64,000 nucleotides of DNA from Bolinopsis microptera (taxonomy: Eukaryota; Ctenophora; Tentaculata; Lobata; Bolinopsidae), in NCBI RefSeq assembly GCF_026151205.1, contig NC_087077.1:16789475-16853474 (forward strand), in the 5' to 3' direction. Under the pieces are notes generated by a model that saw nothing but the letters and a program-made list of their open reading frames with translations, had not been told where the DNA came from and did no database searches. Numbering within the stretch: position 1 is the stretch's first letter; the number at the start of each line of letters is the position of its first letter. Shown in pieces: positions 1-64,000 of the stretch. The translations under genes were made by a program, and so were the position numbers.

Positions 1-536
1 CTCGTTCTTCTGGACTTTATTCACAGATGTGAGATGACAGTATTATGTCCTCCTATTTTATGAAACTAAAGTCGAGAGGAAAAAAGAAGAAGTGCGTTGT
101 GCTCTTCAAAACATTTGTGGAATGTGGAAGCACCTAACCTGCACAAGAAACGTCTGTACCAACGGGAAATAAGAGTCGACGACATTTAAAAGTTAAAACA
201 AAGGACTATAATCTATATGACAACAGGGTCAGCACATCTAAACTCCAGAACTTCCTTGTCTCCAAGACTAAATACATTCCTTACGAACAGGAACGACTCC
301 TCAAGTTTTAGGCATAATGAGATAACAGAAACCCTACGAAACCATCAATAATCCGGGATAAGCTTTAGTTTTATTTTAATTAACTAATTATTAATTTTTG
401 GCGCAGAATACTAGCCTTATAATTCTGTTTTTTAGGGAAAGATTAGATATCAGCATGGTGTTTACAGTATCTGTTATTTAGAACTTTAGTAATAGTATAT
501 AGTAACTATAATTATTGATTTTAGAATAAGCAGTAC
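1..536. other. Intron sequence, no feature recognised
   Basis: AT-rich sequence downstream (minus strand) of the last visible kinesin exon. No exon with matching phase, RNA gene or repeat was recognised. The next kinesin exon is expected outside the window. Confidence 0.5.
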
Positions 537-3500
537 CTTTCTGAGCATCGTCCCCACTACCAAGGTTCTGAATCTCTGACATGGCATCATGGTAGGTGAA
601 CTTAAAGTACTCAATCCCCGCTTTCTCTGCAGCCTCCCTCTCTGCAGGGTTCACCACCGTGAACAGGTTATTTGCTCCCAGTAGTAGCCTGTAAAGTGTC
701 ATGTAAATATCAATGCTGTGAAATTCGCAACGTATTATTCGAATAAATTCGCATACGATTTTTTTCTGAAAATTGCCGCATTTAAAAAAATACGGGAACA
801 ATAAATCACGATATTCAACACGTGGCAGGGAAACTTTAAAATTACTGCACGGCTAATTGAGAGATAGAGATCAGACTCGAGAATGCTGCGCGTTCCCACA
901 GCCGCATTTTTACCGAATTTTCCGCGCATTTCTTGGCAAATTTAACAGCCCTAAAATTAAAACTTTAAGTTAAGTAGTAAATTGGCGAATTATTCGCGTA
1001 TTTTTGAGAACTCTAAATGCGCCGTATTTTTTGACGAAAATTTGGCGAATTTGACAGCCTTGGTAAATATTTGTGATAACTAGCAGGAACCCGTCTAACC
1101 CTAAAGTGGTGGCAAGACTCAAGAGACCAAAATAATTATTACCTATTTAATTCGCGTTTTTGACACCACTTGGGGTACCAAATTTTGGGCTCTAAAACTC
1201 CTACCTCTTGGCCAATTTTTTATTTTTTCATGCTGATTTGAAGGCCATTAAGGCATTTGACCCAGTCAAAAAAGTCTCAGTTGTATCTCTTTTACGGTTT
1301 TTGCGGAAAGTCACGTTAAAGTTGATGCCGTGGTGTTAGTAAAATGGTACGGATAAACAGTAAACACATCCATCCATCCATATATATCGTCTCGCTTTAT
1401 ATATAGTAAGATGGCATAGGTTGTGGTTTCATAGCTCATGTTATATTTGTTCTTGGTGATATTATATTATATAAGACTTGATCTGGTGTCCAGAAACCTA
1501 GCATGAGCCATAATAAGGGGATAAACTCACTATTGGACTCGTATTGTGGTGTGACAATATAATTACATAAAGATATAAACTTGTTATAAACTTGTTATAA
1601 GCTTGATGAAATAATATTGCTCCATCTGAGACAAGGTCGATAAAAACGACAATTTTCTAAGTGCATTAGGTACGGTCCCGCAGTCTGCTTTAAATAGTAT
1701 TATCAGACGGAAAAGATATGAATCCCAAAATATGGACTTGATTTATGTGATAAATAAATAAACAGGACCAGTATTTGGGCGCCGAGTGGCGAGTGCATAT
1801 TTTATTGCAACAAATCATACGATTACGTGCTCCGCGACCACTAGGCCGCTAAATTTAAATCAACTGATTAAAACAAAAATAATACTATTCAAGGTCAGGT
1901 TCTGAGGTTCTTGCTCATTATAAAGATTGGATTATGGATTATTGTAATCATAGTATTGTTATACTAAACTATAGTATCGATATAATAGTAAGTTGCGCAA
2001 TATTGATCTTATATTTCCTTATTACTCAGAGATCTTGAATAATGATTATAGAGGGCCTCGCTGATTTTCACTCGAAACGCTTATATACTAGAGTACTAGG
2101 AACTTCGAACACAGTATATTGCTAAAAGTATTTTTGACCGTATAAATTCTACTAGAATCGATTAAAAGTGGTCCGGTAGTGAATAGTGATTGGGTTGATT
2201 TGTATGTGTATTTTGATTGGCTTTACTTTAAAAAACATTTACAATTTATAAACAGCTGCCAATTCAAAATCAGCGCACTATAGTCATAGACATTTAAAAG
2301 TTACATCGAAATTCATATTTTATTTTTTATAACGTTTTAAAGTTTTGACTAAAATACGTTAAACTCTATATTTATAGGTTAACAAACTATATATTGCGAC
2401 TGCATCATATTGTATATCATCATAATATTGTGAATCGAATCTGTCGCAAAACTTTTTGACCATGAATTCCAACCCTCCAGAATCAGTTTTACACATTAAT
2501 TAATTTTTAATTACACTAACAATTTGGAAACCACCTCCCTCCGATCCTCAGTGATCACGATATAATTGAGAACTACCCCTAATATCAGTTTTACGCACTA
2601 AAGTTATACTTTGACCAGGATTTCTAATCGTTCCTCTGAATTTATGAACAATTAAAAGTAATATAAATATTAAATAACAACTAATAATATTTACCTGTCA
2701 CCATGCATCAGTTCCAGTTTACCAGAAACATATTCTCCGTTAACATAGACTCTAGCCTCATCAGCCACTACCATCAGTAGTTTAGCTACGGGATATTGGA
2801 ATGAACCGCGATGAAACTCTTAACTATGTAAATAAATGGCAACGTGCCAAATAACGAGCACAGGAACAAGTGCAAGTGGCGGAATTTTTATTTCATTCTC
2901 GCTATTTTTGTCATGGTGAAATTGTTTAAATGGCGAGGAAGGTAAATATTTTGTCATCATTGCCGCTAAGATTGCTCGCAGATTATCGCTTATGTATTAG
3001 AGTATTATTAATTAGTATAATTAAATAAAATATACCTGCTGAGTGAGTGATAAGACAGTGAGAAGATTCGATCTCAAGACCTGATAACACGATATCGTTA
3101 GGAGGGTCTGAATCTTTTGTGCCCACCTTGTTCTCCTTTCCATCCTCTGAAAGGGAAATAATGATTAACTCTCTTGCCATCTAGATTCTATCAGTTCTGA
3201 ATGTCTGAACTTTGAACAGCGGATAGTAATTGGCTATGCATGAACTGCGCGTCGAACTGTGTGAATATGAAGTGACAATATAAACATTAAACTGATGAAA
3301 GCAATGGCTTCAGTCTAATATTTGACGACTCACCACCACTAGGTATTTCAGGTCAATTTATCATATTGGGGGCCGGCCAACAAAGCAATAATCAAAACGA
3401 TTCTTCTATAGGTCGTTGGACCATTGGTAAACAGAGCTCGTATTAGTTCAGAGTGACGTTTGCACGCTTTGTTCTTAGAGAGAGGTGCGCTGACACACGT

Positions 3501-4239
3501 TTATCGTGGTGCAAAGTTAGAAACCCGCCCAAGTGTGTACAACTAATGATTCTGTATTTATATCTTGCGATTTTAATGATTTTGTCGCTAACTAGCGTTG
3601 GAGCGGGGAGCCAACCTATCTTTATAATTACCGTCCAACCGATACTATACAAACTTTTTTTATTAAAAATATATACCCCTCGTTCTGGCCTTAACCCTTG
3701 TCAATAACACATGTGCCAATTCTATGGGCTGGGAAAGTGTTAGATGCTATCCTTTTGTGGGCATTAAGACCGAGTGACTCTAGATTTTCATGATACACAA
3801 TGCCTGTGGGTCTATAAGACACGCGCATATATCCCGAATCCCAATATGATAGCTACCACAAGTACAGTATGTTTGAATGAACAAGATATTCCCGCGCTTA
3901 TTCTCACCCATGATCAGTTTGTCCAACCATCAAATTAATATTATCAATCCTTACTATGATCACCACGAAATTAGCTGAATACAAATTTGTCACAATTTGA
4001 CTATTCAAGTCTAGCACCGCACTCAAAGTAAAACTGTAATATCATTCTAATGAATAGGTATTGAGAGTTCTGATTAACATTTTCTCACCGAAGAAGTAGA
4101 CGATCATCCCACATAGCTGCTCATCCCCGTTCAGATTGGTGATGTGAGGGATGGTCTTCATCATTTCTTGCTTTCGGGACTGTTCCTCTTTTAGAGCTTC
4201 AATGGCTTTCTGGGCTTCTTCCAGTTTGTCCTTCCATTC
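537..4239 (-). CDS. Kinesin coiled-coil and FHA-domain exons
   Basis: Exon 4239-4089 has a short charged helix ([16 protein letters not shown]) then PHITNLN, the standard lead-in to the kinesin-3 FHA domain. Exons 3146-3036, 2785-2695 and 688-537 carry the FHA fold: [16 protein letters not shown] and [19 protein letters not shown], then [20 protein letters not shown]. The typical FHA start GR is replaced by a divergent segment (NKVGTKDSD), so phosphopeptide binding is uncertain. The final exon ends in an acidic GSGDDAQK at a good donor, so coding continues beyond the window. Confidence 0.88.
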
Positions 4240-7200
4240 CTGAAATGAATTTGTTGTCATTTGGAGAAGTTGCAATTTGTTCAGTTAGTCTAAATGTAAA
4301 TATTGTTGTGAAGTAATGAGGAATGGCAACGTTAAGTATTTATACTTGTTGTCTAAGACGTTTAATACTTTAAATGCATCATAGTTTAAACACAAGTGTG
4401 ACGGAAAGAGAAAGGTCGGAATCTAGACACATTCTTATCTTATGCTTTTGCTCATTTAATATTTTTGAGCTCATATAGAATCTTCTCAAGACCATATTCA
4501 AAGGAAAAGGTGTTATCTATTTAAAGCCGATTTAAGCATACAGACATCACTTAAAAGTCAAAATATTATATTAATAAGTTTTAAGGGAAAGGTGAAGATT
4601 TGACCATAGATATGAGGATTTAATGACTGCTCAACTGACTTTATCATTGGTTATTGAATTGGGCAATACGTTTACTAGGAGACTAGGGAGGAATCTAATG
4701 AAATTGTTCTCTTTTTCAAGAAATGATCTAAGTTTTCGACATGTTGGTATTAACAATTTTAATTTGATAAAATATATATAACTGCGTGCTATAAATATTG
4801 AGACTATTTTCATGGTTATGATTATAAATTACCATTTTGGGACCCGTCGTTTAGAGTCATCGGGCACGATTTTCTAGGGTGGGACTTTCCGAACCACTTA
4901 CAGTTCACACTAAACCAGCATATCACATCCTTGGTGTTACTACCACTTCAAGTGGTTAATAACCACTTGTTGACCATGCATTAAGGGCGAGCCTGATAAA
5001 TCTCAAAATCCCTGGATATATAATGGCAGAAAATCTTTTCTAAAGTACTCATCTGAATTCCTGCTGCCAGCAGCAGCATATCCATACCTTGATGACTAGG
5101 AGATCGGAGGCTGCTAGATGACTCCAAACAATGACGTCATATTGATAAATTAATACCTTTGCATCCTTTTGTCTTAAACTTTTCTGATTATACTTTGAGT
5201 CTAAGCTAACGCTATAACTAGCACGTGATTTTCATGAAAAACAATGGGCTTTTGTCTTGGAAATGACTTAATTATATATAATAATTATCTTGATCCATAT
5301 CAAGCCTTAATCTAATAATTATCCTTCATACGTGATGTAGCATTCAAGTACCGTGCAGGAGATCTAAGTTGACTAATAATCATTATTGGAATGATGAATC
5401 CATCTTTTTACAGGGTGAACAGGTAGTATAACTCCAACCTATTTACCGATGGTAGAGACACCTTTTAACCATATAAACATATACCCCAGATTTATTGACA
5501 GGTCGATCTGGTCGAACTGTTAACTGTAAACTGTTAGTTACTTGGTGATGGTTATTGAGTGAACACGAGCAGATGATCATACCGTCTCTCCGCCACAGCT
5601 CATTAGAACTCCACCAATTGCTCCGTTCTTTAGCACCACGGTATCATTATTATACTATTGTAGTAAGTTAATACCTACGTCATTCCAATCCAGATTATAA
5701 AACTACTGAACATTGCACGTGGGACGCGTCGCTTTTCAGACTGACTATACAGGTTAACATAACCTCTTATATCCCTTCCTAACATAAATCGTTATATCCC
5801 TTGCCTTAGGGGTTTTAACATAGTTTGTGATTCAGGAACGCACGACTTTAACAGTCTAACCCCCGGTAATGTTTAACCTCAAGTCTAAAATGTCATCTTT
5901 CACAGTTAACAGCGTGCTGGGTAAAACTGAGCTTTAAATATCAGAAATCACTTCCCCTATAATAAGCGATGCAGCAACTCAGAAACTTCGCACTAATTTC
6001 CTAACCACGCCGAAGATGTAAACGTCAAATGTTTCAACTTTAGTATTACATATGATGTTAGGAGATTGGAGCAAGCAAGAATAATTTTAGTTTACGATAT
6101 CTTATTCACTCGTTTAGGTTAGGAATGGTATCATAATATTTATAAATATATAAATATAACCATATTATGGCTATATGAATATTAATATTCACGATTAAAT
6201 ACCCTGTTCAATGATTTTAACATTCTGAGCGTCACAGTTGACAACAACTGTTTAAATAACTACAGAGCTTTCTGAGATTCCCAAAACCGCATCAGAGTTA
6301 ATATCTTGAAGTAAATAAATGATAGTTTTATCAATTTAAAGGGTTCACTAAGTGGTGTCTATTAATATTTTATCGGGAATCATTATAATTCCAGTTGCAG
6401 TTCATTTGATAAAAGCATTGAATAATATTATAATCTTATAATATATAATGAATATATAATGAATCTGATACTTTCAAGAGCAACTACATCTCTCGGAGAT
6501 AAATAATACACTTCGAACTTCTTCCTAAGTTATCCTGCTAAGGGGGCAGGGGGGGGTCTTTATAATATAAAGACCCCCCTCCCTGCCCCCTTAAGCTCTT
6601 CTTTGGTACCCTGAGTCAGGTCTCTACCTTTCAACTCCCCATTATAACAATGGGCCTCCTTCATGTGAAACAGACTCTTTTGGTCAGAAAAGGCTAGGAT
6701 AAAAACATTAGCGCTACTAGAAGATCCCTTAGACTCAACTCAGAACATCATCACAGAAACTCTTGCTCGGACAAGTGGCGCAGACCTCCCCTAGTTTAGC
6801 AGATTGTAATTAAACGAGATCTGATAAAGCTTAGTTTTGTTTATCAGTCCTACTCAGTGATAATAGTAATGTTTCCGGTTTTGCCTGTAGTGATGATTGG
6901 ATTATCTTAACTATCTTACCAAGATATTACTGTTCATGTTGTATAATTGTATTTCAGAGCTCGCGTTTATAAAAAGCGGGTTTGCTAGTTAATCATGATA
7001 ATTACAGATATGATACCATCAGCGACTACCGAGTAACGACGCCACGTAACTACTTAATGCTATAAAACTATACCTAATATAATGGTTAAGTATTCAGTGA
7101 TTCCCAAAACCGCATCCAATCTATGTGCTGACATCTGACGGGTTACTTATCAGAGTAAATATTTTGAAATAACTTAACATCGTTTATTCTTGCCGGCTCC

Positions 7201-10200
7201 AATCTCTTGATATAAAATACAGAGTTTAAAAGATTTAACGTTAGTGGGTGCTCGTAGTGGGTGATCATGCATAGTTAAGCCGAGCTGCATGGTTATGAAA
7301 TTGGTAGCTTAATATTTCAGATAATACCACCAACCCCCCAAGCAACGACCCTAGTTGAAGTGGTTTAGTTTATTTCATTTTCATGAATTCAGATATTCTG
7401 ACGCCACGTCACGCTATACCCTATGGTTAAGTACTTAGTGATTTGCCATAAAAACAGCTTCTCTAAGAACCCTCACCAGTGCACCTTGTTCACCTCCAGT
7501 ATCTTTGGAGAAAGCAGCGGGTCACACCACAGGTTATTTGCAGTGGGAAGTATCAACTATAGTTTTATCAAAGTTATCATTCATGATTATTTTGTTTATT
7601 CTTTATAAAAGTGCGATCTTCTTCCTGACTTTGCCTCTTATCGAGTTTACTCTCAAGTCCCATCTTACTGGATCTGACTGAGTCTTACTGGATAGGGTTA
7701 TTATTCATTAAGGTGTTATTATCCTGAGGTTTAACCACACAAGCTCAGGTACTCACTATTCCACACTGTGATCAAACATTCACAATCTTTACAATACCAA
7801 AATGGTCATATATCCGGATCCCGATGGCACTGTCGCGGCACTCTCGTGGCACTATGGCGGCACAGTGTCAACTTTCAATCATGTTCGTTCAAAAGCATAA
7901 GACAATCATTATACTTTCTTTATTATCTTTTCACAATAACCACGGTGTCATAAAAGCATTGCCCTATATTTACTAGCCTAGTCGAAGCCATGTGATTTAT
8001 TGATCTGATGAGTGGTGACGTGTCAGATGTACCTAATTAGGTTATGGGCGTTGCGATAACATTCTTGCAGCCTGCAGGATAAGTATCACATCGTAATAAC
8101 AAGTCCCACGTGCAATGTTCAGTAGTTTTATAATCTGGATCGGATTGGAATGACGTAGGTATTAACTTGACGTGAGGTGTGTCATGTGAATGCTACCTTG
8201 CAATCATGTCACAGAAGATGGTATATAAGGTGTAGTATTGCCAGATCCCAGTTCATTTTGTAACGGAGTTTTATATTAACAGGAAACGATGTAACAGAAT
8301 CGATATATTTTAATGTTATCATGGGTTGGCAAGTCCCCATACATCGTGGTCCGGTAGTTTCATTGCGTCCTAATATAAGACGAGCTCCATAAGGAAAGGG
8401 CATCAGTGATGGTTCACACCTCAAGATTTTTCAAGTACGCCAGCTACGAGGAGTTTCGAGATCATAGAATGATTTCAGCAGAAGCTAACTGCATGCAGTT
8501 CCCCGAATTTGGCTGCCAAAGTAAAGAAAGGGGTAATGCTTTTTATGACACCGTGGTTATTGTGAAAAGATAATAAAGAAAGTATAATGATTGTCTTATG
8601 CTTTTGAACGAACATGATTGAAAGTTGGTATTGCCACCATAGTGCCGCCATAGTACCGCCATAGTACCACGAGAGTGCCGCGACAGTGCCATCGGGATCC
8701 GGATGTATGACCACTATAATTCCAACCCATTCCATAAAGTTCGGACTGTAATTCAGGCGCTGGAGTAACAGGCCAGTTTTAATTTAATACACAAACTTAT
8801 TATCCTTTGTTGATGTTACTGTTGAACTGTTTATATATTTTATAACATCACTGAAGCGGGCCACTAAAGATTACCTTTAATAAATATTTCAATCTGGGAG
8901 GTGAACTTTATTTGTTCTGACACGTGGCAGCTATTCTGGCTGTTGATTGGTCGATACTCAATACTGGAAGCTGATTGATTTATATCGCTGCATTCGTCAA
9001 ACAAACAGTAGGTATGGTTCACCTCTCCACAAGAAACAAAATCTATGACCTACGTAATTTGATTATAGAAATAATGTAAGGTAAAATTTGATTGCTCATT
9101 TTGTCACGTTTTAAATTAAATGTTGTCACTTGTCACTGGTATGTGATTACTTAGCCGCTGGGTAAAGGCCCTAATTCTTTTAATTTGTCAGAGTTCAGAA
9201 AGCCATTTCGCTGCACGTGTGTTTCTACCGGAGCTAATCTAGCGAACCATCACAGATTATATCCTGTTATTAGTTCTTGCAGGGTGATGTTGTATGTTTC
9301 AATAAGTAATAACAACAGTGCGCGTGTACTAACAACAGTGCACGTGTACTAACAACAGCGCACGTGTACTAACAACAGTGAACGTGTACAATATTTACCA
9401 CCTTCTTCATTAGTGACACTATAACATCAATATCATTAACACGATCTTGAGAACTGAAAAGGAGAGGTAAAGGATATGTTGTCATGACAGCGATTAACTA
9501 ATGAGTTTTTGCCGTGTCAACTAATAAAAATCCAGAACCACTGTCACGTTTCAAGACAAATATCATGCACATATTGACCGTTGACGACGACCTTTGCCGA
9601 CCAGTAGAGTGTCTACTGTCGAGGTGTAACTTAATTCACAAGTTTTATTACCTGAGTACCTGGGCTGAGATAGCTGGTGTTGGAGCTTTTCTTATTAGAG
9701 ATTTTCTAGAATATTTTGTCATAGTAGGCTGTGGTAGACACTTAGGTAGACCCTATAATTATATTCTTATTTTGCCACATCTCGTTTATAATTCTTAGCT
9801 ATTTCATTGATTTTCTTAAGCGTGAATTATTTTACTCCCCACAGTTTACTTACTATCAAAGTATTAAGCAGTACATCACTATACTACATTAGACCTCTGA
9901 TTATGTTTAAATATCTTGAGACATGGCATCACGTTTTAAGTTCTTAGCTGTTTACTAATTTTATTACAGTGATTTCCTCTCCATTTTCCTGATGTACTCA
10001 GCCCCGTGTTATTTAATTTTTAATTTTATACTTTGTTCTTCTTTCTCAAAGATAATTATAAATTGAGGTTTTATGTAGCCCGATTACACGGCCCATTTAA
10101 TCTGGAAGTGTGCTTCCTGGACAATACAAAACAAAACAACAAAATGTGAAGATAAACCTGTTCCATGCTGGCCTTCTCTGCGTTACTCTCGTCCATTAGA

Positions 10201-13200
10201 GCCTGTAACCTGGCCTGAACTTCCTCGTCTGAAATATCTTCCTCATCGTCATCCTTCACCATGCTCTTATCAATAACACCACCTGTTGATAATGGTAAAT
10301 ATTTCAATAAAATTTACAAGCACAACACTAAAGCACGTAATATATTGGTCATACATCCGGATCCCGATGACACTGTCGCGGCACTCTATAGTGGCAGTGT
10401 GCCGCCATTATAGTGCCGCGACAGTGTCATCGGGATCCGGATGTTTGACCCATATATTCATACTAGCAGGACAATCAAATGATTATAAAATTATGTAATG
10501 ATTATGATCATAATGCTGGACTTCTTGAATATTTAATTCATCACATTTAAAATATTAAATATTTAATTCGTCATGGTTGGTTGATCAAGACTCAAGTTAG
10601 CTGTTTTTGGCAAAACAGTTTCAAGATTCTATTTTAATAATATCGACTCGCCGTTTAGAGTTCAAAAAAATATGTCTATTAAATTATACTAGAAGCACGT
10701 CTAGCCAATACTATAATATTATAATACTTTGGCTATCGAGTGCCAAGGTATTAAAATACTAAAATATAATGTGTTATAATACCCAGAGATCTGATCTGGA
10801 TTGCCAAACCACAAACCAAATAAGCAGTAAGGCGTCGTGTGGTCGATATTAGTAATTAGGATCTCTTACTATTGCGGCTCGCTAATATCTAATACTCTAA
10901 TATTCTGCACAACAAATTAATCTATGCTCCCACTATCCTGATAAGTTCTAATACTCAATATTGTGACCCCTAATACCGCCACCCTAAGCGCAGTAATAAG
11001 GTCATAGTAAGGTTCTTACCCTCCAACATCTGCTTGAGTTTATCGTTCTCTTCTTTGAGCTCCCGGATGAGTTTATCTGTAGGACTCTCGTTAACTGTTG
11101 CTTTTGTTTTGATCTGCTTCGCACGGTCCGCTGCAAAGTTATCAGGTTACTCGGATTTCTAGGTTACTAGGTTAAACGATTACTGAAATCTCTAGGAAAA
11201 TTCATATAAACCCAAGTTAGGGTGATTGGCATATTATCATAGATTTGCTGTTTTCTTGTAATAGGGAAAAGTTTGATAATTACAGAAAGTTCTAGAACTA
11301 GAAGAATTATTTATATAGTATGTATACTTACGTTTGTACTTACGTTTATACTTACGTTTATAATTAGTAATTACGTTTATAATTACGTTTATAATTACGT
11401 TTATAATTACGTTTATAATAACGTTTATAATTACGTTTATAATTACGTTTATAATTACGTTTATAATTACGCTTATAAACGTAATTCAGGATGCCTCTGT
11501 TCAAAGGCATGGTTAGCCAGTTAAATGAACTCGATGTAATCTACAACATTACGTTATTTAATATTATGTCGCTGTGATTCGGGTTTGATCGGTTGATGTA
11601 TCATGTCTCGACGTCTCGTCACCTGGTTACTAAGGCCTATGTAACCAATAACCATCTCAATACTTGCGTCTTGCAACCATTTTAGTTCTTAGTAGTTACC
11701 AGGTTACTTAGCTACCAATTTCAAGCTACCAGGATTGTCAGTGAATGCGTACAAAAGTTTGAAATCAATCTAAAATAGGAAACACTTATTTTCCCCTGTT
11801 TTAGGCATGTCCGGATAACAACTGGAGACAGAACCCTCCTCTACTCTACATTCTAGAACGATCCACACAAAACTCTCCTGTACTCTAACACTATCCAGAG
11901 GGATGTTGACGTGGGTGCTGACCACTCTCACGGCGTTTGGGACACTCTCTAATACTTTCTCCCTAACCTTCTTTATCAAACACGGCACTACTAAGGTACA
12001 ACACGAGTTTTTTATTTCTACATTATCATTAATACCATAAAATATATTATATAGGACTTAAGTGTTAAGTTAAACTTTATCATCTGTTGGTGTGTAATTA
12101 ATTGTACTACATAATGCATGTACGAAATTAGGATACCAGTAGTATCCAGATAAAGTATTATATTTCAATAAATCAACGCTTCCAAAACTGAACTCTAAAA
12201 CCCCCGTCAGACAGGAAGCAGACTCCTGATGCTGCTCAACAGCCTGGACCTGGTGTTCTGCTTCTCCTCGACCCTGGTCCTCACAACCGGCGCCCTCTAC
12301 GCCTCCAACAACCGCTTCCTGGTCATCTCCTTCTCCGTATTCAACTTCCTGTACTGCGTGCTGCTGGAAGGAACAGCGTTTGTCACGTGCACGCTGACCA
12401 TCACCAGGACAATCAGTGTGTGGTTCCCGTTCTACATGATCAAGAAGCGCACCATCTGCGGCATGTTGGTCGGGTACTTTACCTACTTGGTGGGGAGGGG
12501 AGGGCTGTATCTCTACGTCTACCACTCGGATAACCACCCTGCTTTTACTCAAGTAGCGGAAATGTACGACGCTTTAGGGCTCATCAGTGTCACCACCATG
12601 GTCCTTTGTGTGACCGTGGCCACTATAGCCTCTATTATAAAACTATCAAAAACAAACCGACAGGATCTGGGCTGGCACAGGATCACATCAACGAAGAGGG
12701 AAGCCACCAAGACTGTGATGATCCTTTCAGGACTTTTCCTTGTGTTTAACATCATGTTTGTAGTGATGTTATCCCTCCAAGTGGCGGGATGTGATCCAGG
12801 TAACGGTTGTATGAGTAGAATGGTGTATGAACTGTGCATGCAGGGTATACCTCTCAACTCCGCAATCAACCCGCTGGTATACTTTTCCAGAAACCAGCAG
12901 ATGTTTCAGTATTTAAAGGACGTTGTGAAGAAGATTTTTTGTATGGACAAATCTCGATGCGAGTGCTTCTCTATGTTTAGTCTAATCGCCTATTTTAAGA
13001 CCCAGATGTAATATAGTGTTTAGTATATAAATATATGATCTCCGCGTCACGATGTATTGACTATAGTTCATCTATAAGGTCACAGCTTTTTATGTTTCTT
13101 ATTTTGCAAATTGTTTATTGGGAGAATATGGAGGCTTCGACTGAATTTGTTCTCCGAGTTAAGAGATAATTTTAGAATGCGAAATCCTGGCATTTAGGTA

Positions 13201-16200
13201 AACAACAGGTTCAACTAATAAAATTTGTATGAGCCTTATTTTTTTGATCCAGAAAAGGCATTTATGTGCTGTGAGTGTATATCACGGAATATATCACGAA
13301 CAATCTGAATGTTTTTGCTGGCATATTGTAATCTTAATGATGTTTCAAATTCAGACGTTTTATGCTAATCTGAGTTTTTCTATTAGAATAAAAAATGTTT
13401 ACCGAATCTGAGAGTCGACAGCGTCTCCTCGTAGTTGACTGATGCGGGACTCAGCGCAGCTATCATGACAGTTTTAGAGTTTCCACCCAGAGCGTTCTTC
13501 AAGATCATAGTCAGAGAGGAGTCTCTGAACGGAACTGAAATTTTGTAAATATTTAGGGAAAATAAAACTGACAAGTCACGAGAATAGATGCATGTTTTAC
13601 AAATCATTAAAAAAAAAGATATTCAATGTGGTTAAAAAAGTATAACCAGTTTACTTGATGCAGTTAACAATATGACATAATATCATAAATTAAGATCCTA
13701 AAATCAAAATATGTTCCACAGTCTCCCAGCCAGGATGCTCTGACAGCATTAGTGGTGCTCATTCCCCGAACTAGGCCGGGCATCTCTAGCAGCATGAAAG
13801 AGATAACCACTGTTCCGAATTATCAAATAAAGATGAAACTTACTGACAACTTTCGTTCTTCCCCCTTCTGACTCTTTAGCTAGAGCTGCAATAACATTTC
13901 CAAGAGCAGATAGAGATTTGTTGATGGCTGCTCCTTGCTTTAGAGTAGCTCCAGTTGCTCCCGTACTTCCTGCTCTCTCGCTGAAATGAATGTTTAGGTA
14001 CTTCTTGAAACATTTTAAATCTTAGATGAGTTAGATGAAGGTTTAAATCATTGCAAAGTACAAGTACTTATTAAATTTCATGCTAAAGTATAAAATTCCC
14101 TTACCTGCCAGCCAAATCAACAAGGTTGACAACAGAGGTTTTGGTCATGTTAGCACCATCTTGTTTTATCTTCTGTATAAGAGTTAGTTCCACCACGGTA
14201 TGAGCACGACTGTGTAATTATTAAATGTTAATCTAAGCAAGAATTGAAATTATCATCGGAGATGGATTATACTGCATATTTTACCGAAAGTTTGAACTTA
14301 GTTCATCATCCCTCAAGAAGTCAATGTTTTATACTGTTATTGACTTGACCTGCTCGTTGCGTTCATTTTCGTAGAAGCAACTGTTCTGTTAGCTGTGCCC
14401 TCAGCCATTCTTTCTTCAATTTCTATGTAACTACCAACGGGTGTTTTCTTTAGACCCTGAACTGAAATTTGAATAAAGTAAGGGTTGTGTTTAGCAAGGG
14501 TGAGAAACAACTCAGTCATATTTTAAGCAAGCCCAATGGAACTACCTCTGTATATACAAAGGAACCATGGATATGTGGTGTAAATTTAGATCGCTAAAGA
14601 GCTGGTGTAGGGAGGCTTACATAACCAGTAACCTGCTCACCAACAGGCCATGCGAATGTTCAAAATTAGTTTGTTTCCATGACAACGTTTATATTGAAGC
14701 TTTCAATTTCAATACATTTGTGTTGTCGCGCGTTACAAAACAGTTGAATGCGCGCAAGTACTGAAGAAAATAGAATTTTATTTTATAACGCAGGTGGCGC
14801 TGCTTCTGCTTTTACTATTGCACGATAGCGGCAAGCAGGATTCCGTCATTTTACTTAAAACTTACCAAAGAAACCCCTCTGCTTGCTCTGTCTTATCTTC
14901 AATGCTTTTCTCTGCTTCCCGGCTAACAAGTCAAACACACTCTCATTGTAGATTTCTAACATCGAGAAAGCAACCTGAAAATATGGATGATGAGAATTGA
15001 GATCATTATTAGTAGTACAGTGTTTTAATGCTTTAACTGTATTTAACTCCCTTCCAAGCATATTCTTTACAGCTTGCTTGCGTATTGCGTTTTGCTTTGA
15101 CACGTGTTGGCGGTTTGCAGACAATACTGTGTTACAACGAACGTAGCAAATATTCTATATCATCGATATTATGTGACTATTACGATAACAATTATACTGT
15201 GGTCCCTCCACTCTTAATAAGCTCTCCATCAGCTGTCCAAACCCTCTATGAGAACTCATCTGCAGCTATTCCCTCATCTTTCTCACTGATAGCAAATTTA
15301 TCCCTACTCTGCTATTACTACTAAGCTACTACTCTAGTTACCCTGTCTTGACTACCTTTTGATTGGGTAGCTAGTTGAACTATATTATTTTATTATGGAC
15401 ACTTTGGATCTCTGTTAATAACAATTTTTGACATCTGTTGTAATACAGTAATGTATGTGATTTTCGCGTTTTTCCTCATTTATTCTGATCATGGATATTG
15501 ATTGATACTACAATTTTCACATTTATGAGAGTTTTTGAATTTTGGTCGCGTAATTTTGATTTTATTTGATTTTTGAACAAAATCTTTATTTAATTAGATT
15601 TCACATCTTTTTTTGACCAGTGGCTTACAAGCTTCTGGGTCCTGTTTCGAGGTTTTTTGAGTGGATTTTTAGGGCCCTGGCATTTGCCGACAAAGCGGTT
15701 TTTATATCTCCGTTTTATAATCCTGTTGATTTGTATATACCGTTTTGAAAATTTTTCAAATCTAAAAAAATCTAAATCTTTGAGAGGATCCTGACTAAGT
15801 CCCTGATATATCTCCAATTCCGGGTAACACGACAGCATGTAGTAACTCATCATTAGTCTGGAACATCCAGTCGGGCGGTCTACTTCAAGTACGGTGACAC
15901 TTTTGGCTGTTACCGTACAGACAATAACAATTATATAATCGATATTTTAACTAGTGTTAATGTGAAAGTGGTAACCTGGTATTCGTTATCAGGGTTAACT
16001 TTCTGGAGTTCTGCCATCTTTATAAACAGATCCTCGCAGTACAGAGGTACAACTCCCTTGTTCGGACCGTAACCTGAGGTTGTTTTTTACTTTACTTAAA
16101 AATCATTTAACAAGTATTATTTATATCGAGAAATATTTTAAAATACATGTTGTACTAATCAAACAAATTGTTAGTTGATGGCTCATATTCAACAAGAAGT

Positions 16201-19200
16201 ACCTATAATGGAGTAAGATTTTCCGGAACCAGTCTGTCCGTAAGCAAAAAGTGAGCAGTTGAAACCATTCCAGCTGTTATCTCGGATACCAACTCCTACG
16301 TCGTCGAACACTTTTTTCTGAATATTAAGAAATTTAACTAAACTATCCGTTTCTTCTTACAAAGAGAGCAAAGGTTTTGACACGTCACTGTGGGGTCACT
16401 GTACTGTACAGTTTTATCGATTTTATATTTCGCTTTTTTTAATAAGCCCAGCCTAGTATACTTAAAACTCAATTATTCTAAGCTAAGCCCGCTAAGGATG
16501 CCATGGATTCTAAATTAGATGGACAGTATAATGCTCCATTAGGTGAAAACAACATAACCACTAAAAGTAAAACATCCCCTCGATAGAACTGACCTGATCA
16601 GCATATTGATCATTGGAAGGAGTCAGATATCCATCAATATCTTCAAAGCCATCGTAACTCCAGTAACTGTAGTCAAAAGTGAAGAACTTCTCCTCGTCAC
16701 CTCCATCCAGATCGCTGATGTATGTTGTAGCGCCTGCAGGGAGCAAGTTGTTACACGTTACACAATCTAAAGTAAATATATATATATATATAGCTGGTCG
16801 TAAATCTAAAAATCAAGTTAAAACATTTTTGATGCTAGTAAGTTTAATGATTGTGTAGTAAAGTAGGGATGTAGTAACGTGGGATGATCTCCGATCAACT
16901 AAAAGGGGCCTCCGGGGCCCGGGCTCCGGGACGATTTAGCGCCTGCAGGGAGCAAGTTATTACACGTTACACAATCTAAAGTAAATATATATGTATAGCT
17001 GGTCGTAAATCTAAAAATCAAGTTAAAACATTTTTGATGCTAGTAAGTTTAATGATTGTGTAGTAAAGTAGGGATGTAGTAACGTGGGATGATCTCCGAT
17101 CAACTAAAAGGGGCCTCCGGGGCCCGGGCTCCGGGACGATTTAGCGCCTGCAGGGAGCAAGTTATTACACGTTACACAATCTAAAGTAAATATATATGTA
17201 TAGCTGGTCGTAAATCGGCAACTTGGTCGTTTAGCTCCGGACAGTCTATGCAACGTCTATGCAACGTCCATGCAACAACAAAAGAACCGTCTATGCAACG
17301 TCTATGCAACGTCCCTGCACAATGAACACTCTATGCACACTCCCTGCACGGTCAGTCTATGCAACGTCTATGCAACGTCTATGCAACGTCTATGCAACGT
17401 CTATGCAACGTCTATGCAACGTCCCTGCACAGTACCATATGAACACCGGCTACTAGCCGGCTACTAGCCGGCTACTAGCCGGCTAGTAGCCACTTTTGTA
17501 ATAACAGCTCCTCAACTTCACATTACCAACCGGCTACTAACCGGCACTTGAAAAGTGGTCACTAGCCGGCTACTAACCGGCTACTAGCCGGCTAGTGACC
17601 ACAAAGTGGCTACTAACCGGCTACTAAGCGGTCACTAGCCGGCTATTAGCCGAGCTCTAAAGCAGACCTACTAGTAGCCGGTTCCAAACCGGCTACTAGC
17701 CGGCACTTAGAAAGCGGTCACTAGCCGGCTACTAACCGGCTACTAACCGGCTAGTAACCACCAAGTGGCTACTAACCGGCTACTAACCGGTCACCGCTTT
17801 TCAAGTGCCGGCTAGTAGCCGGTTTAGAACCGGCTACTAATAGGTCTGCTTTAGAGCTCGGCTAATAGCCGGCTAGTGACCGCTTAGTAGCCGGTTAGTA
17901 GCCACTTTGTGGTCACTAGCCGGCTAGTAGCCGGTTAGTAGCCGGCTAGTGACCACTTTTCAAGTGCCGGTTAGTAGCCGGTTGTTAATGTGAAGTTGAG
18001 GAGCTGTTATTACAAAAGTGGCTACTAGCCGGCTAGTAGCCGGCTAGTAGCCGGTGTTCATATGGTACTGTGCAGGGACGTTGCATAGACGTTGCATAGA
18101 CGTTGCATAGACTGACCGTGCAGGGAGTGTGCATAGAGTGTTCATTGTGCAGGGACGTTGCATAGACGTTGCATAGACGGTTCTTTTGTTGTTGCACGGA
18201 CGTTGCATAGACGTTGCATAGACTGTCCGGAGCTAAACGACCAACTTCCCCGTAAATCTAAAAATCAAGTTAAAACATTTTTGATGCTAGTAAGTTTAAT
18301 GATTGTGTAGTAAAGTAGGGATGTAGTAACGTGGGATGATCTCCGATCAACTAAAAGGGGCCTCCGGGGCCCGGGCTCCGGGACGATTTAGCGCCTGCAG
18401 GGAGCAAGTTATTACACGTTACATAATCTAAAGTAAATATATATATTGCTGGTCGTAAATCTAAAAATCAAGTTACAAATTTTTGATGCTAGTAATGATT
18501 GTGTAGTAAAGTAGGGATGTAGTAACGTGGGATGATCTCCGATCAACTAAAAGGGGCCTCCGGGTTCCGGGACGATTTAATCTATCCTATCAGCCGAGGA
18601 GTAGAGAGTTCAAAGGGGAGAGCGGCTAGAAACGTGAAGACAAATCAGGGAGCTCAAGTAGCTATAGGTTAGGTTCAAATGGCCTTGGATTTAGCGTGCC
18701 TAGTAGCGCGGCAGCTAGGAAAACAGATAGGTTTACCACACAACTAACTTTAGGCTAAGTTCTAACGGCCCTGAGGTAAGCGGTTGACTAGCTATTATAT
18801 GCTAAATCAACTGATAGCAACACTTTTATAGCGGGAGTTTCTACAAGGAGCAGGGTGAACAGAAGTAAACGACTTAAGTAACTAAGTATAACTGAACTTA
18901 GGGTAGTTGAACAAAACTCGCAGTCCTTAAAATCACCCGAAACTCTGCTCTTCCAAACCACATCTCCTCCAAAATAAAACTTGCCGAAACACAATTGCCG
19001 CGGCCCGCGTCCAAGACTTCCCCGCTGCCCGCTTACTGCGCTACCGGTCACATGGGACCACGTGTAGCGTGTCCGAGGTCACGTGACCAGCACTGCCTTA
19101 CTCTAGGACGGCGGGAAAGACAAGGCCTGAGGCCGGTGATGAATACTAAAAAATGTTCAAATATCTACAGCCCCGTTAAAAGGAAAGATAAGGGAAGATA

Positions 19201-19545
19201 AACCTAGAGCGGACTGATAAAATGTGTGTAAGAGTCACGAGATAGTGTAATCAAATTGTCCCAACTGGGCTCACGGACAAGGTTAAAACTTAAAAACTGC
19301 TGAAATTCTGATTGACTAAACTAATAATTGAGCGATTGTTTTTAACTTTTTAAAACATTTAGTCTCACGTATAATATGTTTTAACAGTATAATGGGTCAA
19401 CTAACACTAGTTTCTAGAATAAAATATTATCAATCAAAGATATAATACCTTCCATTCTCATGCACACTTTAGCATTCATATTGATCTCCCGTCCATTAAA
19501 TGGCCTTACTCTCACTGCAACCTTTACAGCCTCTCCTTCTGCCAT
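537..19545 (-). CDS. Kinesin-3 family motor protein gene, 3' end outside window (KIF28P/KLP-6-like)
   Basis: Microtubule motor of the kinesin-3 family. Fifteen exons join in frame with GT-AG introns, giving about 595 residues: 19545-19449, 16733-16594, 16317-16203, 16073-15976, 14974-14866, 14461-14350, 14209-14105, 13980-13844, 13534-13403, 11130-11020, 10282-10158, 4239-4089, 3146-3036, 2785-2695, 688-537. The start is the ATG at 19545, followed by KVAVRVRPF. Motor motifs are GQTGSGKS (P-loop), a switch I SSRAH, and switch II/linker [13 protein letters not shown]. An acidic neck and an FHA domain follow, the kinesin-3 layout. The HYxADQ-like insert after FDYSYWS and the YGPNKG and PHITNLN motifs recall KIF28P/KLP-6, known for ciliary and mitochondrial transport roles; that assignment is from memory. 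The tail lies beyond position 537, so length cannot be compared. Introns are large and full of repeats. Confidence 0.93.
689..2694. other. Kinesin intron with possible short-TIR repeat at about 718-1070
   Basis: No coding signal. At about 718-1070 many AAATTCGC-type words recur on both strands. The ends carry a short inverted match (GCTGTgAAATTCGC against GCGAATTTgACAGC), but no target duplication is visible. This may be an old MITE. The rest is plain AT-rich intron. Confidence 0.3.
3147..4088. other. Kinesin intron, nothing recognised
   Basis: An 84-codon open frame at 3453-3707 on the plus strand has no recognisable motif, no domain and no splice context. I treat it as chance. No other feature is visible. 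Confidence 0.4.
6538..6596. repeat. G-rich/C-rich hairpin
   Basis: Two arms of about 25 bases, one a run of G with a CA interruption and the other its complement, around an AT-rich centre (ATAATAT). Pairing is perfect except for a one- or two-base difference in the G run. The arms stand out from the AT-rich intron and could form a very stable stem in RNA or cruciform in DNA. Confidence 0.8.
7804..8712. mobile_element. 909-bp element with long terminal inverted repeats
   Basis: The left arm (7804-7964) and right arm (8531-8712) are inverted copies beginning GGTCATAyATCCGGATCCCGATG. The right arm is longer because an 11-base unit (ACTATGGCGGC-like) is repeated more often. The 566-bp spacer shows no transposase. 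No clear target duplication is seen. The termini match the small element at 10347-10451, so both belong to one non-autonomous DNA-transposon family. Confidence 0.7.
9311..9390. repeat. 20-bp minisatellite, four copies
   Basis: Four head-to-tail copies of AACAACAGTGCACGTGTACT with one or two substitutions each, inside the kinesin intron. Confidence 0.9.
9514..9798 (+). other. Unrecognised 94-codon open frame
   Basis: An open frame inside a kinesin intron on the opposite strand. I see no domain, signal peptide or repeat motif. It has one hydrophobic stretch and no family resemblance, and is probably chance in AT-rich sequence. Confidence 0.12.
10158..11130 (-). CDS. Kinesin neck-linker and acidic neck exons
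   Basis: Exon 11130-11020 completes the motor and begins the neck ([16 protein letters not shown]), then a charged helix [16 protein letters not shown]. Exon 10282-10158 adds an acidic stretch ([14 protein letters not shown]) and more helix. These are the usual neck-coil elements after a kinesin-3 head. Phases are 1 into the first exon, 1 between the two, and 0 out of the second. Confidence 0.88.
10347..10451. mobile_element. 105-bp palindromic MITE with putative 7-bp target duplication
   Basis: Arms of about 50 bases read GGTCATACATCCGGATCCCG and its inverted partner ending in TTTGACCC. ATATATT flanks it at 10340-10346 and 10452-10458, fitting a 7-bp target duplication, though AT-richness makes that match weak. 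Its termini match the 909-bp element at 7804-8712. It is too short to encode a protein. Confidence 0.7.
11321..11486. repeat. 12-bp minisatellite (TACGTTTATAAT)n
   Basis: About 13 near-identical 12-base units, ending in an inverted unit (GCTTATAAACGTAATT). Being a multiple of three it creates an artificial YVYN-repeat open frame at 11273-11524, which I do not regard as a gene. It lies in the kinesin intron upstream of the GPCR. Confidence 0.9.
11903..13011 (+). CDS. Rhodopsin-family G-protein-coupled receptor, two exons, nested in kinesin intron
   Basis: Seven-transmembrane receptor at the plasma membrane; ligand unknown. Exon 1 (11903-11995) gives 31 residues, including TM1 with the GxxxN signature ([12 protein letters not shown]). 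Exon 2 (12211-13011) gives 266 residues. They join in phase 0 through a GT-AG intron, for a 297-residue protein. TM2 begins [17 protein letters not shown]3 ends in TRT where most class A receptors have DRY. TM7 has [10 protein letters not shown] (the NPxxY motif), then a short basic, Cys-rich tail. The extracellular N-terminus is almost absent, so a further upstream exon is possible; a splice-acceptor-like TTTTAG lies about 90 bases before the ATG. The first half of exon 2 is clearly richer in G+C than its surroundings. The gene lies antisense within the intron between kinesin exons 13534-13403 and 11130-11020. Confidence 0.87.
13403..19545 (-). CDS. Kinesin motor-domain exons (9 exons)
   Basis: Nine exons encode the complete motor head. 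The first (19545-19449) carries the N-terminal beta strand [10 protein letters not shown]. The second (16733-16594) carries FTFDYSYWS, typical of kinesin-3. The third (16317-16203) carries the nucleotide-binding P-loop. Later exons carry [12 protein letters not shown], the switch I and switch II loops, [28 protein letters not shown] and LSTLRFG. For the exon at 13980-13844 the donor at 13843/13842 (GTAAGT) is chosen because it alone keeps phase with the next exon. All catalytic loops look intact, so the motor should hydrolyse ATP. Confidence 0.93.
13535..13843. other. Kinesin intron with a GC-rich patch at about 13720-13800
   Basis: A GC-rich patch in otherwise AT-rich intron. On the minus strand it reads [18 protein letters not shown] after a possible acceptor. 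It does not fit the kinesin phase and matches no family I know. Otherwise nothing is visible. Confidence 0.2.
14975..15975. other. Kinesin intron, nothing recognised
   Basis: AT-rich intron of about 1 kb between motor exons. Small open frames here have no motifs. Flanking exons are in phase 0, so no exon is missing. Confidence 0.5.
16729..18580. repeat. Tandem repeat of about 205 bp, four copies, starting at the intron's 3' splice site
   Basis: Units start at 16729 (209 bp), 16938 (205 bp), 17143 (205 bp once the inserted foldback is removed) and 18390 (about 190 bp, with small deletions). Each begins AGCGCCTGCAGGGAGCAAGTT and ends GGCCTCCGGGGCCCGGGCTC plus GGGACGATTT. The first unit overlaps the first bases of kinesin exon 2. 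In minus-strand sense each unit therefore repeats the acceptor CTCCCTGCAG|GCGCTA. Units differ mainly in the length of an AT dinucleotide run, so the array is young. Confidence 0.9.
17217..18250. mobile_element. 1,034-bp foldback element with 8-bp target-site duplication
   Basis: A near-perfect palindrome of about 2 x 515 bases. The outer parts hold repeats of an 11-base unit (GCAACGTCTAT and its complement) and the inner parts another 11-base unit (CCGGCTACTAG). The left arm has three extra outer units. CGTAAATC flanks it exactly at 17209-17216 and 18251-18258. Removing element plus one duplication restores a 205-bp unit of the host tandem repeat, which proves insertion. The termini are GGcAAcTTGGTCG and its near complement. 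An 8-bp duplication and short subterminal repeats suggest a non-autonomous hAT-like element, although the termini do not look like classical hAT ends. No protein is encoded. Confidence 0.9.
18581..19448. other. Remainder of kinesin first intron
   Basis: Moderately GC-rich at 18990-19130, with CACGTG words. No exon, RNA gene or repeat was recognised. This could include promoter-proximal or regulatory sequence, but nothing specific is visible. Confidence 0.3.
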
Positions 19546-19970
19546 GATGACTTCTTCCTTTGTTGTACAATGTTAGATAGTATAAAAATATATAATAGTT
19601 TACAGAATTGAAGTTATTAAGATTTGTCTCCGACGTTAAAAATTAAAGTTGATACTCTTGCAGAAAATGCTGGAAGATAACTCAAAAACTAGTCGATAAA
19701 TGGTATAAAATCAGTTTCTAAAAAATGTATGATTGAAAATTTATCAATAGCATCAGTTATAATGCACAAATTAATTATTTCTTTGGATCAAATTGATTAA
19801 GATATCTATCACATCGTTCTTCTGGCATTTATATCTCTATCTTAAAATTTTAGTTCAAACAGAGGGACAATTGACAGCATCCACACTAACACCTTTCTAA
19901 TCAACGATCAGGTAAATTCGAATGTAATCTGACAAAGAGAATTATAACAAGGTTTCGACTGTACACAGTC
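19546..19970. other. Spacer between kinesin and TPR genes
   Basis: A 425-bp AT-rich spacer between two minus-strand genes. It must hold the 3' UTR of the TPR gene and the kinesin promoter and 5' UTR. No core promoter element can be named with confidence. Confidence 0.4.
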
Positions 19971-21817
19971 TCAACTAACTGGGCTAGCTTTGCTATCAAA
20001 ATATTTCTTCATCCATCCACAAGTTGTATTTTCCTGCTGATTCACCTTCTGATGGGAGATAATCTTCGGAATTTTCTGATTGAGCGTAGGTCGGCTCTCA
20101 AGAAGAACTTTGACATCATTATTTTTAGTTTTATATCTGTCCATCCAGGTTTTGTACTGCGCTATGTTCTCATCAGCAAGAGGCTCATGTGCTAGAGTAT
20201 TGGAAGATAACACCACTTGATCGTGTGTTGAGGACTCCCCTGCTACAAGCTCTTTCATCTGATTCAATATCTTTTGACTGCTCTTTGCATTGAGAATAGA
20301 GTCTATGTTCTGGTTAGGATAAAGTCTTGCAGCAAGCATGACACCCTCCTCAATAGAACTATCCAGGTACATTGCACGCAGGAGATCAGCGCGGCTTGCT
20401 GGCAAGTGCTTCTGCATGAACCGGGACCACGCCCTTGAAATGTAATACTGAGCGATCTTGGCGTTACATGTGATGGCTGTGGTGAAGCACTTCTCTGCAT
20501 CAGCATAATGCTTGTTGGTGTATTCTTGATACCATACTGGTGGTGAACCAAACTTATCCGGGAAATGATTACCCAATCATGGGGATCCAGTTCAAGTGCT
20601 TGTTGGTAGTCTGCCAGAGCAAAGCTGAGGTAACCGATCATTCTGAAACTGTCGCCTCTGTTCATGTAAAATCCTTTCTCGTTTCTCTCACGTTTTATGG
20701 CTTGATCTAAGAGAGAGATTGCCTCTTCAAAGTAACTCTTGGAATAACATTCCACAGCAAAGTCATTATATGTTAACACAAGTTGCCTCAATGCGTCAAT
20801 ATGTGTCTTACTATCCTCCCCCACTTTGGTAAGAGCCTTCATGAAATCATCAATAGCCTCATCATACTGCCCTTGCTGCCGAAGAAGTGTTCCCCTAAAA
20901 ACAGTGTACTCTGCGATAGTAGGGTTTGTATCAATAGACACAGTTATTTTATTAATTGCCTCCGCTAGATTTCCACTTAGAGCTTGATTAACTGCAACTG
21001 ACCTGCAGTCCTCAGCAGATTTATTCAACTCTTCCACAATATTGGAAGCTTGGAGGTTATCAGGGTCTAACTCTAGCGCTTTATGGACATCATAGAAACA
21101 CTTTGTGATATGACCAAATAACTTGTTGAGTCTGGCTCTTAAAACATAAAGCTCAGCTTTCTCGTTATCTTTAAGTAATTCTTCCACAAGTTCCAAACAT
21201 GCTTTGTGCTGTTTCAAGGCATAAAGATAAGCTATTTTCCGGCATTGATATGAAAACTTGTTTGGGCTGTAGTGCAAAGCAAAGTTGATTTGAACTAAAG
21301 TACCCTCATAGTCATGTTCATCATACAGGATCTGACTGTAGAGGTAGTGAATGTAAGCCAGTCTCTCTTCCCACTCATCTGAACTATCTGGTGAAAGATA
21401 GATTGCATGATTATAGTTTATAATAGACTCTTTGAAGTCACATAGCTGCAAACAGCATTCCCCTCTGAGCATGTAATAATTGGCATTATCACTTTTCATT
21501 TGTATGGCTCTACTCAATTTGGCATTTGCTTCTAGAAATTGGTTGAGTTTCATTATTTCACAGGCTTCCGCAACAAGTCTAGCTGCTTTCTGGGTCTTAA
21601 TCTGCTTCAGTCTGTTATCTGAGTTATCAGTGTTAGCATGAAACTGTTCTGCCTCATTGACCTCAGCTTTGGGCGTAAGAGGCCGATCTGTTAAAAAAGC
21701 TGTCCCATCATCAACTTCTTCCTCTTGGTCATTGTACGAAACTGATAGCTCAGAAAACTGTCCACCAGCACTCTCCAGCGCTCGGCGTAAATAATCATTT
21801 ATCTCTAGTTCATCCAT
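19971..21817 (-). pseudogene. Tetratricopeptide-repeat protein, single exon with one frameshift (TTC16-like?)
   Basis: TPR scaffold protein; partners unknown. The start ATG is at 21817. An acidic N-terminal region of about 75 residues precedes tandem 34-residue TPR helices, for example EANAKLSRAIQMKSDNANYY, IINYNHAIYLSPDS and FALADYQQALELDPHDW. TPR homology leaves the first frame near 20525-20540 and resumes one frame over (YADAEKCFTTAI), ending at a TGA at 19971-19973. The intended product is about 614 residues. No GT-AG intron explains the shift, so it is a one-base deletion: either a real mutation or an assembly error. Without correction the upstream frame runs to 20303 as an unrelated tail. 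Resemblance to the axonemal/ciliary TTC16 type is a tentative impression. The gene is intronless, unlike its neighbours. Confidence 0.82.
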
Positions 21818-22231
21818 ACAGTGTCTACATGAGAATTAAACTCGTTCAGAACATGATCCTATCTGAAAATATGTACAGCTAGGCTTAGATAGTTACCACA
21901 TTTATACAACTTCAATAGTGCACTGACTCTCGTACAGCATCTCTCACGATAATATCATGATCATAAATTCACATGCCCCTCTAATTTAATATAACAAATT
22001 GGTTTTTTAGTGGTTAAAATATATCTGTCTCAGACATCTTTGCAAGGATAATTAATTGTTAATTAATCGAATATTTCTAAAAATAACATCAATAACTGAA
22101 CTGCTGTTAATTTGAAGTTAAAGTTGACTCACTTAAAAATGCTTTTTATGTATATTACACATGGGTTCAGCCGGGTTGAGGGAGATTAACTTTCACTTGA
22201 ATATCATATTACTCTAAGTCTCACATACATC
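21818..22231. other. Upstream region of TPR gene
   Basis: AT-rich sequence between the TPR start and the Ty3-like left LTR. It presumably holds the TPR promoter. No specific motif is evident. Confidence 0.35.
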
Positions 22232-22403
22232 TGTCAAGGACATATTGTGATTGATTGATCTAATGATATATTTGATAATATTGTGATTGAGTAATCTAAT
22301 GATATCATTGATAATACATTCTAACAATTAACTTATACAGGATGATATCTGTATCTGGAATCAGTGTGTATCATTTGTAAAAGACCATTGTAACCAACTG
22401 ACA
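22232..22403 (+). repeat. Left LTR of Ty3-like element
   Basis: 172 bp, identical to 32286-32457. Its TGTCA/TGACA ends are perfect inverted repeats. Internally it repeats ATTGTGATTGAnT and TCTAATGATAT. It is unusually short, as in some mag-like Ty3 lineages. Confidence 0.95.
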
Positions 22404-22425
22404 TTAACATCCTCTCGTTATAAAG

Positions 22426-23406
22426 ATGGCACAAACTCCAATACCACACCTAACAGTGGGACAGTCGGTGAGAGAATGGAGGAGGAGATACCTGGCTGCT
22501 ACAGCGACGCTGACTGAGGCTCAGAAGAAGAGCATGATACCAGCTCATGTATTCAGCAGCTATGTTCTCTTAGCCGAAACTGCGATCAAAGAAGATACCC
22601 TAGAAAAAGCACTTAGTCTTTTAGAAGAATTGATAGATGGGACAGTGGGAAGAGTGTCAAGTGTGAATGAGTTTTGGGACCTGAAGCCGGCATCAAGATC
22701 ATATACAGACATAGTCAGTTATTTCTTCTTACTGCAAAGCGAAGCAGATATAGCCAAAATAACACCTGACATGCTACTGCTGAAGTACCTGAAAGTCATA
22801 CCAGATGGAGAGCAAATCTATGATGACAATGCTGACAAATTCAAAGCGGACATGGATGCAGCAGCAGTGGTGGACATTTTCAAGATTGCGAAAGATAAAT
22901 TGACTACCCTAAAGAAAAGCACAAGTACACCTCAAATCATCAAGAAAGAGAAAGAAGATTTTGATGTATTTGTTGCAGATGAAATGCCAAGATGGGCAGA
23001 AGAACTGAGAGAGGGTTTGCACAATGTTCAAGGGATGCTGGGAATGTTTCAAGAAGAGGACGACCAAAACAATGATGGTGAGGACAAACAGATTGTTATG
23101 TACAACAAACCCAACTCACAAGCTGATGGATATAATGGCAAAGACAGAAAATGTTGGATATGCCTAGAAAACGGTCACTATGCCAACCGATGCAGCAAAA
23201 GAAAATGTGTTCGTTGTGGCAAAGAAGGAAATCATGAGAAAAAATGCTATGTTAAATTGACCGAAAACAATAGCTCCAATAGCTCTAGCTCCAGCTCCAG
23301 AGGATATAATAGCCCCAGCCCCAGCTTGAGAAGGTCGAATAGCTCAAGTTCCAGAAGTTCTAGTAGCCCCAACTACTTCAAGTTGCCAAAGAAGAACAAT
23401 TTATGA
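22426..23406 (+). CDS. gag: Gag of Ty3-like retrotransposon
   Basis: Structural nucleocapsid polyprotein, 326 residues. The start ATG is only 22 bp after the LTR. Two zinc knuckles lie near residues 243-275: CWICLENGHYANRC (CX2CX3GHX4C) and CVRCGKEGNHEKKC, whose spacing is one residue off the usual CX2CX4HX4C. A Ser-rich tail (about residues 285-320) with SSSSSS runs follows. The ORF ends at TGA (23404-23406), and protease coding continues at once in the same frame. This suggests that Gag-Pol is made by readthrough of the stop. Confidence 0.92.
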   Translation: MAQTPIPHLTVGQSVREWRRRYLAATATLTEAQKKSMIPAHVFSSYVLLAETAIKEDTLEKALSLLEELIDGTVGRVSSVNEFWDLKPASRSYTDIVSYFFLLQSEADIAKITPDMLLLKYLKVIPDGEQIYDDNADKFKADMDAAAVVDIFKIAKDKLTTLKKSTSTPQIIKKEKEDFDVFVADEMPRWAEELREGLHNVQGMLGMFQEEDDQNNDGEDKQIVMYNKPNSQADGYNGKDRKCWICLENGHYANRCSKRKCVRCGKEGNHEKKCYVKLTENNSSNSSSSSSRGYNSPSPSLRRSNSSSSRSSSSPNYFKLPKKNNL

Positions 23407-24481
23407 CTATATGGCATCATCTCAGTGAACAATGTTGAGAAGGACGTGGACATACTATTTGACAGCGGAGCAGGGATATCAGTGATGAGTAAGGAACTGT
23501 TTCCTGAATTAGTATCCACCAAGTCCCATAAGGTTTATGGGATTGGAGGTGTTGAATATGCTGGAGAACCAGTTGAATGCAGGATTCTTATCAGTTCAAC
23601 TTGGGAGACAAAGCATCTGGTCAAACCTCTGCCAATTCCTGACAGGGAGAATTTGTTGATTTTGGGCAGAGACTTTTTGCAACATTTTGGAACCACTGAA
23701 TTTGACTGGACAAATCAGAGAGTGAGAATTGGAGAAGACTGGGTTTTCATGGTCTCCGAAGATCATACCAAAGATATCACCAGTATCATCAACAGATGTA
23801 AGATTGGTCAAGACCTGGCTGAAAATCAGAAAGAAAGCATCAAATTGTTGTTAGAAGATTTTTGCCAAGTTTTTGTCAAAAACAGCAAAGCTCCAAAGTT
23901 GTGCACCACTGAACTTCATCGTATCTTTAGTAGAGACGACCGTGTTAGTAAAGACAAGGTACGTAGAATTCCTGACAAATGGAAAAATGAAGTTAATCAA
24001 CAAGTGATTGAGATGTTAAATAATGGAATTATCCGCCCTTCTAAATCTCCATACAATAGTAACCCTCTTCTCGTCACTAAACAGGACAATACTAAACGAT
24101 TTGTCATAGATTTCCGTAATTTGAATAAGAATACGATCCAAGATTCTTATCCCCTGCCTGACGTGAATGATATGATTGATGCTTGTTTGAACTGTAACTA
24201 CTTTACCCAACTAGACCTCGCTTCAGGTTACTGGAGGTACATGAAGATGATAAAAAGAAAACTTCATTCAGCGTGCCTAATGGTAAATATGAATTCAATC
24301 GTATGCCTTTTGGACTTAAAAATAGCCAAGCAACTTTCCAAAGGAATATGGATAAAATGATCAATGATCTTAAAGAGAGAGATATTGATGGAGTTGGAGC
24401 ATTTAGTGATAATGTTTTCATATTTTCAGAAACATTCGAAGAACACCTCTATGCACTAACTGCAGTGTTAGAAGAGGTAGA
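23407..24481 (+). pseudogene. pol: Pol part 1: protease and reverse transcriptase N-terminal part (broken)
   Basis: In frame with gag after the TGA. Protease motif DILFDSGAGIS near 23450. Reverse transcriptase motifs are FVIDFRNLNKNT and FTQLDLASGYW, then a one-base deletion near 24240-24262. After it, the frame from about 24262 gives YEFNRMPFGLKNSQATFQ and the catalytic box FSDN in place of YxDD. The last Asp is therefore Asn at 24411-24413, expected to abolish polymerisation. Coding stops at the copia insertion site (24477-24481). An unrelated tail in the first frame runs to 24360. Confidence 0.88.
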
Positions 24482-24646
24482 TGTTAACTTTAAATGGATC
24501 ACTATGCAATGAAACACACCAGTTGTTACAAGTAATTATCAAACCCCACAGACAACATGTTTGTGGTACATTCTGAAATAGAACACAATTAGTATATATT
24601 ATATCGACTATCATAAATATATAAACCAAAAATATAGCAGTTCACA
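24482..24646 (-). repeat. 3' LTR of copia-like element
   Basis: 165 bp, identical to 29352-29516. In minus sense the bases just before it (24647-24665) form a purine-rich tract, AAGAAAGAACGGGAGAT, which should prime plus-strand synthesis. Confidence 0.95.
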
Positions 24647-24786
24647 ATCTCCCGTTCTTTCTTAAAAAGGCTTTGAAAGATTTAAAATATTAAATATAAA
24701 ATAAAGGTGTCACAAGAAAGACTATAATCTTTCTAAATATAACTTCCCTCTTTGTGGATACATGCACAACATGTAATAGAAAATCG

Positions 24787-24888
24787 TTTTAAACGAGCAC
24801 ATTATATAAATCACAAATACCAATATATTCACTCTTTTAAACGAGCACATTATATAAATCACAAATACCAATATATTCACTCTTTTAA
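24787..24888. repeat. 48-bp tandem duplication in copia 3' untranslated region
   Basis: Two adjacent copies beginning TTTTAAACGAGCACATTATA between the end of pol and the 3' LTR. Near-identity suggests recent slippage or a family-specific feature. Confidence 0.85.
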
Positions 24889-24964
24889 TTTCTTTAAGTT
24901 TCAAATTATTAAGATTATTAAAATCCTTCACACACAATATTAAAAACTTTGAATACAATGTTTA

Positions 24965-27900
24965 TTATTGGAATACAATTCTAAACAGTTCATTGTCAAA
25001 TTCTCCTGACGACAATACCTCCCGTAGCAGTGAAGTTGGAGCTCCAGCTTTAGTCAAACAATCTGCAAGCTGTTTCTTTGTTGAAATCCAACGAACTGTC
25101 ATTTCACTATTGTTCACTCGCTGTCTCAGGCAAGCTATTGGTATCCTCAATCCCTTGTCATCAACATTTTTCGAGGTTTGGATAGCATCATGTAGAGACT
25201 TGCAATCAGTCATTACAATGACATCAAGTTTTCCAGATAACATGATCTCACTCAGCTGAGCTTGGATCAACTCACATGTTTCCACTGCTTCGATCATTGC
25301 CCAACTCTCCGCTGCTAAAGTACTTTTACATACTCTCCGGATTTTTCTACTCTGCCATGTAATGGGGCAAGATTTTCCTGTAAGCGAAACAATGAAAATT
25401 ATGAAGCCTCCCTGAGAGCTACCATCCTTCAAGTTTCCATACGATGCATCACAGAAAACCACTAAGACTGACTCAGGCAACAGTAGTTTCTTAAACCTGA
25501 GTGTCAGAGGATTCTTTTCTAAGAACTTTACTGTTTTGTTTACCATTTTCAAATCTGCGATGGTCCCTTCAGTCACAGAATTACTAGCAAAACATGTAGC
25601 ATAAGCTACATCTGGCCGTGTCTGTGTTGATACCCACAACAACTGTCCGCACACAGTTCTCAGTTGTTGCTTTTCTTTCTCGTTGATTGGGAGCGTATTT
25701 CGATTCACTCGGGTGGGGTCGATCTCTATTCTTGAAATCTGGTCTGCATACCCCAGTTGTGATACCAGAATTCCAGATTGTGTTTGCTTTACATCAAGAC
25801 CAGTATAAGCAAATTCAACTTCGACCTCCGTACTTAGACGAAACTTCTTCTTCAGTTCCCCAATAACTTCCCTTTCAAACTTCTTGCTTCCACTGAACAT
25901 CAGATCGTCAACATGCACAGCAATGATACCCTCGAGTTTTCCTTCATCATACCAGAACATGAATGACTCATCATATGACGATACCACAACATTTAACTTC
26001 ACTAGAGTATCACGAAGCTCAACATACCACATTCTAGGTCCGTCTACTAACCCGTAAATACATTTGTTCAGTTTCCAGATTTTCCTCGTTTCAGCTTCCT
26101 TCGGAGGAATAATGAAGACATCTCTTGAAATCTTCTTGCCTTGCAAGAAGGCAGCCTGAACATCGATGTGTTGTAACTTCCAACTTTCTGTTGCAACTAT
26201 TGTAAGGAGCAGTCTTATAGAGTCCCTGTTACATGTTGGGGAGTCCTTTCGTATGTTGCTACTATTTTCTTGATAACCAAGTGCCACTAAACGAGCTTTA
26301 ACAGAACCTTCTGCTTTCTTTGTAATTACCCAACGAACACCAACATTGGACTGTTCGTTTGCATCAACTTCCACGTAAACCTTGTTTACTTTGAACTTCT
26401 CAAGCTCTGCTAGCTTGGCATCTACAACTGCTTGGTCATACATACTCACACTGGACAGCAACACCTCTTCTTCTGTTTCTGGTGACAGGTCATCTCTCCA
26501 ATTCACAGCAAGCTCATACCAATCCACACATTGGATGCTCTCCTCACCATCAAGTTGAATATTTACACAGTTTTTGTAACTGCCAGTTGATTTTCCCGCA
26601 CGGCTATGGATATAAGCTTTATGCCAGATCTCACCATCCTCCTCTGGATACTTTGGAAGAAACTCCACGTGACTTCTTGCTTTAGGAAGTCCTGATTTGT
26701 GCTGAGGTCTGATTGTTGCTGTTGTCTCACTTTGAGGCAGTGTTTCTGTTTCCGGTACAGAAACTGCTGTTTCCATAGAGCAAGATGGTTGATCCTCTAG
26801 GAAATTTCTCTGCGTCTCTAATGGGGATTTTGGTGAACTTGATACAATACTCGGGTTAGGTTGCCCAACAACTGACTCTGAGGTAATGGGATATCCTGTT
26901 GTTGTATCCCTGGTTAGATGACATGCACTGCACTTATAATACTGATTTCCATGCTTTAAAATATATAAATGAGTAATGTCTCTCCCCAGTATAACACCTG
27001 GCCCACTCCATTTTGCAGATCCTTTTCTCTTGTACATCACCTTTTCACCGTTGCTATAATACTCATCATTGCTTGTCCGAACTTGGCTTTGCAGAGCTCT
27101 ACGTATCTTGTTGCTACTTTCACACTTTGCAAATGCTTGCCTTGCACTGTGCATTGCATTAACATTATCAGCCACGGTTTTACTCACCGTTGTTTCTTCT
27201 AAAGCTGGCAGTCTATCATCGATGACATTCGGAAGTGAAGGGTTACGGCCCATTGTCAACTGATTTGCAGAAAACCCACCAAACATCTGCATGGAGTTTT
27301 TCGCACTTAGTGCCCAACACAATGCAACCTCCCAGTTGCATTTTGAATCTTCCTTCGTTTTTACCATCATCTCTGTCAGCATCTTATGATGACGTTCTAC
27401 AATCCCATTGCTCCAAGGGCTCTCGGCAGCTGAATTTTGCACATCCACATTGAATCTTTGACACATCTCAGTAAACTCCTCATTGGCGAACTCTCCACCA
27501 TTATCAGCCATGAATTTCTTTGGATTTCCAAAGATGGATATCCATCCAGAGCAAATTCCTTGGATGATTGTCTCTTTCTTCTTATTGTAGATTATTCTAG
27601 CTGCTGAATATCTTGTCACCGAATCAATCATATGCAAGATATACACATTAGGAGTGCCAGGAACATTCTTAAGGTCCATTGCAACACATTCGTTGAACAC
27701 CTTTCCTCTTGGGAGACCCACCACTGGTCTTGACTTGGGTTTCTTGTACATCAGACATATTTTACAACTGCTGGATACCTCATCAATTGCTTTCATGTAT
27801 TCTGGTCTCTTAAATCCTGCAGTTTTCAGCAATGTTTTCAGTTTATCACTAGGAGGGTGTGAGAATTGTTTGTGGATTTTTTCCACTTTCCTCCTAATCT

Positions 27901-28492
27901 CCTTTTCGTCAGTACCAAACAAACCTTCTTCGCTGATTGTCATCACCAGATGTGGGGTCTTTCGATCTGGCGGCCCAATGGTCATGCGTCTTTTATTACA
28001 AAGAGGAACGCAATAGTGCTTTGATTTAGTTTCAAACAAATCAACACAATCTCCACTGAATCTCATTGTATCATTTGTGAAATCCAACACAGCACCAGCT
28101 CTCTTTAACGATGCTTTACTGAGAAGCAACGGCAGTTCTTTCTCAACAATGTTTGCTTCTATCCGAACATCTGTCTTTCCTATTCGCCCAGGGATGATAG
28201 TCTTTTCTGTGGAAATGACTTCGAGTCCATCCCCAAATCTAAAAGGCGTCGAGCAAGGTTCACTAACCATCATTTTCAGTTGTTTTTCTTCCAGAGTTTC
28301 TCTGTAGTGATTCACCCAGTTCCTACCAACAACTGTCTTTGTACATCCGGAATCAATAACTGCACATGCTAATGACTCATATACAAGAGAACCAAGGTTC
28401 GTATCACTCATCAGGCACTCTTCAGGAATCTCAACAACATCTTCAGATTCAGACACCACCATGAATGTTAAGAATGCACCCTCTGCTTCCAT
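24965..28492 (-). CDS. pol: Copia-like Pol polyprotein (protease, integrase, RT, RNase H)
   Basis: 1,175 residues, uninterrupted. Order: aspartic protease (CAVIDSGCTKT near residue 45), integrase zinc-binding region (HKQFSHPPSDKL and CKICLMYKK) and catalytic core (MDLKNVPG, FMADNGGEF), then reverse transcriptase (GVRWVITKKAEG, HIDVQAAFLQGK, LNKCIYGLVDGPRMWY and the catalytic AVHVDDLMF), then RNase H (VFCDASYGNL and TDCKSLHD). All key residues seen are intact. The frame is continuous with gag upstream apart from one TAA (28544-28546) and 17 open codons. The ATG at 28492 may therefore not be the real start; readthrough from gag is as likely. Confidence 0.95.
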   Translation of the reverse strand: MEAEGAFLTFMVVSESEDVVEIPEECLMSDTNLGSLVYESLACAVIDSGCTKTVVGRNWVNHYRETLEEKQLKMMVSEPCSTPFRFGDGLEVISTEKTIIPGRIGKTDVRIEANIVEKELPLLLSKASLKRAGAVLDFTNDTMRFSGDCVDLFETKSKHYCVPLCNKRRMTIGPPDRKTPHLVMTISEEGLFGTDEKEIRRKVEKIHKQFSHPPSDKLKTLLKTAGFKRPEYMKAIDEVSSSCKICLMYKKPKSRPVVGLPRGKVFNECVAMDLKNVPGTPNVYILHMIDSVTRYSAARIIYNKKKETIIQGICSGWISIFGNPKKFMADNGGEFANEEFTEMCQRFNVDVQNSAAESPWSNGIVERHHKMLTEMMVKTKEDSKCNWEVALCWALSAKNSMQMFGGFSANQLTMGRNPSLPNVIDDRLPALEETTVSKTVADNVNAMHSARQAFAKCESSNKIRRALQSQVRTSNDEYYSNGEKVMYKRKGSAKWSGPGVILGRDITHLYILKHGNQYYKCSACHLTRDTTTGYPITSESVVGQPNPSIVSSSPKSPLETQRNFLEDQPSCSMETAVSVPETETLPQSETTATIRPQHKSGLPKARSHVEFLPKYPEEDGEIWHKAYIHSRAGKSTGSYKNCVNIQLDGEESIQCVDWYELAVNWRDDLSPETEEEVLLSSVSMYDQAVVDAKLAELEKFKVNKVYVEVDANEQSNVGVRWVITKKAEGSVKARLVALGYQENSSNIRKDSPTCNRDSIRLLLTIVATESWKLQHIDVQAAFLQGKKISRDVFIIPPKEAETRKIWKLNKCIYGLVDGPRMWYVELRDTLVKLNVVVSSYDESFMFWYDEGKLEGIIAVHVDDLMFSGSKKFEREVIGELKKKFRLSTEVEVEFAYTGLDVKQTQSGILVSQLGYADQISRIEIDPTRVNRNTLPINEKEKQQLRTVCGQLLWVSTQTRPDVAYATCFASNSVTEGTIADLKMVNKTVKFLEKNPLTLRFKKLLLPESVLVVFCDASYGNLKDGSSQGGFIIFIVSLTGKSCPITWQSRKIRRVCKSTLAAESWAMIEAVETCELIQAQLSEIMLSGKLDVIVMTDCKSLHDAIQTSKNVDDKGLRIPIACLRQRVNNSEMTVRWISTKKQLADCLTKAGAPTSLLREVLSSGEFDNELFRIVFQ

Positions 28493-28543
28493 GGCCGTAA
28501 CATTCTCAGCACCATCTTGTGCGAAATACTGTGCATTATCTGT

Positions 28544-29329
28544 TTAACTTGAAGAAGCTCTGTTCTTGCTTGTGCACCATCTTGCAATATGGTTTTTATC
28601 GCCACAAGCATAGCATCCAGTATACGCACTCTTTTGTCGATTATACGGATGATGATGATTCCCACGTCCTCTTGACATCCTTCTGTAGTTTCCTCGTCCA
28701 CCTCTTGGGGTTGAGTTGTATGTATAGTTACATTCCTCATGTTCCACCTTCACTGATATTGACGCAGGCGGTGTGGAAAGGTTCGATTGGACGGAGAAGA
28801 TTTTCCCGATTGTTTCACACATATCTTTATAAGTAAGATCCTTTACAGTTGCCAAAGCGAGATCATATTTTTCTGACGGAAGGTTAGCGCTGTTAAGGAA
28901 TCTGTAGGCCAGGACTGCTTCAGGAAGAGTGATTTTGTGTCTCCTGAGATCCGCTAGCAACTTCTCAAACTCAGATATGTAACTCTGTAGAGACAACCCT
29001 TCTGGTCTCACATATTTTTCAAACTTACCGTAAACTCGGTAACAGGTTTGAGCTGAGTCCTCTAAATAGATTTTGTCAAGATGACTTAAAATCTTTGCTA
29101 TTGCATCCTCTGCAATTAGGACATCTTTCCCCAATGATCGTACTGTATCCTTTATCTTCCCTTGTTTCAATTCTAAGAGCAACGCAGTTCCTTGTCTCTT
29201 TTTCTCTAAACCCGTGAACTCTTGCCACAGCTGCAGGTCTAACTTCCAATTGCAGTAGTCCTGATCCTCACTGTATGCCGGTGGGGCTTTGTAATTACTA
29301 GTTACTCTAACTGTCTCTGGGGGTGCCAT
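28544..29329 (-). CDS. gag: Copia-like Gag
   Basis: Capsid/nucleocapsid protein. The first true ATG is at 29329 (MAPPETVRVTSNYK); the open frame extends 21 bases further into the primer-binding site without an ATG. It has a UBN2/copia-type capsid region (WKLDLQLWQEFTGL) and one zinc knuckle, CYACGDKNHIARWC (CX2CX4HX4C), before a Ser-rich end. The stop is TAA at 28544-28546, in frame with pol. Confidence 0.92.
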   Translation of the reverse strand: MAPPETVRVTSNYKAPPAYSEDQDYCNWKLDLQLWQEFTGLEKKRQGTALLLELKQGKIKDTVRSLGKDVLIAEDAIAKILSHLDKIYLEDSAQTCYRVYGKFEKYVRPEGLSLQSYISEFEKLLADLRRHKITLPEAVLAYRFLNSANLPSEKYDLALATVKDLTYKDMCETIGKIFSVQSNLSTPPASISVKVEHEECNYTYNSTPRGGRGNYRRMSRGRGNHHHPYNRQKSAYTGCYACGDKNHIARWCTSKNRASSS

Positions 29330-29338
29330 TGCGTCCTT

Positions 29339-29349
29339 CTCTGCTACCA
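29339..29349 (-). promoter_or_regulatory. Primer-binding site for initiator-Met tRNA
   Basis: Two bases after the 5' LTR, the minus strand reads TGGTAGCAGAG. This is complementary to the 3' end of metazoan initiator tRNA-Met (CTCTGCTACCA). It primes minus-strand cDNA synthesis. Use of the full 3' end differs from Drosophila copia, which is primed from an internal tRNA fragment. Confidence 0.85.
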
Positions 29350-29351
29350 CT

Positions 29352-29516
29352 TGTTAACTTTAAATGGATCACTATGCAATGAAACACACCAGTTGTTACA
29401 AGTAATTATCAAACCCCACAGACAACATGTTTGTGGTACATTCTGAAATAGAACACAATTAGTATATATTATATCGACTATCATAAATATATAAACCAAA
29501 AATATAGCAGTTCACA
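29352..29516 (-). repeat. 5' LTR of copia-like element
   Basis: 165 bp, identical to 24482-24646 and followed on the minus strand by the primer-binding site. It should carry the promoter; no TATA box is singled out because the LTR is AT-rich throughout. Confidence 0.95.
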
Positions 29517-29521
29517 GTAGA

Positions 29522-30250
29522 GAGGTACAACCTGTCATTGAAACCCGAGAAGTGTGAATTTGGATTCAAAGAAATAGACTTCTTAGGATTTCATATCAGA
29601 CACAATGAAGTGTTACCCAGAAAAGACAATGTTCAAAAGTTGATTGACTTCCCGATCCCTCAAACTAAAAAGCAGGTTCAAAGACTTTTAGGTATTGGTA
29701 ACTTCAACAGACGTTTTGTCCCCAAATATGCAGAGATAACAAAACCTTTAACCATGATTCTATCAGATAAAGAGAAGTTTGTCTGGGGTAATAAGCAGCA
29801 ACAAGCTCTAGATCAATTGATAGACAGTCTCACCAAAGCACCAGCACTAGGGTTACCAGATTTCTCAAAATGTTTCTACATTCAATCAGATGCATCAGAA
29901 ATCTCAGTGGGAGGAGTCTTGTTTCAGAAAGATGATAAAGGCCGGAATATCACGCTAGGATATCATTCCAAAACCCTACAGAAATGTCAGAGAAACTGGA
30001 AGGTAACAGAATTGGAGCTATTTGCTATCAAAGAGTGCTCAAGAAAGTGGGATGTGTATTGCTCAGGCAAAGTAATATTTATTACTGACCACTGCACGAG
30101 CCGTTGAAATTCATCCGTAATCACCAAGACAACAGAGGAAAGATTGTTAGATGGTTGTTAGAGCTTGAATCAATTGATTACACTATTGAGTACATCAAAG
30201 GAGAAGATAACGAGATTGCTGATGCCCTAAGTAGAGTAGAAATCAGATAA
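29522..30250 (+). pseudogene. pol: Pol part 2: RT thumb and RNase H of Ty3-like element (broken)
   Basis: Continues the reverse transcriptase frame after the copia insertion: LKPEKCEFGFKEIDFLGF, VQRLLGIGNFNRRF and the RNase H start FYIQSDASEISVGGVLFQK. Near 30095 a one-base loss after FITDH shifts the frame. RNase H and the end of this segment (EIADALSR) then read in the next frame until an in-frame TAA at 30248-30250. The integrase follows in that same frame. Confidence 0.88.
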
Positions 30251-32008
30251 AATCCTGTAAGCACAGAAGCGGATGGAGACGAGTATATCTATCATACTGA
30301 TGATAAAACTGACTCAAAATACTGTGATATTGAAAAGATTAAAAAGTTTCAAAAGGAGGATAAAGCACTGCGATTTGTAGTGAAAAAGCTTGAAGAACAA
30401 AAGAAAATAAATAAAGGTCCGTTCAGGAACATCAGGTTTCTCCACATTGAAGATGATGTACTGAAAAGAGGAGAAAGAATTGTCATCCCAGAAAAGCTAC
30501 AAAGAGAAGTTGTAGATGAACTGCATGGACAATATCACTCAGGAGCAGAAAACACAGTGATTATGGTGAAGTCAAGATTTTGGTGGAGACGGATGACGAG
30601 CCAAATCGAAAACTGGGTACGTGACTGCCAATCCTGTGCTGCCTGTAAAAGACAAAAAACTCCTAAAGCGGAACTAATAATTACACCTGCAGTTCCAAAT
30701 CCAAGAGAATCGATCAGCATAGACGTGGCAAGTATGCCAATATCCCCACGAGGAAAGTGCTGTTTCCTTTTAATTGTAGACTTAGCTACAAGATTCATCT
30801 CAGTAGCAGCACTCAGTAATCAGAAAGCTGAAACTCTGAAACAGGCATTGTGGGACAAGTGGCTGTCTATATTTAGCATCCCAATAAAGCTGAGATCAGA
30901 TCAAGGAGCAAACGTCAACGGCAATGTGATCAATAATTTATGCGATTACTTGGGAATTGCCAAAGAGAAATCTTCCCCATATCACCCAGAGGGAAATGGT
31001 CTAGCTGAAAGATCAATCGGATCTGTTAAATCCTTAGTTAGTGTAATATGCGAAAGCAGGAAGATATCCGTACATGATTGGGATCTTATCATCTACGAAG
31101 CAGTATTGGCCCACAACAATACAGTGAATAAATCTTTGAAATATTCACCATTCCTTTGTATGTTTGCTGACCATGCTCAATTACCTGTTGATAATTACAT
31201 GGGTTTAAAAGAACATGACAAACAGAAGTTGAGTGGGAAGATCATCATGCAGAATGCTGGCATCAACTTACAGGAAGCAAAAATCCAGTATAAAGAGCAG
31301 CATGACAAAAAAGCTGTTATAAACACATACTCAGTTAATCAAGAGGTGATGATGAAACGTAACTACGGAGCCAATCCTAAAATAGCTGCCAACTGGAAAA
31401 GAGGACCGTACACAATTGACAAAAAGATGGGACCTTTAACCTATGCTATTAAAGGACCTAAAGGTGGTATAAAAGTCTATCATCACAACAATCTAATGCC
31501 AATACATGAACAACACGAAGCATCTAAAACCGCAAGCTATAATATGACAACGGAGCCCCAAGAAGAATTGATTGAATCTACTCCTACTATGCCTCAAATT
31601 AACTCTGAGCAGAACTTAGACGAAGATTTAGCATCTCGAGCAGATCCCAGTGAAGTATCACCTTTAACTAGAGCTCTGAAATTGCCTTTCAACAAAGTAC
31701 AAGTGGATATGACTGCATTTAGAAACAAGGTTATGAATATTCCACAAGAAGATATGGCAGCTTTTAGTGAAAACATCTCGCACCCTACTTCTCCGACTAT
31801 TCAACACTCTGCTTCTCCGACTATTCAACACCCTACTTCTCCAACTACTCAACACCCCGCTTCTCCGACTATTCAACACGCTGCTTCTCCAACTACTCCA
31901 CAACCTACTTCAGAAAGTACAGTTCGCTCGTCAGGTAGAATTGTGTGTAAACCAACTTTTTATGGAGTTGATGAACAAAAACAAACTGATTTCTATGATG
32001 AGAGATAA
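30251..32008 (+). CDS. Integrase of Ty3-like element with repetitive C-terminal tail
   Basis: Open from the TAA at 30250 to 32008; the first ATG is at 30380 (542 residues), but the integrase would normally be cut from Gag-Pol. Zinc-binding HHCC region: LHGQYHSG then CQSCAAC. Catalytic DDE: SIDVASMP, LRSDQGANV and GNGLAERS. A GPY/F-like module follows (WKRGPYTIDKKMGPLTYAI). The tail (about residues 465-515) repeats an eight-residue unit like SPTIQHPA. All catalytic residues are present. Confidence 0.9.
   Translation, partial: NPVSTEADGDEYIYHTDDKTDSKYCDIEKIKKFQKEDKALRFVVKKLEEQKKINKGPFRNIRFLHIEDDVLKRGERIVIPEKLQREVVDELHGQYHSGAENTVIMVKSRFWWRRMTSQIENWVRDCQSCAACKRQKTPKAELIITPAVPNPRESISIDVASMPISPRGKCCFLLIVDLATRFISVAALSNQKAETLKQALWDKWLSIFSIPIKLRSDQGANVNGNVINNLCDYLGIAKEKSSPYHPEGNGLAERSIGSVKSLVSVICESRKISVHDWDLIIYEAVLAHNNTVNKSLKYSPFLCMFADHAQLPVDNYMGLKEHDKQKLSGKIIMQNAGINLQEAKIQYKEQHDKKAVINTYSVNQEVMMKRNYGANPKIAANWKRGPYTIDKKMGPLTYAIKGPKGGIKVYHHNNLMPIHEQHEASKTASYNMTTEPQEELIESTPTMPQINSEQNLDEDLASRADPSEVSPLTRALKLPFNKVQVDMTAFRNKVMNIPQEDMAAFSENISHPTSPTIQHSASPTIQHPTSPTTQHPASPTIQHAASPTTPQPTSESTVRSSGRIVCKPTFYGVDEQKQTDFYDER
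31780..31908. repeat. 24-bp coding tandem repeat in integrase tail
   Basis: About five copies of a 24-base unit (CTTCTCCGACTATTCAACAC plus four bases) encoding SPTIQHPA-like octads. Copies differ by a few bases and keep the frame. Confidence 0.85.
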
Positions 32009-32269
32009 ATTTAAAGTTGTATCAACTTTTAACTAATATTTATTAGATGCATTTAATGACAACTTTGATACATTTTTAACCTGATTTTAAATTTATATTG
32101 AGCTTTCAGACTTACGTGATGTTTTATAAAACTTACGTGGCATAGAAATAACGGTTTTTCTACAGCTAGATTTTAGATCTTACGCATAAGAAAAGTACAT
32201 TTTTTTAGCATTTAAAGCCGCGCATCAAAAACGCGCATTTTATCATGCGACTTTATCGCTAAATATTTT

Positions 32270-32285
32270 TTTTAAGGGGGAGTAA
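32270..32285 (+). promoter_or_regulatory. Polypurine tract of Ty3-like element
   Basis: AAGGGGGAGTAA directly before the right LTR, following a T run. This is the expected plus-strand primer. Confidence 0.75.
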
Positions 32286-32457
32286 TGTCAAGGACATATT
32301 GTGATTGATTGATCTAATGATATATTTGATAATATTGTGATTGAGTAATCTAATGATATCATTGATAATACATTCTAACAATTAACTTATACAGGATGAT
32401 ATCTGTATCTGGAATCAGTGTGTATCATTTGTAAAAGACCATTGTAACCAACTGACA
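32286..32457 (+). repeat. Right LTR of Ty3-like element
   Basis: 172 bp, identical to 22232-22403 and followed by the CATC target duplication. Confidence 0.95.
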
Positions 32458-32783
32458 CATCCGCTCTATATGTCACACAGGTTAGGTCGAGACATGTCCT
32501 GGACACGCTCAACAGCTTGGAGTTGGCTCTTTTTTATAAAAGTGTATTTGGACGTGTTAGTGCTTTAGTGGCCATGTGTGATCTTACAATCTACATCCAT
32601 TACCAGACAACAAGAAGCAGACTATTATTTATTGAAACAGTAAAGCAAATAATACCTTAGGCTTAGTTATCGCACCTAGCACTCAACAGCCAAGGCACTA
32701 TGGTATTATATTTTTTCTGGTTTCGGATGAGACAATGTGTAATGTGATATGTGCGCTGATACAATAAATGTATATTATGCTTA

Positions 32784-33501
32784 ATGCACAAAGTATATTC
32801 TAACACTGCACCACCAAATATAATAAGAATGTTCACTGTTTCAAACTTAAACGCACCTAGAAGAGAACCTCAGTTCTTTGCAGTACCATTTAACCGTTTA
32901 TGTAATTCAGACAAGAGCATTTCTTATATTGGGCCTAAGTTATATAACAGAACGGTCAACTTTATTAACAAGGACATAAAATATGTCACGACTTGCCTAC
33001 AAGACAAATTCTTAAATTCATTCAAGTCTACAGTCAACAAGCATGTGCTCACTGCACAAGCACTTAACCCGGATGACAAGGACTGGAACAACTCAAATTT
33101 CGTACTTTTAGAAACTTAAATAATTTGGTACAATATACGCTGATAGCGACGAGCAACAAAACTTTTACCTCAGAACGAAATATGACTATCTTGGAGCATT
33201 TTTACAATGCTATCGCTACCGCGCAATTTCACTGTCATATACAAAGATAAGAATATCACTGCGCATTATTCATACCCTGTGTAGCTGTTCTAAATTTATG
33301 TCAAAAGATAAGAGTTATTTAGAAATTCTTTTAATAGAACTATTTAAATTTTCTAATAGCGTAATCATATTTTAGACATTATTCGTATTTTATACATTGT
33401 GTGCATATATTTATATTTGATTGTAATTAAAGACGTTAAGGCGTTAGTGCCGAGTAATGCCTCTGGGTAGTGCTCCTCAATCAATCAATCAATCAATCAA
33501 T
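32784..33501 (+). mobile_element. 5'-truncated LINE: RT C-terminal end, 3' UTR and (AATC)n tail
   Basis: A 111-codon open frame (32784-33119) has the typical end of a CR1/L2-type LINE protein: RREPQFFAVPFNRL, SYIGPKLYNRTVNFI and FLNSFKSTVNKHVL. About 350 bases of 3' UTR follow, ending in a (TCAA)n run at 33478-33501, a characteristic LINE 3' tail. The 5' part is missing, as expected for target-primed insertion. The segment 32458-32783 before it shows nothing further. Confidence 0.72.
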
Positions 33502-34950
33502 GTGTAATATATAGTGCGCAACTGTTATTTGTTTTGAAACATCCTGCCAGCCAGTCTGAGGTGACTCACAGTCTGTCCTCATAATCCTTTGGTAACCCTT
33601 GCAGGAAATATCGGTTACCACAACAAATATTATTAAGTTGTGGCATTCTTTCTATAAGTTTTTCACAATCACTATGTTCCTAGAAATATTTCCTTTACCC
33701 TCAAGAGTTTTTGTCCATATTATATTGTGTTTGCAAAGGTATGTTACGATACAATAATATTTTCCGGGAATTATATTCAATGAAATAATTTTTGGTCAAT
33801 GTTCTCGTTGTTCCAATTTTCACTTAACAGGTTAACTGCTAACTAACCTTATGCCTAACACATTACATACGTATTATGTTATTTCCTCATCTTTGCCTTT
33901 GTTCATAAGAGGGCCTCTATTATATATTTGTATCATCTTCTCGCACAATTCCTTAAGTGGGGTAAATAATCGTCATGTGAATGTTTGCAGTTTTCCAGAC
34001 ATTGATTGGGGTGTCTAGTGGTTAACTTTATGTCTAGTGGTAAACTTATGTCTAGTGGTCTAAGTTTTTATATCTAAGTTTTAGGGAAGTTTTTTTTGCT
34101 AACAATGTTACGTCAGCAGACGAGTGGGTTAAGAAGTGCTTGAGAAAGTGGATTCCTGGAAACCAATTTTTCCACGGTTCATGCTACCCTGATCATTATG
34201 AGCCTAACATATTTTTTTCTAAATCGAAATTATTGCGAAACCTTTGATATTGAGATAGCTGCCCTTTAGCTTTGTTACGTCACTGCAACTTACCATTTAT
34301 TGTACTTGATACCGACTGTAACATTGAACATATAAAATACAAATGGTTTTTTAAACTAATTCATTTTCAAATGAAAAATGAATAAAACATGCAACATACT
34401 TAATAAAATTTTTTTAATCCAATTCTATTATTTAACAAATTACTGAATATTTGCAAAAAGTCTTTGTCTAATCTTTTTAAATAATCAAATCACCATTAAA
34501 CATTATGTTACAGTTAAAATTAGCTGCTTTTTGCGACGCGCGGTGTATGACTAAAACATAAAACGAAACTCACTAAAGCTAGTCATTTTTGCCTAAAAGT
34601 TTGACAACGAAACACAGGATCGGCTGAAACTAGCTTTAGATTTTCGATTGTATGTTATAAACGCTACCATTTGTAGCCATTCGTGCATGTGAACTTTAAT
34701 TTGGTGGTCGGTCAACCGTTGCCAAAAACAATCGCTGCATTTCGCAAGTCATTATGCAAATTAAATTACATGTGCTCATGCTCGTATGCTTAGCTTGGCT
34801 TACATAATGAGGCAAATTGCAGCAATTTCATTGGACGAGAGCTGCAACGAAAAATTGCAACAAAATTGTATTTTACTTAGGTTTACAACCTACCAGGACG
34901 CGCGCCGAGTTAGACGGTCTATGGAACAGATATTTTACGAGTATCACCCG
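33502..34950. other. Intergenic, nothing recognised
   Basis: AT-rich sequence. A short direct repeat (TGTCTAGTGGT, three times) lies near 34012-34060. No coding or RNA feature. Confidence 0.45.
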
Positions 34951-34954
34951 TTAA

Positions 34955-35530
34955 CACGCGTGCTTGTAGCGCGATGCACTACTGGGTCGCGCGCGCATCA
35001 AATAATGCTTCTCGCAACCACACTTCGGTAGATCGGCGAGATGCACCACTGTGCCTCACCGAGCTGCGAAGGATTGACATCGTGAATCAACACGCGTGCT
35101 TGCAATTGCCTATTGTTGATTGTTAATAGACTAGCTCAGAGCGCTACTTAGCTTCGTAGCTGGTAGCACTTGCCTCGAGAAGAAAGCGGCGCGCGTTCGA
35201 AGAAATTTAGACGAGTAATATCTGGCCGTCAACACGCGTGCGTACGTTTGTATTTGTCCAAAATATCGATCATAGATCATGGCTACAAATACAAAATAGC
35301 ACGTTTCGGCGGCGCGCGCTTCGAGCGCGAAAAGTGGCATGCAACGTATGTCAACGAAAACCTAGTTTCAGCCCCCTGTCAAAACTATAAACGTTGGTAT
35401 TGTGTTCGCACGACTCACGCGTACATTGATTCACGATGTCAATCCTTCGCAGCTCGGTGAGGCACAGTGGTGCATCTCGCCGATCTACCGAAGGATTGAT
35501 GCATAACAACAAGACACGCGCTTAAGACGC
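34955..35530. repeat. GC-rich dispersed repeat with perfect 66-bp inverted arms
   Basis: 35025-35090 and 35426-35491 are perfect inverted copies (beginning TCGGTAGATCGGCGAGATGC) around a 335-bp spacer. Outside the left arm lies GGGTCGCGCGCGCATCAAAT, also found near 42130-42170 and 53210-53260 in other orientations. Words such as ACGCGTGC and AGCGCGATGCACTA recur. This is a dispersed non-coding repeat family; open frames across it are artefacts of palindromic CG-rich sequence. Confidence 0.75.
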
Positions 35531-36732
35531 GCATTTTCTGAGTGATGTTAACGATAGCTTTAAATTCACTGATGTCATTATTATTCAGCGTGACCGGTAA
35601 TAGTTTAAAAATCAGAAGGAGAAAACACATGTTTAAATTACTAAAAAAGGAGTATCACTTTACAGGATTGAATTCAAATATAGTCATAATAGATAAGAGA
35701 GGAATTTGTTTCCCTTTGAATCAATCAAACTAGATGAATTGTTGTAAATACTTAGATCAAACTATCAATCTACAGGCTATCGTCAAACATGTTGCAAGGC
35801 GTCATCTTCAGTGACATAATAGATAAGAGTTTATTAACTATCATGCCAACTTTAGAGACGGTAACCACATTAAAAACTAAAGTTTTCCCAATCAAAATAA
35901 AGGGTTTATACAAAATAAAAGGTTTATGCACTAGACTGCGAGACAATTAACCTTATGCAATGCAGGTTAGTATAACTATAATATCGGACTGAGTTGAAAT
36001 TTCTGAGAGCATGATACCCCAAAATAAATATATGCCTGTGTCTGGCAATAGCGTTCAGATGGCTTCCGAACTTGTGCGGATAAGATAATATAAAAAATAC
36101 AAATAAACTATAATAACAATCTGAAAATTAATGTATCAGTACAGATCTTATACTCGAAATCAGGCACTTTCAAAACATTTCTCTTAAATTATCTTTCTTA
36201 ACACCGTTCAATTGTAACTTTAAATTAAAATATTATGATGATCCGGACGATGATAAATATTAAATTACAACTGATTATATTTATGGATTTCGGCCTGTCG
36301 ATGCTGGAAGCTGATCAGCTAATCGTTAATCGTTACCATGTGACAAGAATAGTATGATGAACCTCCCAATCAGTATCTATGTATCAAAAGAAAATATTGA
36401 TCTAATTCAACTCGTCGGGAGCCCTTTTGAAACATCTCGAAGTTAGAGTGCAGAGTGCATGATTACTGATTATCAGCACGATTGGGTGAAACAAAGACGA
36501 AACCGTGTGTTGATTAGAATTAAAAGAGGAAGATATTTAGTGATAAATTGTGCACTCTTGCATTTAAGTTTTAATTGTTAGACTTGTTCGATGTAGGGCC
36601 TTTAATTTAACCTAATACTAATGCAGTTACTTAATACTTGGTAAGTCTAGGGAAAACAGGTGCTAGTTGTCGGAAATGAAATGGAGTCTGTTCCTGATCG
36701 AAGTTACATGATGCTGATAGATTTGATGCAGC
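35531..36732. other. Intergenic, nothing recognised
   Basis: AT-rich. A 63-codon frame at 35542-35733 has no motif. No other feature seen. Confidence 0.4.
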
Positions 36733-39700
36733 TCAGCACTCAGCAGCCACTGTCTTCAAATAGAGTGTTCCAGTTCTGCAATCTGCAGTCTCAAATGTTT
36801 TCGCCCAGCTTTTCTTTTCATCGTGGTTATAGAAGACAGACCTGAAGAAATACTAGTATAATGATAATATAGGTAACATGTCCAGAATGAGTAAAATTGT
36901 ATTATCGGCAAATTTACTTATGTGAAAACTCCCAACAGGGTGGCGCTGGCCCAGAAGTAACTGCACACAAGCAACCCTTTAATGATCACGCACGTAATTT
37001 GTGTGAAAATATGTAACTCATTTAACGAAGTCAGTGAAAAGAACCTACCTTTATTTACCAATGTCGATTTTTTGCTTGTGATGAAGTAGTCCTCGCAAAT
37101 GTGAGATATGTATGTAGTTTGTTTTAAAAAGTAGGATTGTAGTCATAGTCGATGTATAGCGACGGTAGTTTACCAGCAGCTCCCTGTACAAATAGAAATG
37201 TGGTTTTTATATAATATTACTAGTTAAATTAATGAGTACAATGCAGGAATAAAAAAATGTGTCTTAAATGTTTTATATTAAATGTGTTATAATTATATTA
37301 ACCACCTTATATTCGTATAATATGTACTCACAAACAATGATAGTCCCAACTGTTTTTAATTGCTTATAATTTAAACCTTCTTATTAAATAATTTAGATGA
37401 CTGTGTCTGATCTAAAATTGCACGAGAAATAGAGAAAATTAGGTCTCAGACAGAACTCGACCGGGATATAACCGGCGCAGCCGGAATACCGGCTGGTATT
37501 TGGCGATTTTGTACCGGTACCGGCCGGGATTTTGGTTTTAGCCGGGATTTTTCCAAAATAAATTCAGTTTTTCTCAACGTTAATTTGAGTCCAAAATTAA
37601 CAAATCTGTGAACATTTTCCTAAAACATTTTGACGAAGTCATTGAACAATGGAGACTGGAGTCAATCTATATTTAACATAATCATGGGTGTACGAATTAT
37701 GGACTTCTTTCTGACTTATGACTTAATTATTGTGACTAAGTGTCACGGCTCACGGTCTTGTGTTACCGAGGGACAAGTAAAACAGAGTTCTCCGGGTAAA
37801 GAAAGCATTAATAAATGCTATTCAGTATTCATCCTATTCAATTATTCAGGTAAGGTGATGTAAACTGTAAAGTGATAAGCTCCAACGTCAAACACCATGT
37901 TCAATTAAATAAGTTTAAGTAACCAATACCAGATCACAGGATTGTTATAGTTACGGAGACTGTTGGAAACGATGCAAACCAGGATCGGACTCCTATCAGA
38001 AATAGTCGACCACCGGTCCAGCCTCCCTCAAACTCAAATGCCCTACCACTACCCCAGACCACATCCACCTCTTCAGCCAGGAACAGCGCTCCCACTATAC
38101 CACTACCAGCAGTTCCTACCGCCTCAGAGGATACACTGCACGTGCCCGTTATTCCTCATGCCTCGTCTTAAATGTCCAGTCCATGAATCCTAGTGCATCA
38201 AGTGCGAGTATATGGGAAGTGCCAAAAATCTCAGCTCTTATTCAGGAGAAATCCAAAAACCACTCGTTACCGTTTATTGCACTTACGGAAACGTGGCTCA
38301 AGTCCTACATGTCAGACAAATACAAAATGTGCATCACCTCTTTCTCCTGCTGAGCAGAACCTCCCCCTTAAAAGTAAACAAATCTGCATCGCCTCCCAAC
38401 GACAATCCAGATATATTAAGCAGCAGAGACAATCATTTAAGGAGACTTCGATATCTATCAGGATCATGATTATACTGCCTGAGAACTCAGCACTTCAGGA
38501 TGAAACATATAATATTTGGTTTTCTCGATTTCATTCATATTTAGACAGAAGTCCGTGTAGATAATTGGTTATAGAATAATTGGATATAATTTTATGCGAA
38601 GTTGTGTCTGCGAAAATATACGTGTGAACTGGTCATCCCGCAAATGCTGAAAAAGTAGATGTTACCTATCATAAAATAACCGCTCGCACCGTACAGTGTA
38701 CACGACAGAGTTGTGACTGCGTTTACAAATTCTTTATCATATTGATGTGTTGCCATGGCAACCGAAACTCCATCGGAAGATCGGCCTGTAAGGCATAATC
38801 ATGATAATACACAGTATCAAAACATTGCCATTGATATCATAGCAACATTCCAGAGATTAGATTATGTGTGTGTAAGAAAATGTATGTTATAGTATTATAC
38901 AGTCTGCTAGAACATTCCGTTTACACATGGTGGCCGATAACAACTTGTTTAATTTATCTCCGAATTACACACAAATTTCTGAAAGTTTCGTAGACTTAAA
39001 TCAATTACAGAGGGTGTGGCTATTGGCCAGCCCCTCTATTTCACTATTATGGTTGAAACTATAAGAATACAGATTATATTGTTACAGTGATTTTACAAAA
39101 GTCGAAACAGTAAACACCAATTTGTAGGATACTTTAAATCACACCAAAATTGGTCCCAGAATGCAATGAAATCTGATGGCGTCTTTTCAGTGAAAAAGAG
39201 GCCACACTCTCTGTAATTGATTAAAGTTTACGAGACCTTTAGAAAATGAGTTATATAACTTGCAACTTAAACTAAGATAAATTGAGTATTTATACTCAAT
39301 TTATCTTAGTTGCATGAGTAATATATATATACTCTCATTTTTTTAGAGCAAACGTAATTTAAATGGCTAAACACAATTCAATAAAATTTGGCTCGATCCG
39401 ATTATCCAAACTATCAAATAAATGCGAAAATGAACCTTCTTTTGAAAACAATGAACACAAATATGTTTCGATTTGACAAATTTCTCGAACCAGTGGTGGT
39501 AGTAAGTCATACCAGAACCAATTATTTCAATTGGGCACTCAGTGACTGAGCTATTAATGCCAACGTTTGCACACTGACTTTTGGCCCACCCTGTATATTT
39601 ATAATATACGGCTGGAAAAAATGTAACTGGATATCTGCCACAATGCTGCTATTATTAAGGTTAAAGTAACATTTAGCACATAAAGAAGTCTGGTTTGCTA

Positions 39701-40117
39701 GGTTTTAATTGGTCGTATAATAACAAATAAAAATGAGTTAAGACTACAAAAACGGTCGATAGAACCTAATTATAATACCTGTATCGAGAACTCGACTTCA
39801 ATGCACTGATAGCGTTGGTACTAACATTCTATCAAATTATGTCATATCTTGAGACTTGATAGCTGCCTGAAACAGTTTTGAGTCAACATTATCGTGATAT
39901 TCTAGAAATTGAAACCAATTCTCAACTTTAAAAAAGCAGGTTTCAATAAATGCCATAGAATTAAATTCTACCTTTTTAAATTTTAAGAATTTGTTGATTT
40001 ATTAAAATTCTGTCTCAATTAATATATAAGGGTACATGCAATGTATTTCGACACGCACTGTAGACTCACTTATTGGATTCGTGCTAGATGCTGTGTACGT
40101 CACCCTCTTAACCACCT
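36733..40117 (-). CDS. Possible small multi-exon gene, 3' part
   Basis: Four short segments have good splice sites and matching phases on the minus strand: 40117-40070 (VVKRVTYTASSTNPI), 38785-38666 (120 bp, ATHQYDKEFVNAVTTLSC then LYGASGYFMI), 36960-36918 (43 bp), and 36841-36733, ending SVFYNHDEKKSWAKTFETAD and then TGA after 16 more residues. Exon 2 is bounded by TTACAG and GTAACA, and the last exon by TTCTTCAG. Hydrophobic sequence just before the first segment (ITVLALTILIFAIEVV) hints at a membrane protein, but it needs a non-standard acceptor to be included. No family recognised. Chance agreement cannot be excluded. Confidence 0.28.
38168..38353 (+). pseudogene. LINE endonuclease fragment
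   Basis: Reads LNVQSMNPSASSAS and then LPFIALTETWLKSYMSDKY in one frame, ending at TGA. This is the start of the APE-type endonuclease of CR1-like LINEs (the TETWL motif is diagnostic). Proline-rich sequence precedes it (37963-38165). Downstream coding is lost to frameshifts. It lies in a putative intron of the weak gene model above. Confidence 0.6.
39270..39311. repeat. Perfect 20-bp hairpin
   Basis: AACTAAGATAAATTGAGTAT at 39270-39289, a 2-base loop, then its exact complement at 39292-39311. No U run or gene boundary suggests a terminator role. Confidence 0.85.
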
Positions 40118-42059
40118 CTATGGCGAAGATGAGGATGGTAAGTGCAAGTACAGTAATGTGAGGAGAGGATGGGTATCATTTAGCACATTTTTGCTGTAGG
40201 TGTAAAGTAGCTCTTAGTCAAGGAGTATATAAATGACGGCACGACAAGGTTCTGCAACAGATCTCTGAACATGTTATCTTGTGAGCGCCGAGTGAACACT
40301 TATAAGAACAAGGCCAGCGATGTAAGACAGTATCATTGACTTAGTCCATGCTGGGAGGAAAAAAGCAAGTACAGACGACCGAAAGGAGTCGTGGTTTGGG
40401 ATCCTGAGTGGGTCTCGATATTGGATAGTGCTTTTATATATCGGACCTTATGATATTCTCAAGGTCACCAAGACGGCACAGTCTTATGGCGGGAGGTAAC
40501 GGTACCATCTAAAGAGCAGATTGCTGAATCATACAAGTAAAAACTCTACCGGTACAGCAGTCTTACAGCAGACTGAGATTCAAGCGAAAGAATTGTGCTG
40601 TTATAATTATGCGGTTAAAGTTCTAGCACCGGGAGTAGTTGTTCACGGTTTGGAGAGAGCTGAGTAGGCTAGTACGGGATAGAAGGGAAGAAGCAGCTCA
40701 CTGTTCCAGATGGATCTACTTCTTATCAAGGAAGAAGGAGTGGTAGGTATAGTAAGGAAGATTGGAGCCTAAGAGTTAACTTAACATCTAAAGGTACCAC
40801 AAACTTTATCTCGTCGCCAATTGCGAGCTTTAACGGGTTTCCTCAAGTGACTCGATGGTTTAATTGTGACAAATCATGATACGAACTTTGATGAACCCAT
40901 AATAGTATAGTGCAATAATACTATGATAGTATTCTCATAAGTTCTACCCTTGCAACCGAGTACAATGTACATACTAAGTGATATCAAGCTGCAATCTAAA
41001 ATTTATTAATTGAATCTCAAAATAACTTCAAATTTTACCTAATAATTGCGACATCGTTGGAAGTGAGAAATAAAATACATTAAATTTTAATCCAATTCTG
41101 CGAGAGAAGATTTGCCCAGACAGCTGACAAGAATGTATTACCATACTTCCTGTAAATGTGGTAGTTATTAGATCATATCAAACTTGAAAATTATGTCAAA
41201 GTTTTTCTCAGTCTCTGGTGTCAATCACCAGTAGAGTGCCCAGCTGCACCAAAACAACCTGCGATTTTTACGTGGGAAACATCGTATACTACACATGCTA
41301 TACACTCTAGTTTTATAGCAGCTACTGATATCATGCGGCAGTATTAATAAGCATACAAATTCAGCGCAAAAAATTGTAAAGACGACACAAATTCATGCGG
41401 GATGTTAATAAATGTGTCCATGTTGAACTCAAACTCCGACAGAATTAAATTTCAAATCGGATATATTATAATTAATCAAATGGTATCTGCTCATGTTCCG
41501 TCTATATAATTATAAACTACAAAACTTAATAAATTAGTGAAGTTCTGAAACAAAGATCACGACTAGGTTTTATCAAAATTGAAAAGAAAACCGATCGAAG
41601 TGCACTAGAGATATAGTTTAAGTTTAAAGGGTCATCATTACTAAAATCTCTTCCTAGCTCCTAGCAATCAAGTTGTTAATCCTAGTTCTACACCTAAACA
41701 AGTACAAAATTACAGCCTTACATTTTGAAATTTTTCGATATCCAGCTCAACATAAGACTTCGATACCAATAATGCATAATGGGTACATACCGATGATCGG
41801 TGTTCGTAAATATTTGATTATTTATAGTATTGAAGTTTAAAATCTTCCTAATTATGTAAGAATAACAAAAGGAATCACGTACTAGTGTGCTGTTACGAAA
41901 AACAACTATTTAATAAAAATAAATTAACAGTATTCGAGTACAAAATTAAAAATACAAACTCCAACATAATCGACAGACAAACTCAATAAATGAAGATTTC
42001 GTCGTGAAACGAGCTATATATACAGCTATAACGTAGCGCTCGACTCCAGTCTGAACCAA
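40118..42059. other. Intergenic, nothing recognised
   Basis: AT-rich with some balanced patches (40300-40800). No coding motif, RNA gene or repeat was recognised. Confidence 0.4.
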
Positions 42060-42290
42060 AATTAAGTCGCGTTAGTAGGAAATTGACCACCAGCTGCTGG
42101 TGGTTCGAATGTTGGTTTGCACACTACTGTGGTTGCGAGAAGCATTATTTGATGCGCGCGCGACCCACCCAATGCGAGCTCTGCACTCGCGACGTCACAT
42201 GCGCGTCTACAAAAACATTCTCGCGCGATACATTTTGATAACAAGTTAATTCTTCCTGTTTGTCACAATTTCGGCCGCGCGCTGCACAAC
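42060..42290 (-). repeat. Partial copy of the GC-rich dispersed repeat
   Basis: Contains GTGGTTGCGAGAAGCATTAT followed by TTGATGCGCGCGCGACCC, the reverse complement of the segment at about 34986-35022. The small open frame here is an artefact of this repeat. Confidence 0.65.
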
Positions 42291-45200
42291 ATAACACATT
42301 ATAATGTAAAAATAAACGCGCGTCAAACTTTCAAATCATGAATTAATTCATCTTCAATCTTGTATGATACATTATAACAGCAACTAATGAACAAAATATT
42401 CGAATTAAAAAACTTTAAACTACAAGGTTCAAATTTTATCACAGTTCATGTTAAGTTTCAAATTTAAAATGTTTTATTTTAAAGATCATTATGACTACCG
42501 CGCGAGTGTAATAACTGATAATCATCAAATTCTGACCAAGAGTTTATTTTCAAATTTTTTTAACCGATGATCATTGATCCAGAATATTGGCGTCTAAAAT
42601 ATGAAGTATGTTTATACATTATACATTATATGTTATACAGGATTTTCTGCTCGAGGCCTCAAAGTCGTCAAACGAAAGTGAAACCTATACTAAAAGTAAA
42701 TTGACTCTTTACTACTAAATGACCACTAAATTGGGTAATGTAATGGCCATAAGAACTTTAAATGTTCTAAATAGTAAATTAAAGCTATTTGGTTTAATTG
42801 TTAATATCTTTTCATGTTTCAACTTTAAAAAATTTAAAATGTTCATTTTAAATTTTTCTTTCCACTTTCGAGGTTTTACTTTTAGGAAATTACAAACAAC
42901 AAAGGAAATTATTAAATAGATTAATACATTAAATTAATCCGCACTTGCTTTGTACTAGTTGTAATAAAATAATTGTTTTTAAAAAGTTATTCAGTCAAAA
43001 TATTATTACGCGCGCGCAAGCATTTTACAATTTAAATTTACAATTTAATGGTATCATATTGTCGATTAGGGACTATTTTTGGTAAAAATTTGTGAAATAC
43101 TTGTCAATAAAACCAATTGACATTTGGTGAGCGAGAAAGAAGTTTCGAGCAAGTTTTGAAGGTGATCAAGATGGAATAACTAACAGTACATTTTTCGCGG
43201 TGACGCCATATATCATATATATACGTACGGCTGCAGACAGATCTGATATGAGATCGAGCGCTATATATTATCTTCTCCTATGATTGTAAGAAAAATGTCG
43301 ATTGTTGCTATCGTCTGTTGATTGTGAGTTGATGTCTCGCTCCCTGCTGTTCAAATAATATAGTTGAGATATCTTCTTAAAATTTTGCCGATTTGCTATC
43401 GCTCAACTGATTTCTGATCTTATCATGCAATGACAAATGTTTGCACATACACATTTTCTTACAGCATCTTTTATTCCAAAGTTGTACCTAATGGCTAGGG
43501 CGTCATTGAATTCTTGCTTGTTGAGACAGAATCCAAATGATTTGATTTATTCCCTATAATTCTGAATTACATATTTTGATTTAATCATCACCCCAAGAAG
43601 AAGACATGTTTATGTATCCAGAATTTGCTAAGAAAGCTCTCAGAGATCATTCTAAGAATCTTCTATGTTCTAAATCAAAGATGGTCATATGAAGGTTTGT
43701 TAAGTATTTCTTTATTGGACTTTTTATTGGATCTTAAACATTTATACAAGGTTTTCACATGATCTTGACTGGTAGAAATATAGATAAGCCCATAGGTAAA
43801 GTACAATATTACAATTTGAGTAAAATACAATTTTTATTTTCCACAGAAGAATCAATACATGTTGAATTATAAATATCCGATAATTTCATTAATAATCATA
43901 AAAAGTTGCTTTGTAAAAGCAACTTATACATAAGCAACTTATATTTACAAAATAATACCAAATTTCAGCCTGGAACGAAACGAATGAAGAGACCGAAATG
44001 AATGAAGAAGACCTTTTCAGGTAAATAAATAACTGTGCTAAATATGTGATGAGGGTTTGTAGATGTTTAATAACCATGCTTCACTTTTGGACAATTTCTC
44101 AATTAAACAAGAAATTCAAGTTAAAACAATGATCGTAATGTGAATCAGGACCCTTATTATTTGTTAAGGGCACTGCAATGAATTTGAATTCCATGGCACT
44201 TAGATAGTGAACGTGAAATGACTAGTAACTAGAAAGTGTAGCACAGCAATGCCTTCAATCTTAACTGCTCATGTTAGGAAAATCCTCTAGTTAGTTTATG
44301 TCATAACACTGTGCCAAGGCCAGCTTTAACATCTAGGACTGTAATATTGAAAAAGCTGAATTGTGTGACTAACCTGATCCTGTTCTAAGTGCATAAAATG
44401 TCTCAGAATATGCCCAAAATGAGCAAAAGTCAATGATTTGGCAAAAGTTTGGTAGAATCAAGATGAATTAGGTAATCTTCATCTAAACTCTAGATAATTC
44501 AGCTAAAAGTCATAGTTGAAAGAATGATCTGCGAACTTTTTTCTGATTGTTGTCACGATGGACAAAAATACCGACAATAGCATTTATATGTTCATCGAGA
44601 AAATTTTGTACATACCATCGATATTTGAAGTATTGAACCGGATTTAAGTTAGTCATAGTAGGTTATCATAACATTGACATTGCTTACAAAGCACCAATTT
44701 CATGTGGTTTATCATTGGTACATGCCTAAAACAAGAAGTCATTTTAAGGTGGATAATGACACACAGTTCAACCAAATTATGTCAACAAAAAGGCACCCAC
44801 TCCCTTGAACAATATTCTAAACTTCCATTTTGATAAATGAGTAAGTCACTTTCTGTTGATTTCCAGATGTCAGCTTCTGGTTCAGATACAAAACTTAGAA
44901 TTGAACCAAAATGTGCCTGAGATGCATGTTTAATGGCCACCAGATTTTTGCCAAATGTACATGTACAAAAATGTACAAAATATGTCTTTTCCTGTTCCGT
45001 TTCCAGGGATTTCCGATTTTTTGTACATTTTTTAAGACCATTAATGTACATGGCCATCAGATTTTTGCCAAATGTACGCTAAATTAGTGTACAAAAATGT
45101 AGTTGGACCCCCCTGGCAATCTACCGTGCAAACCTCTTAAGCCCAATATGTTTTGACCATTTCTTTGCTTGGATATATAACTTAAATCCTTCTCCAATTA

Positions 45201-46016
45201 TGAATATAGATAGATTTAAATTTTACCCTTTGTCTGGTTCCGGTTAGTTTTTGTCGGTCACCTGAATTTAAATTCCTCAAGTTTGAATATAATATGCTTG
45301 TTAGTCCTCATGTCATCAGACTTAAGAGTAATGAAATGGGGGGGGGGGGGGGAACCTCATTTTACCTCATTCGGGCAGCCAAAAAGGCAAAATTGGGATG
45401 AGGTAAAATGAGGTAAATTAATCTAGTATTCTGAGCCTTTTTAAGAGACAAAAAAGGTTTATTCGAAGTCATTACAGTATAATTGGGGGCTGTGCATGGT
45501 CTCCCATGATATTTAATGGTTTATTAGGGGTGATGTGGTCCCTGGGAAGGGGCATTCCCAGTTTAATCTAATTACTCTCCAAACTTGGGGTAAATAAAAC
45601 TTCGCATTATAATTATTATTTATGAAAAGAAAATTGAACATTTCAATTTCCATGATCCATTAGGATATTGTTAATAGCACTTGCTAAGTTTTGTAAAAGA
45701 ATTAGCAATAACTTTAGTGTCACTTTGGCAGTTGCCAATTTATGGGGATATTTCTGCATTGCATGACATGGACCATTTAAATAATATCTTAATTTGATAT
45801 TGCGATTATCGAGTCACTCTGAAACAAATTTTGTCTAACTAGACCAAATGTAAACAACAGTTGTGCATGGAACTGGATTGGATATCTACATGAATTTAGT
45901 CGAAATTGCATAGTAAAAGGTCGTTTCATAATAAATTACTCATATAAACTCATACTTCATACAATTATAAGTTCTTATGTACATGTTAAATGTTCATGAT
46001 TCGCTGTAGAATAAAG
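42291..46016. other. Intergenic with short local repeats
   Basis: No gene recognised. Holds a duplicated phrase ATGGCCAyCAGATTTTTGCC at about 44932 and 45049, a run of 14 G near 45340-45352, and an inverted pair CCTCATTTTACCTCATTC and GGATGAGGTAAAATGAGG around 45353-45415. An alternating CG run near 43008 recalls the dispersed GC-rich repeat. Confidence 0.45.
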
Positions 46017-47845
46017 GGCGGTTCAGAAAACCACATTTCGTTGAAATAATTAGATATCACCTCTAATTAGTTGCTCTATAGGGTCGGGAACAACCAAAAA
46101 TATGTTTATGTCTCTACGGTTTCGTATAATACTGACTTGGGCCACGCTTATATTTTTCACCAATTTTTAACAGGTAAAATTATCTAAATTCTAAATCGTC
46201 AATTTAGTCACGAATGAGTATGGAAGGGGTTCTAAATGTGTGCTCCTCTAATATAAACACTTAAACAGTAGGAAATGATTAACTTTAGTCGAGGTTTCAG
46301 GTCTCTACAATGTCGGGAAGTTCCTGCAGGAATTTGTGCATTGCGCTGAAGCGCAAGATTGACTGCGCCAAAATCGAAGGTCGTAGAGACATGAGACCTT
46401 GACTAAAGTTAACAATTTCATACCATAGCTATAAGAGTATGCCACTTTCAGAGTCATGAACACACTCCTACAGCTCTTAATCGTCAATTATACGAATTTT
46501 ACCAGTTAAAATATATCATCTTTAACTGATATCAATTTAGTTTAACACTGTTAGTTTTAAAAAAGAACATAATACTTCACACCAAACTAACGCACAATAT
46601 GATAATATAAAAAAGGAAGGTTTTCCTTGGATTCCAAATTCATCTTTGATTGTATCCTGGCACTGATTATCATTTTCGATTGTTCTCCATTTTCCAATGC
46701 AGTCAGCAAGTTCCAATTTAGGTAGACTAGGTTTTAGGAATCTTCATATTATGTTCAGAAGCAGGCCAGAAGGAATTGTTACCAGAGGATTATCTTCTTC
46801 GAACAAGGGAATTAATGAGGTCTTCATTTATTTCTTCATAACTCGTCAGTGACAGTCCGGACAGGATGAGCATCGACGAGATCCACTGATTACTTCATAG
46901 CTCGTCATTGATAGGATCAGTATTAAATGAGGTCGAATTACTTCATAGCTCGTCACTAACTGGATCAGCATAACATGACTAACAACTAACGAGGTCCAGT
47001 GATCTCTTGCTGATACGTCAAGACAGGATCAGTAAATAACTATAAATATCGAACAAAATTAGCTTAGAAATTACAGAGTACAAATGCCTTCTTCACTACT
47101 AACTCTTTGGCCTCATCTTTTTAAATCACTTATTCCCTCTGAAACAAGATAATGCTTAGGACTAGGAGGAACTTAGTTAAATTCTTGTATGATTCAGTAA
47201 GAGGAAAATTCCTTAGTAAGCTAACATTCTTTTATAGGATGTTACCACTTATCATATCTGTTATCCATTATATATTCTCATATTGTGTGTTAGTTTGGTG
47301 TGAGGTATCATTTTCTCTTTTAAAACTAACAGTGTTAAACTAAATTGATATCAGTAAAAGATGATATATTTTAACAAGTAAAATTCATATAATTGACGAT
47401 TAAGAGCTGTAGGAGTGTGTTCATGACTCTGAAAGTGGCATACTCTTATAGCTATGGTATGAAATGGTTAACTTTAGTCAAGGTCTCTACGACCTTCGCT
47501 TTTGGCGCTGTGAATCTTGCGCTTCAAGCGCACTGCGAAAATTCCTGCAGGAACTTCCCGACATTGTAGAGACCTGAGACCTCGATTAAAGTTAACTATT
47601 TCCTACTGTTTATATTAGAGGAGCACACATTTAGAACTCCTTCCATAATCCTTCGTGACTAAATTGACGATTTAGAGAATGTTACCCGTTTAAAATTGGT
47701 GAAAAATATGGGCGTGGCCTAAGTCAGTATTATACGAAACCGTAGAGACACAAACATTTTTTTGGTTGTTCCTGACCCTATAATAGAGCAACTAATTAGA
47801 GGTGATATCTAATTATTTGAACGAAAAGTGGTTTTGTGAACCGCC
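46017..47845. mobile_element. 1.83-kb element with inverted arms of about 590 bp
   Basis: 46017-46608 is repeated in inverted form at 47271-47845 with roughly 90% identity. Termini read GGCGGTTCA. Each arm contains its own inner hairpin (GGTCTCTACAATGTCGG pairing with a GTAGAGAC segment about 80 bases on). The 660-bp centre shows no transposase but holds a degenerate tandem repeat (next entry). No clear target duplication. It looks like a non-autonomous long-TIR DNA element. Confidence 0.75.
46805..47035. repeat. Degenerate tandem repeat within the long-TIR element
   Basis: Three to four diverged units of about 60 bases around TTACTTCATAGCTCGTCA and GGATCAGnAT, in the spacer between the inverted arms. 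Confidence 0.6.
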
Positions 47846-49249
47846 TTATAATGCCAGATAACCCCCTCTATATCCCTGAGCTGTCCCGCATCAGGGTTCG
47901 CAGATCCTCTTTAGAGTTTGTCCCAATTTCCTTCAGTAACATAGACAAGTAGCTTTGTCTTGGTCGGCCTTGTTGTGCTCTACCAGTACCCTGAATACGT
48001 TCCCATAAGACTAAATCACTGGCAAGTAGCTCAGGATTTTACTAACATGTTCAGCCACTCAGAAGTGCCAAATGATCCTCTGGTTCATGAAATGAACAAA
48101 AATGAACTTAACCCTAAAATCGACTAAACTGAGTTGAAACCGATCAGAGTATGTTGGTCAATTCGTGGGAATTTAGAATAATGTTAATTTATTTGTTCTT
48201 TTTGTTCATTCCATGAACCAGGGGAATATTTCGCACTTTTAAGTGACTGGAAATGTTAGTACACATGCCCCTCTACCATACCAGATCCATTTCATGCCAG
48301 TTCAGGCATAATTACCGCTAAAAAGCATGTTTCTAAATTTCTGTCAAATGTTTCCAAAATCTTAACTACTGCTCAGAAACCAAAATGGAAATATTGCCCA
48401 GAGCCCTTTCTGAACAAGCTGGACCCACTAAACTTCCCGGGGACACTCCTGGTATCAATAGCAATCGGTTTCAGTTCAGTCCAGGACATTCTGAGACAAT
48501 GTTCATTTTTTGTTCATTTCATTCATTCCATGAATTCGATAAATATTTCAAAACTAGCTGGAAATGTCAGTACACATGCCATCCTATCATACCAGAGCAA
48601 ATTCTACTTAGTTTACGGACAAATACCGCCAAAAACATCGATAAAATGTTGTCTCCAACATCTTGGATACATCTTCTGTATTTTGGATACGACGGGCGCG
48701 ATCTTGTTTCACCAACGAAATCCTACTAGCTTCATCAAATTTGATTAAATTTTACGCGCGCGGCGAGACGCGCGGATTTTCGAAAATGAACGAATTTAAG
48801 TAAACCCGATTTATTATATTATTTTTGCTCTGAAAATTAATATATAGGTGGAAGTAGAACCCAACTTTATTGCACTCTACGCATCTAAAACTCATATTAG
48901 TAGTAATGTTAGTTGTCGCTTAACTAAACCATTTCAGATTTTATGTCGAGTTACGTCATTGTTTGCATCATTGATGTAAAATATACCTGGGAGAAACTCC
49001 TTCTATCCGCACCTCACGCATGATGAGTGATAGCTCATATCGAAAACCCCCGAGCTGAAGTGTGTGTCACACGAGAGTCTGCAACATGGTGTGTAGTTAA
49101 TACTTTTGAAAATTAATTATTTCACCACTAGAAGATTTACAGGTTGTAATTGTAATACGTCTATCTATGTGTTATGATTCATGTTTGTCTATTAATAATA
49201 ATTATTTTTCTCAGGAGTCCCGTGCGAAGGACAAAATTTGCCGTTACGG
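47846..49249. other. Intergenic with an inverted pair and diverged direct repeat
   Basis: 48035-48120 and 48195-48275 are inverted copies (TTCATGAAATGAAC and TTGTTCATTCCATGAACC). A related direct copy follows at 48500-48600. The 114-codon frame at 48385-48729 overlaps these and shows no motif. Confidence 0.5.
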
Positions 49250-50040
49250 CAGTAGACTATTTTAGCTAAGAAAGCAGAGTTCAGAGCAGAATTGAAGCAG
49301 AAAGCTGCCGACCAACACCTGTACCTCTCAGCGCAGCAACACAAAACAAAAAAGGTGGCACCCAATCTATTCACCCAACTCCTGACAGTACATGGAATCA
49401 CCCCAGACAACTACAGACTTCCTCTGGCGTTTGGTCTTCTCCCTGGAAAGCGGCAAGAACACTACACAAACTTACTAGAAGAACTGGATCGCTTTGGACC
49501 TTTCCAGCCAGACACCGCCCTTTGTGATAATGAAGCTAGACTACGGAACAGTGTCACTGCTGTCTGGCCCGGGACTACTCTACGTGGCTGCTACTTCCAC
49601 TTCAAACAGGCTCTATGGAGGAACTTCGCTCGCTCCGACCTTGTTCCGGAGTATCAGGTGGTTGGATCCGACATCCGGAAAGCCTTCCAACGGATCGGAG
49701 CTCTACCTTTCATCCCTCCTGATGACATTCACTACGCAGGGCAGACCTTTAGACCTATCCTCTCCGCAGATATGGATTTCTTAACATTATACTTTGAGTC
49801 CACGTGGATGGGAACACCAAACAGACCTGCTCGCTTCGATCACCTGTCCTGGAACCAGTACGATTGCTGTCTAGCTGGTCTCCCACGCTCTTTGAACCTT
49901 ACAGAAGGATGACAATGGTTTCCGCAGCCTCGTCCAGTGTTCAAATCCTACCATCTGGAAATTCCTTGAAGCCCTCAAACTAGAGCAAGGACTAACAGAC
50001 TCAACACTGACAACACTCTTGGAGTATTCTAAGACAGGAC
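49250..50040 (+). pseudogene. MULE (Mutator-like) transposase fragment
   Basis: Reads LFTQLLTVHGI, LPLAFGLLPGKRQEHYTNLL, TALCDNEARLRNSV and LRGCYFHFKQALWRNFAR, the core of the MULE transposase domain with its second acidic residue and CxFH motif. The first catalytic DGTF is not found where expected. At 49905-49912 one lost base turns the usual EGWHNGF into a stop, and homology continues in the next frame to about 50035 (FRSLVQCSNPTIWKFLEALK). Inactive. Confidence 0.82.
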
Positions 50041-50603
50041 AACACTTGTTATGCTCCAGCTCTACAAATCCCTGATAAGGTCCAGAGTGGAGTACTGCTG
50101 CCCGCTTTGGAATCAAAACAAGATCTATGATGTCCAGTCTATCGAGAGCATACAACGCTAGCTCACCAGACGGATTCTAGGGCTCAGAGACACCGATTAA
50201 ATGGAATAGACTGAAGGAACTGAAACTTACATCACTGCAAAGACGCCGAGAACGCTACACCATCATACATCTGTGGAAAGTTCTCCAGGGAATATGTCCA
50301 AATGTTCTAGATGTACAGTTCAGAGAGAATGCCAGACTGGGAGTTAAAGTTATACTCCCTTCTCTCACCAAACAAGCATCAGCTGCTGCACGCTCCACCT
50401 ACGACCACTCATTCGCAGTAAGAGCTGGAAGGCTCTGGAATGTTCTCCCCAAAATTGTCAATACTCAAAGGACTTAGACAAGCTTCAAGACATCTCTTGG
50501 AAACTTCCTAGACACCCTTCCAGAATCCAGACAAGCCCCTACTTCTGGATACAGTGCAGAAAACTCTATTTCTACAGACATAGCGGAGTTCTACAGTTAC
50601 TAG
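50041..50603 (+). pseudogene. LINE reverse transcriptase C-terminal fragment
   Basis: In shifting frames it reads LVMLQLYKSLIRSRVEYCCP, then LTRRILGLRDTD, LKLTSLQRRRERYTIIHLWK and AVRAGRLWNVLPKIVNT. This is the C-terminal region of L2/CR1- or Jockey-like LINE proteins. Several in-frame stops are present. It sits exactly between two MULE fragments. Confidence 0.75.
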
Positions 50604-50604
50604 C

Positions 50605-50880
50605 TACGAGTCCACATGGATCGAGATCTCATCAATCCTACCTTCGCTCACTACAAATGGAGTCCACCAAGATGCTGCTTCCCCGGAGTTCAACATAGCT
50701 GAAGGATTGCTCCACGGCCTCTACTGCACTCAATGTTATCCTTTTCAAACCTTACTATCTGGAAATTTCTGGACTGTCTGAAGGCGGGGCAGGACATAAC
50801 ATATGTGAAACTCACGAAGAGACTGTGCAGAGAACGTCCTAGCCGAGGAGCAGCAAAGTGGATCTTAAGTATGACGAGAG
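50605..50880 (+). pseudogene. Second MULE transposase fragment
   Basis: Begins YESTWIE, the same point found inside the first MULE fragment (FESTWMG at 49797), and continues to LTIWKFLDCLKAGQDITYVK and LTKRLCRERPSRGAAKW. It is a diverged relative rather than a continuation. Contains stops and shifts. Confidence 0.65.
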
Positions 50881-51119
50881 ACTGCAGACTGTTAACTTGA
50901 TTTTCTTAAAGTTATTGGATGTATGATTTGAATTTATGATATAATGAATTTGTGATTTTAATTTATTAACATGACTTTTAAATTGATAATCTCTCTTGGT
51001 GAAGAATATAATAATAATTTGTATAATTTGTAAAGTTCGTAGATTCCTCTACAGGGTCATCGAATAGTCGACCGCCCTTGTTTAACAGTACACTACATTG
51101 TAGATGTTCTGAAGGAGTA

Positions 51120-51319
51120 TCCTAAGATTCTTGATCTTTTGGCACAGGCACCCCTCCTCATTTAACCGTCAATCAAGTTTCCTATCATTCGGCTAATTCG
51201 ACCGAGGAGATCACATAGATCCAATGAATCCTTAGCTACTCCCTAGACTGAGTAAAACTGGGATTCTAACCCTGAACCTGTACAGAAGGCGGAAGCTCTA
51301 ACAACTAGGCCACCCAGCC
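51120..51319 (-). mobile_element. tRNA-derived SINE
   Basis: On the minus strand from 51319: GCTGGGTGGCCTAGTTGTTA, a tRNA 5' half with A box (TGGCCTAGTTGTTAGAG), then the B box GGTTAGAATCC near 51262-51272. A non-tRNA body follows, containing GAATTAGCCGAATGATAGG and GGTTAAATGAGGAG. The anticodon arm is degenerate, so this is a SINE head or tRNA pseudogene, not a working tRNA. Confidence 0.65.
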
Positions 51320-52070
51320 ATTGAGAAAAATTGGGGGAAATTCAACTAAGCGTCGCTTATTTTCGGTACTGCTTGTCCCCGTTGATTAACCGACGTGTTA
51401 CCACACTTAGTATTTAGGCTTCATGCAGAGAAAAGCATGTCAAGACGATAATCCCGCTTAGGCCATATTACAATTCAAATACACGATGCAACGAATTTTG
51501 AGGCCATGCCTTGGCCTTGTTCATACAAGTTGTATATCCTACTGGAGAACTAAAGCAATATTGGGCCGCATTCTTTGTTGGCACCGCAATCATTTCCTAT
51601 TCTAACATACATAGCATAATAACATTGAACATAGGTAAGCAAGCAACACCACGATTTTCTCGTAAAATCGGTAATATTTCTGTATTTAATGTAGAGCCGG
51701 GCGCTAGATCACAGATATCCCTAGATAATAGATATGCACGATCTTTGATCCATCTAGGGTCGCCCCTGAAATTGGAGATACGCTCTCTAAGGCATGCTAC
51801 CATCTTATTTCACAATTGCCTGTAGGGAGGTACCCCAAAAATTACCTCTTTAACTAACAGTTGCACTGCCACCAGACAGGAGGGTGTAAAATGCAGCTCT
51901 GATTTGAAGAAATCAATATGACTGAAGACTCTTATAAAGCTAATTTGTAGCGGTTGCATCGGCAATCTGTTCAGCCGACAACCACTACATTTATTGATTA
52001 CGAGCTGTGCTTGTAATCGATAAAGGATTCCAATGTTGTAGTGTCAGAGTCAGTAAATTAACGCATGCTA
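51320..52070. other. Intergenic; one unrecognised open frame
   Basis: A 104-codon frame at 51511-51825 (plus) shows no motif I recognise. Nothing else is supported. Confidence 0.3.
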
Positions 52071-52079
52071 CCCTAAATT

Positions 52080-52400
52080 AACGCATGCTACCGGCCCTGT
52101 ACCCCAATACACACGATGTCCTCAGACCTCCTCATTGATTCTCCAGTAAATTTAACGACATTACTTCGGAGTATTCCAACAGCCACATTGTTACACACGT
52201 GCAACCAGCCAATTGCAGGTAGCCGAAGGATTAATTTTGGCCAGTGACGGTTAAACTTAAAGTAGTGTGTACCGTACTTCGCCCGAGACTGCTGCAATGT
52301 GCAGCTCCTCATTTAACCCTCACTTCCGATGTCCCGAGTATTCGGCTGATAGAAATGTTCCCTTTGTCTATAAGTATAACCACGATCCAATAAATGTAAG
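52080..52400 (-). mobile_element. Possible second SINE body
   Basis: 52300-52355 matches the body of the 51-kb SINE (CTCCTCATTTAACCCTCA then ATTCGGCTGAT), with a different neighbouring sequence and no visible tRNA head. A phrase TTAACGCATGCTACC is repeated at 52057 and 52078. Confidence 0.4.
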
Positions 52401-52779
52401 CAAAAACTATATTCATCACTTATTTATCGCCATTTAAAAGTTTATAATATTTGACCCTATGTTCTCCAGTCCTAATATATAGTATAACCGGCCCGTATAA
52501 TATATATAATATAAATATATAATATAACCCGTAAAGAGCGAGTAGTGCGACCGACGTAAGCCTTTCCACAGACACTACATTGGGAAATAACAAATAAATG
52601 ATGTTGTAACTCTATAAGCAGTAGAAGTTTCCACTTTGCAAGGGAAGCTTTAAGTTCACAAAATTTGCATCGTGGCACATTGCATTCGCTGGTTCATGGT
52701 TGGGCCATGTTTAGCTCCTAAAGCAAGTAAAGTTCTTTCAATTTGACGAGGCGAGATTTTAACAACATAACTCGCAGGA

Positions 52780-53345
52780 CTGCTGTATTTAGCACACGCG
52801 CGACTGTAATGATATGAAAATGAGCCGTCCGCTCATGCCTATATATAGTCATCGTGTCCATAGATACGTGAAGCGACGCGTATCCATAGATACGTGTAGC
52901 AACGCGCAAGTTATTCTATTATGAATTCATTTTGTTCGGCGCGCGGCGTAAGAATTTATTTTGACCATATAAAAGTTCATAACTTTTTATGAGAACCTGT
53001 GCTGAGTTTTTTGAGAAGGGCGACATTCGATTGAGCATTTTTGCTATCCAATGGTATAAAATGTAGCACCAGCGCAATTATCGCTCAATAATCTTATTTC
53101 TACGCGCAGCTCTCAGCGGGCAGTAGTGCATCGCGCTACAAACGCGTACATAGCCACATGAGTCCATAGTATGCACCGCTTGATTCACGGTGTCAATCCT
53201 TCGCATCTCGCCGATCTGCATACGGTTGCGAGAAGAATTATTTGATGCGCTGCGCGACCCAGTTAAGTAGTGCATCGCGCTACAAATGCGCCGCGTACTG
53301 CGTGACGCGCTTGTTTCACTGCGGTCACGCGCTACTGCAAGCGAA
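52780..53345. repeat. GC-rich dispersed repeat, third locus
   Basis: 53178-53280 is an inverted relative of 34955-35090, sharing GTGTCAATCCTTCGCA, TCTCGCCGATCTG, GCGAGAAGAATTATTTGATG and GTAGTGCATCGCGCTACAAA; the last occurs twice. Upstream, CATAGATACGTGnAGCnACGCG is tandemly repeated at 52858-52910. Confidence 0.65.
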
Positions 53346-53479
53346 AGGGCTTTGGTTAGAGCAAGTATTGTGTAAAATTTGACATTCTTAAAAATAAATG
53401 GTACTCAAATAATTGAAAAATCTGACCAGGTTCAATTTTTTTTTTCGTGCTTATGCCTTACATTCATTTTGTCATACGT

Positions 53480-53590
53480 TGTATGACCCGCCGCGCACGA
53501 AGTGCGCGGCTCCCCCTGTATCGTCAGGACGACCGTGGGTGTCAGGACGACCGTGGGTGTCACAACGTCGTGGTTGTCACAACGTGATAC
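53480..53590. repeat. GC-rich hairpin and paired direct repeats
   Basis: CCGCGCAC-GAA-GTGCGCGG forms an 8-bp stem, followed by two copies of GTCAGGACGACCGTGGGT and two of GTCACAACGT. Very different in composition from the flanks. Function unknown. Confidence 0.6.
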
Positions 53591-53751
53591 AACATTCATT
53601 CGATCATTTAATAAATGCGTTCAAGTTTAGCTTTGTAGCGATATACATTACCGGGCCGGGCTTTGCATCAACATGAACAATCAAATATTATTTTTTGCCT
53701 CCACCTTACTTTTTATATAATTATAATTTTTTAATTCAATTACATACTCCC

Positions 53752-54425
53752 TATAGACCAACGAATATTCTTTAAAGTTTGTCTATTAACCTACAAATCA
53801 GTTCACGGTACTGCACCTGATTACCTCAAAGCACTACTGGATTTGGATGTAGCGGATAAAGAACTCTCAAACACCATGACCATGACCAGGTCGAAGAGAC
53901 CTGGTGACCATCTCATGCTCAAGGTACCAAAGAATAAAAAGTCCAAAGTTGATGACAGACGTTTCTCAAGCCATGCACCGATTGCATGGAACTCTCTTCC
54001 ACTGATGTTGAGATGTATTACTGATACCAACTGCTTCAAGCGAATGTTAAAGGACCATTTGTATAATCAGTTTTGATGTTTTTTCTTTCCATTTGTCTTC
54101 ATTTTGCAAGACACCTTGGCTTTTATCTCTTACCGCACTCTATTTTATGTCTAAGTTCTCTACCTTTCTTTGTCACTGTACTAACCTTTATTATACCTAC
54201 ATGTATTGTATGGTCTCTGCTTCTTTTTAGTTTAGTGGGGTTTAAAATAAAAGATGTTTTAATTTTGTCTTGGTCTTATATTAATATTACGTTATACTCT
54301 TGTTCATTTTTACACATTTGCTCACATCACTCACAGTCAGCCGCTCTGACATGGTTAACCACCTTCCTTGTGTTGTTGGTTAATCATATGAGCGGGATAT
54401 AAATACCTCATTTCATTTCATTTTG
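53752..54425 (+). mobile_element. 5'-truncated LINE: RT end and (CATTT)n tail
   Basis: Open from about 53752 to a TGA at 54074: FFKVCLLTYKSVHGTAPDYL, then RFSSHAPIAWNSLPLML and FKRMLKDHLYNQF, the C-terminus of a CR1-like LINE protein. The 3' UTR ends in GAGCGGGATATAAATACC and a CATTT repeat, the usual LINE 3' tail. The truncated 5' end begins abruptly near 53745. Confidence 0.78.
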
Positions 54426-54866
54426 TATAATTTTCTAATTCAATTTTGTACATAATTCATTAACACGAATAAAAACCTTTTTTGTGCGTATAGTACTACA
54501 TCATTGCGTTATAATATTTTTACAATTCAACAAAATACATTAATCATGGACTGCTACACTCCATATATAAAAAGTTGAGTTGCACACTAATTTTCTTATT
54601 TTGTTTAAAATACTTTCAACGTAACGTCTGTCGATGTCTCGATACCATATTTGTTGAATCTGCATCGATAAGTCCCACTGTCTCTTTCTGTTGGGCTTTT
54701 AAAGTAAAGCCGATATGTACCTGTAGATTATGTAAATTTGTGAACTACTGGTTAAATTGTCTAAATTGTAGAAGGCCCCAATTAATAGCTTATGCATTAT
54801 GACAATCATTCGATTTTAAGTTTTATGCTGGGCGCTCGATTAATGATACTTAGTTGGTAATGTCAT
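54426..54866. other. Intergenic, nothing recognised
   Basis: AT-rich spacer between the LINE tail and the end of the lectin gene; must contain that gene's cleavage site. No other feature. Confidence 0.4.
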
Positions 54867-55787
54867 TTAAAAACCTTTATTTTTATTGAACCCAAATGTT
54901 TCTCCATGACTATCTTCTGACAATTTTACTGGAGCTTGACCAGGAGTGATCTTATACCAATCAACATTATTTGGATCAGATTGATTTGGCAGGTTGATAT
55001 CGATGACCTTCAGATCACATATTATCCAAAAGCTTTTTCCCGATTCTTGATCTTTTGTCAGTTCTTTCCTGTTCTTTATTCTTACTGTTGCTGAACCCTC
55101 TGAATAAAATTTCAATTGATATTTAATTTTGAATATTCATAATAGTATTATGATAGTTTCTAATAAATGGAAATGTACAACCCCACATCATGTGTGGATG
55201 AATTCCCCTACATAAAGGTTACAATAGAAAGGGAAGTCGTCACTTCATTTACACTTTGTATTGAACTTACCAATCATTTCCACGATAACCGTAGCATTGC
55301 AACGTTCTTTGCTTTCTTTAGTTTGGAATTTAACATGAGCTTCATAAAGTCCTGCGTCCTCTGGTTGGAAAGAATTGATCTCAAAACCTCGTACCATTAC
55401 ATCCTTACCATCTGTTGCTGGATCAAAATGATTTCCATCTTTTAACCAACTCACTGTTCCATGTTTTTGGAAGGCACTTTTCTTTATTCCACTGAACTGT
55501 TTTAAACTAATGTGAATTTTTACTAAGTTATATATAATATTTATTTTTTTACTTGTATTTTACTTCTATTTAAGAACACATTATATCATACTGTCTGTCT
55601 ATCGAAAGAAACATTCGTTTGACAATTTGAATCTCCAATAACCAAATGAATCAAATTTCGATGTTGCATTATTTATCCTCAGAACTGGTTTGACTGCTAT
55701 TACTACTAACCCAGACGGTGAATGATGAGTCTATTACCGCTCTTATATGATCAGGTTCCAATTCAATACTGCAGTCATTCCATATAT
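54867..55787 (-). CDS. Ig-like C-terminal exons
   Basis: Exons 55787-55711, 55496-55271 and 55099-54867. VSWLKDGNHF and FQPEDAGLYEAHVKF form the Ig strand C to F pattern, but Ala replaces the usual Cys after Tyr, so the standard disulfide is missing. The last exon (EGSATVRIKNRKEL, ICDLKVIDINLPNQ) may begin another Ig-like domain and ends NKNKGF then TAA. Two adjacent AATAAA hexamers (54876-54887) overlap the last codons. Confidence 0.7.
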
Positions 55788-58700
55788 CTGTGGAATTAGC
55801 ATTGAGAACTTCAATTAGCCAGGAAAAAAGTTACTCTATTTAAAAATCGCCTCAGATGTTAGATAGAAAGTATTCACTTTTGATCTAATTATTAAAAATA
55901 CTCTAATAACCTTTGTCGACACAAGTTTCCGAATCAGAGTCTTTGACAAAACCAGATTTGCAATGACAGCGGTATCCTCCAAGGGTATTCTCACAGTCCT
56001 CAGTAGGAGAGCAATTATCTTCAGTTGCACATTCATTCACATCAACACACTGTTTATTTTTTGGTATATATCCTGAATCACAATGGCATTTTCCTGCTTC
56101 ATCTTGGACAAAAGCTTCCTGACAGTTACATGTGTAGCCCCCTGCAACAGTTGCAATGCTTGAGAATGTTCTTGAAGATAATATTAACTTAAATTCTGAT
56201 CAAGGCAATCAAAATTCAAATAAGTTGTTCAAAATTCTATACTCAGTACGAAAAATATCATGTTTTGTTAAAACCTTCAATATTGGAGCAAACATATACA
56301 TCTTCATCACATGGATTTGTCAAACACTCATCAATGTCTTCACATCTGCCACTCACCAACTTGTATCCTGCCAAACACTGACACCTAAACATTAATTACA
56401 TATTTTATTTGATACAAATATTTGGTTGTTGTGCTTTAATTCCTGCAGTTTATTGTACTATTTTCATGAAAATTAGGCAGTTCTGTCACATCAGTAAATT
56501 GAGTCATATAACCTGTAAGATCCAGGAATGTTAATGCATTCTCCATTGCCACATGGCATCTCTGCGCATTCATCCACATCTACACAGGTCTCACTATTAA
56601 AATGATACCCTTCGTTGCAGACACATTTGAAATCAGTTCCATTGATAGCAACACATTCACCTTTTCCGCACCTGCCGCATTATGTTATTATTCCTGTGTG
56701 ACTCAAAATTATTTTGAACCCTAACTCATCATAGCATAACTCACTAGTAGGTATGTGAAAGTTCAATAGCTTTATCATATCAATTGGTCTTACCTCAAAG
56801 GTTGTTCCTCACATGCACCCGGAATAACTTCGTTACACTGTGGTAAGCCATTTTTCCCAAGTGTACACTCCTCATTGTCATCACACCTCATTTCTTCACA
56901 TGTGGGGCAGGCTCTTTTAATGTATTCATCTCTGAAACGGGTTTTTTTTCCTGTCAGCAATGAAGTGTTAGATGTAATAATCATACGTGTGTTATGTGTA
57001 GCATTCTCCTAGCATACAGAAGAAGAATGGAATCATTGTTCTTTCCTAATATTGGTTTCTCCAAAGGCATTATTACCCAGTTAGTTTTTGACAGATCATG
57101 GAAAGACGACACCAGGATCCCGGTTCGTTTACGCAATCTTTCACTGAACACACTCCATCCTCAAGTCTGATGTTTCCTATACTGTCGATCTTAGACCTGA
57201 TTTTTGTAAAAATTATTTTCGACCAGCTAGTCTCTCACAGACTGATCAGACACTCAAAATAATTTTGTTGATAGGTAAACTTTCAACTTGAGTATTTCGA
57301 AATAGTCTTAAATACTAACCTGATTTGCTTTGAAGTCAACTCCATCCAAGGACTATAGATGTTACAACTATTTGGAACATAACCTTTCGGACACTCAAGG
57401 CTTGGGCTCTGGCTGCTTTGATAACGGTACTCGTAATTTCCTATCATCAGCTCTGAGCATAAGTCTTTTGCAATGTTTATTGGTCCACAGTATGCTATCG
57501 CCTAAAAATCAACAACATGAGATATATTTCGTACTATCCAACAGTCTAATCTCTAAGTAATTGCAACAAGGACTATTGTATAACCTTTTCTTAAAGATAT
57601 GTACTGCAATAACCTGGATGGAATGAGGTGATTTTCTTGAACTCTGAGCAACACAGGAGGCCCCTGAATTCTCGATCACAACTCCGTCACTTGCAGTTGG
57701 AACTCCGTAAGTCATACACCTCATCACCTTCAATCCTAGATGTGACACCGTATAAGTTTCCAATGATTCGTGGTAAATAGTTGAGTAAATTATTTATCTT
57801 ACAGATCAGAAGATTAATTAATGCTCCATTTCCAAAATAATAATCGTATAAGTGAGAATAAAATACCATTTGGACATTCTGCTGTTGATTTAGCATCTAC
57901 TGCTGATATCGTGTCACCAACAACGATCGTCCCTAGTCGAATAAAAGTAACATAAATTATAAGATAGCAAGGGCCAAGGATGTTGCCTGGTTTTTATTCG
58001 TTCTGAACTGAACCCCTTATAGAATGTTAGAATATTGAGCTTAAATAATTGAATTCTTGGAAAAAGACTAGTTAGCTTACAGATAGTATTCTTAATGACA
58101 CATGTTTTGAGATTGCTAGCTGTGTCAGTATGAAGTTGGTATCCCTCCTTGCAAATACAAGTGTAATCCTTATCTCCAACTGGTTCACATTCTCCGTATG
58201 TGCCACATCTGAACAATGAAATGTTAGAAATAAACAAGAGGGAAATGATGGGGAAGTTGTTACATCGACAGCTATACTGGATTTTGATTGGTCGATGATC
58301 GAGCTGATTGTACCATCTGCAGGCACTCTTACCAACAATCAACATCTAGCCTTAAGGATAAAAACTAACCTATTATTGTCCTGACATCCAGTTTGTTTGG
58401 TCTTACAGGAAGGTTTATCATCCTCCATGACACATTCCTCGTCTTTATCACAGTGATATCCTTTGCAATCTGGACAGTGTGCTGCAACATACTCTTCTCT
58501 GGTGTGAATGTTTTCAATTAAGTGTTGGTGGAGCTATTCAATTAGGAATGAAAAATTCAAAAATTGTTTTCATTTCATTTCATTTCATTTCATGGTTTCA
58601 CATAGCATGAGAAATAACTGTAAATAACTGACTTACAGGTCATTAAGCTGGCATATGGCAGTAGTAGTGCAGTATTTTACCCCACAGTTTGGTAAAGTAC

Positions 58701-61700
58701 AGGTGTTGTCACTGAATGATACCTGACCAGTGTGAGTCAGTTTTCTTTTCGCTGCAGCACTGAGATGTTAGGATTTTAAATTCAAAACATCGACTTAACA
58801 TAATATTATTCTATAAAATTATTACAGTATTACTGACTACTGTATAGCATTGCTCGAAACAAGACCAAAGAACCTGTGATATTTGACAAACAAAAACTTT
58901 CGAGTTGTGGAAGAACACAAGAAAATAGAACAAGTATGAATTATGGTTAACCTGATGCCAGGGGACCACCAGCTGTGGTACAAGCATCCTACCATCTCAT
59001 ATCCACCCTGGCAGGAAGAGGATGGAGAGACAGCACTGTTCACTGAGTAGGTTAGAGATGGTATCTTGGCACCGTTACATGGGTCCCTCTCCTCCACTCC
59101 TAGAGTGCATATCCCTCTTGCTTTTACAGCCTTTCCTATGTAACTGTTAAATCCCGTACAAGTTCCGGCTCCATCATTGTCCACAAGAAGACCATCACTC
59201 TTATCGGGAACGTTTCCAACAGTGATCGAGCAGCTTTTGACTTTGTAGCCAGCAGGGCATTTTGCTATTGATTTTTGGTCGTCACCAGGTCCTGCCGTAT
59301 CTCCATCAACCACTCTGTCATCTCCCTCTGCGGATTTGAGAATAATCATGAAGTTGATTGAAAAATTGAAATCAATGCAAACATTTGGTGTTATGTAAGT
59401 TGTTACATATATTAAACATGATATACCTGTCTTTTGATTTAAGCTAAAATAAACTCACGGTCTATGGGATTAGGAAGACCAAGAACTTTGACTTCACACA
59501 AGGTTAGATATGTTGAAGGGTTCACCACTTTAACATGGGAAGCAATTGTGTCACATTCTATCACATACTCGTTTTGCCCTGCTTTGTAAGTCACAATTCC
59601 ACAAAGCTTGTCTCCTGCATAAACCTGTAACACCAAGTTACAAGGGAGACGTTTTAAGTGAAAGGAATGAAGATCTGCAATCTGCATGGTCTGATTTATG
59701 GGTTTAATTTGGGCTTTAAGTAAGTGTTTTTTAGAGAATATGTACAGTTATACTGTACCTCTATTCCGTTGAGCCTCTCTGCACAGCAATCAACTCGGTT
59801 GTGGATAAGAATCTTTTTGACATGGTAAAAGTTGAGCAGGTCTACGTCCCACCAGCCTGGCCCAGCAGTGTGAGTACAGGATAGTCCCCAGTAGTGAGAG
59901 TCAGTGTTTCCATCAACTGCGCGCGCACTTGCTCCATCCCAACCAGTGCTGCTCTGACTGGTAGGCTTCTTCAGTGCCAAGTTGACCAGCGTGTTTTCAG
60001 CTGAAATACCGGAATAGTCATTATTTATTACATGACATTGTTTCTAAAGTGAAAATATATAAATAAATATATAAAAATATATAAATTAATTATAATTGAA
60101 TATTACTTTTAAAGGAGTGTGAATAATATGTGCTTGTAGCTTGTTACAGAGTATGTTATAAGTGGCTACAAATAGTTAGTTCCAACCGTACCTTCCTTTC
60201 TGGGGTCAGACATGACCTTGACTTCACATAACGTAAGATATTGCCTTGGTGCAGCAACTATTCTCACGTTTGATCCTGCTACTCCCTCAGTGTCACAGTA
60301 CACCTTGTAGGTCCTCAGTCCTGCTTCATATTCAACTGTTCCACAGAGAGTTTCATCGACAAACACCTGCATTAATTTCATAACTATATTGCTCTTCCAC
60401 GTATTATTGCACCAAGTGTTTCGCTTTTAGAAATTTAGAAATTTAAAAGTTGAAGTTATCACATGACGTTCTTCTCGAGCCCATAATCATAAAACATTGA
60501 ACAGAAAACAACTTTCTTGGATCTAAAAATGAGAGGCAGATTTTCAATGAGAAACCTACCTTAGCACCATTGATTCGCTCCTGGCAGCAGTCTTCTCTGT
60601 TGTAGATGATGACATGGTCTATCACTTTCGCAGACTCAAACTTAAGGTTCCACCAACCATCCTCTAAATCGCCATTGTGTGAACAGGAGTTACTGTCAAG
60701 AATTTGATTTTAGTTATGTTCATATCATTTTCTAAATAAACTAATGTCCCCCAGAGTCTTCTTGGTAGACCGAGAACAAGTCAATTGTTACTTCTACAAA
60801 CGCCCTCATATATCATCACAATGAGTTCACGATTAAATCATAATATTATTCTCACTGCCAATAATCGCTGTCTTCATTTCCATCAACAGCTCTGTTAGCC
60901 TTGCCATTCCAACCAGTGCTATCTTGTGTTGCTTTACCGTTAACTGCTATGTTGTCAAACTCATCTTCTTCATCCACTGTCTCGTAACCTTGTTTGGGGT
61001 AAAATCATTCTTAACTTTAAGCCTTTTATCAAATAGTTATAAAATTCAAATTTTAACTTATTAAAAATGTATGGTTCAAGATACTATCCATATCTCTTTT
61101 CGATTAACGGTAAATTTACCTAATTATCAGTAATTAATAATTACTAAATGGCTTACCTATAACTTCTACCTCACACAGAGTTAAATATTGTCTTGATGTC
61201 CTGATCTTCACTGAACTTCCTTTCTTTTTACACGAGATAGAATACACTAGAACTTCTGCTTGAGCTGTTATTGTTCCACACAGTTCTTCATCGATATACA
61301 CCTAAAGGAAGCTGAGGTAAAGAGCAAGATCATAGACTTACTTCAATATACGCTGGAATAGACGTCTTAGAAACATTATATTATTTGCATAGAAAAGACA
61401 GTATTGATTATTGAATGGCTAAGTTAAACAAAATGAAAACCTTTGCCCCATTAATCCTGTCTGAGCAACAGTCCAGCCTATTGTAGACCACCACTCTGTC
61501 CACGAAATGCTCCCTCTTCAAGTCCAAGTTCCACCACTCGAGAGTAAGAGTGTTAAGTGTGTGTGTACAAGTTCCCTCTGGCCACCTTCCATCCACTCTG
61601 TTGTCAGTAGCCCTGTTGGCGTCCCCGCCCCAGCCAATACTGGACTGGGTTGCTGGCTTGTTCAGGCCTATGTTTGCCATCGGTCCTGCCAATAAGTACT

Positions 61701-63892
61701 CATTATCTATAACTAATCTATAAGTAGGTTTGTAGGTTCCTTGAAGTACTTAATAGCCTAAAGATCTTACTGTAGGCTTCATATATCCGTATTTTATATC
61801 AACTTGGTTACTGGGGAATATGTTAGTAACAAAATATAGTTGAACTAACGAATCGTTGTATCTGTACAGACAGTTTTCTTTGAAAAGTCATGGAAATTGC
61901 GAATTAGGCTTTGTGGACTGGTCCATTTACATATCATCAGCTCAGTAATTACCATCTTCAGATCTTTTACCGTACACTCGGACCTCACAGAGAGTTAACA
62001 TATTGTAAGGTTGTCTAATAGTCACGTGGTCTGCAACAAGTCCTTCACACTCTATCTTAAACTTGGTCTCACTAGCTAAGTATTTCACAGTTCCACAGTA
62101 CACACTTCCTGCGTATACCTGACAGAAGGGATTATGAAGCTATGAGCTAATCTTTCAAAGTAAAACATGATCATGTCAATAACTATGATTATCAAATTTC
62201 GGCTGAGCCTATTAAGTTGGTAAGTTTGAAAACTATAACGCTAAAGATCGTATAAATTGATTAAATTACCATTGCACCGTTGATCCTCTCTGCACAGCAG
62301 TCTTGTCTATTGTGTATGATAACGTGCTTGATCGCATAGTTATCCTTGAAATTTACTCTCCACCAGTTACCTTTCATTTCAGCTGTATGTGTACATGAAT
62401 TGCTGAAAAGCAGTAGTAAGTACTCTTCCCCTTACTAATGGCGGATTTGTTCAGATAGATTGGCCATTTACTAGATTTGTATTAATAGTAGAACATAAAT
62501 TATGCAATCGCCATCTCATTAGATAGAGATAAAGTGAGTGGTGTTACTCACTGGAAATAGTGTCCGTCAGTGTTTCCATCAACAGCACGAGAACTGCTCC
62601 CTGAGAAGCCAGTTGAGCTTTGCTCTGTTGATGCTCCCACAGATATCAGACTCATGTCATCTGAAGTTACGTTTTTAATAACTTTTTGTCAATCCAATCT
62701 TTTGTGCTTGGAAAAGGCTATTTGAATTAGCTTTATTCAAGAAAAATTGAAAAGTGAGTTTCCAATCGCAATATTGAATCACCTTCACAATGGTCGAGTG
62801 TAAGATAGAAAGCGTTGTTTGCCGAGTTCACTCCCCAAACAAAGTCTCCATAAGTATCAATCTGAGCAAGTTTCCCAGGGACATGAACCCAATGTGAGCC
62901 TGCAGGAGCTGAGGATGTGATCCCCGCCCTGTAGAAGATATCGTCATTGCTGTTCACACCAAAGACTACATTCTTACCAGATGAAATCCATTTCAGCTTC
63001 CCTCCAATGTGCTGCCACTGAAGATGGTTTTAAGTTAATCTTTGAGAAATAAATTTGATTTAAAATTTTAAATTTAGTTAAACAAATAGTTTTTGCCAGT
63101 TTATATTTTCACTTTGGTAAACGTCATATATAAAATCAAAGTTAAGATTGAAATAAGGCGATCATACCCCAGTTCCCTGAGAATCAGGATCTCCGTAAGT
63201 ACCAGTTCTGTAGAAGATATCATCGTTAGTATTGACTCCCCACACTCCTGACTGTCCTACACTCACTACTTTCAGTCCACCTGAGACTCTCTCCCAAGTA
63301 TTTCCTGTTCTTCTGTAGATATTATCCCCACTATTTACTCCCCAAACATGGTCATTATCACTCACTGAGACCTGTTAATGGGAAATTTTTCAACAAAAGT
63401 CAGATCCAAATTATGATTTTTATGAAATCTAGTTTTACAGAGTTTGATTTAAGAAAATATAATTATACATAATTACCGAGTATATATTCGATTTTGAACA
63501 TATTATTATTTAACCTGCTTGAGTCTTCCACCGATGTTAACCCAGTTGCCTGACCCTATTTTTCTGTAAATAAGATGAGCTGAGTTGACTCCCCATATCT
63601 CAGATCCTCCCACAGAAATATCAGTCAGTACTCCAGGGAAAATTATCCAATTTTCTGCAGATCTATCAAATATTTGGTCACAAATTGCAAAGGTGTTTAA
63701 TACTATTGACATTAATAAAATCCTAAATGTAAGTCGTTGAATAACGAAACTAAAACGATACATGTGGAAGTGTTTTACGGAACCTGTAGTAGATGTGACC
63801 AGCTTTATCCAGGCCCCAGGTACCAGCTCCTCCGTGGGCTACTTTTGTTAACTGGTCCCTCTCTTCCTTCCACCCAGACAGACGTGCAGCTT
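54867..63892 (-). CDS. Multidomain extracellular lectin-like protein (tectonin, fucolectin, Cys-rich, EGF, Ig), 5' end outside window
   Basis: Probably a secreted or matrix carbohydrate-recognition protein. Twenty-nine exons join in phase, about 1,586 codons: 63892-63784, 63662-63515, 63371-63168, 63017-62783, 62660-62552, 62402-62270, 62118-61953, 61685-61441, 61301-61157, 60988-60856, 60692-60560, 60366-60192, 60000-59759, 59624-59459, 59327-58952, 58759-58637, 58498-58370, 58208-58081, 57932-57867, 57735-57614, 57501-57320, 57196-57077, 56931-56794, 56671-56513, 56384-56275, 56141-55911, 55787-55711, 55496-55271, 55099-54867. Domains: six tectonin repeats, four fucolectin/F5-8C-type domains, two PCSK9-tail-like Cys-rich modules, EGF-type modules, one Ig-like domain. 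It opens in the middle of the tectonin block, so start and signal peptide lie beyond the window. No frameshift or stop interrupts any join. The stop is TAA at 54867. No transmembrane segment was seen in the visible part. Confidence 0.9.
55911..57196 (-). CDS. EGF and Cys-rich repeats, C-terminal block (five exons)
   Basis: Exons 57196-57077 (CVNEPGSWCRLSMICQ, related to 58759-58637), 56931-56794 (CPTCEEMRCDDNEECT), 56671-56513 (CGKGECVAINGTDFKCVC, then CVDVDECAEMPCGNGEC), 56384-56275 (CEDIDECLTNPCDEDV) and 56141-55911 (CVDVNECATEDNCSPTEDC, GGYRCHCKSGF). The D-x-D/N-E-C starts mark calcium-binding EGF domains, common in matrix proteins. Confidence 0.85.
57320..57932 (-). CDS. Cys-rich module 2, PCSK9 C-terminal-domain-like
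   Basis: Exons 57932-57867, 57735-57614 and 57501-57320. Lead VGDTISAVDAKSTAECPNG, then VMRCMTYGVPTASDG, GASCVAQSS, CGPINIAKDLC and CPKGYVPNSCNIYSPW. It aligns with module 1 but is split by two introns. The acceptor at 57735 (CTAG before GATTG) is chosen because it alone gives CPNGLKVMRC in phase. Confidence 0.55.
58081..58759 (-). CDS. EGF-type Cys-rich exons between the two Cys-rich modules
   Basis: Exons 58759-58637 (TCTLPNCGVKYCTTTAICQL), 58498-58370 (CPDCKGYHCDKDEECV, then CKTKQTGCQDNN) and 58208-58081 (CGTYGECEPVGDKDYTCICK, EGYQLHTD), the last a clear EGF pattern. The middle exon is paralogous to 56931-56794, so a larger block has been duplicated. Confidence 0.75.
58567..58595. repeat. 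(TTTCA)n microsatellite
   Basis: About five TTTCA units in an intron of the lectin gene. The same unit forms the LINE tail at 54408-54425, so it may be a LINE remnant. Confidence 0.8.
58952..59327 (-). CDS. Cys-rich module 1, PCSK9 C-terminal-domain-like
   Basis: One 376-bp exon: CPAGYKVKSCSITVGN, DGLLVDNDGAGTCTGFNS, GICTLG, then CQGGYEMVGCLYHSWW. The order of a Cys pair, a Gly/Asn-rich Cys segment and a final CxxGyxxxGCxxHxW resembles the Cys/His-rich repeats at the C-terminus of PCSK9. The match is from memory and modest. A related module follows at 57320-57932. Confidence 0.55.
59459..60000 (-). CDS. Fucolectin-type domain 4 (two exons)
   Basis: Exons 60000-59759 and 59624-59459. Motifs: SQSSTGWDGASARAVDGNTD, CTHTAGPGWWDVDL, HNRVDCCAERLNGI and STYLTLCEVKVLG. 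Exon structure matches domain 2. Confidence 0.88.
60192..60988 (-). CDS. Fucolectin-type domain 3 (three exons)
   Basis: Exons 60988-60856, 60692-60560 and 60366-60192. An acidic lead (VDEEDEFDN), then STGWNGKANRAVDGNEDSDY, CSHNGDLEDGWWNLKF, YNREDCCQERINGA and RQYLTLCEVKVM. Confidence 0.88.
61157..61685 (-). CDS. Fucolectin-type domain 2 (two exons)
   Basis: Exons 61685-61441 and 61301-61157. Motifs: ATQSSIGWGGDANRATDN, CTHTLNTLTLEWWNLDL, YNRLDCCSDRINGA and RQYLTLCEVEVIG. The first two exons of the three-exon form are fused here, showing intron loss or gain between repeats. Confidence 0.88.
61953..62660 (-). CDS. Fucolectin-type domain 1 (three exons)
   Basis: Exons 62660-62552, 62402-62270 and 62118-61953. 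Motifs: QSSTGFSGSSSRAVDGNTDG, CTHTAEMKGNWWRVNF, HNRQDCCAERINGA, and the closing YNMLTLCEVRVYG. This is the fucolectin/tachylectin-4/pentraxin (FTP) version of the F5/8C fold. The Asn-Arg-x-Asp-Cys-Cys motif is typical, with adjacent cysteines by the fucose site in eel fucolectin. Confidence 0.88.
62783..63892 (-). CDS. Tectonin-repeat block (six repeats, four exons)
   Basis: Six tectonin signatures in order: TWGLDKAGHIYYR, IWGVNSAHLIYRK, VWGVNSGDNIYRR, VWGVNTNDDIFYR, VFGVNSNDDIFYR, VWGVNSANNAFYL, each preceded by a G-x-L-x-x-(I/V) strand. Tectonin repeats form beta-propellers in fish-egg lectin, limulus lectin L6/tachylectin-1 and TECPR proteins. Six visible repeats would suit a six-bladed lectin propeller, but more may lie upstream. 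The first visible exon starts at an acceptor, so at least one exon precedes it. Confidence 0.9.
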
Positions 63893-64000
63893 CTAACGAG
63901 GTATTATTATGATGTTTTACTTAGATAAGATAAATATTGTTCCCTAATCCCTAATCAAGTATTAGATCATAATGGAGGCTCGCACTAAGATAGATTTTGG
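63893..64000. other. Intron upstream of first visible lectin exon
   Basis: AT-rich intron sequence ending at the acceptor CTCGTTAG (minus strand) before 63892. Nothing else seen. Confidence 0.6.

Follow-up and report, generated by a model that had tools for sequence, protein, structure and literature searches.

What kind of gene lies at the end of this 64,000-nucleotide stretch of ctenophore DNA (the whole of which is called the window here), and is its joining of unrelated lectin folds peculiar to one locus? The preliminary description had read 54867-63892 as 29 exons joining in one frame, and this is borne out: they are exons 18-46 of a predicted minus-strand gene of 47 exons, 30 of them in the window. 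Its complete frame of 2,855 residues opens with a signal peptide beyond the window, at 71275 in extension numbering, and closes with a stop codon at 54605. The extent given earlier was correct for the continuous 3' part but missed 17 upstream exons, the signal peptide, four propellers and two FKWSFAG modules. It also stopped short at the 3' end, where a further exon (54720-54605) supplies the rest of the second Ig domain; a last exon equivalent to this one, with its stop, was read in all four paralogous loci looked at. The exon model was obtained by dynamic programming with the first exon placed manually, and gene models are predictions: several splice sites score poorly, the exon 46 donor is weak (gtttttaaat), the end of exon 42 was placed by hand, and a 48-bp intron called by the program inside exon 45 was merged by hand. 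The start of the frame is signal peptide-like, and no second hydrophobic segment was found, no 19-residue window past residue 30 exceeding 1.6. The gene is real and very large, and its predicted product is a secreted protein in which a tail carries several unrelated sugar-binding folds. From the N- to the C-terminus, three tectonin propellers are followed by two FKWSFAG modules, two propellers, four F-type lectin domains, a V and Cys/EGF block that occurs twice, EGFs and two Ig domains, placed as follows.

64001-71275 (extension numbering), minus strand: exons 1-17, outside the window (gene model)
71275-71221 (extension numbering), minus strand: signal peptide, manually placed first exon
71026-70021, minus strand: propeller P1, Tectonin PF19193 at 1.2e-55
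69811-68675, minus strand: propeller P2 (gene model)
68547-66403, minus strand: propeller P3 (gene model)
66203-65829, minus strand: FKWSFAG exon 13 (gene model)
65602-65201, minus strand: FKWSFAG exon 14 (gene model)
65092-64046, minus strand: propeller P4 (gene model)
63893..64000, minus strand: part of intron 17, at the window end (gene model)
62783..63892, minus strand: propeller P5, exons 18-21, with the homogenised 204-bp core as its central exon 20 (63168-63371)
61953..62660, minus strand: F-type lectin domain 1, exons 22-24; H-X26-RQDCCAER, RAVDGN
61157..61685, minus strand: F-type lectin domain 2, exons 25-26; H-X27-RLDCCSDR, RATDNR (an altered calcium motif)
60192..60988, minus strand: F-type lectin domain 3, exons 27-29; H-X26-REDCCQER, RAVDGN
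59459..60000, minus strand: F-type lectin domain 4, exons 30-31; H-X24-RVDCCAER, RAVDGN
58637..59327, minus strand: V1 Cys-rich module, previously termed PCSK9-like, exons 32-33; PCSK9_C1 below cut-off
58081..58498, minus strand: Cys1 and EGF, exons 34-35; EGF PF00008 at 22.8 bits, cut-off 21.5
57077..57932, minus strand: V2 Cys-rich module, exons 36-39 (gene model, comparison with paralogues)
56794..56931, minus strand: Cys2, exon 40 (gene model)
55911..56671, minus strand: calcium-binding EGF domains, exons 41-43; EGF_CA 1.9e-21, three stretches
55271..55787, minus strand: Ig domain 1, exons 44-45 (gene model, Pfam)
54605..55099, minus strand: Ig domain 2, exons 46-47; exon 47 is 54720-54605, including the stop

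The continuous frame and the Pfam calls support a single gene in which two unrelated lectin folds occur together with modules of the Cys-rich, EGF and Ig types. A domain search had been named as a possible refutation of the tectonin call; PF19193 in fact passes its curated cut-off in propeller 1, the one scanned (1.2e-55, 188.8 bits against 30), and exons from all five propellers were matched in the genome search. The tectonin call made earlier stands, but the full gene has five predicted propellers, not one. Their solved relatives by sequence in the PDB are tectonin 2 (5fsb, 4.4e-33) and fish-egg lectin (4ruq, 8.3e-25). The four fucolectin (FTP/F5-8C) domains are likewise upheld, F5_F8_type_C_2 (PF22633) being found above its curated cut-off in four stretches (2.2e-52), and among solved structures domain 2 is closest in sequence to striped bass FBP32 (3cqo, 2.3e-29). 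For F-type lectins, passages of a review (PMC5712786) print the fucose motif HX24RXDX4(R/K) and the cation motif h2DGx. All four domains carry a basic triad of the form H-X24..27-RxDCCxxR (spacers X26, X27, X26 and X24), with the exact X24 in one; in the eel agglutinin AAA, 26 residues lie between His52 and Arg79. The basic triad and vicinal cysteines are thus common to F-type lectins (AAA, MsaFBP32) and the four tandem domains here. The calcium motif RAVDGN occurs in three of the four, domain 2 having RATDNR, which does not match it. We infer that the F-type domains may bind fucose-type glycans. The EGF and Ig calls also hold, at scores above the Pfam curated cut-offs in the window gene (EGF_CA 1.9e-21, 76.5 bits against 27; I-set 3.8e-9, 36.9 bits against 23.7); the Ig pair of the C4 paralogue, scanned without its last exon, returned no Pfam family.

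The Cys-rich blocks had been called PCSK9-like, a label that we keep as a lead only, the match falling below the Pfam cut-off wherever a score was shown. Below threshold, the Pfam models that V matches best are indeed PCSK9_C1 and PCSK9_C3, but PCSK9_C1 reaches 16.1 and 18.0 bits on the window V1 against a cut-off of 31.3, and PCSK9_C3 17.5 bits against 26.7 in one C3-array member, with PCSK9_C3 matches in 7 of 12 members (best E 0.00045). A PDB profile search of V returned no PCSK9 chain up to E 10, and V1 and Cys as a single PDB query matched only an eggshell-membrane protein (E 0.17). The likeness of V to the PCSK9 C-terminal Cys-rich domain lies in these matches, which do not establish membership. 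AlphaFold2 run on exon 32 alone as a single sequence gave a model too poor for use, with a mean pLDDT of 34.5. FKWSFAG had no Pfam family above cut-off and no significant PDB match, by single sequence or profile. V and FKWSFAG are therefore two recurring modules without an accepted family in the libraries searched, ready for structure work.

The preliminary description knew the domains singly but not in this order. However, the C-terminal chassis (four F-type domains, V/Cys twice, EGFs and Ig) is present in the same order at all four other loci examined lengthwise in the same genome, which is more than chance, and a single novel architecture is rejected in favour of a gene family with a recurring chassis. 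The heads of the paralogues comprise galectins, tectonin, B_lectin, WSC and Kringle, in gene models that include spurious exons. The family is spread over at least four chromosomes, and the V2/Cys piece was found at about eleven loci when 39 matches were grouped. Support was also found for the pairing of Cys-rich and EGF-type blocks described earlier. In the V tree, V1 and V2 separate according to position, with 82/84 support and in 84% of bootstrap trees. The V/Cys duplication therefore looks older than the divergence of the five compared genes, on evidence that is moderate given the great length of the window V1 branch. A tree of F-type domains was built from 19 of 20 (C4 domain 2, from a broken model, was left out; C13:14.36M domains 1-2 and C9 domain 4 are incomplete). 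Here positions 3 (99/99) and 4 (77/32) each group as a single side and positions 1 and 2 do not; the position labels require four changes against a minimum of three, with none of 200 shuffles as low.

What might such a protein do? We lean towards a secreted, soluble mosaic lectin in which a conserved C-terminal chassis carries a gene-specific N-terminal head of other lectin-type folds, the head in the window gene being five tectonin propellers and two FKWSFAG modules. Propellers and F-type domains would bind glycans through many weak sites at once, the F-type ones fucose-type glycans, and such multivalent binding could agglutinate or coat microbes or other surfaces bearing glycans, or anchor them; the EGF rod would act as a spacer between the binding parts, and the V/Cys and Ig end may hold partners or self-assemble. 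A secreted protein for multivalent glycan recognition is the likeliest product, and the multivalent recognition role suggested earlier is plausible. Secretion, sugar binding, multivalency and an immune or barrier role are all what we infer from sequence, in which no feature separates immunity from matrix, mucus/adhesive or gamete roles. A structural or adhesive glycoprotein of the extracellular matrix (mesoglea or basement membrane), its lectins binding the animal's own glycans and its EGF and Ig modules linking it into the matrix, would fit the EGF_CA and Ig modules and the common chassis, in which nothing points to a membrane anchor. It would also fit the phase-1 modules (15 of 18 module starts), which are typical of matrix proteins. 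However, laminin, collagen and fibronectin type III modules were not found in the pieces scanned, and the lectin head varies across the family whereas the chassis does not, which better suits recognition of varied targets; we regard a matrix role as unlikely. Less likely still is a component of a ctenophore secretion such as colloblast (capture-cell) glue, mucus or egg coat, although repeated multivalent lectin modules would suit a cross-linked secretion and a solved relative of the propellers is the fish-egg lectin.

The five propellers share a 204-bp core with a DNA identity of 94.1-99.5% among copies. Within it, 40 of 333 fourfold sites differ (12%), against 213 of 384 (55%) outside, and the identity ends at exon edges at all five places. 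The ungapped identity profile lies at about 0.25-0.42 outside the core, with 0.48 and 0.56 in two 12-bp bins at the core edges; gapped intron identities of 58-89% were inflated by the aligner, worst against a 1058-bp intron, and were not used. High identity with few fourfold differences relative to the flanks suggests gene conversion or recent copying of the exon. False correction is a known risk for near-identical repeats, which are easily mis-corrected, and an artefact of assembly or polishing could thus have made the cores alike; yet they still differ mutually and their identity halts at exon edges in five of five, and we hold this explanation improbable. As a product of gene conversion or copying, the five-copy core would be a clean natural case of homogenisation bounded by exon edges.

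Least credible is that the model has fused two or more tandem genes, or alternative heads of one gene, into a run of five propellers: the joins are indeed predicted and one of FKWSFAG exons 13 and 14 (95.7% identical) could be alternative, but only one signal-peptide start was found, at 71275, the frame runs on unbroken and the phases are compatible, and the introns (105-267 bp) are too small to accommodate a promoter and a terminator, the sole exception, intron 11 of 1058 bp, interrupting propeller 3, so that there is little space for a gene boundary.

Returning to the secreted mosaic lectin, the propellers share PF19193 with tectonin proteins including Laccaria tectonin 2, fish-egg lectin, horseshoe-crab GBP and human TECPR1/hTectonin; the abstract of PMC2707011 gives hTectonin two propellers and reports LPS binding. 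In contrast to these, the chain predicted here combines five propellers with other lectin folds, is putatively secreted and has a homogenised core exon. Mosaic lectins are already known, F-type proteins with CTL, pentraxin, CCP or TM domains being described in parts of PMC5712786. The combination of F-type domains with tectonin, galectin, B-lectin, EGF_CA and Ig was not found in sections 13 and 16 (part 1) of that review, and the word "ctenophore" is absent from it. In the literature searched, we found no joint treatment of ctenophores and tectonin, which is not evidence of absence from print at large. The ctenophore immune repertoire of Mnemiopsis (PMC11797021, in part) offers a likeness in its multi-domain recognition proteins; "fucolectin" and "F5F8" have no occurrence in that genome paper, and F-type lectins are not treated in the passages of it covered.

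To conclude, it is possible, and we propose it tentatively, that the ctenophore has a germline-encoded poly-lectin family with a constant chassis and variable heads, an immune repertoire that would arise via domain exchange and not via point variation in one fold. If true, unrelated lectin folds placed on one shared chassis and multiplied in an early-branching animal would constitute a distinct route to a recognition repertoire.

The gene was predicted to comprise 47 exons over 16,671 bp of the minus strand, which join into a single open frame that encodes 2,855 residues and has its only stop at the end. The model was built by dynamic programming as a chain of exons, after training on obvious ones; its first and last exons were added by hand, exons 42 and 45 were hand-adjusted, and several of its splice sites, including the exon 46 donor, score poorly. 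All 29 exons that the preliminary description had joined are present, as exons 18-46, although the gene extends beyond them: its start, with a signal-peptide-like sequence, lies outside the window at extension 71275, within the 10 kb upstream (L002), and its 3' end lies at 54605. The 46 introns measure 105-1058 bp (median 149.5), and only intron 11, which sits within a propeller, exceeds 267 bp. Mostly inside this intron, and antisense to the gene, is a 299-residue open frame on the plus strand (extension 66603-67499; L002:2603-3499) that by eye looks like a retroelement fragment. Modules start in phase 1 in 15 of 18 cases and in phase 2 in 3 of 18.

A domain search of the translated product placed the previously proposed tectonin, F-type, EGF and Ig domains over their Pfam cut-offs: Tectonin at 188.8 bits for propeller 1 (cut-off 30), the F-type block at 176.1 bits over four stretches (27.8), EGF_CA at 76.5 bits (27) and I-set at 36.9 bits (23.7). 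The 'PCSK9-like' label given to the Cys-rich module V stands as no more than a lead. Its best Pfam matches are indeed PCSK9 models, yet these stay under the cut-off wherever a score was shown, and a PDB search with a profile built from 12 sequences returned no PCSK9 chain. The FKWSFAG module matched no family above the Pfam cut-offs and nothing significant in PDB searches. Six repeats can be counted by eye in each propeller, thirty over the five; tectonin 2 and fish-egg lectin are their solved relatives, as the F-type lectin FBP32 is for the second F-type domain. Following the motifs of fucose-binding lectins in PMC5712786, the His/Arg/Arg triad is kept, with the vicinal cysteines, in each of the four F-type domains (spacing X24-X27), and the calcium motif in three of the four. 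The protein has no hydrophobic window above 1.6 past residue 30, suggesting that it is likely to be soluble and secreted.

The five propellers are divergent apart from a 204-bp segment, about 1.5 repeats long. Pairwise DNA identity is 94.1-99.5% in this core compared to 55.8-84.1% in the cassettes' other exons, and ungapped identity in 12-bp bins falls from 0.83-1.00 within it to 0.48-0.56 in adjoining bins and 0.25-0.42 farther out. Since fourfold degenerate sites are also far more alike in the core (40/333 differing) than outside it (213/384), protein constraint alone is insufficient as an explanation. Gene conversion or recent exon copying would be the simplest reading; a polishing artefact is a less likely source of the near-identity. 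A genome search found the core at its five places in this gene and at C10:14.446 Mb, there 88% identical over ~110 bp. Around that match (L041, C10:14445000-14448000) the frame is broken and by eye resembles the 5' part of the gene, of which it is likely a dead partial copy.

Paralogous loci in the same genome were mapped with models made from the gene's own domains, and four of these, at C13:14.36 Mb, C13:7.54 Mb, C4:5.25 Mb and C9:1.0 Mb, were examined along their length. The C-terminal order, or chassis, was the same in all four: four F-type domains (counted from our own grouping of exon matches), then V, Cys, V, Cys, EGFs and Ig, and a final exon with a stop that resembles the last exon of the window gene. 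Queried without its last exon, the C4 Ig pair matched no Pfam family. The N-terminal heads differ.

Heads of the four paralogous loci (gene models rough, with spurious exons)
C13:7.54 Mb: Kringle, 8.7e-16
C13:7.54 Mb: module without assigned family, two copies
C13:7.54 Mb: Tectonin, 9.4e-47
C13:7.54 Mb: B_lectin, 1.6e-14, two stretches
C13:7.54 Mb: WSC, 28.2 bits, marginally above the cut-off of 27.8
C13:7.54 Mb: Gal-bind_lectin, 6e-30, two stretches
C13:14.36 Mb: tectonin propeller, 9.1e-42, and galectin, 3.7e-13 (head and tail from separate model runs)
C4:5.25 Mb: galectin, 2.1e-14
C9:1.0 Mb: galectin

The C4 V2/Cys query gave 39 genome matches, which by our own grouping represent about eleven loci bearing this piece, the window gene included; six of these were counted from their V2/Cys matches. 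Across five genes V1 and V2 split by position (82/84; 84% of bootstrap trees), with a very long branch for V1 of the window gene. In the F-type tree (19 of 20 domains), position 3 groups together at 99/99 and position 4 at 77/32, and positions 1 and 2 each form no single group; all position labels together need 4 changes against a minimum possible of 3, as low a number occurring in 0 of 200 shuffles. Such grouping by position suggests that the chassis, including its block duplication, probably predates the divergence of the five genes compared.

Inside a paralogue on C13, a tandem array with a 66-bp unit and 97.7 copies (98% matches) occupies L004:2711-9159 (C13:14.370-14.376 Mb); the unit corresponds to the beginning of an exon for F-type domain 2. 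Its length is a multiple of 3, and two frames stay open through the array, one for 1,868 residues and the other for 301; every unit also carries an acceptor-like CAG|GT. The array could be read as an exon or as an intron carrying some hundred decoy acceptors. Further uninterrupted frames and clusters were seen elsewhere in the genome.

Other frames and clusters
C10:1300532-1305619 (L012:4533-9620), plus strand: single frame of 1,696 residues that begins with a signal-peptide-like sequence and holds seven tectonin propellers; over 666 bp, six of these are 99.5-100% identical. It is flanked by V exons of a locus of chassis type, which is on the opposite strand
C13:2.544 Mb: tectonin frame, likewise between V exons on the opposite strand
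C13:5.99 Mb (L020:1936-4128, 7014-9347): two unbroken frames, 730 and 777 residues long, that have signal-like starts and carry FKWSFAG arrays; the first also has thrombospondin type 1 domains (TSP_1, 6.5e-27)
C7:5.17 Mb (L017:522-2366): unbroken frame with three V modules, terminating in a TSP_1 domain (6.1e-11)
C3:13.28 Mb (L018:593-2806): unbroken frame with four V modules
C1:3466500-3527458, all on one strand: clustered FKWSFAG, F-type, galectin and tectonin matches, probably additional poly-lectin genes
C13:14386563-14389401, minus strand: 2,839-bp open exon adjoining the C13 paralogue; it carries Cys-rich repeats and what look like membrane segments, and by eye resembles a receptor

For a glutamate-receptor frame of the same genome, all PDB sequences at E up to 1e-60 were variants of ML032222a, a Mnemiopsis gene name, which fits a ctenophore source. 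A literature search of partial coverage found no description of this lectin combination and no paper pairing 'ctenophore' with 'tectonin'. On balance, we favour the prediction that the product is a secreted multivalent lectin recognising microbes or foreign surfaces. A matrix protein seems rather unlikely by comparison, and a part in some secretion (glue, mucus or an egg coat, for instance) less likely again. The main argument for the recognition lectin comes from comparing the predicted genes: a constant tail bearing a variable lectin head would point to a role in recognition.
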